Virus record (IMG/VR): IMGVR_UViG_3300042904_000255
Coordinates: 1-37,927 of that record
Length of the DNA stretch: 37,927 bases
Direction: 5' to 3' (one strand)
DNA from: a virus
Positions within the stretch are counted from its first letter, which is position 1. Each line of letters starts with the position of its first letter. The translations under genes were made by a program, and so were the position numbers. Shown here one piece after another: positions 1 to 37,927 of the stretch. The notes under the pieces are model-generated. The model was not told where the DNA came from. It saw nothing but the letters and a program-made list of their open reading frames with translations, and did no database searches.

Positions 1-112
1 GGATGCAAAAAATGATATTAGAAATTTTATAGAAAAAGAGACTCATATTCAGGAAGAAAATAAAAATAATCCGAGCAAAGAGGAATTTTTTGATGATATG
101 ATTCTATTTTAA
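1..112 (+). CDS. 3' end of the SSB-like protein gene (continues from 37403)
   Basis: These bases duplicate the last part of the gene at 37403-37912 and end at the same TAA. They encode the acidic C-terminal tail ending in DDMILF. This is not a separate gene: on the closed circle the complete 169-residue protein is read through the junction. The next gene starts 76 bases downstream, so the rightward early block continues past the contig edge. Confidence 0.9.
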   Translation, partial: DAKNDIRNFIEKETHIQEENKNNPSKEEFFDDMILF

Positions 113-127
113 TAAAAAATAGCGCGC
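1..127. repeat. 127-bp direct terminal repeat, copy 1 (circular junction)
   Basis: These 127 bases are identical to 37801-37927. A perfect repeat of exactly 127 bp at both contig ends, starting in the middle of a gene, is what short-read assemblers leave when they close a circle at k=127. The repeat cuts through the SSB-like gene, whose reading frame is continuous across it. I read it as an assembly overlap on a circular or circularly permuted genome of about 37,800 bp. A real terminal redundancy is possible but less likely. Confidence 0.9.
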
Positions 128-158
128 TGCCATTATGCGATAACACAATGACAGCGCT
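121..158 (+). other. Hairpin after the SSB-like gene
   Basis: AGCGCGCTGCCATT (121-134) and AATGACAGCGCT (147-158) can pair over about 11-12 bp, with a two-base bulge and one C-A mismatch, around a 12-nt loop. No T-run follows, so it is a poor intrinsic terminator. It could stabilise or process the transcript between the SSB-like gene and the gene at 189. It is not long enough or similar enough to be a dif site. Confidence 0.4.
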
Positions 159-188
159 AATTATAACTCAATCCGAGGGGATCAAGTC

Positions 189-452
189 ATGACAATGATA
201 ACTAAAACAATAGATTTAATAAATAAGCAAGAAATTTACATAACAAAGGTTAAAGGTCAATTAGAAATCGCGTTAGAGGAAGTGTTTTGGAAAAAAACTC
301 CTATTTGTATTCATACTCACGTATCATCTATAGATCATAAAATAAATAAAATCAGTGAACTTAATGAAAAAATACGGAATAGGCTAGAGAAAATTATATT
401 AAATAATATTATAAATGAGGCAAATGAAAATGAAAACAACTCTACCATTTGA
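189..452 (+). CDS. Hypothetical protein, 87 aa
   Basis: I do not recognise a family. The 87-residue product is mostly helical by eye, with a lysine- and isoleucine-rich start and a C-terminal half (about 50-80) that could form an amphipathic helix or coiled coil. GAGGGG at 175-180 lies 8 nt before the ATG and decides the start; a second ATG two codons later is possible. The gene follows the SSB-like gene in the rightward early block, and its 3' end overlaps the start of the next gene by 23 nt, so the two are probably translated together. Confidence 0.6.
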   Translation: MTMITKTIDLINKQEIYITKVKGQLEIALEEVFWKKTPICIHTHVSSIDHKINKISELNEKIRNRLEKIILNNIINEANENENNSTI

Positions 453-720
453 CACATTAGAATATATGGAGGAGCTAAAGAATGCAGGGGTGGACCAGAA
501 GCAAGCCCAGGCTATGACAAAAGCTACCCAACATGCTTTTTCTCAGATGCTTGAAAACAACCAGGTAGCAACGAAAGAAGATATACAAGAATTGAGGACA
601 GCAACAAAAGAAGACTTACAAGAATTAAAGATGGACTTATACGCTTTTATTGTGAAATCAGTAATGACAACCATTGCAATATTAGGGGGATTGCAGGCTT
701 TGTTTCATTTTATAAAATGA
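430..720 (+). CDS. DUF1640-like coiled-coil protein with C-terminal membrane anchor
   Basis: The 96-residue product starts MKTTLPFDTLEYMEELKNAG and has a helical coiled-coil region (about 35-70) containing the repeated units VATKEDIQELR and TATKEDLQELK. A single hydrophobic helix follows (VMTTIAILGGLQALFHFI) and reaches almost to the C-terminus. This layout is typical of bacterial DUF1640 / CCDC90-type proteins, whose bacterial role is not established. GAGG at 417-420 sits 9 nt before the ATG at 430, which I prefer to the in-frame ATGs at 415 and 424. It is probably anchored in the inner membrane with the coiled coil in the cytoplasm. Confidence 0.65.
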   Translation: MKTTLPFDTLEYMEELKNAGVDQKQAQAMTKATQHAFSQMLENNQVATKEDIQELRTATKEDLQELKMDLYAFIVKSVMTTIAILGGLQALFHFIK

Positions 721-754
721 TCAATGGCTGACGATACTAGGGAATTCTTGGGAA

Positions 755-810
755 AATAGGCCGCCAGCGCAAGCGACTGTTCGAGCTGGGTAAAACTCGG
801 CGCGTCGCAA
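755..810 (+). other. GC-rich structured island between early genes
   Basis: About 64% of bases 761-810 are G or C, against a clearly AT-rich surround. GCGAC (773-777) pairs with GTCGC (804-808), and inside that CGAG (782-785) pairs with CTCG (796-799), giving a two-step stem-loop with a 10-nt loop. There is no T-run and no convincing gene on either strand. It may be a small structured RNA, an attachment site or an imported fragment. The rest of the 721-857 gap holds only the AGAGG site (842-846) of the next gene. Confidence 0.4.
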
Positions 811-857
811 CAGAATAATGTAATACACTATTTTTATTAATAGAGGCTAATGAAAAA

Positions 858-1088
858 ATGAGTATGGAAAACCAAAAAGCCGATTCTGAGGAATGGAAGG
901 AATTTACAAAAATAATTGAAGGGGATGTTTTATTTAAAATGCCTATGCCACAAACATTGTCTTTAGAAAGCCTAGAGGATTTAGAATATTGGTTAAATGG
1001 TATTTTAAAAAAAATTCGCAGAATTGTTTCTGATAAACAAAAAGATATAAGTTTAAATAAAGATTCTAACGATCTTCCAGTAAAATGA
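858..1088 (+). CDS. Hypothetical acidic protein, 76 aa
   Basis: No family is recognised. The 76-residue product begins with an acidic stretch (MSMENQKADSEEWKEF), continues with a central acidic helix (ESLEDLEYWLNGILKKIRR) and ends in a charged, lysine-rich tail. It has no membrane segment or cysteine pair. AGAGG at 842-846 lies 11 nt before this ATG; an earlier ATG at 850 gives a stop after three codons. It is the fourth gene counted from the Sak4-like ATPase gene in the rightward early block and follows the GC-rich island. Confidence 0.55.
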   Translation: MSMENQKADSEEWKEFTKIIEGDVLFKMPMPQTLSLESLEDLEYWLNGILKKIRRIVSDKQKDISLNKDSNDLPVK

Positions 1089-1258
1089 ATAAATATCAAA
1101 GTGGCGTTTAATAAAGTTTATGGCAATCGCGGCGTGGACAATGACATTCCTCATTAGGCGTGTAGGCATGTTACTGAAAACCCGTCTAAATATCTTCCAA
1201 ATAGTCAGTGTAATCCTTATTGATTGCTTCTCATTTGGGATAAGAATAATAACCTGCA

Positions 1259-1267
1259 TGGTATAAT
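1259..1267 (+). promoter_or_regulatory. Extended -10 promoter for the small zinc-ribbon gene
   Basis: TGG-TATAAT at 1259-1267 is a consensus extended -10 element. The best upstream hexamer, TTGGGA at 1235-1240, is 21 bp away, so the extended -10 would have to compensate for a poor -35. Transcription would begin near 1274, about 37 nt before the ATG at 1311. The gap 1089-1258 otherwise shows only short weak open frames on both strands. Confidence 0.45.
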
Positions 1268-1310
1268 TTAATATTAAGCTGCCTCTTCAAGATAATAAGA
1301 AGATTTATTT

Positions 1311-1460
1311 ATGGATGAATTTTTATGTATGAGTAAATGTTGTAAATCAGACGTTGAAATGTTTGACGGGGAAACTCCTCATTACGTATGCAAAAAATGT
1401 GGGAAACCGTGTGATTTATATTTTGATGCCACACAGTCCCATCCGAATGAAAATCAATAA
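1311..1460 (+). CDS. Small zinc-ribbon protein, 49 aa
   Basis: The 49-residue product starts MDEFLCMSKCC and contains CKKCGKPC in its middle. The paired cysteines (C10/C11 and C-x2-C-x3-C at about 31-38) are arranged like a small zinc ribbon, so metal binding is inferred. Small zinc ribbons of this kind are common in phage early regions as regulators or inhibitors of host proteins, but no specific role can be given. An extended -10 promoter lies 44 nt upstream. The ribosome site is weak (AAGAAGA). Its stop overlaps the tail of the converging HTH gene. Confidence 0.6.
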   Translation: MDEFLCMSKCCKSDVEMFDGETPHYVCKKCGKPCDLYFDATQSHPNENQ

Positions 1461-1654
1461 TCTTTTCTTGGCCTTCCTCGCCGTTTAATTTTGTAATTTT
1501 TAACATCTTCTTCTGCTATAAAATAGCAACCATTTTTTATTATATTTTTTATATATCCATTTTGACATTGTTGCTGAATAGTCCTCACCCCTATCTTAGT
1601 TTTAAAAATAAGGGTGAGTTTTTCACATGCTTCTTTCGTTGTTAAATATACCAT
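1454..1654 (-). CDS. Small HTH protein with AT-hook-like tail (excisionase-like)
   Basis: The 66-residue product has a helix-turn-helix of the MerR/excisionase type: the N-terminal TTKEACEKL helix, then VRTIQQQCQNGYI as recognition region, then a short wing ending in FIAEEDVKNY. The tail KRRGRPRKDY contains RGRP flanked by basic residues, the core of an AT-hook for minor-groove binding. GGGAG (1663-1667) lies 8 nt before the ATG. The gene is last in the leftward accessory block. Likely roles are excisionase/directionality factor for the tyrosine recombinase or an early repressor; the sequence does not decide. A rightward terminator hairpin is embedded in it. Confidence 0.6.
   Translation of the reverse strand: MVYLTTKEACEKLTLIFKTKIGVRTIQQQCQNGYIKNIIKNGCYFIAEEDVKNYKIKRRGRPRKDY
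1584..1623 (+). terminator. Intrinsic terminator for the rightward early block
   Basis: CTCACCC (1584-1590) pairs with GGGTGAG (1612-1618), with a further TAT/ATA pairing inside, followed by TTTTT (1619-1623) on the + strand. It sits inside the converging HTH gene about 125 nt after the last rightward gene, a sensible place to end the early transcript. The loop is long (about 15-21 nt), which lowers confidence. Confidence 0.5.
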
Positions 1655-1715
1655 TTTAAATCTCCCTGAGTGTAATTATATCTACAAAGCTGTACCTCCA
1701 TGTGCGGTGCCAAAA

Positions 1716-2192
1716 TCATCCTTTATATCGAAAGTTAGATTCACCAGATTTTGCAGCAATCCATGCTTTAATCACGGTACTTTTATCCTTTAATTGGTTA
1801 ATTAACAGGTTAATATTGTCTTCGCCTGTAGATTTAAAAAGACCAAATCTACTAAAAAATCTGCCGACACAACCTGACGTAGAGAATAGTGAGGTTGATG
1901 TTTTCGCCTTTCTATTCTCTAACTCTGTGACTATTTTATCAAAAGAGGTTTTTTCTCGTATTGATGTTTGTAAGTCACGAAGTTCTTGCTTTCTGATTGA
2001 GGCAGGATGCCAATCATTTAACAATTGAACTTTATACTTATGGGTTAATCTATCCATTTCTAGTTGTAAAATCCAATTAACATACCCTTTGACATCATCT
2101 AAGCTTTCCAAACCTTGATAACGTGCTGCAATGATTGCATCTTTAACTGTTGAATCTTTACTTGTATTAGTTGTCTTATTAAAAATACTCAT
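1716..2192 (-). CDS. Hypothetical protein, 158 aa
   Basis: I do not recognise a family. The product is rich in charged helices: a helix around residues 30-60 (DDVKGYVNWILQLEMDRL), a second charged segment at 70-95, a short serine/glycine-rich hydrophobic patch at about 98-118, and a final helix. There is no clear signal peptide or membrane span. GGAGG lies 4 nt before the ATG, slightly close but strong. It follows the SspB-metallopeptidase fusion in the leftward accessory block, separated by a 125-nt gap that contains an odd start-stop unit. It might work with the fusion protein, but that is only position-based. Confidence 0.55.
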   Translation of the reverse strand: MSIFNKTTNTSKDSTVKDAIIAARYQGLESLDDVKGYVNWILQLEMDRLTHKYKVQLLNDWHPASIRKQELRDLQTSIREKTSFDKIVTELENRKAKTSTSLFSTSGCVGRFFSRFGLFKSTGEDNINLLINQLKDKSTVIKAWIAAKSGESNFRYKG

Positions 2193-2254
2193 AAATCCTC
2201 CTCATATCGTTTATAAAACTATATTAAATTCGCTTCATTTACATCTTTAAATTT

Positions 2255-2273
2255 CTACATGGTTGAGCCCTCC
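2255..2273 (-). promoter_or_regulatory. Consensus ribosome site followed by ATG-TAG (start-stop)
   Basis: On the minus strand GGAGG (2269-2273) is followed after 8 nt by ATG (2260-2258) and directly by TAG (2257-2255). The codons after the stop read K-F-K-D-V-N-E-A-N-L-I before another stop. Every neighbouring gene uses the same GAGGAGG signal, so ribosomes should load here. It is either the remnant of a tiny gene broken by a nonsense change or a start-stop element affecting translation of the gene that follows. Confidence 0.5.
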
Positions 2274-2317
2274 TCGTTAGTTATCACCGTAAATTTTATA
2301 ATCTCTATATCCTTCAA

Positions 2318-3592
2318 TTATTGATTTGCATTATTAGAATTATTAACATTACCTTCTTCTTTCATTCCTCCTATAAATGTAGGAACTATTATTTTTTTCC
2401 AGTCATATTTCATAGTGTCCCTATCTTCCGTATTTTTAAAATCAACAGGTAATATTATTTCTTTCTTATGCTTTTCATAAGAATCTATTGTCTTATCCCT
2501 TTCTTTTTCTTTTTGTTTTTCTTTTTCAGATTCTGTTTTATTTAGATTTTCTCTCTCTTTGGAATTTTCAATAGCTTTTTGCCATTTTTCGTACCAAAAT
2601 TTAGAGTCATATTTCTTTTCTTCGTCTAAAATTTCATAAGCGTCTTTCTTTTTTTCTTTATTAATATCAAAAATAATGACTGGCTTATCCGCAACGCCAT
2701 ATTCATAGCAATCACTTCTAAACTTTTCATCCGATTCAGATGCTTTTGCATATATACCAATAAAATCCTCCTGCTGACCCGCTATAATAGTTTCCATTTT
2801 TACAGCGAGTAATTCGTTAATGTCAGACGCTAGTTTTTTTGCTATACGTTTTTCGCTATCAAAAAGTTTGCCTCCCTCTTCAAAAAACCTTCTATAAAGA
2901 TCAAAACTCGCCGCAGCAACATGAGCTAGCTCGTGTATTAAAATTCTTCTTAATGATTCAACACTATGTATTTGGGCTGCAAACAATCTTATGGTGGCAC
3001 TGCTATATCTATAAATCGTGCTACAGTCAGCAGATCGTCCGCCTTCATTGGTGTGAAGCTCTTCGTTTTTTATGGATACTGGATCATTTTGTTTAATAAT
3101 TTTGTATGTGATATGCCAGTCGTTTATATGCAACATACTAGTATATTTATCTTTATTCTCTCTTACCCATTTCTCTATATCCTCAGGAGCCATGCCGATT
3201 CTTCTATTCTTTATTTCCTTTTTCCTTTTTGCTTTTTCGCGCAGGTTAGTGAAAACACCTTTTATATATGGCTTTTTAACACCGTCTAAACGTAAATACT
3301 CGCCTACTTCCTTAGCGCGGAGCCAATAAATAGCCTCTATGTCCGCAGATATTTTGTAATCCTCCCCTCGAAAGACAAAACTGAACTCAATTGCATCTTT
3401 CCCTATTTCTGTATGTACGCACCCTTTGGAAATATTAAGAAGCAAAAAATCTTCTTCATCTATTTCTAAAAATTGTTGAGGCTGAGTGCTATTAAAGCTA
3501 GGGTGTTTAGCCCACAATAATATTTCAATTTTGTGGTTGTTATCACTCGCCCATTGATAAAACGCTTTTATTAAATATGATTTCTCAAACAT
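2318..3592 (-). CDS. SspB-like ClpXP-adaptor domain fused to an HExxH metallopeptidase domain
   Basis: The 424-residue protein has three parts. Residues 5-102 match the SspB fold: the start SYLIKAFYQWASDNN parallels the SspB start PYLLRAFYEWLLDN, and LLLNISKGCVHTEIGKDAIE parallels VLNIAPRAVGNLELANDEVR. SspB binds ssrA-type degrons and passes substrates to ClpX. Residues about 150-275 look like a zinc metallopeptidase, with a WHITYKI strand and the motif H220-E-L-A-H224; E260 or E267 could be the third ligand. Residues 285-424 are highly charged, probably coiled coil, ending in an Asn-rich tail. The ClpX-binding tail of SspB (LRVVK-type) is not evident. GGAGG lies 8-9 nt before the ATG. I know of no described phage protein with this pairing. 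Confidence 0.7.
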   Translation of the reverse strand: MFEKSYLIKAFYQWASDNNHKIEILLWAKHPSFNSTQPQQFLEIDEEDFLLLNISKGCVHTEIGKDAIEFSFVFRGEDYKISADIEAIYWLRAKEVGEYLRLDGVKKPYIKGVFTNLREKAKRKKEIKNRRIGMAPEDIEKWVRENKDKYTSMLHINDWHITYKIIKQNDPVSIKNEELHTNEGGRSADCSTIYRYSSATIRLFAAQIHSVESLRRILIHELAHVAAASFDLYRRFFEEGGKLFDSEKRIAKKLASDINELLAVKMETIIAGQQEDFIGIYAKASESDEKFRSDCYEYGVADKPVIIFDINKEKKKDAYEILDEEKKYDSKFWYEKWQKAIENSKERENLNKTESEKEKQKEKERDKTIDSYEKHKKEIILPVDFKNTEDRDTMKYDWKKIIVPTFIGGMKEEGNVNNSNNANQ

Positions 3593-3621
3593 GGCTGCAT
3601 CCTCCTCGTTAATTTATAAGC

Positions 3622-3637
3622 CTCATTTTTATGAGGT
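3622..3637 (-). other. Perfect hairpin at the end of the 94-aa gene
   Basis: CCTCAT (3622-3627), loop TTTT, ATGAGG (3632-3637) form a 6-bp stem that overlaps the stop codon of the 94-aa gene and lies 30 nt before the start of the SspB fusion gene. No T-run follows on either side, so it is more likely an mRNA-stability or processing element than a terminator. Confidence 0.35.
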
Positions 3638-3913
3638 TAATTTCTGATATAATTTTTTTGGTATTTTTTTAAGTTGTTCATTAGAACGGTCTTGGAAAAT
3701 AGCTGTTTCAAAATAAATATCAAAATCTACTTTTAAACTAACAAGCAAATCTTTCTTGACTTCGTAAACATTTTCATCCGTATCTAAAAATTTATTTGTT
3801 AAACTCCCTCCAAAGCTGTCTTTTGTTAATATGTAAAATTTCCCATTTCTTCTAATTACAGTAGCGATGAATTTGAAAAATTCACCTTTTTTTAAATTTT
3901 CTATTTTGTTCAT
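3629..3913 (-). CDS. Hypothetical protein, 94 aa
   Basis: No family is recognised. The product starts MNKIENLKKGEFFKFIATVI and looks mainly beta-stranded in its first 70 residues (ATVIRRNGKFYILTKD, YEVKKDLLVSLKVDFDIYFE), a pattern fitting a small beta-barrel, followed by a lysine-rich tail. AGGAGG lies about 8 nt before the ATG. It precedes the SspB fusion gene in the leftward accessory block by 36 nt and is probably on the same transcript. A small single-domain binding protein or inhibitor would fit; nothing is specific. Confidence 0.55.
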   Translation of the reverse strand: MNKIENLKKGEFFKFIATVIRRNGKFYILTKDSFGGSLTNKFLDTDENVYEVKKDLLVSLKVDFDIYFETAIFQDRSNEQLKKIPKKLYQKLTS

Positions 3914-3964
3914 GATCGCACCTCCTATTGGAGAGTATAATTAATATATTCGTTAATACGTTTT

Positions 3965-4111
3965 TTACTCATCGTCTTCTTTCATAATTTCTAATTCACA
4001 TAATCGCTGTTCATGATTTACATCTATTTCTTTAAACTCAATTATTTCCATTATCTTATTCAGAAGAATCAGATTATCAGAAGCCTCTATTTCATTTAAT
4101 TTGTTACTCAT
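3965..4111 (-). CDS. Small acidic protein, 48 aa
   Basis: The 48-residue product (MSNKLNEIEASDNLILLNKI at the start, KEDDE at the end) is one long predicted helix with strong net negative charge. A TAGGAGG signal lies 6 nt before the ATG, which is why I call this a gene despite its size. It shares the short string NHEQ with the 49-aa protein encoded at 4926-4777, a resemblance too short to prove homology. Small acidic proteins in phage early blocks often bind and block host enzymes, which is only a possibility here. Confidence 0.5.
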   Translation of the reverse strand: MSNKLNEIEASDNLILLNKIMEIIEFKEIDVNHEQRLCELEIMKEDDE

Positions 4112-4174
4112 AATATCCTCCTAATAATTACCCAACCATTGCCTTGATTTCCGTTTATGTTTTTACATTCTCCA

Positions 4175-4768
4175 TTATGCAGCTTTGGCGCGTGGTAAAT
4201 TAATGTTTGTTTCATTCTTAAATTTGCCATCATTTCTTGCAGCGTTCTCCTGAAAAGCATTAGCTACATGAGAATTCCATTCTCTTTCCTTACGTTCATA
4301 AATTGGCTTCATCCTTTCAGCTTCAAATGCCTGATATAGACGCTCTTGTTCTTGTTCTTTCTTAGCATTAGTACGTTGTTCTCTCATTTCTTTAATCTTT
4401 TCTTTAAGTTCATCATTAGTTAAGTCTTTAAACTGCTCTGTATCCTTTTTTGGTTCAGATGCTTGTTCAACACTCAATCTTTCGGCTCTTTTCTCTATGT
4501 CTAACAATTGCAACTTGTCTGCATCTGATTTAAACCACTTTTCTTTTATATCTATCCATGAACTAAGTAAGAGTTTTGATCTTCCATCTTCTACTAGATT
4601 ACGATCAGCGAACCATTTTGCTCTATTAGAGGCAACATTCATGTTTAGTATTTTCTTTAGCATCTCAAACCATTCATCTATTGCCCGAGCTAACCAACCA
4701 CTCCCCAAGCCAAGTGCCTCTATAAAGTCTTTAGGTGGTGCATATTCTTTAAATATATATTTACTCAT
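4175..4768 (-). CDS. Hypothetical charged protein ending in AKAA, 197 aa
   Basis: I do not recognise a family. Residues 1-75 are a mixed helical domain with several tryptophans (GWLARAIDEWFEML, KWF repeated). Residues 85-170 are a long charged coiled coil (DELKEKIKEMREQRTNAKKE). The last 15 residues are polar and end LPRAKAA. C-terminal -AA tails preceded by Leu, Val or Lys resemble class 1 ClpX degrons, notable because a neighbouring gene carries an SspB-like domain. AGGAGG overlaps the stop of the preceding gene 8 nt upstream, so the two are translationally coupled. Confidence 0.55.
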   Translation of the reverse strand: MSKYIFKEYAPPKDFIEALGLGSGWLARAIDEWFEMLKKILNMNVASNRAKWFADRNLVEDGRSKLLLSSWIDIKEKWFKSDADKLQLLDIEKRAERLSVEQASEPKKDTEQFKDLTNDELKEKIKEMREQRTNAKKEQEQERLYQAFEAERMKPIYERKEREWNSHVANAFQENAARNDGKFKNETNINLPRAKAA

Positions 4769-4776
4769 AAAGCCTC

Positions 4777-4926
4777 CTATTCATCTAAAGTTTGTAATTC
4801 ATCGTCTAACATAGCTTCTAAGGTTCTGTGATTCAGAGCATCTCTAACAAAATCCAAAGCATCGTGTGCTTGTTCGTGATTCAGTACGTAATCTCTATAT
4901 CCTTTTGTTTTGTTATAGTTACTCAT
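4777..4926 (-). CDS. Small protein, 49 aa, first gene of the leftward accessory block
   Basis: The 49-residue product starts MSNYNKTKGYRDYVLNHEQA and ends in an acidic run (MLDDELQTLDE). It has no recognised family, membrane span or cysteine. AGGAGG lies 7 nt before the ATG. It is the first gene after the predicted leftward promoter at 4971-4998, and its stop codon is part of the ribosome site of the 197-aa gene. It shares NHEQ with the 48-aa protein further down the operon. Confidence 0.5.
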   Translation of the reverse strand: MSNYNKTKGYRDYVLNHEQAHDALDFVRDALNHRTLEAMLDDELQTLDE

Positions 4927-4970
4927 GATTGCACCTCCTTATTTAATGTTTCGTATTAGCGTATAATTTA

Positions 4971-4998
4971 GGTATAGTTCATAAATCCTAGGATGCAA
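4971..4998 (-). promoter_or_regulatory. Leftward promoter of the accessory block, with a palindrome
   Basis: On the minus strand TTGCAT (4998-4993) and TATACC (4976-4971) are spaced 16 bp. The 10-bp palindrome ATCCTAGGAT (4985-4994) sits between and over the -35, where an operator would be expected. The rest of the 307-nt gene-free stretch 4927-5233 is very AT-rich and also carries the rightward promoter at 5150. Confidence 0.45.
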
Positions 4999-5149
4999 GT
5001 TTTTTGGCTATTTTTTTGGCTCGTAACGTGTTGATTAAATAGGGTAAAAAAAAATATTTTTTATATTTTATAGATTTTATTAACCACATGATTAATATGA
5101 TTTTTATTTATCATGAAATTCAATGGCTTACTTTAAAATAGAAATAAAT

Positions 5150-5178
5150 TTGATATATGGCGTTTTAAATAATATTAT
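5150..5178 (+). promoter_or_regulatory. Rightward promoter for the 71-aa gene
   Basis: TTGATA (5150-5155) and TATTAT (5173-5178) are separated by 17 bp, close to the sigma-70 consensus. The gene start follows 56 nt later. It is divergent from the accessory-block promoter, and the two could be controlled together. Confidence 0.55.
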
Positions 5179-5233
5179 TTGTTTCTATAAAAAATAAATA
5201 AAAGCCAGGTAAAACACAAAACAGGGGAGTGTT

Positions 5234-5449
5234 ATGTTACTTAAATTTTATAATCCATTTAATGGTAGATATTATTATATGTTCCAACATTACGAAGGAG
5301 ATAAACCTGTTTTGACTATTGTGCGAGGCGGAAAAAAACGTAAAGCGATTGAAAACTATTTCTATGATAATTTAGGAATAATGCAAAAAGAAATTGACCG
5401 GCGGAAAAAAAGAAGGATTCAAAGAGGATACTTCCAGGATAAATCATGA
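5234..5449 (+). CDS. Hypothetical basic protein, 71 aa
   Basis: No family is recognised. The 71-residue product starts MLLKFYNPFNGRYYYMFQHY, which suggests short beta strands rich in aromatic residues, and ends in a strongly basic helix (DRRKKRRIQRG) that could contact nucleic acid. GGGGAG lies 6 nt before the ATG. It stands alone between a rightward promoter and a converging leftward gene set, the usual place for a small regulator, though no DNA-binding fold is clear. Confidence 0.5.
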   Translation: MLLKFYNPFNGRYYYMFQHYEGDKPVLTIVRGGKKRKAIENYFYDNLGIMQKEIDRRKKRRIQRGYFQDKS

Positions 5450-5557
5450 CTGATTAGTTGGTTCTGGAAGCAGCATCCAGTGTGTTATTGGCATATCAAA
5501 TTTACCGTTACTCATATTTGAAATGCCTATCCATTGAGTATGTAAATAGTATATTAC

Positions 5558-5884
5558 TTACATATCAAGCAATTCTTTAATTCCTAAATAAATAATTGTA
5601 TAAATGAACGTACCTAGTACAATGAATTCATATTTTATTCCAAACTTAAATCCTATTAACCAAGATGGTATAAGAATAAAGAAACCGCCTAACAAAAATT
5701 GTTTTATAAATTTACGTATTCGATATTTTTTAAAATAAATTCTTGATTGTTCGAATGTCTCTATAGTTGGTTTTGTTATAATATTATCGTAACACTTTTT
5801 ACATATTAATATGTTATCCCCATATAGGCGAATAACCCAATAAGGCTCTGCTGATTTTTCGCAAATACAGATACAACTTTTCAT
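5558..5884 (-). CDS. Small membrane protein with N-terminal cysteine cluster
   Basis: The 108-residue product has a cysteine-rich start (CICICEK, then CKKCYDN near residue 30) that could bind zinc like a ribbon. A basic stretch (RIYFKKYRIRKFIK) and two hydrophobic helices (about 62-84 and 87-104) follow. The basic stretch predicts that the cysteine domain stays in the cytoplasm. Its ATG overlaps the previous gene by 4 nt, so the pair is coupled. No family is recognised; membrane-bound superinfection-exclusion proteins can look like this, but that is speculation. The 108-nt gap 5450-5557 shows nothing except a weak CTTCCAG/CTGGAAG repeat. Confidence 0.5.
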   Translation of the reverse strand: MKSCICICEKSAEPYWVIRLYGDNILICKKCYDNIITKPTIETFEQSRIYFKKYRIRKFIKQFLLGGFFILIPSWLIGFKFGIKYEFIVLGTFIYTIIYLGIKELLDM

Positions 5885-12076: not shown

Positions 12077-13969
12077 TTATTCCGCATCAGGAAGACTAAG
12101 AAATGGATTTTTCATATTTAATGTTGGGCGAGGAATAGGCTGGTCTTCATAACGATTATTATTTTTTTCAACATTCATACTCGTATTAACTTTTCCTAAA
12201 ATTGAGCCAAATTTAATAGCTTTTTCATAAACATTTCTGGTTGGAGCTTTCATGTAGTTATTTAATTGCTTATCCCAATCAGGATTAGTAATAAATTCAA
12301 CCCATGCCTTATCGTATCGGCCTCCTAGCATATTTGCGGCAAAGTCTTTTACCGATTGCCACGTACTTCTTGAAACATCAAGCGATGACCTTGCTAATCT
12401 TGCGGCTGTTTGTGGTGTCACAGGATTGATAAGATTTTTAAATGTTGCACGCATATCAATTAATTTCTTTTGCGCGCCAGGAATATTTTTTGTGGCTTGC
12501 AATAATTGATTAAATTCCTTATCACCCGATAAAAATTGATTATAAAAGTTATTTCCCTGCCCAGTATCAGCATTCATGGTTTTGTTTAATTTACTATCCA
12601 TGTAGTTTCTAATGCCTTGTCGCCAAGCATCAGGATTTTGTTTTGTGATTTGATCACGTAGGTTTTTCATTACTTTAATATCGGTTTGGGCGGGGTCAAA
12701 AATCATATTAGGGACACGTTTTAGCTGCGTGTCTTTGAGATTAGCAATTTGCCCTAATTGACTGTTCTTTAAAGATTCTAAAGGGGAAGCCCCCTCCCCA
12801 TAAATAGCGCGCGCTTCTTTGTATGCAGGACTTACTTCATCTAGCTGATTGAGTAAGTTCTTCTGTGTGTTTTGAATAAGCGAACCCTTCCATTTTTTAG
12901 GATTCAGTGGAGACATAACAGATTCATAAGCATCTCCTATTTGTTTTTTCACAGCATCTAAAAATTGAATGCTTCTTGGATTAACATCTGCTAAAGCTTG
13001 TGAGTAATCAGGGTCAGATAAAACATTTTTCACACCTAAGCTAAAACGCTTATTTTGCATTAACTTATCAAAAACCTCTTGTGGTACTTCATCTTGATAA
13101 GCTTGTTGATAGATCGGTGAGGCTTTTTTAGAAAGAGCTTGTTCTTGGCCTTTTAAAATTCTTTGCGCTGCGTTTCTTATATCACTCGATGCGCTTCCCG
13201 TTACAGGGCTAATATCATCAAGCAAAGAACCGATAGCGCTTTTTTGTTGCGAAGTATGTTGTTCCCCAAATCGCTGTAATGCTTTAGCGGTATCATCATT
13301 AATCCCTAAACGGCCTTGAATTTGCGCTAAAAATTGGTTGCCAGATGCTTCCGCAGGCGTTAAATGTTGCCCGATTGCCTGCCCTGCTTCTTTAGTCGCA
13401 ATCATTTTTCCAACATCATCAACAGAATTGGCAACTTGATTTAATACATTATGTTTTGGAAATAAGAAATTATAGGCAGGGGTACCTACTTTTGCGGCAC
13501 CTGCTAAAGCAGGAGGAATAAGGCCACCCGTAAACGCCCCGAGTTTCGTATTGGTTAATTCTGAATTATTATCGGCAATATCACTCACTAAACCAATACC
13601 AGAATTTGCAACAGCGCCTGTTAGCATTCTCTTTCCAATGCCACCGGCAATACCACCTGGCACCACAGCATAAGGCAATACATTTGTTCCAAAGCGTGCG
13701 GCTTTTCCTGACATACTTTGTCCTGCTGGGCTTTGATCGAAAGCTTTAGCTTCGCTATCTGAAAATTGCTTGTAATCGTCATAGCGCACTGGCAAATTTT
13801 TATCAGCGCCTGCCCATTTTGCGACATTTAGCCAGGCTTTATTGCCCATATCGCCAACATCTGCTGCGCCTTGCTTTATCCCTTCCAAAATGTTCCTACC
13901 CATTCCTTGTTGAACACTTGGTTCTGGTGAATCAGGCAAATCTAAAAATGGATTGCGGGAGGTATTCAT
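12077..13969 (-). CDS. Large internal virion / DNA-ejection protein, 630 aa
   Basis: The start MNTSRNPFLDLPDSPEP recurs in the last residues as MKNPFLSLPDAE, so the protein begins and ends with an NPFLxLPD motif. Residues about 88-175 are Gly/Ala-rich and weakly hydrophobic (VVPGGIAGGIGKRMLTGAVA, GAFTGGLIPPALAGAAK), as in P22-type injected proteins that enter the host envelope. The rest is helical. AGAGG, 8 nt before the ATG, overlaps the end of the previous gene. It is the largest of the ejection-type proteins between the stabilisation protein and the fibre. The injected role is inferred from position and composition. Confidence 0.65.
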   Translation of the reverse strand: MNTSRNPFLDLPDSPEPSVQQGMGRNILEGIKQGAADVGDMGNKAWLNVAKWAGADKNLPVRYDDYKQFSDSEAKAFDQSPAGQSMSGKAARFGTNVLPYAVVPGGIAGGIGKRMLTGAVANSGIGLVSDIADNNSELTNTKLGAFTGGLIPPALAGAAKVGTPAYNFLFPKHNVLNQVANSVDDVGKMIATKEAGQAIGQHLTPAEASGNQFLAQIQGRLGINDDTAKALQRFGEQHTSQQKSAIGSLLDDISPVTGSASSDIRNAAQRILKGQEQALSKKASPIYQQAYQDEVPQEVFDKLMQNKRFSLGVKNVLSDPDYSQALADVNPRSIQFLDAVKKQIGDAYESVMSPLNPKKWKGSLIQNTQKNLLNQLDEVSPAYKEARAIYGEGASPLESLKNSQLGQIANLKDTQLKRVPNMIFDPAQTDIKVMKNLRDQITKQNPDAWRQGIRNYMDSKLNKTMNADTGQGNNFYNQFLSGDKEFNQLLQATKNIPGAQKKLIDMRATFKNLINPVTPQTAARLARSSLDVSRSTWQSVKDFAANMLGGRYDKAWVEFITNPDWDKQLNNYMKAPTRNVYEKAIKFGSILGKVNTSMNVEKNNNRYEDQPIPRPTLNMKNPFLSLPDAE

Positions 13970-13970
13970 A

Positions 13971-15227
13971 TTAATAGCCTCTCATTTTCATTAGCATCGC
14001 TTTTACTTCTTGAGGACTTTTCCCTAAACCGCCTTCACTTTTAGGTTTAATAGCATCGGCAGCCATTTGCTCCATTGCGGCCGTTTTTTGAAAGAAATCG
14101 TAATCAGCCCCTTCTAAACTGCCATTATTTTTTAAATATTGTTCATTAAATTTGTTTTTAATAATGGATTTTTTAGCAAGTGTGTCAATCTTATCTGCGA
14201 TATGAAACAATGTATCTTTATCAAATTTCGTATTGAGGGTCGCTTTTTCTAAAAAATCTCTATCTGCATCAGAAAATCCAGCAGCAGGCATCTCTAGTAA
14301 CTTTCTTGCATTCAATGTTAGATTACTTCCGATTTGATTGAGTTTTTGGGCGTTTGATGAAAGCATCTCATTCATACCAAATTTGCTGATAAGTGGCCCA
14401 ACAACGCCATCATTCGTTTCTTTTAAGACATCTCTAAAATCTTGAATCTCTGGAAGCATGGTTTGTGCCATTCGAGATGCCTCACGACCCAAACCGATAA
14501 TATCGGCATCTTTTTTCGCAAGTTTTTTCCCAATCTCGCCCGTATCAGGGCCTTTCAATAGATCCATTGCTTCTTTATGTTTACCCGCTTGTGCATAGGC
14601 TGCTGCCATTTGACGTCTTTGCATATCTTCCATCGCACTTCTTTGTGGGTCAGGCTGATTCATCGTTAAAAGTTGCGGCATAGCTTGTTGATCTGAAACC
14701 GCTTGAGCTTGAGCAGGCGAAACCATTGTTTTTTGTAACCGCTCACCAATATCCGTGTTTTGAGGAACGCCAGCGCCATTAGATGCCACCATATTTGCTG
14801 AGTTTAATGGAGGTTGCCTCTCAGGAGAATTGGCAGCAAGCGGAGGCGGTAATTTTTCTTGTCCAGTTTGTCCACCCTTCATGATCTGCTCTGCAAGTTG
14901 CTTATTATAGGCTTGCTCTTGTTGAGCTTCCGCCAGTTTTTGTTGATACATTTGCTGTTGCATACCAAACTGAGATTTAGCCATATTTAAGCGTTCTTGC
15001 TCTATTGCATCCTGCTGCATTTGGCGTTTGCCTTGGGCTTCTTGCTGCTGCATTTGCATCATCATTTGGAGTGCATTGCTGCCGCCGCCACCACTTCGCC
15101 TTCTACTGCCTGTAAGTCTGCTTAGAAGTATCATTGCCATCATGGGATCATTCAATAATCCTGCCCCACCCGCTTGTTGAGACTGCTGTGCCCCTGCTTC
15201 CTGATTAGCATAAGGTAGTAATGCCAT
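13971..15227 (-). CDS. Gln/Met-rich internal virion protein, 418 aa
   Basis: The product has a Gly/Arg-rich patch near residue 45 (SRRRSGGGGSN), then a long Gln/Met-rich helix (about 50-115, MMMQMQQQEAQGKRQMQQDA) and a helical C-terminal half. It has no enzyme motif. Proteins of this composition next to portal-tail genes in podoviruses are usually internal proteins released with the DNA. GGGG lies 8 nt before the ATG, and the gene ends 1 nt before the next start region, showing tight coupling. Function is inferred from composition and position only. Confidence 0.55.
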   Translation of the reverse strand: MALLPYANQEAGAQQSQQAGGAGLLNDPMMAMILLSRLTGSRRRSGGGGSNALQMMMQMQQQEAQGKRQMQQDAIEQERLNMAKSQFGMQQQMYQQKLAEAQQEQAYNKQLAEQIMKGGQTGQEKLPPPLAANSPERQPPLNSANMVASNGAGVPQNTDIGERLQKTMVSPAQAQAVSDQQAMPQLLTMNQPDPQRSAMEDMQRRQMAAAYAQAGKHKEAMDLLKGPDTGEIGKKLAKKDADIIGLGREASRMAQTMLPEIQDFRDVLKETNDGVVGPLISKFGMNEMLSSNAQKLNQIGSNLTLNARKLLEMPAAGFSDADRDFLEKATLNTKFDKDTLFHIADKIDTLAKKSIIKNKFNEQYLKNNGSLEGADYDFFQKTAAMEQMAADAIKPKSEGGLGKSPQEVKAMLMKMRGY

Positions 15228-15243
15228 AAAATTAACCCCTTTT

Positions 15244-16500
15244 TTAGAATAGACCGCCTAACAAGCCGCCAAATAATCCGCCACCACCACCGAAAAGTAA
15301 TGGAGCGAGCATTCCAACACTTCCCAAGAAGCTCCCACCACCGCCACCGCCACCATCTAAGCTTGAGGTAGAAGTGCCAGATGATGAACCGCCATAATTT
15401 CCTTGAACCAGGTTCATATATTTAGCAAGTTGTTGCTGACGTGAATTCTGTCCGTAATCATAGCGTGCAATTTGCTCTGCTAATTTTTCTGATTCAATTT
15501 GTTCTTTTTGCGCGCCCACTTCGGCAAGCTTTGAGATATCTTGATAATCAAGGGATGCCATTTGGGGCGCAAACAACATAGAACGAATTTGGTTGTCGCG
15601 TTCTTTCCCTAAATTTTCCATAAGCATTTGCGTGCCTTGCTGCCCTAATTGACCTGCTTGTAATTGGGTTTGTCTTGCTTGCCCAATCCCTTGAGCAAAT
15701 GCGTTAGTGCCAGCTTGCCCCATGCCCATTGCAGCTAATTGGTTTTGTCTCTCTTGCCCATATTGACTTGCAAAGGCATCGCCTAAAGCGCGCGTTTGCG
15801 CCTCTGCTGCAAGTCCTGAACCTGTTCGTCCTGCACGCTCAAAAGCAGAATTGACCTGTGGTAATACTTGCCGTTGGGCGGCATCGAGCGCTGCATTAAA
15901 TCCGCTACCACCATATAAATAATCCCCATTCATGTTGCGCATGACATTAGAGTTCGTCGCAGCACCTAAAGGCGAGGTGTTATATATCCCCTCCATTTGG
16001 TTCATGTAAGAATTCCCCATTAATGGAGAGATTACTTGGTTTTGAACCTGTTGCTGCATGGGGTTATAGAAAATATCGCCGATGTTACTTAAGTAATCCC
16101 CGCGCAAGGTTTGCGTTAACTGGTCAGTACCTGACTGCTGAATGGGTGAGCCATTAATCGCACGATTCGTTTGCATCTGAACCGCAAGATTTGTTTCAGG
16201 CGAATAAGGAACAACGGTAGACCCAGGATAAAAATCAGGGGGGGCTTGATCTAAAAACTGACGCTGTGCTTCTTGAAAGCCTCGGCTTAAGTAGGGTTGT
16301 TGTCCTTCCCACGGGTCAGCTTTTTCAACCGTTTGAGTGGTTTGTGTGCCACCGCCACCTCCACCGCTTGGGGCACCACCACAATAGGCCATCGGTTCAT
16401 CATCAGGCACGTGATACCATTCTGATTCCTGTTGATTAATTTCATAACGACCTGTGCGCTTATCAAATTCAAGCACACTTTTGGTATATATCCTTTTCAT
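15244..16500 (-). CDS. Gly-rich ejection-type virion protein, 418 aa
   Basis: After a charged start (MKRIYTKSVLEFDKRTGRYE) there is a run GGGGGGTQTTQTVEKADPWE, a Gln/Asn-rich helical body, and a C-terminal 40 residues of glycine runs and hydrophobics (GSVGMLAPLLFGGGGGLFGG). The DPW start of the body and the Gly-rich hydrophobic end are a frequent combination in podovirus proteins said to form the ejection channel. I place the start at 16500, where GGAG lies 9 nt upstream; an ATG at 16527 would add nine residues. The hydrophobic tail might insert in the host membrane. Confidence 0.55.
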   Translation of the reverse strand: MKRIYTKSVLEFDKRTGRYEINQQESEWYHVPDDEPMAYCGGAPSGGGGGGTQTTQTVEKADPWEGQQPYLSRGFQEAQRQFLDQAPPDFYPGSTVVPYSPETNLAVQMQTNRAINGSPIQQSGTDQLTQTLRGDYLSNIGDIFYNPMQQQVQNQVISPLMGNSYMNQMEGIYNTSPLGAATNSNVMRNMNGDYLYGGSGFNAALDAAQRQVLPQVNSAFERAGRTGSGLAAEAQTRALGDAFASQYGQERQNQLAAMGMGQAGTNAFAQGIGQARQTQLQAGQLGQQGTQMLMENLGKERDNQIRSMLFAPQMASLDYQDISKLAEVGAQKEQIESEKLAEQIARYDYGQNSRQQQLAKYMNLVQGNYGGSSSGTSTSSLDGGGGGGGSFLGSVGMLAPLLFGGGGGLFGGLLGGLF

Positions 16501-16542
16501 AAAAGGGAACTCCATTCCGTTAGGCATTAGTCGCTTAAAACA

Positions 16543-17124
16543 TTAGGCACCAATAAAGCGTTTACGTGCAGGCAACCCTTGTGGAAAGCTATTCAATAAA
16601 CCTGCATTGGGGTCATTTTGAAAGCCTCCCGCACCTTTCATACCAGCGCCTGATGGAAGCGCCCCATTGGGGCCTTGAATCGGTTCCTCTTCTCCACCCA
16701 TTAAATACTGCATCAGCATGGCTTTTCGCATATTGTCCTGTGTCATGTCTTGAGGCGACTTAGCGCCGGCCATATTCGTAGGCGCTGCCCCCGTTCCAAA
16801 ACCGCCTGGTGCTTGTGCAGCAGGATTGGACTGTGGAAAGGACGGTGGTAAATTAGGTTGTGCGCTTGATTGAGGCGCTGCACCCAATCCTGCTGCTAAC
16901 GCATAAGGCGGAGGAGCCATCTGAGGTCTTCCCATCGGACTTTGCATAGGAGGTGTCGCCCCACCTAATAAAGGGTTACGCATTTGCGGTACACCTTGCC
17001 CTAAATTCAAACCAGGTTGTGGTATCTGTGGCATATTAATGGGGTTTTGGTTATTGGTAGGCATTGCAGGATTAAGATTATTGTCTCCAAACAAATTGCC
17101 AAAGTACCATGAAAGATCGCTCAT
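16543..17124 (-). CDS. Pro/Gln/Gly-rich virion protein, 193 aa
   Basis: The product is nearly all low complexity: Pro-Gln-Met-Asn repeats (NMPQIPQPGLNLGQGVPQMR) from residue 20 to 130 and a short helix (MRKAMLMQYLMGGEEEP). It has no fold that can be assigned and is probably disordered. AGGAG lies 8 nt before the ATG. It lies between the acetyltransferase-like gene and the Gly-rich ejection protein in the late operon, so a structural or ejection role is likely. Confidence 0.5.
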   Translation of the reverse strand: MSDLSWYFGNLFGDNNLNPAMPTNNQNPINMPQIPQPGLNLGQGVPQMRNPLLGGATPPMQSPMGRPQMAPPPYALAAGLGAAPQSSAQPNLPPSFPQSNPAAQAPGGFGTGAAPTNMAGAKSPQDMTQDNMRKAMLMQYLMGGEEEPIQGPNGALPSGAGMKGAGGFQNDPNAGLLNSFPQGLPARKRFIGA

Positions 17125-17136
17125 GTTTTCTTCTCC

Positions 17137-17583
17137 TTAAGTAATATCAAACCGATAAATAGTATGTATTTTTTTAAACCCTAGATGTTTGCTCAATCGC
17201 TCCCACCCAGGCCGCCCATACCCTTCAACTGCAACACATCCATGTTCCTTTGCAAAATCTTTTAAATCCTCATAAAGATAAAGCCAATCCTCTGAATCTT
17301 TTCCCGCTATGAAGAGCAGTTGAAATACTTTTTTTCGAGGGAAATTAAGTATTTGACTCACAACACTCGTACACAAATTGCCATCTTTATCAAAGACAAC
17401 CCATAACTGCATGTCTCGTGCAATTAAACTTCTGTAAACATCCTCAAGTTGAAATTTTCCATCTGAATAGCTGATTGCCTTCTCTAACTGTGGCGCGACA
17501 TGCTCCCACACCTGGTCAATACAGTGGCTCAATACGCCGTATAGCCGAACTTCTTTTTTTAAATCTTCTTTCTGCGCTTCCAT
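17137..17583 (-). CDS. GNAT-like acetyltransferase-fold protein, 148 aa
   Basis: The order of elements fits a GNAT fold: an N-terminal helix (residues 15-40), strands around QLWVVFDKDGNLCTSVVSQI, and the end VEGYGRPGWERLSKHLGFKK followed by a last strand. The G-x-G-R-P-G-W part corresponds to the place of the acetyl-CoA loop, but the Q/R-x-x-G-x-G/A signature is not complete, so activity is unsure. Such proteins are common in podovirus structural operons near the tail genes, with unknown targets. AGGAT lies 5 nt before the ATG, and the previous gene ends 2 nt upstream. Confidence 0.55.
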   Translation of the reverse strand: MEAQKEDLKKEVRLYGVLSHCIDQVWEHVAPQLEKAISYSDGKFQLEDVYRSLIARDMQLWVVFDKDGNLCTSVVSQILNFPRKKVFQLLFIAGKDSEDWLYLYEDLKDFAKEHGCVAVEGYGRPGWERLSKHLGFKKIHTIYRFDIT

Positions 17584-17585
17584 GA

Positions 17586-17924
17586 CTATCCTATGATTGC
17601 ATATCGAAATGTTCTGTCCGTTTGCGCGTTATTTGAATGTGTAATGGTAAAGGTAGAATTGGCAGGTGAGGTTGCACTCACATACATCGTGCCAGCCCCA
17701 CGTTCAGCCGAAGCATTAGCAGTCATTGGTTCATACAAAACAACAGATGTTTCACTAATTCGATTCGGTGCTTCTTGTACTGTAGTGGATGCTGCGTTTG
17801 CAATAAGTGTAAACGTTCCGTAATTATTGCTTTTACCCTGCATCAATCCATTAACAACAGGTTCCGTCCGCCTTAACCATTCAATCGGATCAGGCATGTG
17901 TTTTGGCATATTGTTATAACTCAT
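17586..17924 (-). CDS. Small virion protein, beta-rich, 112 aa
   Basis: After a short helical start (MPDPIEWLRRTEPVVNGLMQ), the product is beta-strands rich in Thr, Ser and Ala (FTLIANAASTTVQEAPNRIS, TFTITHSNNAQTDRTFRYAI), like a tail or head decoration domain. Its ATG overlaps the stop of the stabilisation-protein gene (ATGA), so the two are translated together. No specific family is recognised; an accessory tail or head-completion protein is likely. Confidence 0.55.
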   Translation of the reverse strand: MSYNNMPKHMPDPIEWLRRTEPVVNGLMQGKSNNYGTFTLIANAASTTVQEAPNRISETSVVLYEPMTANASAERGAGTMYVSATSPANSTFTITHSNNAQTDRTFRYAIIG

Positions 17925-19402
17925 CGGGTCCCTACCTTTGTCGCTTTTAACACTTCAATGCCTTGCACTTGGTCAAAACCACCACTGATATTGACTCTTA
18001 ATCGGTGATAGCGCGCATTTGATCTTATCGGGCAGTCGCCCGTTGAATTAGGTGAAAAAGTTGCGCCATAACTCACATCCGATGTTTGAACATTACGCGT
18101 ACCTGCTTGTACCGTAATGGTTGAGCTTGAGCCATTGACTAAAGGCCGGACTAAGGTAATAGTCGCGCGGTTCCCAGGAAATGCTTGAAATTCCGCAGTC
18201 TCAAGAGTTGCGGTCATCGCAGGACCCGTAAAATTGATTTGTTTGTGGTCTGAATTAAAACCACTTAAAATATAATTTTCCCCCGTCCACACACGTGAAT
18301 CTAAGGAAGTGGTCAAAACATCCAAGCTCCCGCTAACCGTATCAAGCGTATCTAATGTATAGCCTTCACTTAAGGATGTATAAAATAGCTCAATATCAAT
18401 ACCGTCAATAAACGTCCATCTGTTTTTGGAATTAGGTGCATAGTTATAACAAAGGATTTTATTCGCGCGACCCGAGGTATTGCCTGTGGCAGGATAAGCC
18501 CAATAAATCACTTGTTTATCAAAATCTGCTGTGCCGTATACACGTGCTAAATAGCCTAAATCAATTTCATCAAAAAATGTTTGGTCAACTTTGTTCGCAC
18601 CGATGGGGATTGAACGATTACCATCAAAAGCGTAAAAGCCATCAATTCCTAAGTAAAAAATAATATTCCCCGCTTTGACAACCGAATTGGGAGACATGGT
18701 ACCCTTGCCAGTTTCTACCTCAGAAAATCGCCAAACCAAGGGCGAACCTACATACTCCATTCGAACAATCGCACGCTCTTGAAATATGACACCATATTCA
18801 CCGCTAACTACTGCTCTTATCCAGCCATTTGACACATTTAAGTCTTGGTAATCTGCTTGTGTGGTGGCGGATACTGTCCAAGCCGTTGGGTCATCAAGAC
18901 CGCTCCATCTGACGCGATTAGGTACATTGCCATCAATGGAATCAAACGTATTTCCCACCACAATAAAATTACCGATAGTTGCAATATAACGCGCACGAGG
19001 CGCATTTACTGACAAATCCGAAAAATTGCTTGACGTATTAACGGTAAATGTTTGTATATTGTCATTGTAATTTGTTGCAATCAGTCGATTATTATGTCTT
19101 GTAAAAAACCAGTTTTCATCGGTGCCTGTCGTATAACCACCTACTTTTGAGACATCCGCGTAAGCAGCCGATGCCATACGATATAATTTATTTGCATCTG
19201 CCGTAAAATTTACGGTGTTCCCATCCGCATCCTTCGTACTAAAAGCACCAATGCAGCGCGCACCTAACGCATTAGAATAAACCGTTTGCGAAGGAAAGGA
19301 CTGATAGCTGTCGCCTGCTGGTATGACATTTTTTGCAATAGTTGAGCCTGGATTATTAAAATCAGGCAAATCAGGCAAGTATTCTCCAAATGGAATAATC
19401 AT
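17921..19402 (-). CDS. Packaged-DNA stabilisation protein (P22 gp10-like), 493 aa
   Basis: The start MIIPFGEYLPDLPDFNNPGS and the beta-propeller-like body (FTADANKLYRMASAAYADVS, FFTRHNNRLIATNYNDNIQT, GIDGFYAFDGNRSIPIG) match the phage stabilisation proteins that close the portal channel after packaging and connect to the tail. The length is near the usual 450-500 residues. Starts and stops overlap both neighbours (ATGA at 19399-19402 and at 17921-17924), typical of a stoichiometric head-completion set. It is expected in the virion neck. Confidence 0.75.
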   Translation of the reverse strand: MIIPFGEYLPDLPDFNNPGSTIAKNVIPAGDSYQSFPSQTVYSNALGARCIGAFSTKDADGNTVNFTADANKLYRMASAAYADVSKVGGYTTGTDENWFFTRHNNRLIATNYNDNIQTFTVNTSSNFSDLSVNAPRARYIATIGNFIVVGNTFDSIDGNVPNRVRWSGLDDPTAWTVSATTQADYQDLNVSNGWIRAVVSGEYGVIFQERAIVRMEYVGSPLVWRFSEVETGKGTMSPNSVVKAGNIIFYLGIDGFYAFDGNRSIPIGANKVDQTFFDEIDLGYLARVYGTADFDKQVIYWAYPATGNTSGRANKILCYNYAPNSKNRWTFIDGIDIELFYTSLSEGYTLDTLDTVSGSLDVLTTSLDSRVWTGENYILSGFNSDHKQINFTGPAMTATLETAEFQAFPGNRATITLVRPLVNGSSSTITVQAGTRNVQTSDVSYGATFSPNSTGDCPIRSNARYHRLRVNISGGFDQVQGIEVLKATKVGTR

Positions 19403-19623
19403 GAGACGGCATCCAATCCCTGTAGCACTTCAACCCAGGTACGTAATGCCCCCTCTCGCTGATCATATTCAATATGGTCCACATTCAGCCCCGTTTTTTC
19501 ATTCAGCCAATCACGAAACACCATTTGCGAACTGGTATACTTGCCTCGCCATTCATCAGGATAGAGTTTTTCACAAAGCGTTATCAACTCTACGATGAGT
19601 AATTTAATATCGTTATCAGCCAT
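19399..19623 (-). CDS. Small neck-operon protein, 74 aa
   Basis: The product starts MADNDIKLLIVELITLCEKL and is a compact alpha protein with a KYTSSQMVFRDWLNEKTGLN middle. It has no recognised enzyme motif. It lies between the adaptor and stabilisation genes with ATGA coupling to the latter. Similar small proteins are found at this spot in other podoviruses without known role. Confidence 0.5.
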   Translation of the reverse strand: MADNDIKLLIVELITLCEKLYPDEWRGKYTSSQMVFRDWLNEKTGLNVDHIEYDQREGALRTWVEVLQGLDAVS

Positions 19624-19634
19624 AATTAGACCTC

Positions 19635-20249
19635 TTAAAACGAAGTGCTGGTGATAACACCTGTTAGCTTTTCGGTTTTAATACGTAAATTTTGTAAAGC
19701 ATCCGCCTCTTCCGCTTTTGCTATATTTGCTTGCTCTTGATCTTTTATGATGCGCGAATAAATCCACCAACGCGCACGCGCTTCAATTAAATCTTCCGCA
19801 TCGGTTGTAAAATCATTTGTATCACCATCAGCACTTAATTCCGCATATTTTTGCTGATAAGAAATAGTGATGGTGCGCACCGCATTTGGAATGGGATAAA
19901 AGTAAAATTTTTCTTGATAGTAAGCAAAATCGGATGGCTCACCTGTGACATCAGCACCAATCCGATCTTTGATATAGGTATAGCTTCTATCTGTTAAGGG
20001 ATATTCTTTTCCTGATAAAGTAATTTCAACATAATCAATTTCTGCAATATCGGATGGCGCACCATCGGCTGTGCCATAATTAGATTGATTTGCAATCGTG
20101 ACAAACGTGCCTACCTTTTCACTAAACCAAAATCGTTCGGACTCGTAATACTCAATTGCACGATTAATCGCTTTTGTGATTTGAGTCGATAAATCAGTGC
20201 GATCTAAATCATCCTCAATCCGTGATCTCATCTGTGATAATGTACTCAT
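19635..20249 (-). CDS. Head-tail adaptor (P22 gp4-like tail accessory factor), 204 aa
   Basis: The start MSTLSQMRSRIEDDLDRTDL followed by TKAINRAIEYYESERFWFSE is typical of the phage adaptor family: a helical ring protein that binds under the portal. A beta part (YVEITLSGKEYPLTDRSYTY) and a C-terminal helix follow; this helix would dock to the portal. About 200 residues is a usual size. The start overlaps the previous stop by 4 nt. It acts in neck assembly directly after packaging. Confidence 0.65.
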   Translation of the reverse strand: MSTLSQMRSRIEDDLDRTDLSTQITKAINRAIEYYESERFWFSEKVGTFVTIANQSNYGTADGAPSDIAEIDYVEITLSGKEYPLTDRSYTYIKDRIGADVTGEPSDFAYYQEKFYFYPIPNAVRTITISYQQKYAELSADGDTNDFTTDAEDLIEARARWWIYSRIIKDQEQANIAKAEEADALQNLRIKTEKLTGVITSTSF

Positions 20250-20437
20250 GCCTGACTCTTCCGTTTAGTTTTCAGGATTTTTTTACAAGTAGCGCAGAGA
20301 TTGAGATTACTGCTCGCTACATTTGAATCCGATACAGCCTTCGTGGAAACATGTTCTAAGAATGGCTGGCCAGCTACCGGTAGGTTCTGCTCTAAAGCCT
20401 TCGACTTCTCTGCATAAATCTGTCTCCGTCTCATCAT
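20246..20437 (-). CDS. Overlapping 63-aa frame with zinc-finger-like end
   Basis: This frame overlaps the last 131 nt of the cupin gene. Two signals support it as real: GGAGA about 7 nt before ATGATG, and ATGA overlap with the adaptor gene. The product starts MMRRRQIYAEKSKALEQNLP and ends with LCATCKKILKTKRK, a single C-x2-C pair with basic residues. The cupin C-terminus read in the other frame looks non-conserved (GFRAEPTGSW onward), so the 63-aa protein may be the selected one. Alternatively a frameshift has extended the cupin into an older gene. Confidence 0.4.
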   Translation of the reverse strand: MMRRRQIYAEKSKALEQNLPVAGQPFLEHVSTKAVSDSNVASSNLNLCATCKKILKTKRKSQA

Positions 20438-20786
20438 TCATATCTCCGTGGTCTTCCCTTATGATGTCATACGCATTTAACTCTACCCAATAGATTTCAA
20501 GCGCTTGAGTATCTTCAAGAACTTCGAAACGATGATAATCACGGGGTGTAACAATGCATTCTTGACCCGCACCCAGAATGGAGATGTCTTGCAGGATTTT
20601 TTTGCCGTAGTCTTTCCAGACCGTGATTTTGAGTTTTCCATAGATCACCAAAAATTTATTAAATTTAAACTGATGGTAATGCTTAGAGCAGTACCCGCCT
20701 TTTTTCGCTTTTAACAAATGCACTTCGACATTGTTTTTGTTAAACAAGGGCGATGTCTCACCCCATACTTTTCCTTGTACGATCAT
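20307..20786 (-). CDS. Cupin (sugar-epimerase/isomerase-like), 159 aa
   Basis: The product has a single cupin barrel: GGYCSKHYHQFKFNKFLVIY gives the first histidine cluster (H-Y-H with a later Lys) and VTPRDYHRFEVLEDTQALEI gives the second histidine. It resembles cupins related to mannose-6-phosphate isomerase and to sugar-nucleotide modification. The cupin part ends near residue 118; the last 40 residues are unusual and overlap another frame. It is coupled by ATGA to the glycosyltransferase, which supports a role in sugar metabolism of the same pathway. Confidence 0.6.
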   Translation of the reverse strand: MIVQGKVWGETSPLFNKNNVEVHLLKAKKGGYCSKHYHQFKFNKFLVIYGKLKITVWKDYGKKILQDISILGAGQECIVTPRDYHRFEVLEDTQALEIYWVELNAYDIIREDHGDMNDETETDLCREVEGFRAEPTGSWPAILRTCFHEGCIGFKCSEQ

Positions 20787-21457
20787 TTCTCACCTGCTAC
20801 AAATTTAGGAACGCGTTTACCATCTTTAATCGTTGCGTGAATTGAATTTCCCATTAAGACTTCCCAAGGAAGAGAAGAATTTGTTTTTTTGTGTTCCTCG
20901 TGCCACTCTTTGACATATTCGCTGGTGATTGTTTCAGGAAAGCAGGGAATGCCTTGGGTATAATGCACAAGCTTTGCATCGTTTAGGGGTTCGTCATATC
21001 CAACCAAGTGATTCCATTCGCGTGGAAGATCCCCGATCTCCTCCTCTTTAAGCCATGCAATATGATGCAGCTTTTCAGCGCGCTCAATATAGTCAGGTTT
21101 TAATATTGTATTTTTCTCACAGTTAAAAAGAATCGCACTCGCCCATTCAAATTTCTTTTCATTTTTTGAAACCATAGCTGCATATCTGTCATCCGCTAAC
21201 TCAAATAGACTCGCAATATCATCACGAACGAGCATATCAATATCTAAAAAAAGCGCCCACCCTTGGAAGTCACAAAGGTATGGCACTAAAAACCGAGAGA
21301 AAGTAAAGGGAGTAAGCCCCACCCTTTTTATCGGTAGCTGCTCAATAACAAGTGGGGTAATGGCAACTGGCTTGCTTGATCTTGAAATAATGGATTGCTG
21401 TAAAACATTAAACGAGACAGGTTGTCTTGCGTCATATCCAATAAAAATCCTAAGCAT
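20783..21457 (-). CDS. Glycosyltransferase, GT-A fold, 224 aa
   Basis: The product starts MLRIFIGYDARQPVSFNVLQ, as in nucleotide-sugar transferases of the GT8-like type, and has a D-x-D motif at 72-74 (ALFLDIDMLVRDD) for metal and nucleotide sugar. The C-terminal half contains W-N-H-L-V-G-Y and LVHYTQGIPCF, typical acceptor-side elements of this group. I choose the ATG at 21457: AGGA lies 8 nt upstream and the ATG overlaps the methyltransferase stop. It probably transfers sugars onto host surface polysaccharide or a virion protein. Confidence 0.7.
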   Translation of the reverse strand: MLRIFIGYDARQPVSFNVLQQSIISRSSKPVAITPLVIEQLPIKRVGLTPFTFSRFLVPYLCDFQGWALFLDIDMLVRDDIASLFELADDRYAAMVSKNEKKFEWASAILFNCEKNTILKPDYIERAEKLHHIAWLKEEEIGDLPREWNHLVGYDEPLNDAKLVHYTQGIPCFPETITSEYVKEWHEEHKKTNSSLPWEVLMGNSIHATIKDGKRVPKFVAGEK

Positions 21458-21974
21458 CCATCTTATCCTTTTTTGGTTCAACAAACACAATGACTTCATT
21501 ATTTTCTTCAGTAGATTTGAGGATTTCAAAATATTCTCGGAATTTATCGACCCACCATTTTGCAGGTTTTATGAGTAAATGAGCATTTCTACCATCCGCT
21601 AAAACTTTCTGAGCTTCTATTGTTGACGCTGTAAAATAACCCTTCTTCTTTGTTAGCTTTGCTAGATGTTCTAACACGTTATCAATGAATTCCGGCTCGA
21701 TGTGTTCTAACACATCGGTGCATACAACAATATCAGCAGGAGAAGGAGCCTCTTTATATTTTTCAATCGCGGGATCGTACTGCTTGATCGTAAAAGGGAG
21801 GTTACGAGCAAGCGTACTTTTACCACAGCCATAATCTAAAACATCGGTCGTACCTAGCGCCTTCGCTAACTCTAAAACCTTACCCATGTGTCGTAAACCA
21901 CTCATCCCGTAGGTGGGGTTCGTTTCATGTAACTGCTTATTTAAGCGGGTATACTCATCTGATATAAACGACAT
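21450..21974 (-). CDS. SAM-dependent methyltransferase, 174 aa
   Basis: Class I methyltransferase features are clear: motif I VLDYGCGKSTLAR (residues 45-57), an acidic residue after the next strand (YDPAI, 66-70), and DIVVCTDVLEHIEP (81-94) as motif IV. It lacks the catalytic motifs of DNA methylases. With two glycosyltransferases and a cupin on either side, a sugar or lipid methylation step is the best guess. AGGACGAG precedes the ATG, which lies inside the end of the TPR glycosyltransferase gene (34-nt overlap). Confidence 0.75.
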   Translation of the reverse strand: MSFISDEYTRLNKQLHETNPTYGMSGLRHMGKVLELAKALGTTDVLDYGCGKSTLARNLPFTIKQYDPAIEKYKEAPSPADIVVCTDVLEHIEPEFIDNVLEHLAKLTKKKGYFTASTIEAQKVLADGRNAHLLIKPAKWWVDKFREYFEILKSTEENNEVIVFVEPKKDKMDA

Positions 21975-23350
21975 AACTCGTCCTTTGCTTTTTCAATAAC
22001 GGTTTCCCAATCCCCAGCGCGCGCTTGCCAAATGTTTTTAACGCAACTGTACCAAGGCATATCTAAGCCATACGGCCCCATTTGCCATAGCGCATGTTTA
22101 GGAGTCAGTTGTAATGTGGGAACACCTAAAGCACCCGCTAGATGCACGACACTTTGAGGAACAGAGACAATCAAATCTAAATTGGTAACCAGTCCGGCTG
22201 TTTCATCATAATCGGCAATTGCATCTTTCCAATGATGGATTTTGATGCCCTGTTCTTTTTCAAATTTATCAATTTCTTTTTCACTTCCCTCTGTGTATTG
22301 AAGTGAAATAAATTCCGCATCTATTTCTTTTAAGAGAGGCAACCACCGGTTTAGCTTAATGGTACGCTCTTCCATATTGGTTTGTTTCGTTCCGCCTTTC
22401 CAGGAAATACCGATCTTTATCTTTTGGCTTAATTTATCTAAACGCGCTTTGTATTTTTCAATCAATGCGACATTTGCTTTTAGATAAGGCGTACCAGGAA
22501 AATCTTCCACTTTGTTACGATAGAATTTCCCTAATGAACCAATCGCAATCCTTGCATCAATTTTATAGACCGAGGGCCAACTAAGCGCGTTATCTTTTCG
22601 TGTCCCAAACACCGGTAGTGATGGAAATGATTCACGAAATATTTCATACAATCTGGGGTGTGCATCTAAAATCACATTACAATCTTTCATGATATCTGGA
22701 AGCATGGAGGCAAACATAATCTCGTCACCTATGCCCTGTTCCCCGTAAACCACCACCGTCTTCCCTTTATCACCATTCCATTTTGGCGTGCCTTCCTCGT
22801 GGTAATTTCTTTCTTGGCGATCAGATGTCCTAACGCCTGCATCATAATCACGCCAGCCTTGCTCATAATCACCTTTCTCAAGGTAGGCTAGTGCCCTGTT
22901 CCATTTTGCATGAGGATTCTTAGGATAAAGATTTAATGCTTTATCAGAATATTTAATGGCTTCATCAGGCGTGCCAGTAGCCACAAATATTCCGCCTAAA
23001 TTCATCCATCCGTCAGAATCTTTCGGATTTAACTCAACTGTTTTTCTAAAGGCGTGTTCGGCTTTTTCTAGCTGTCTATCCATTTTGTAGGCGTAGCCTA
23101 GGTTATTCCAGGCACAAAATAATTTTTCATTAAATTTAAGTGCTAATTCAAATATAGAAATGGCTAATGCGTTATAGCTTTTCTTTAAAAATAAGGAACC
23201 CAAATAAAACAAAATAACAGGCGAATTTCTATCAATGTTTAAGATAGCATTGAAAATATCTTCGGCCTGGTTGTAATCTTCTCTCGTACTTTTTTCGTTT
23301 TGTAATATTTCTAAGGCTTTATCGAGCTGTTTTTGTAGATCAATTTTCAT
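21941..23350 (-). CDS. TPR protein with C-terminal glycosyltransferase-9-like domain, 469 aa
   Basis: Residues about 10-175 contain at least three tetratricopeptide repeats (FCAWNNLGYAYKMDRQLEKA, SDGWMNLGGIFVATGTPDEA, PHAKWNRALAYLEKGDYEQG). The remainder has a GT-B glycosyltransferase look, with VVVYGEQGIGDEIMFASMLP and a late SVPQSVVHLAGALGVPTLQL loop as in heptosyltransferase-like GT9 enzymes. I start at the ATG at 23350 because the in-frame codons further upstream overlap a terminator hairpin. It is the first gene of the sugar cassette and could modify LPS or glycosylate a protein. Confidence 0.75.
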   Translation of the reverse strand: MKIDLQKQLDKALEILQNEKSTREDYNQAEDIFNAILNIDRNSPVILFYLGSLFLKKSYNALAISIFELALKFNEKLFCAWNNLGYAYKMDRQLEKAEHAFRKTVELNPKDSDGWMNLGGIFVATGTPDEAIKYSDKALNLYPKNPHAKWNRALAYLEKGDYEQGWRDYDAGVRTSDRQERNYHEEGTPKWNGDKGKTVVVYGEQGIGDEIMFASMLPDIMKDCNVILDAHPRLYEIFRESFPSLPVFGTRKDNALSWPSVYKIDARIAIGSLGKFYRNKVEDFPGTPYLKANVALIEKYKARLDKLSQKIKIGISWKGGTKQTNMEERTIKLNRWLPLLKEIDAEFISLQYTEGSEKEIDKFEKEQGIKIHHWKDAIADYDETAGLVTNLDLIVSVPQSVVHLAGALGVPTLQLTPKHALWQMGPYGLDMPWYSCVKNIWQARAGDWETVIEKAKDELCRLYQMSIPA

Positions 23351-23366
23351 CAAATTTACATCCCTG

Positions 23367-23389
23367 AAAAAAACCCCCAGCGATGGGGG
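23367..23389 (-). terminator. Intrinsic terminator between capsid genes and sugar cassette
   Basis: On the minus strand CCCCCA-TCGC-TGGGGG (23389-23374 region) is followed by seven T (23373-23367). It lies 25 nt downstream of the gene for the 138-aa capsid-associated protein and ends 16 nt before the ATG of the TPR gene. An AGGGA ribosome site follows almost directly. It should lower transcription from capsid to cassette and set stoichiometry unless antitermination carries polymerase through. Confidence 0.8.
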
Positions 23390-23413
23390 TTTTGTCTGTC
23401 CCATACAGTTTCT

Positions 23414-23830
23414 TTACTTATCCATCGTGTACATAACAGTTAAGTTAAGCTTGAAACTGGTTGTGGATGAAGCAAGCGTAGGCGTTGCTTTTAATGTTGC
23501 AAAATTTGCAACGGCATCATCCGACAAGCTGACGGTATAGGGTAGATTTGCGCCAACACTTGCGCGATTAACAACCCCTTGTGTTGCTTGCGATGCAAAT
23601 GCAGATAACGTCCCATCAATTCCAATATCCACTGGGCAAGTCGTTGCACCCGTTGTGTGGTGTTCGATAATATCCAAAATAGTGGCTTTGTTTGGGATTT
23701 TGCATAACAAAATGGTTTGTGCAGACGCTTCAAGGGCTGAACTTGCAACATATTGAACCGACCTTGTTATAGTGCCATTCACATTACTGCGTGGGCCTTG
23801 GGCGAACGTAGTCGCTGTTAAAGTTGCCAT
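23414..23830 (-). CDS. Capsid-associated beta-rich protein (possible decoration), 138 aa
   Basis: The product starts MATLTATTFAQGPRSNVNGT and is made of Ala/Thr-rich beta strands ending in TSFKLNLTVMYTMDK. It has no enzyme motif. It follows the major capsid gene by 16 nt with its own ribosome site and precedes the terminator, so it is probably expressed at a level like capsid. A head-decoration or stabilising protein is the likely role; no precise family was recognised. Confidence 0.6.
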   Translation of the reverse strand: MATLTATTFAQGPRSNVNGTITRSVQYVASSALEASAQTILLCKIPNKATILDIIEHHTTGATTCPVDIGIDGTLSAFASQATQGVVNRASVGANLPYTVSLSDDAVANFATLKATPTLASSTTSFKLNLTVMYTMDK

Positions 23831-23846
23831 AATGAATTACCTCCTA

Positions 23847-24893
23847 TTAATGAGCAGCAGCGTAAGATGCGATAACGATTGTGCCGAAGTCCAAGCTGTT
23901 AAACACAGCTTTCTTAGCACCCCAGATCAATCCTGCACTCACACCTAATTGATTGCCGTAGTCGAATAACTCTTCATGCCAAACCATTTTGTTGGGCGAA
24001 TTATCCTGACCAAATGCAATGACCCCTGCCTGCGCGCCCATAAAGATTGCGCGACGAACACCCACAGTCACTGAAGGCACACGCGTCGACTCATGAATGA
24101 TGACACCGTTATATTCGCCTAACGCACCCGTATAGATGGGAGATTTCTTAGAATCAGAGCCTGCCATCGCTGCCTTTTGGATGTCTAACCATTGCCCGCT
24201 ATTCGTATTCGTACGAAGATCGGTTACTTGATAAGGATGCAAGAACAATAAGTACTTATCTTCCCCATCAATTTTTAAGGGTCGAATCATAGGATCAGCC
24301 GTTTTTGCTCTTTCAACAGCCGTATCAATAAACGCTAAGGTGAACTTGTTGCTCGCAGAAGCCGATGCAACTTGTGCCTCATTCGCGGTACCATTGACAT
24401 AGATGATGTTATTAGCAGAAGGTGCAATAGTCGCATTATGACCTGTATAACGTGTATCAGTCTGTGCCGTATTGCCCGCTAATTGATTAAATAAAGCGGT
24501 ATCAATGCGGTCTGCAAACCAATCTTGTAACCCTTGGCGTGCTTCTTCACGCACCGAGAAAGGAACACGTTGCTCGCTCATTTTTCCATCTGAGCGTACA
24601 GCATGTCTTAACTGATTGATAACGAGATTGTCAGCATAGGTACTCAATGCTTCTTCGTTACCTTCCAGTGTATTATCACCCTCAATACCAGCACCGGTCA
24701 GCTGCATACGTAAACCGATGGTGATGCGATCACCTGGGCCTTTTGAAAGTTCATCTTTGATCTGGATAGCAGAACTTGAATCCTTACCCATAAACTTGTT
24801 TAGCCAAGTTTGTTTCAATGCTTCCTGAAACAGCTTACGTGACCAAATTTTTACGGCTAAAGGATGGTTCACGCCATATTGTGTAGTAGCCAT
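23847..24893 (-). CDS. Major capsid protein (N4-gp56 / DUF4043 family), 348 aa
   Basis: The start MATTQYGVNHPLAVKIWSRK, followed by LFQEALKQTWLNKFMGKDSS and a stretch GPGDRITIGLRMQLTGAGIE, is the signature of the N4-gp56-type major capsid family with an HK97-like fold. Further typical parts are VREEARQGLQDWFADRIDTA and the LLFLHPYQVTDLRT strand. Length is in the normal range (about 320-400). It forms the icosahedral shell around the scaffold encoded upstream. A long structured leader precedes it and a terminator follows the next gene. Confidence 0.85.
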   Translation of the reverse strand: MATTQYGVNHPLAVKIWSRKLFQEALKQTWLNKFMGKDSSSAIQIKDELSKGPGDRITIGLRMQLTGAGIEGDNTLEGNEEALSTYADNLVINQLRHAVRSDGKMSEQRVPFSVREEARQGLQDWFADRIDTALFNQLAGNTAQTDTRYTGHNATIAPSANNIIYVNGTANEAQVASASASNKFTLAFIDTAVERAKTADPMIRPLKIDGEDKYLLFLHPYQVTDLRTNTNSGQWLDIQKAAMAGSDSKKSPIYTGALGEYNGVIIHESTRVPSVTVGVRRAIFMGAQAGVIAFGQDNSPNKMVWHEELFDYGNQLGVSAGLIWGAKKAVFNSLDFGTIVIASYAAAH

Positions 24894-25114
24894 GCGCGTA
24901 TCTCCAATTGTAGTTAAGGTTTTTTGTGTGAAAACAAAATAAAAATTGCGCTCTTAAAGCTGCGCTTTGCTTCCGTTCTCTTAACGTTGGAACGCACGAC
25001 AAACTGATGACGTTCAGTTAGACGAAGATGACTCTAATGCGACTCAAGCTTAAATAATGTTGATTTGCAATTAACGTCTGCGAGACGAGAGGATTAAGAA
25101 AGAGGAGTAGAAAA
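24894..25114 (-). other. Structured leader before the major capsid gene
   Basis: This 221-nt gene-free stretch has several small stems: CGTCT-GCG-AGACG (25076-25088), AACTGA-N6-TCAGTT (25002-25019), CGTTC/GAACG near 24975-24995 and AAAGC-TGC-GCTTT near 24957-24968. I found no good sigma-70 promoter and no T-run. It may set stability or translation of the capsid message. Confidence 0.4.
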
Positions 25115-25204
25115 CTACTTCTTTTTTTTCCCGCCATCTTTGCCTGGGGTTTTGCCTTTTCCTGGTAATGGGGTTTTATATTTTAAGGTTGTTTGGGTTT
25201 CCAT
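25115..25204 (-). CDS. Tiny basic protein, 29 aa
   Basis: The product is METQTTLKYKTPLPGKGKTP followed by GKDGG and four lysines. GGAGC lies 6 nt before the ATG, and the gene fills the space between the 105-aa gene and the capsid leader. It is strongly basic and probably unstructured. In other phages small basic proteins at this place are head components that bind DNA, but this is only inference and it could be non-functional. Confidence 0.4.
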   Translation of the reverse strand: METQTTLKYKTPLPGKGKTPGKDGGKKKK

Positions 25205-25207
25205 TTT

Positions 25208-25525
25208 TTAGCTCCTTTTTTTACTATCACGTTTATTGCCTTCTACTTCGTTTTTGTCAGTTGCATCTACATGGTCTTGACCAAAGGGTGTGATGCTACT
25301 GCCATCATGAGTGAGCCGGTTATTTTTCAAATACTTTTCAGTACCGATATTAACGCGATTTTCACCCACACTGGATTTTTCACCTTCGTTGCTGCTCTCA
25401 TCCGTTCCACTAAAACGTGGGTGCGGATTATGTGGATCAATCTTATTTTGTTTTACCTTGTCATGCTGCTCTTGCTGCTGCTGAAACAAGTTTTTTTTAT
25501 TTACATCCTTATTTTTATCGACCAT
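25208..25525 (-). CDS. Hydrophilic head-region protein, 105 aa
   Basis: The product starts MVDKNKDVNKKNLFQQQQEQ and is nearly all charged or polar (Lys, Asp, Asn, Gln) with no hydrophobic core, so it is likely disordered. GGAGA lies about 8 nt before the ATG. It lies between the scaffold gene and the capsid gene. A role in head assembly is possible but unproven. Confidence 0.5.
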   Translation of the reverse strand: MVDKNKDVNKKNLFQQQQEQHDKVKQNKIDPHNPHPRFSGTDESSNEGEKSSVGENRVNIGTEKYLKNNRLTHDGSSITPFGQDHVDATDKNEVEGNKRDSKKRS

Positions 25526-25558
25526 ATATCAATCTCCTATAGGTTAATGAAACGTCTT

Positions 25559-26452
25559 TTAGCCGAGACGCATGAGCTTATCCCAATCCACTTTTTTAAA
25601 CTCTTCATCGGGTAGCTCCGCAATCTCTTCTAATCTCATTGCAGCTTTACCCGATTTACCAGGTGTACTGCTTAATGATTTACTCGCTTGCACGCCTTTC
25701 TCAAGTTGGTTAAGCCGTTGTTCGTTTGATCGAGTTCCGCCACCAAAGCCGCGCATTTTTGCAATCTTATAAATACGCTCTGCGGGATTAACTCCATCTT
25801 GATAAGCTTTGGCTACAATAGCAGCTTCATCTTCATGAAGTAGATGCTTTGCTTGTTCGCCCGTATACCCCGCCTCTTGGTATTCCTGTAGCTTCGTACT
25901 CACTAAATGCTGATAAGCTTCTTTAAAATCAGGCTTGTCTTGGATAAACGCCTCAGCACTACGCTGATAGCGATTAATAAATTGAGATTGTTGCTGCTCC
26001 ATCTGCGCTTGATACTGTACGGCTTGTTGTTGCTGCGCTAGGAACCGCTCTAAGTTTTCTGTTTTCGCCTTGAGTGTTCCTAAAGGGTCTTCTTCGTATG
26101 TAGGCTGTTGGTACTGAGGTTGCTGCTGTCCATACTGCAAACGCTGCATCATTTGCTGGAAAGTTTCTTCCATCCTTTGATTTTTGCGCTGAATTTCTTG
26201 TACCTGCCTTTGAAGTTCTTTTCTGCGTTCTCTTTCTTCATGTAACGCACCATACGGCACTTTTTTATCTTGCTTTGGCTGAGAATCCTGGCTATCGTCT
26301 TCTTGAGAATCATTCTCATCTGAAACATCATTTTCAGATTTTTCTTCAGTTATTTCTGCTTCTTCTGCATCTCCACCTGTTTCAAAAAACTTATCAACTG
26401 ACTCATCACTTAACTCTGCGGTAACGTCCGCATTTGACGTTTGTTCTGCCAT
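25559..26452 (-). CDS. Scaffolding protein, 297 aa
   Basis: Scaffold properties are plain: very acidic N-terminus (residues 10-60, with DVSDENDSQEDDSQDSQPKQ), then long Gln-rich coiled coil (residues 70-165), a helical C-terminal region and a basic-acidic tail ending DWDKLMRLG. The position between portal and capsid is standard for podoviruses. GGAG lies 7 nt before the ATG. It would drive procapsid assembly and leave before or during packaging. No protease motif is seen. Confidence 0.75.
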   Translation of the reverse strand: MAEQTSNADVTAELSDESVDKFFETGGDAEEAEITEEKSENDVSDENDSQEDDSQDSQPKQDKKVPYGALHEERERRKELQRQVQEIQRKNQRMEETFQQMMQRLQYGQQQPQYQQPTYEEDPLGTLKAKTENLERFLAQQQQAVQYQAQMEQQQSQFINRYQRSAEAFIQDKPDFKEAYQHLVSTKLQEYQEAGYTGEQAKHLLHEDEAAIVAKAYQDGVNPAERIYKIAKMRGFGGGTRSNEQRLNQLEKGVQASKSLSSTPGKSGKAAMRLEEIAELPDEEFKKVDWDKLMRLG

Positions 26453-26497
26453 TTGTAACTCCTTTTACATTTTTATCTACGAATCGCCGTAGTCGCG

Positions 26498-26668
26498 TCA
26501 CCATCTATAATAATCATCCTGTATATTTGTCGGATCATTTTCATCATTTAACTTATTTGCTTTACTGATCAATTGCAATAAACCCACAATTTCACTGCCA
26601 TAGACATGCGATAAATAAACCAGTCCACAACAACAAGCAGTAATGATACATAAGAGAATGATTACCAT
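26498..26668 (-). CDS. Small membrane protein overlapping the portal stop, 56 aa
   Basis: The product starts MVIILLCIITACCCGLVYLS, a single hydrophobic N-terminal helix with a triple cysteine, then an amphipathic stretch and an acidic tail ending DDYYRW. GGAGG lies 6 nt before the ATG, and the ATG overlaps the portal stop by 7 nt, so it is coupled to portal translation. The cysteines after the hydrophobic segment hint at a lipoprotein signal, but the lipobox is not well formed. It might be an accessory lysis or envelope protein. Confidence 0.5.
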   Translation of the reverse strand: MVIILLCIITACCCGLVYLSHVYGSEIVGLLQLISKANKLNDENDPTNIQDDYYRW

Positions 26669-28791
26669 TGCATACCTCCAAAGGGTTGGTTAGCTTTTAG
26701 CTGTGCGTTCAATTGCGCTTCAAGTTCTTTTCGGCGCATGTTTAATTGCATCTCTAAATCCTTCCGTGCCTGTTCCTTCATCATCATCTCGTACTTCATT
26801 TGATGCTCAGCCGTGGCAATCCCCAACTTTTGTTGCGCCTGCGCTGCTTCATCCTGGCCTATCGCATGGGCTTGTTCCGATTTAGCATAATTAAGCGTAA
26901 CATCTGATTGTGTCTTTTGAACATCCGCTTGCTTTTGCTGGACTTCCAACTGCATCAACATATTTTTGATTTGATCGAGCTGGTTCTTCATCGGATCATT
27001 CTGATTACTAATAATAAGCTTCTTCCATTTCTGTATCAGGTCTTCGGGGAGCGGTGCGTAATCCAGTATTTCGGGTGGAATAGGAATACCAGACGACATT
27101 GCCATCGGTAAAAATTGGCTCAATGCTCCAAATGTTCTCTCTTTCACATTGGGAGATGTGGGCGCATCATCTACAATAATGTCATATTCAAATGCCATAG
27201 CATCCTTTAAAAGCGGCACGTACTGCGCACCTTCTTGACCGACTACCCGAATTAATCTGCCATCCGACATATATTCACGGATGTAATAGGCAAGCACTCT
27301 ACCCTGTACTTTGCGATAACGTCTAAGTGAGTCAAAGAATGTAGCAAGTATGGTGATGCCTGCCTGCTTACGCGTTTGCTCAAGCACATTAGGTTGATCG
27401 CGATCTGCAAGGCCAATGAGTTCAAGATTAACCCCAGGCACATCATTGATACTTTGCACTGCATATTGCAGTAAGCGATCCACCCCTTCTGGATAACGTG
27501 GCATTTCTCGAGGCATAATCTTGCTTTGGGATAACGCGCCATCGTTCACCATGATTAAGGCATCAGGCTTTGCCCAATCATCTTCTGCTTTACGAGGATT
27601 ACGAAGGGCTCCCACTTCCACAAATGCCCCGCCTTTTGCATTGGTATTGATAATATGTTGTATCTGGCTTAACCATTTATTCGCCCAGCGTTGCGGGTCT
27701 TTCATTAAAGAGACTAAACCAAACCAGTAGTTGCGATTACGATCACGCAACCCTGTAATAGGCTGAAAGGTGAAGTGACTACAGCCAATCTCAATCTTAT
27801 CAAGAAGAACTTTCCCCATTAAAAAGCATTGATAATAAGTGCGCTTCGGGAATTTCACATACTTTAATTTCTGTGACTCAATAACAGGCTGCATCTTTTC
27901 GAAACGATCTTCCGGTACTTCAACCATGTTCCCATCAGGGGTCAGTACTTTATACATCGTGGTTCGTTCGTAATACTGGTACTGAACGACCGATACCGTA
28001 TTGGCTTTACTTAGACGCTCCCCTTCATCGCTTTCATATTTCCACGCCTCATCCGCTTCATGAACAGACGAATCGTAATCATTCCAAAATACACCAGGCG
28101 TCACTTCATCCTCATAGTCAGGCCACATTTCTCTAAATTGTTTCTTCGTCACTTCCTTAACGCGCGCAATCCATCGAGCATCAATAAAGTTTCGTTTCTT
28201 AGCGGACGGGTCTACCACTAAATCAAAGGGGTCAACACGCTCAATAATTGTTTTTCCTTCTGGGTTTTCTTCGTAATCAATGCGTGTTTCAGTGCAACCC
28301 ATCCCGCAGATAAGCGCGTCTTGAAAGGCTTCGGATTCTTCATCTTCCGCATCACACTGATCACGCACCCATTTACCCGCATGTGTTAATAACTCAGCCA
28401 TTTTTGGAATGGAGGGCTGCGGTGCGGCGGGTGGCTTGTTCGGGTCTTGCTGTGTATCTTCGGAGGGTTGCTGTTGACGAGGAAAGTATCTCACTTCCTG
28501 CCTATTCTGCACTTCTAAACCACACACCGCGTTAATCGTTCGTGCCACACGATTAAATGTCACAACCGGTCTATTCTCTTCCCTTAATTTAGCGGCATCT
28601 TCTTCATTCCATTGAATGCCTGCAAAGAAATCATAATCTTCGCGTGCGCTCATGCGCCATTCCGCGATATGGCATCTTCCTTCGCTTAAGTTCTTTGAAA
28701 TCTCTGTGATAAGCTCATCATTATCAAGCTGCCCAGGCAGAACCGCTTCGTTTTCGTCCGCGTCTGTACCTGTCATTGGGTTCATCGTCAT
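26662..28791 (-). CDS. Portal protein (P22-like), 709 aa
   Basis: The body matches P22-type portals: YDFFAGIQWNEEDAAKLREE, RPVVTFNRVARTINAVCGLE, RVDPFDLVVDPSAKKRNFID and a C-terminal Gln-rich coiled coil of the barrel (about 600-700). Length around 700 is typical for this family. I put the start at 28791 (MTMNPMTG); frame further upstream lies inside terL and has no signal. It still overlaps terL by 68 nt. The portal is the dodecameric ring through which DNA is packed and ejected. Confidence 0.85.
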   Translation of the reverse strand: MTMNPMTGTDADENEAVLPGQLDNDELITEISKNLSEGRCHIAEWRMSAREDYDFFAGIQWNEEDAAKLREENRPVVTFNRVARTINAVCGLEVQNRQEVRYFPRQQQPSEDTQQDPNKPPAAPQPSIPKMAELLTHAGKWVRDQCDAEDEESEAFQDALICGMGCTETRIDYEENPEGKTIIERVDPFDLVVDPSAKKRNFIDARWIARVKEVTKKQFREMWPDYEDEVTPGVFWNDYDSSVHEADEAWKYESDEGERLSKANTVSVVQYQYYERTTMYKVLTPDGNMVEVPEDRFEKMQPVIESQKLKYVKFPKRTYYQCFLMGKVLLDKIEIGCSHFTFQPITGLRDRNRNYWFGLVSLMKDPQRWANKWLSQIQHIINTNAKGGAFVEVGALRNPRKAEDDWAKPDALIMVNDGALSQSKIMPREMPRYPEGVDRLLQYAVQSINDVPGVNLELIGLADRDQPNVLEQTRKQAGITILATFFDSLRRYRKVQGRVLAYYIREYMSDGRLIRVVGQEGAQYVPLLKDAMAFEYDIIVDDAPTSPNVKERTFGALSQFLPMAMSSGIPIPPEILDYAPLPEDLIQKWKKLIISNQNDPMKNQLDQIKNMLMQLEVQQKQADVQKTQSDVTLNYAKSEQAHAIGQDEAAQAQQKLGIATAEHQMKYEMMMKEQARKDLEMQLNMRRKELEAQLNAQLKANQPFGGMQW

Positions 28792-30277
28792 AAATTGTTC
28801 TCGGCCATAGGGCGTGAAGATCAGGGTCAAGGATTCGTGCCATGCAATCCAGCATGTCATCGTGTACAGCCACAGGAAACGCTAGGAACTCCTCGTTAAT
28901 AAAACCGTCAACAAGGTCATGCGTTCTACCGTCATACGTAGTTTTAAAAATGCTATCTGGGAAATACCATCTGCCTTGAGCAAGAGTCGGGATTAAATTT
29001 TTAATACGATCAATTTTTGCAAGCTTCCCGCCCGCTTCGAGTAGATTAAAATGATAATTTTTTCTGTTCATCTGATCGCGAATATGCTCGATATCCGCTT
29101 GCATACCGTATTTTTCATACCCTACAGCCAGTGGTTTCCACTTTCGATGTAAATTAAAAAGACAATTAACACGCTCCAGTAAATTAAGTCGATCTCTGAC
29201 CATATCCAGCACATAGTAATTATTGTCCTCGCCTAAACCGATAACAAACATTGCCGTGTAATCGCTCGTCTTTTTCTTCTCATTCGCAGGATCTACCAAT
29301 AAGTACTTATTCATCCCTGTGCCGTCTGTCCCCCCGTGCCACTTGATCCATTCACGTTTAAGTGATTGGGTTTCATCCGCCAATGGGTTTTGAAGAATCT
29401 GGGTGCTAAAAGTATAAGGCCCCATGTTGCGCCGTTTTTCCGCTAATTCTTCTTTAGTCTTAAAGACTGGATTCCCTTCCATCGTGCCATCGTGAGTACC
29501 CGCATAGATGCGAGGAATAGCCGCACCTCGTTTAATAATCTCTCGATACGCATCATTAAAGTGGTAGCGTGTACCGATATAACGCGCGACTGATCCCTTT
29601 GAACCTAAGTTCGTGGACATCTCCCACGACTCCAGGGTCTTTTTCATCATATCGGGTGTGTACACCGAGGCTTGGGTCACAACGTCATCGTATATCAGTA
29701 CGTTAAAATGCTTAGATGTCGGTTGACCTTCTACCAAGCCGTAGGCTTCCACGGTGCTTTCTTTAGGATTGTTTTTACGCTTTACAACCAGTCCATCGTC
29801 CTCAGACCATTTGGGTGCCTCTTTTTGCGGAGACTCCCATAACACATCTGGGAACATTGATTTAAGAAGTCCATTTCCTTCCATCTCCCTTTTAATCTGC
29901 CGCAAGAACCCCTTTGCGATAGGTCTTGTGTGACTAAATATGCCGAAAGTCGGCTCTAACCCTTCCCACCTGGGCAGTGGATCATCACCATGACTTGCTA
30001 AAATATCCTGTATAGTTTTGGCATAGGTGATAATCGTTGACTTGTAATGATCGCGCGCCCATAAGTCCAAGTACCCATCAGGATTCATCTGTACTTCTTT
30101 ACACCTTGCAAGGAGCCAAGGATGCTCTACATCGCGTCTGCCAAAAGCCCACCACAATAAAAAATAGAGATCAGTCCGACATAGATAGCGAACGATCTTT
30201 ATCTTTTCAGTTTCATTGCAATGCGAGAGATTGATGACGAGCGTGTGATATTCACTTATTGTGCTTGGTTGGATCAT
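28724..30277 (-). CDS. terL: Terminase large subunit, 517 aa
   Basis: The ATPase half has an unusual Walker A, ARDHYKST (74-81), as in T7-like and related terminases, and Walker B FNVLIYDD (191-198). The nuclease half has LLVDPANEKKKTSDYTAM with D329 and a late HDDMLDC with D473/D474 as metal-binding acids. Length fits the family. It overlaps the portal and the KOW-like gene at both ends. It pumps DNA into the procapsid and cuts it; the packaging type (headful or cos) cannot be read from the sequence. Confidence 0.9.
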   Translation of the reverse strand: MIQPSTISEYHTLVINLSHCNETEKIKIVRYLCRTDLYFLLWWAFGRRDVEHPWLLARCKEVQMNPDGYLDLWARDHYKSTIITYAKTIQDILASHGDDPLPRWEGLEPTFGIFSHTRPIAKGFLRQIKREMEGNGLLKSMFPDVLWESPQKEAPKWSEDDGLVVKRKNNPKESTVEAYGLVEGQPTSKHFNVLIYDDVVTQASVYTPDMMKKTLESWEMSTNLGSKGSVARYIGTRYHFNDAYREIIKRGAAIPRIYAGTHDGTMEGNPVFKTKEELAEKRRNMGPYTFSTQILQNPLADETQSLKREWIKWHGGTDGTGMNKYLLVDPANEKKKTSDYTAMFVIGLGEDNNYYVLDMVRDRLNLLERVNCLFNLHRKWKPLAVGYEKYGMQADIEHIRDQMNRKNYHFNLLEAGGKLAKIDRIKNLIPTLAQGRWYFPDSIFKTTYDGRTHDLVDGFINEEFLAFPVAVHDDMLDCMARILDPDLHALWPRTIYDDEPNDRYRRGRKRSGSAWAA

Positions 30278-30653
30278 CCATTATCCGTTTTTCAATATCC
30301 CTGCAAAATGTATAAAGGTATTTTGACTGAAGTTCTAAATCATCTATTTTAGAATTATTGAAACTAAAAACATTAATATTTTCTTCTAAATCTCTAACCC
30401 TTTCCTCTAACTTAAAAACCAAATCTACGAATTCTTTATTCGTAGTAAATTTGCGTTCCTTTTTCTTCTTCACCAGACGGCGGCATTGTTTGTGATGAAC
30501 TACTATGTTGTCGTATGTGTTAGGATACTTATCTAACTCAACTTTCACAGCACATTCTCCTACAAGTTCTATTATAGTTCCTTTTTCAGTATGCTGATAA
30601 TAAGCTAAATTATATTGATAAACCGCAACCCTATCGCCTACTTTGAATTTCAT
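30252..30653 (-). CDS. KOW/SH3-like protein with coiled coil, 133 aa
   Basis: Residues 1-58 (MKFKVGDRVAVYQYNLAYYQ ... KGTIIELVGECAVKVELD) form a small SH3-like barrel of the kind found in phage and chromatin-like proteins. A lysine-rich stretch (VKKKKERK) and a coiled coil (78-120) follow. AGGG lies 6 nt before the ATG. It lies between the tRNA and terL and overlaps the start of terL by 26 nt, suggesting coupled translation and perhaps a packaging or DNA-binding role. Such a role is inferred only. Confidence 0.55.
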   Translation of the reverse strand: MKFKVGDRVAVYQYNLAYYQHTEKGTIIELVGECAVKVELDKYPNTYDNIVVHHKQCRRLVKKKKERKFTTNKEFVDLVFKLEERVRDLEENINVFSFNNSKIDDLELQSKYLYTFCRDIEKRIMDDPTKHNK

Positions 30654-30726
30654 ACAGTGCCCTATCCCCTATATTTTTTATCTTATCAAGCGGTGCAGTA
30701 TTTTTATAGCGATTTAAAAATAGGCT

Positions 30727-30797
30727 AGGCTTGAGATGGACTCGAACCATCATGAACGGTGTTGCAGACCGCCGCCTATCCTTTCGGCCATCAAGCC
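30727..30797 (-). tRNA. tRNA-Cys (GCA)
   Basis: On the minus strand a full 71-nt cloverleaf is present: acceptor GGCTTGA/TCAAGCC (7 bp), D stem GCC/GGC, anticodon stem GCGGT/ACCGT with loop CTGCAAC (anticodon GCA at 30765-30763), variable TCAT, and T arm GATGG-TTCGAGT-CCATC. The discriminator is U73, the identity base of tRNA-Cys. The CCA end is not encoded. It lies between terS and the KOW-like gene inside the late operon, so it must be cut out of a messenger transcript. Confidence 0.93.
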
Positions 30798-30840
30798 ACT
30801 TCCTAATATCGTTTACTATTACAAATCTCAATCATACTTT

Positions 30841-31257
30841 TTATTTTTCATCTTTAGGCTTAATCATCTGAGCTATACGCTCATCTATCATAATGTTTGT
30901 GACGTTTTGGGGTGAGGGTAGTGTTTCGCCATCTTTTCCTGTATTTTGAACTTCAATGGTTTCTTTCCATCCTGCTTGGCATTTAAGAAAAAATATTTGT
31001 GCAGTTACGTTACCATTCTCAACATTTTTAAGAAGGTTATCAGCAACCATAGCAATACCTTTTGACTTACCCCTTTTTAAAGCGTCTGCTAAATCTGGAT
31101 AATCATTGATCTTTTCAAACAAAGTTGAGCAACCCATACCAAGGCAATGAGCAATCTGCTCCTTGGTCAGACCACGGGAAGCGTAGTTTTCAGCTTTAGA
31201 AATCATATCAGGCGTGATCTCTATTGGCGGTTTCCCTTTAGGTCTCTTTTCTTTCAT
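30841..31257 (-). CDS. terS: Terminase small subunit, 138 aa
   Basis: The N-terminal 60 residues contain a helix-turn-helix (ISKAENYASRGLTKEQIAHC followed by LGMGCSTLFEKINDYPDLAD) like the phBC6A51-type small terminase subunits, then a helix with ADALKRGKSKGIAMVADNLL and an AQIFFLKCQAGWKE segment typical of the family. It would bind the packaging site and load TerL. AAGGGA lies 5-6 nt before the ATG. The gap to TerL is filled by the tRNA and KOW genes, an unusual separation. Confidence 0.75.
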   Translation of the reverse strand: MKEKRPKGKPPIEITPDMISKAENYASRGLTKEQIAHCLGMGCSTLFEKINDYPDLADALKRGKSKGIAMVADNLLKNVENGNVTAQIFFLKCQAGWKETIEVQNTGKDGETLPSPQNVTNIMIDERIAQMIKPKDEK

Positions 31258-31259
31258 GA

Positions 31260-31457
31260 TTATCCCTTATCATTTATCACTTCCCAATCATTGGCAAGCA
31301 AATCAGACTGCGTAAACGAATATTTTTCAGTGACGACCTTACTTATTTCTATTTGATCTGTTCGATCACCAATATGAATATAAGTCCTAGGTGTCCATAT
31401 TTTCCGTCTTAGCTTGCCCGATTTCTTTATCTCGCCGATCGCTTCGCCTATATCCAT
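31260..31457 (-). CDS. DUF2829/Tad2-like protein, possible anti-Thoeris, 65 aa
   Basis: The start MDIGEAIGEIKKSGKLRRKI-W and the end FTQSDLLANDWEVI correspond to the first and last conserved blocks of DUF2829 (usually xFGEAIExLKxGKKVxRxGW and WxxSQxDLLAxDWEVV). Members of this family include Tad2, which binds the cyclic ADP-ribose signal of Thoeris defence. The protein is slightly shorter than usual (about 70-100). AAGGA lies 7 nt before the ATG. It is located in the late operon next to terS; its ligand cannot be known from sequence. Confidence 0.6.
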   Translation of the reverse strand: MDIGEAIGEIKKSGKLRRKIWTPRTYIHIGDRTDQIEISKVVTEKYSFTQSDLLANDWEVINDKG

Positions 31458-31581
31458 TTTCTATTCCTTTACTAAAAAGCGAATCATTCCATTTTCCCCA
31501 CGATGTTTTTTTCCTATTGCGTTTAGCTATTTCGCTACGAGATTTTCCTATATCTTTTTTAATAACATAGTCTCTAGGCAT
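31387..31581 (-). CDS. Doubtful small basic frame, 64 aa
   Basis: The frame starts MPRDYVIKKDIGKSRSEIAK and is very basic without a known domain. It overlaps the Tad2-like gene by 71 nt and has no good ribosome site, but otherwise a 141-nt gap after the holin gene would be empty. It may be a real small gene or a chance frame. Confidence 0.25.
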   Translation of the reverse strand: MPRDYVIKKDIGKSRSEIAKRNRKKTSWGKWNDSLFSKGIENGYRRSDRRDKEIGQAKTENMDT

Positions 31582-31598
31582 AAGACGATCTATACTTT

Positions 31599-32090
31599 TT
31601 AAATATTTTTATAAGATGCACCAAAGTAATAAGCAAGCACGAGCATGACAGCAAGTGACAGCTTTTCTATAATTTGCTTTACAATCTCTTGCTCAACTGG
31701 ACTGATCGCACCTACACGTATCGAATACATCAAAAAGAATATTAAACCAAAATAACCAATCAATAAAATCTTGGCAATCTGACCTGGAAGCTTATCGGCT
31801 AATTGAATCTCACGATTTCTAGCACTCTTACGGTCTTCACTTTCAGTACGTATTCTTTCTACTGCCAGTCTTTCAATCTCTATACGTTCGTTGCTTTCTA
31901 TTTGTTTTAATTTAATTACCGCTTCTGGATCATTCTCTATGCGTTTTATCAGATCAGGTGTGTCTTTAACGTCTCCACCAAATGCTTGTGCAATGGCTTG
32001 TCCTATCATTATTCCACCAGGAACAGGCAATACAGCACCTAATAATGGGGCATATTTCGCTACAGTTTTTCCTAGACCTGATAAATCCAT
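31599..32090 (-). CDS. Holin (3TM-type family), 163 aa
   Basis: The start has a Gly/Ala/Pro-rich hydrophobic part (PLLGAVLPVPGGIMIGQAIA), then a charged amphipathic centre (ESNERIEIERLAVERIRTES with DRKSARNRE), then two hydrophobic helices (KILLIGYFGLIFFLMYS and LSLAVMLVLAYYFGASY). This arrangement with the SARNRE motif is known from a phage holin family. The ATG overlaps the endolysin stop (TAATG). It would form the membrane hole that lets the endolysin out and times lysis. Confidence 0.7.
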   Translation of the reverse strand: MDLSGLGKTVAKYAPLLGAVLPVPGGIMIGQAIAQAFGGDVKDTPDLIKRIENDPEAVIKLKQIESNERIEIERLAVERIRTESEDRKSARNREIQLADKLPGQIAKILLIGYFGLIFFLMYSIRVGAISPVEQEIVKQIIEKLSLAVMLVLAYYFGASYKNI

Positions 32091-32512
32091 TAGGCTACCA
32101 ACTCAAAGTGTACTAAATCATTAAATGTTTGGTCTGATATATCTGTATCCATGTCCCAATCACCACCGTAGCGAATCGAATGAGTAATCTTACCTTGATC
32201 CTTTAATATTCTCGCAATTCCAAGAACATAACCACCAAAGTAATAGAACCGTTTAATGTCCTTCCAATTCACAGTTGTGGGAGGATCATAAGGGGCAACA
32301 TCTACTGCTAAACTTGGAATACTATTGTGGTTTCCGTTCGGCCATTTTAATTTACTATTCCCTTTTTCAAACGCAGCATCTTGGTCTTTTTGATTGCGGT
32401 GTCCTTCTAATACAACACAATCAAAGTGTTTAATCACTTCGTTAAATAAAATTTGTAAATCACTATGGCATGTTTCTAATTGATTTAAAGATTTTTTTCC
32501 AAATTTAGGCAT
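32090..32512 (-). CDS. Endolysin, M15 peptidase (L-Ala-D-Glu type), 140 aa
   Basis: A compact peptidase_M15: GHRNQKDQDAAFEKGNS, then N61-H62 ... P66-S-L-A-V-D71 giving two zinc ligands, and YGGDWDMD with LVHFEL, where H135 is the third ligand and E137 probably a catalytic residue. No signal peptide or cell-wall domain is seen, so it needs the holin. It lies between the spanin-like gene and the holin. The size and motifs are like T5 endolysin and related L-alanyl-D-glutamate peptidases. Confidence 0.8.
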   Translation of the reverse strand: MPKFGKKSLNQLETCHSDLQILFNEVIKHFDCVVLEGHRNQKDQDAAFEKGNSKLKWPNGNHNSIPSLAVDVAPYDPPTTVNWKDIKRFYYFGGYVLGIARILKDQGKITHSIRYGGDWDMDTDISDQTFNDLVHFELVA

Positions 32513-32527
32513 GTTCTTTTACTTTAT

Positions 32528-32869
32528 TTATTCTTCAGGAAAACCAACTATAACAGGAAAATAAATATAAATATTTTCAGTATGGTTAATCTTAGCAGGG
32601 GTTTTTTTGTTTAAATCATTAAAAATATTTTCAATGGATATATAAAAATTACTTTCTTGCTTTAACAAATAACTATTAATAGATTCTTGCTTGTAATTTT
32701 GTAGGTCAATTTCGTTATCAGTTTCGTTAGCTTGGGATTGGACATAGAACAAGTTTTCTTCGATTTTATCCATTCTACCAGAGGAATACTTTACCCATGT
32801 AAAAAGTAATACTAATGTTATTAAATTTAACAAGATGGCAATCGCAAAAATTTTCTTATCCGTTTTCAT
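32528..32869 (-). CDS. Membrane-anchored coiled-coil protein (inner-membrane spanin-like), 113 aa
   Basis: The product has one N-terminal membrane helix (IFAIAILLNLITLVLLFTWV), then a coiled-coil periplasmic region (RMDKIEENLFYVQSQANETD and further) and a C-terminal part ending YFPVIVGFPEE. This is the shape of an inner-membrane spanin (Rz-like), and it stands first in the lysis set. No outer-membrane lipoprotein partner was found in an overlapping frame, so the assignment is tentative. AGGGA lies 4-5 nt before the ATG and directly follows the terminator T-run. Confidence 0.5.
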   Translation of the reverse strand: MKTDKKIFAIAILLNLITLVLLFTWVKYSSGRMDKIEENLFYVQSQANETDNEIDLQNYKQESINSYLLKQESNFYISIENIFNDLNKKTPAKINHTENIYIYFPVIVGFPEE

Positions 32870-32879
32870 AAAAATCCCT

Positions 32880-32917
32880 AAAAAAAAACCCGTCTATTTT
32901 TGTAAAAGAGACGGGTT
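32880..32917 (-). terminator. Strong intrinsic terminator at the head of the late operon
   Basis: On the minus strand AACCCGTCT-N13-AGACGGGTT (32917-32887) is a perfect 9-bp stem followed by a run of seven to nine T (32888-32880). It stands after the Q-like gene and its downstream promoter and only 10 nt before the first lysis gene. This is where the Q-dependent terminator lies in lambdoid phages. Confidence 0.85.
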
Positions 32918-32948
32918 CCACAAATAACAATAAAGGAGAGTAGTCTTA

Positions 32949-32978
32949 AGTATATGCAATTATATACTTATTCTACAA
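32949..32978 (-). promoter_or_regulatory. Candidate late promoter (pR'-like)
   Basis: On the minus strand TTGTAG (32978-32973) and TATACT (32954-32949) are spaced 18 bp; another -10, TATAAT, lies at 32964-32959. An 8-bp inverted repeat AAGTATAT-N6-ATATACTT (32948-32969) overlaps the -10 region. Transcription would start about 25 nt before the terminator stem, giving a short leader as in lambda pR'. Confidence 0.5.
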
Positions 32979-32991
32979 TAAATGGCGGTAC

Positions 32992-33375
32992 TTACAAGCT
33001 ATAATTGAGATTTTTTTCAAGCCAGCACTTTGCATTAAATAACCTCTCTCGAAATGTCCTTGCGGATATTCCTCGTTCCTCTGCCAATTCTTTCGGAGGT
33101 TTTCGAGTGGTATAGCAAGAATAGACAGCATCTGTGTAGAGAGGATTGACCGTTCGCATCTTATTAATACCTACATTAACTTCTTCCGCCAATGGATCAT
33201 AGAAAGGTATTGAGGATGTTTTAATTCTATTATGGTCTAACTCATTTTTATGAAACGAAGTAATAGATGACTCAGACGGATAACCAACCCATCCATGATT
33301 AATATTGATTACCCATCTGGCCCAATGGTCTAATCTTTTTTCAAAATAAATGCTAAAGATTTTTTTTGCTCTCAT
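32992..33375 (-). CDS. Q-like late antiterminator, 127 aa
   Basis: The pattern HWARWVININHGWVGYPSES near the start, then YDPLAEEVNVGINKMRTVNP, then an Arg-rich helix-turn-helix end (AVYSCYTTRKPPKELAEERG, SARTFRERLFNAKCWLEKNL) corresponds to phage Q-type antiterminators with a sigma-region-4-like HTH. These bind a DNA site in the late promoter and modify RNA polymerase to pass terminators. GGAAGG lies about 5 nt before the ATG. Its position right before a promoter and terminator supports the call. Confidence 0.7.
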   Translation of the reverse strand: MRAKKIFSIYFEKRLDHWARWVININHGWVGYPSESSITSFHKNELDHNRIKTSSIPFYDPLAEEVNVGINKMRTVNPLYTDAVYSCYTTRKPPKELAEERGISARTFRERLFNAKCWLEKNLNYSL

Positions 33376-33397
33376 TTTACCTTCCCTAGTAATGAAT

Positions 33398-33411
33398 GTT
33401 CTACGTAGAAC
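33398..33411. promoter_or_regulatory. Perfect palindrome GTTCTACGTAGAAC before the Q-like gene
   Basis: This 14-bp perfect dyad lies 23 nt upstream of the Q-like ATG in the 58-nt gap between it and the nuclease gene. TTTTT follows on the + strand, so it could be a weak rightward terminator. As leftward DNA it looks more like an operator controlling Q expression. It is not a known LexA box for gamma-proteobacteria. Confidence 0.4.
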
Positions 33412-33433
33412 TTTTTGACTAATTATTAAACGA

Positions 33434-33778
33434 TTAAAAATCTCCTCTTTTAATGACTTTTATTTCAATAGGATAAGTTTCCTCAACCAATTTCTTTTTT
33501 AAAATGAACTCTGATGTTTCAACCCCTTTCACATCAATAAACTGAACTGTTCCATCTGTATTGAATACTTGGTAATCAACGATGTATTTAACACCGCCTG
33601 GCAGATGAAAAGGGACTTGTCTTAGAAAGAACAAAACAAGATTTGATTTTTGCAGTAAAAGGAGATGCTGATAAAATTTCCATTCAAGTTGAGATGGAAA
33701 ATGATGGCTATCATCTTTAACAGGTTTTGCCTTAAACTTATGGGTCAATTTAAATGATCGTGTTTTCATAAAATCCAT
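33434..33778 (-). CDS. DUF1064-family nuclease (PD-(D/E)XK type), 114 aa
   Basis: The product has E-W-K-F-Y-Q-H-L-L-L-L near residue 32, then FFLRQVPFHLPGGVKYIVDY, then FIDVKGVETSEFILKKKLVE, the conserved blocks of DUF1064. The core E ... D (VDYQVF) ... D-V-K is a PD-(D/E)XK active site. In other phages these proteins lie among replication and nin-like genes and may resolve branched DNA. The start at 33778 (MDFMKTR) lies next to the previous stop; 33808 is an alternative. Confidence 0.7.
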   Translation of the reverse strand: MDFMKTRSFKLTHKFKAKPVKDDSHHFPSQLEWKFYQHLLLLQKSNLVLFFLRQVPFHLPGGVKYIVDYQVFNTDGTVQFIDVKGVETSEFILKKKLVEETYPIEIKVIKRGDF

Positions 33779-33779
33779 T

Positions 33780-34160
33780 TTAAAATACAACTGTTGATCT
33801 TTTCCCATGAAGGTTGTTTTTTATCTGGGCAATAGCTTGTTTTGCTAACTCTTTGTTTACTTTTATGTCAGGGACATACTTTCTATGAATAGGTTTTGTT
33901 ATCCCTTTTGCGTAATTGTAAAAATCAGTGACAAGAGGAGGCTGAATACTGTAGCTAGAATTTCTTAGTAGGGTAATGGTATTTTTTATCTCATCAGTCG
34001 TTAGACCACATAACCCGTGAGACCATACCATTTTGTAAAGTCCTTTCACATTTTCAGCTCCATGCCAGTGAGTCCATTTTTCCTTGTATATTTCTTCCAT
34101 GATATCAAAAATTCGGTCTACCCATTTCATGGGTATTGAAAAACTTTTTTTCTCTTCCAT
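33780..34160 (-). CDS. Replication protein P-like (possible helicase loader), 126 aa
   Basis: The product WVDRIFDIMEEIYKEKWTHW ... YKMVWSHGLCGLTTDEIKNT ... QPPLVTDFYNYAK has the run of conserved Trp and PP-x-x-x-x-F/Y residues found in the shorter lambda P-like replication proteins. It has no ATPase motif, and lambda P is longer (about 230 residues). It lies directly downstream of the RepA gene and origin, as P follows O in lambda. GGAGAG lies 8 nt before the ATG. The helicase-loading role is an inference. Confidence 0.5.
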   Translation of the reverse strand: MEEKKSFSIPMKWVDRIFDIMEEIYKEKWTHWHGAENVKGLYKMVWSHGLCGLTTDEIKNTITLLRNSSYSIQPPLVTDFYNYAKGITKPIHRKYVPDIKVNKELAKQAIAQIKNNLHGKRSTVVF

Positions 34161-34189
34161 GAGGTCTCTCCTTGACCAATATGGCTATA

Positions 34190-34429
34190 TTGTATTCATT
34201 TTTTAAAAAATATCAAATAAAACCTATTGTTATTCTTTACGTTTATATTCGTATAAGTAGTATCACTTATTAAATGGATGAAAACACTTATCCACAAAAT
34301 CTGTGGAAAAATATGGTATAAGTAGGGAAAATGGCTTAAAAGAACGTTATTTTTGATGTGTTTATGGTTATGAATAGGTATTGAACGTAGCTATCCATCG
34401 GAGTGGCTACCGGCGGTCAAAAAATAGAC
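34190..34429. other. Candidate origin of replication (oriR-like)
   Basis: This gene-free stretch just downstream of repA holds a perfect DnaA box TTATCCACA (34288-34296), and an inverted one-mismatch box TGTGGAAAA lies at 34302-34310. Four ATAAGT motifs surround them: two direct (34253, 34318) and two inverted as ACTTAT (34265, 34286). AT-rich DNA lies on both sides, and a stem GTAGC...GCTAC (34387-34410) is close to the RepA stop. IncFII plasmids place oriR with a DnaA box in the same place downstream of repA. Confidence 0.65.
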
Positions 34430-35329
34430 TTACGGTGGAGGGTAGTATTGCATTCGTACTATTTGCGTTGCATCTTGGATTGAATAACCTTTAGAAAGAA
34501 GGTTGCTGATAGCGTTTTTGATTGCCTCTCCATTGCCTTTTGATAAGGACGGTAATTTTTTGACTAAATGATTACCGAGTTCTTTCAAAGCATCTTTTGT
34601 TTGTTTAATAGCAGCGTTCACTTTTCTTGCTCTATAAAGTTCTCGGTATTTCTCGTTGGCATCTATCTGACTTTCAATTTTATTTCTATTGCGAATCGCT
34701 CTTTCACGATCTTCAAGGTATTGTTTATCCAACCCTAAGAGCGCAAATAGTTTGTCTGATACTGTGATAATGACTTTTTCAGTACGGTATCCATCATCCA
34801 GAACCTCAACAATGTTCTTAACGTCAATAATCCCTCTTTTTTGTAAGGCGCGCATGTGCCTGCCTACCCTAATTTTAGACATGCCTGTCAATTCAACATA
34901 CTTGTTGTAGTTGTAGTTTATGAATTGGTTTCCTTCCCAATAACCAAGCTCCATGCGCACCAGGTTAACGGTATCGGCTATCGCGGGGAGCAATAAAGCT
35001 AGGCCAGCCTCCTGTGCCTCCGATCGAATTTTTCTGCCCTTGGCTTGATTATATAGAAGTTGATTAAACACAGGGTATTCAAAAGGAGATGCAAGGTTTC
35101 TTTTAACACGCCTGATACTTTCCTCAATAACGTGAAAACGTCTTTTTTGGTGGGCGGGCTTTTTGTAGAAACGGTGTTTTTTAGGGTCATGGCCACATTT
35201 ATTACCAGATTGTGCTTGACGAGAGGCTGCGAAAGGTTTAACCTTCGTCTCGTTTTCGTTTAGGCCGCTTGTAGTGTCGCTCCCGTCAGAAGGTATAACA
35301 CTGCAAGCGGGTATTTTTCCCTCACCCAT
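34430..35329 (-). CDS. repA: Plasmid-type replication initiator RepA (IncFII_repA-like), 299 aa
   Basis: The middle part carries a winged helix: NYNKYVELTGMSKIRVGRHM followed by RALQKRGIIDVKNIVEVLDD and VIITVSDKLFALLGLDKQYL. The order of elements parallels IncFII RepA (ITRATRALTFLSELGLITYQ ... DITFTLALFAALDVS). The C-terminal 90 residues are basic helices. I choose the ATG at 35329, where AAGGA lies 7 nt upstream, rather than the TTG at 35350. RepA would bind the origin just downstream and act in cis. Its presence points to plasmid-like maintenance of the prophage. Confidence 0.7.
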   Translation of the reverse strand: MGEGKIPACSVIPSDGSDTTSGLNENETKVKPFAASRQAQSGNKCGHDPKKHRFYKKPAHQKRRFHVIEESIRRVKRNLASPFEYPVFNQLLYNQAKGRKIRSEAQEAGLALLLPAIADTVNLVRMELGYWEGNQFINYNYNKYVELTGMSKIRVGRHMRALQKRGIIDVKNIVEVLDDGYRTEKVIITVSDKLFALLGLDKQYLEDRERAIRNRNKIESQIDANEKYRELYRARKVNAAIKQTKDALKELGNHLVKKLPSLSKGNGEAIKNAISNLLSKGYSIQDATQIVRMQYYPPP

Positions 35330-35396
35330 GACCATTTCCTTGTACAACAATCCGTTGTCGTAATAAAAATAAGTTATTGTTTAATTATTATCCAAA

Positions 35397-35432
35397 GACT
35401 TTGAGCCAATGAATATGGCCTTTTTCAAAGTC
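35397..35432 (-). other. Hairpin in the repA leader
   Basis: GACTTTGA (35397-35404) and TCAAAGTC (35425-35432) form a perfect 8-bp stem, with a further CCA/TGG inside. It sits about 70 nt upstream of the repA start in its leader. In IncFII-type plasmids leader hairpins are targets for antisense-RNA copy control, so this may be one; no antisense promoter could be shown. Confidence 0.4.
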
Positions 35433-35546
35433 ATGGGTCGAAATGTTCGCCTGTTTTACAAATAAAGTCAACGGGTTTAATTAGATTAAAATATAATCAA
35501 TATATAATAAATCCGATAAATTTTCTTGCTATTTTTTTATTTAATA

Positions 35547-35575
35547 GTAATATGTAATCCTGTAATTATTACATA
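35547..35575. promoter_or_regulatory. GTAAT-repeat operator before the CopG-like gene
   Basis: GTAAT occurs at 35547, 35554 and 35562, and inverted (ATTAC) at 35568, within 26 bp. The outer part forms a perfect inverted repeat TATGTAAT-N9-ATTACATA (35551-35575). It lies 22 nt before the copG ATG and overlaps the likely -10 (TAATAT, 35548-35553, with TTGCTA at 35526). Ribbon-helix-helix proteins commonly bind such short phased repeats. The rest of 35330-35597 is AT-rich, with dyad GATTA-N5-TAATC (35484-35498). Confidence 0.5.
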
Positions 35576-35597
35576 AAAAGAAGATAGGGAAATAGTG

Positions 35598-35756
35598 ATG
35601 TACGATAAAAGCATCCATATTTTAGTAGAAGAGAAAACAAGAGAAGCCATTAGAAAAATAGCTTATAAAAGAGATATAAAAATAAGTGATGCAGTGAGAC
35701 TTGCCATAAAAGAGTTTATTGAAAATGAAAAAAAGAGAGAAATTAAGAAAAAATAA
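35598..35756 (+). CDS. CopG-like ribbon-helix-helix regulator, 52 aa
   Basis: The 52-residue product MYDKSIHILVEEKTREAIRK ... KISDAVRLAIKEFIENEKK has the RHH order: a short beta strand (KSIHILV), helix A (EEKTREAIRKIAYKRD) and helix B (KISDAVRLAIKEFIE), then a lysine tail. RHH dimers bind DNA with the strand. It is divergent from repA, as expected for a copy-number or operon repressor. AGGGA lies about 9 nt before the ATG. It heads the rightward early block with the ATPase and SSB-like genes. Confidence 0.75.
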   Translation: MYDKSIHILVEEKTREAIRKIAYKRDIKISDAVRLAIKEFIENEKKREIKKK

Positions 35757-35769
35757 CTAACAAATGCTA

Positions 35770-35791
35770 GACAGGGGCGGCAACCCCTGTC
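35770..35791 (+). other. Strong hairpin after the CopG-like gene
   Basis: GACAGGGG-CGGCAA-CCCCTGTC is a perfect 8-bp stem with a 6-nt loop, 13 nt after the stop. Because no T-run follows (CTGTGTTCC), it is probably not a full terminator. It may partly stop transcription or protect the copG message, giving higher expression of the regulator than of the genes behind it. Confidence 0.55.
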
Positions 35792-35827
35792 CTGTGTTCC
35801 CCAATAACATGACTTTTGAGGTTCAAG

Positions 35828-36028
35828 ATGGGTACGTGTAATGTACAACAACCATTTGCTAGAAAGCAATGCTTTTCTATAGCATACAAGCTGATAGCGG
35901 AGCTTCTACAGCTAAAAGGCTGCTGGCCGCCTTTAAAAGACCTAGAGAGAGACCCAAGGATTATAAGCCTTTTAAAGGACTTAGATAAGTGGGTCGATTA
36001 TTTATACGCCAAGGAGGGCGGATTATGA
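35828..36028 (+). CDS. Hypothetical protein, 66 aa
   Basis: The product starts MGTCNVQQPFARKQCFSIAY and is mainly helical, with an amphipathic region (IAELLQLKGCWPPLKDLERD) and a C-terminal helix. No family is recognised. GAGG lies 8 nt before the ATG at 35828, which I prefer to an upstream TTG. Its stop overlaps the next ATG (ATGA), so it is coupled with the 133-aa gene. Confidence 0.5.
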   Translation: MGTCNVQQPFARKQCFSIAYKLIAELLQLKGCWPPLKDLERDPRIISLLKDLDKWVDYLYAKEGGL

Positions 36029-36426
36029 TGAATCACATTAAACAAAACTTCTTCAAAGAGATTGATGACTATATACTTGAAGGCTATCCCTCTTACGAAA
36101 AATTACCTCAAAATTATAAACATAATCTTGTAGCTCTTCATATCAAAACACTGAATCAAAATGATGCTTTTGAATGTATCTCTGAATCAGATGATCTTGA
36201 CGTTACAATTGATAAGCTAAGAAAATTTATTTTTAGTGGATGCACCGAAGAAGCTTTAGAGCTTGCCGAAACCATGCGTAAAAATGCCGAGAAATATCTT
36301 TCAAATAAAATAAAAGCACTCTACAACGAACGTATTCCAATCATTGAAACTGAAAAAAATCTCGAGCTAGGTCTAAAACCCTATCAACACAAGGACAATG
36401 GAGAAACGACATGGATTCGCGCTTAA
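36025..36426 (+). CDS. Hypothetical helical protein, 133 aa
   Basis: The product starts MMNHIKQNFFKEIDDYILEG and is all-helical by eye, with helices around residues 60-75 (DDLDVTIDKLRKFIFSG) and 80-110 (EEALELAETMRKNAEKYLSN). No enzyme motif is seen. AAGGAGG lies 8 nt before the ATG, overlapping the preceding stop by 4 nt. It is upstream of the recombination pair and could be an accessory of replication or recombination, but no family is recognised. Confidence 0.5.
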   Translation: MMNHIKQNFFKEIDDYILEGYPSYEKLPQNYKHNLVALHIKTLNQNDAFECISESDDLDVTIDKLRKFIFSGCTEEALELAETMRKNAEKYLSNKIKALYNERIPIIETEKNLELGLKPYQHKDNGETTWIRA

Positions 36427-36518
36427 AAAAACCTCTCCGTTATATTGAAAATATAGTATTGGGATCAGTTTGTTTTGGATTGATTTATTTATGTTTAATT
36501 GTAATGAGTAATTATTGA
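36411..36518 (+). CDS. Single-span membrane microprotein, 35 aa
   Basis: The product is MDSRLKKPLRYIENIVLGSV then CFGLIYLCLIVMSNY: a short basic start and one membrane helix, so the N-terminus should remain in the cytoplasm. GGAG lies 7 nt before the ATG, and the gene overlaps the end of the 133-aa gene by 16 nt. Microproteins like this in phage early regions can modulate host membrane proteins; a specific role is not known. Confidence 0.45.
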   Translation: MDSRLKKPLRYIENIVLGSVCFGLIYLCLIVMSNY

Positions 36519-36527
36519 GGTAGAAAT

Positions 36528-37406
36528 ATGGCTTTGCGAGCTAAAAAACCCGAGGTTAATCAATCTAGGTTTAAAGCGCTTTTATATGCGGACAAAGGCG
36601 CTGGGAAAACACATTTTTGTTGTTCATTTCCAGATTCTTATTATATTGATACGGAAGGTCTTGAGGATTATGAGCATTTTGTCAATATGATAAAAAAAAA
36701 TAACGGCGATCTTATTTATTTGACTGAAATGAGTGAAATAATAAAAGAAGTAAAGGACTTGTTATCTATCAAACATAATTATAAAACAGTTATTATTGAT
36801 TCCGTTTCTTTTCCCTACGCATGGCTTGCTCAAATGGAAGCAGAAAGGCTAGCTCAAAAAAGCCCTAATGCAGAAGGAACAGAATTCGGCGCTAATCTTG
36901 CAAAAGCAAAAAGATTAACTTTTCAGCTTGGTATGCTTTTAAGTCGTCTTGATATGAACGTGATTGTTGTTGCTCATGAGAAATCAAAGTTTATTGACAA
37001 TAAAGATGCGGGCAAGACGTATGATGTCAATGAAAAAATGGCTTATTCACTTGGGTCTGTCCTTAATATGCGCCTGTATGGTAAATCAAGAAAGCTTTTT
37101 ATAGAAAAATCTCGTTACACCCAATTAAAGACGGGCGATACGCTGGATTTTGACGATGGCTACCAAGTTATAGAAAATTTATTCGGACGGGAAATTTTTG
37201 CAAGAGAGGCTAAAGTTTTTGAATTAGCCAGTGTGGATCAAGTAAATGAGATAAACAGGTTAATAGAACTACTTAAAATATCCGATGAGACAGTTCAAAA
37301 ATGGAAGATGAGCGCCAAAACAGAGACATTTGAAACAATGGATAAAGAAAAAATTCAAAAATGTATAGAGCATCTTAATTCTAAATTAAAAGGAGAAGCA
37401 GCATGA
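36528..37406 (+). CDS. Sak4-like RecA-fold ATPase (single-strand annealing), 292 aa
   Basis: The N-terminal half is a RecA-like core with Walker A ADKGAGKT (21-28), D41-T-E-G after the second strand, and Walker B TVIIDS (87-92); a later VIVVAHEKSKF (about 145-155) fits the sensor strand. The C-terminal 80 residues are helical. This is the architecture of phage Sak4/AAA_24 proteins that promote single-strand annealing together with an SSB. It overlaps the SSB-like gene by 4 nt, which supports the pair. Confidence 0.75.
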   Translation: MALRAKKPEVNQSRFKALLYADKGAGKTHFCCSFPDSYYIDTEGLEDYEHFVNMIKKNNGDLIYLTEMSEIIKEVKDLLSIKHNYKTVIIDSVSFPYAWLAQMEAERLAQKSPNAEGTEFGANLAKAKRLTFQLGMLLSRLDMNVIVVAHEKSKFIDNKDAGKTYDVNEKMAYSLGSVLNMRLYGKSRKLFIEKSRYTQLKTGDTLDFDDGYQVIENLFGREIFAREAKVFELASVDQVNEINRLIELLKISDETVQKWKMSAKTETFETMDKEKIQKCIEHLNSKLKGEAA

Positions 37407-37912
37407 GTTATAAACCACTAAACAAACAACAAGCAAATGAAATGAGTAAACCGCCATTAATTCCTGATGGCATATATCCATTTGAACTGATTGAATATAA
37501 CCATACAGACAAGTACGGCCAGGTTCTTAAAGATAGAAATAATGAAAATATGACTAGAATTAAGGTAAAAATATGGGATAGCGAAGGAAAGGAGAGGATT
37601 GTATTCACTAATCTATATTGGGGTGAAAATAATAAAATGTCATATCGAACAAGATATTTTGCAGAGAGCTTAAAAAAAATTGAACTCTATGAGTCCGGCG
37701 GAATGTACGATAAATTTGTAGAATGTTTGAACCACTCTGGCCTATGCGAAATATATACTCAAAAAGAAAGACCTAAAAATGACGGAACTGGTGGAGTGTG
37801 GGATGCAAAAAATGATATTAGAAATTTTATAGAAAAAGAGACTCATATTCAGGAAGAAAATAAAAATAATCCGAGCAAAGAGGAATTTTTTGATGATATG
37901 ATTCTATTTTAA
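37403..37912 (+). CDS. SSB-like (DUF669-like) ssDNA-binding protein, 169 aa
   Basis: Residues 20-140 fit an OB-fold: strands PPLIPDGIYPFELIEYNHTD, RIKVKIWDSEGKERIVFTN and a late GLCEIYTQKE. A polar linker leads to the acidic tip EEFFDDMILF, which parallels the DDDIPF-type tip by which SSB recruits replication and repair proteins. Proteins of this kind are often partners of Sak4 ATPases. The start overlaps the ATPase stop (ATGA). The gene runs into the circular junction and is complete only because the repeat duplicates its end. Confidence 0.7.
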   Translation: MSYKPLNKQQANEMSKPPLIPDGIYPFELIEYNHTDKYGQVLKDRNNENMTRIKVKIWDSEGKERIVFTNLYWGENNKMSYRTRYFAESLKKIELYESGGMYDKFVECLNHSGLCEIYTQKERPKNDGTGGVWDAKNDIRNFIEKETHIQEENKNNPSKEEFFDDMILF

Positions 37913-37927
37913 TAAAAAATAGCGCGC
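37801..37927. repeat. 127-bp direct terminal repeat, copy 2
   Basis: Second copy of the repeat at 1-127. It contains the last codons of the SSB-like gene and the first bases of the hairpin that lies after it. Trimming one copy gives the circular unit. Confidence 0.9.

Follow-up and report, generated by a model that had tools for sequence, protein, structure and literature searches.

A candidate glycosylation cassette behind the capsid genes of tailed phages, with relatives beside bacterial type IV pilin genes

In Caulobacter crescentus, glycosylation of flagellin in the cytosol depends on FlmG: its TPR domain binds the flagellin, and the reaction requires its GT-B domain (PMC7591256). The protein heptosyltransferase TibC uses Asp110 as its catalytic base (PMC4358343). 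Among phages, glycosyltransferases encoded by mycobacteriophages Che8 and Corndog are reported to act on proteins of the capsid and the tail (Freeman et al. 2023, as cited in PMC12363180 and PMC11256854), so that virion glycosylation as such is already known; in a limited literature search, glycosylated phage virions were documented only for some mycobacteriophages. On the side of possible substrates, a virion-associated protein of phage GP4 occupies the outer capsid surface as 180 trimers, or 540 copies (PMC9698820).

The window analysed here is the whole of a 37.9-kb virus record from IMG/VR. It carries a long minus-strand run that leads from the terminase through the portal, scaffold-like, capsid and cement genes to a cassette of four genes, and then through the adaptor and further structural genes to the endolysin. 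A tRNA-Cys gene (30727-30797, minus strand) lies just upstream of the terminase block. The features are, in the order of transcription of this run, the integrase being placed last:

28724-30277, minus strand: terminase
26662-28860, minus strand: portal
25559-26452, minus strand: scaffold-like gene
23847-24893, minus strand: major capsid protein of N4gp56 type (PF13252, Pfam E 1.4e-80; PHROG 334 major head protein, E 2.8e-91)
23414-23830, minus strand: capsid cement (decoration) protein of 138 aa, so identified by profile and fold matches to solved cements
23367-23392, minus strand: intrinsic terminator in the gap between cement gene and cassette, with hairpin AAACCCCC-ATCGCT-GGGGGTTTTTTT
21941-23350, minus strand: TPR-GT-B glycosyltransferase (TPR-GT), with TPR repeats in residues 1-175 and a GT9/TibC-like domain at about 190-465
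21450-21974, minus strand: class I SAM methyltransferase (Methyltransf_23, E 4e-10, above cut-off; PHROG 24759 methyltransferase, E 1e-26)
20783-21457, minus strand: GT8-like GT-A glycosyltransferase with a DxD motif (Glyco_transf_8 at cut-off)
20307-20786, minus strand: small cupin-like protein (PF14667 and the WbuC family, both below cut-off)
19635-20249, minus strand: SU10-type head-tail adaptor (PF24175, E 5e-18), the downstream border of the slot that holds the cassette
17921-19402, minus strand: virion structural protein
11406-12062, minus strand: endolysin
7576-8271, strand opposite to the structural run: integrase

The four overlapping genes that the initial annotation had placed between a capsid-associated gene and the adaptor were borne out: the TPR-GT and methyltransferase genes overlap by 34 bp, the methyltransferase and GT8-like genes by 8 bp and the GT8-like and cupin genes by 4 bp (ATGA), while the gap between the cupin stop and the ATG of the adaptor measures 57 bp. 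The tight coupling claimed for them holds among the four genes but does not extend to the cement gene, since the 26-bp terminator intervenes. The block is kept in dozens of relatives, so its arrangement is not due to chance. For the TPR-GT the most likely start is 23350; its open frame extends to 23404, but the N-terminal extension gained in this way (23350-23404) is encoded by the terminator and is spurious. The GT8-like enzyme is likely to start at the ATG at 21457. The presence of an integrase makes a temperate life style plausible.

In Pfam searches the TPR repeats of the TPR-GT scored far above cut-off, while GT9 (PF01075) reached 13.8 bits against a cut-off of 22; we therefore call the enzyme GT9-like and do not assign it to GT9. 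Its predicted model (pLDDT 93.8) consists of TPR helices over residues 1-175 followed by a GT-B domain, whose closest folds, over 236-258 residues, are those of the GT9 enzymes 3tov (Z 18.2), WaaF (1psw, Z 17.4) and WaaC (Z 16.9), with TibC at Z 15.8. When the whole chain was submitted to Foldseek, SPINDLY and OGT ranked first. The glycine and the aspartate (Asp209) of a GxGDE motif are invariant in 146 viral sequences, and from its place in the motif Asp209 is probably the counterpart of the GT9 catalytic base. The GT8-like enzyme scored 24.2 bits for PF01501 (cut-off 24.3), and its DxD motif was present in all 109 viral and all 25 bacterial sequences; the DYGCGK motif of the methyltransferase is likewise conserved. 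The cupin-like gene is an optional accessory, found elsewhere only at loci L085 and L087. Glycosylation of DNA was considered and set aside, no base-modification genes being seen near the cassette.

The GT9 enzymes WaaC and WaaF build the LPS core. That they are the closest folds of the TPR-GT, that WbuC of O-antigen loci is a weak match of the cupin and that a phage integrase is present could all be taken to mean that the cassette acts on the host surface, at the LPS core or O-antigen, and serves superinfection exclusion or lysogenic conversion. Its TPR fusion is instead of the kind found in protein glycosyltransferases. None of the four genes matched a membrane flippase or glycosyltransferase family of GtrA, GtrB or GtrC type in Pfam, PHROGs or NCBIfam, and the location inside the virion structural block, here and in relatives, is unlike that of Gtr-type O-antigen conversion cassettes.

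In a single-sequence search, the 138-aa gene upstream of the cassette gave no match in Pfam or PHROGs. A profile of 29 relatives, however, matched 8h89_J, the virion-associated protein of GP4 (E 3.6e-11), and 7eel_H, the cement protein of Pam1 (E 3.8e-7), and the predicted model (pLDDT 85) resembled GP4 (Z 15.5), Pam1 (13.1) and the KHP30 (10.6) and KHP40 (10.2) cements, the next best match reaching 8.9. By profile and modelled fold we thus identify the product of 23414-23830 as a capsid cement protein of the GP4/Pam1/KHP type. Two cement subfamilies, remotely related to each other (hhalign probability 90%), were found among the capsid relatives.

We then examined gene order around 80 capsid relatives, together with MW202512 and the window. 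A TPR-GT was present in 34 of the 67 loci that were readable to the adaptor or the cassette. All 34 cassettes stood with one cement subfamily, of which 6 further loci had none; the other subfamily was never accompanied by a cassette (0/24). This association comes down to only about 5 changes of cement type and 7 of the cassette on the capsid tree; co-occurrence was therefore rejected as phylogenetically independent proof, the independent pairs being too few. A Fisher p of about 1e-11 for cement and cassette was obtained before locus L055 was reset to cassette-positive and is not used as a probability. A partial Mantel analysis of co-divergence was uninformative as to the acceptor, giving similar values for all cassette genes and the adaptor. 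The Ser+Thr content of the cement was 23% in cassette phages against 20% in others, a difference confounded by kinship.

A second survey started from the TPR-GT and was blind to the capsid. Among the matches listed, which are best hits, 135 of 136 distinct viral TPR-GTs with upstream sequence lay behind capsid or capsid-adjacent genes: 71 behind an N4gp56 capsid gene and cement, 3 behind a cement gene at a contig edge, 54 behind a capsid gene of a second kind, SU10_MCP (PF17236), and 7 behind the small companion gene of that second kind. The remaining one, L111 (3524-5020), is a clear exception in this ranked sample: its TPR-GT lies upstream of the terminase, with capsid and cement elsewhere on the contig. 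Since ranked lists consist of best hits, an unranked sample was drawn from IMG/VR by a DNA motif, and here, of 65 TPR-GTs whose upstream sequence was available, 63 were in the head block (20 N4gp56, 38 SU10_MCP, 5 behind the companion gene) and 2 elsewhere. The position between capsid and adaptor, which had been described as unusual, is thus the normal one in relatives across two capsid lineages. The full cassette was absent from all cultured phages among 50,697 records; Rhizobium phage RHph_X2_30 and MW202713 gave partial TPR-GT matches in other contexts and were not counted as carrying the cassette.

The slot itself might be a mere hotspot for accessory genes, with a cassette of no virion-related function, because unrelated genes do occupy it in some relatives. 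At L026, L028 and L029 the place of the cassette, behind the cement subfamily with which it is otherwise found, is taken by a Gly-rich fibre-like gene of 430 aa (PF21722), and in an alignment of relatives' slots (A8, L055-L146) we found radical SAM/SPASM genes (7/61), extra methyltransferases, HNH endonucleases and one gene of the dehydratase/epimerase family. The radical SAM/SPASM, methyltransferase and dehydratase/epimerase genes are in part compatible with glycan tailoring. A mere hotspot would explain neither why nearly all sampled viral TPR-GTs are found there in two lineages nor why the same trio recurs, methyltransferase and GT8 both being present in 46 of 57 N4gp56 loci, and we consider it extremely unlikely.

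The two lineages also bear on which shell protein is the acceptor. Loci of the SU10_MCP lineage have a capsid gene and then a 120-aa companion gene, unmatched in Pfam, ahead of the TPR-GT, and a cement of the window's family was not found at them; the cement therefore is not a universal acceptor. This fits the alternative that the enzymes modify another virion protein, such as the major capsid protein, the adaptor or a tail protein, and that adjacency to the cement gene reflects the slot only. In the window's own lineage, though, the gene next after the cement is almost always the TPR-GT, and it goes with a single cement subfamily. We regard another acceptor as unlikely in this virus and retain the cement as the favoured one.

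The hairpin and T tract between the cement stop and the TPR-GT ATG were spotted by eye and then tested by script, a terminator scan having missed them because the stem took in the T tract. Terminator-like hairpins, mostly of differing sequence, were present in 52 of 68 homologous gaps between cement and cassette, against 0.4 expected from shuffles; inside the cassette block, no other class of gap had more than one. In the SU10_MCP lineage, terminators stood directly after the capsid gene (26/41, 0 expected) and never between companion gene and TPR-GT (0/56). Within 160 nt after the cement gene, they were found in 53 of 73 loci with the cassette and 11 of 37 without it; as they also occur without it, they seem to be partly a general means of over-expressing shell proteins. 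A promoter belonging to the cassette was rejected, since promoter-like sites showed no excess (11 versus 16.2 in shuffles) and only 16 bp are available between terminator and TPR-GT ATG. The terminator nevertheless suggests read-through as the way in which the cassette is expressed, at a lower level than the capsid. The initial annotation had the cassette expressed late, together with the virion genes: late timing is presumed, and the conserved terminator argues against simple co-expression with the capsid.

A search with the TPR-GT profile also yielded 79 bacterial loci. In 16 of them a pilin-type gene lay within 3 kb of the TPR-GT, 14 being type IV pilin and 2 pseudopilin-like; the pilin motif was absent near 179 viral TPR-GT loci and from 342 kb of bacterial loci distant from TPR-GTs. 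TPR-GT clusters directly adjoin type IV pilin genes at L231, L233-L238, L241, L242, L244, L245, L250, L251 and L262. Pilin-linked loci often had several TPR-GTs and a GT8-like partner (Methylococcus, Betaproteobacteria), and the pilin-adjacent clusters possibly form a cytosolic pilin glycosylation system. One contig of the bacterial set, L232 from a Thiotrichaceae MAG, proved to be a phage similar in kind to the window. At L230 (Reyranella) and L285 (Vineibacter terrae), chromosomal capsid, cement, cassette and adaptor genes stand beside a gene for a MATE-type transporter; a portal gene is present as well, and no terminase similar to that of the window was found; these are possibly decayed or domesticated prophages. 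That the bacterial relatives adjoin pilins, and that location is tied to capsid genes in two lineages, makes action on LPS or O-antigen very unlikely in our judgement. Between the virion and host-surface roles left open by the initial annotation, architecture, cement neighbour, head location and pilin-linked homologues thus favour virion proteins.

Taken together, we think it likely that the cassette is an FlmG-like glycosylation module for the head shell, with the cement as main acceptor in this virus. Modification of the shell is favoured by the identity of the cement, by the TPR and GT-B architecture with its GT9/TibC fold and OGT/SPINDLY whole-chain matches, and by the near-invariable location; the invariant residues of catalytic type favour a glycosylation module and the pilin-linked homologues a protein substrate. 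The cement as acceptor is favoured by its one-subfamily association and supported by its kinship-confounded Ser+Thr content, and has against it the 6 loci with the same subfamily but no cassette; the phylogenetic dependence of the association also counts against this reading. What the analysis shows is the identity and conserved order of the genes, their predicted folds, the conserved residues of catalytic type, the terminator and the pilin linkage of the bacterial relatives; that glycosylation takes place, on which protein, with which sugars, in what sequence and to what benefit, we infer. The TPR domain would bind the shell protein, here the cement, in the cytosol before or during assembly, and the GT9-like domain would transfer a first sugar, probably O-linked to Ser/Thr and possibly from a heptose-like donor. 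The GT8-like enzyme would then extend the glycan by another sugar; capping or tailoring it would fall to the methyltransferase, together with optional genes such as the cupin. The terminator, which fits a stoichiometry of enzyme and substrate, would hold the enzymes to catalytic amounts during the mass production of capsid and cement. A broader proposal, for and against which we find the case evenly balanced, is that a widespread and previously unrecognised cytosolic O-glycosylation module, made up of TPR-GT, GT8-like enzyme and methyltransferase, is common to bacteria, where it stands beside type IV pilins, and to tailed phages, where it stands behind the capsid gene and has the head shell of two capsid lineages as its substrate, an upstream terminator setting the amounts of enzyme and substrate.

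The enzyme type, placement and breadth of the cassette look new: in a limited literature search we did not find described the TPR-GT9-like type, the fixed post-capsid place, the terminator or the pilin-linked counterparts. If the proposal is true, with a dedicated set of enzymes fixed behind capsid genes in many uncultured viral contigs, many environmental virions are sugar-coated and such heads may be common and not exotic. This would bear on how virions adsorb, how stable they are and how the immune system recognises them, and on the sharing of one modification system by tailed phages and pili. The proposal points to testable protein pairs, cement with TPR-GT and pilin with TPR-GT, and to a marker for surveys, the GEQGxGDE motif downstream of capsid genes.

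Among phages, a close arrangement is that of Podoviridae sp. ctDrO704 (MW202512, a spring virome assembly), which has capsid, cement, TPR-GT, methyltransferase, GT8-like and adaptor genes in identical order but has its TPR-GT and methyltransferase genes parted by an additional endonuclease gene, lacks the cupin and is annotated without functional interpretation. The mycobacteriophages differ in host and enzyme families, and in the F1 phage Maravista, as far as the cited sources describe it, the glycosyltransferase genes lie towards the genome's 3' end and not behind the capsid gene. OGT and SPINDLY (GT41) share TPR repeats and a GT-B domain acting on proteins and gave the best whole-chain matches, but VIA-align Z scores place the catalytic domain studied here nearer GT9 than GT41. 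TibC and the other BAHT autotransporter heptosyltransferases (PMC4358343) share the GT9-like GT-B fold, apparently the catalytic aspartate of the corresponding motif, and a protein substrate; TibC, however, has no TPR repeats, forms a dodecamer with bound iron and modifies an autotransporter. The best functional analogue, by domain layout, would be FlmG, which like the TPR-GT has an N-terminal TPR and a C-terminal GT-B domain and is soluble and cytosolic; its substrate is flagellin and its sugar pseudaminic acid, whereas the enzyme described here is phage-borne and encoded beside a cement protein, but the substrate proposed for it is likewise a self-assembling protein of a surface.
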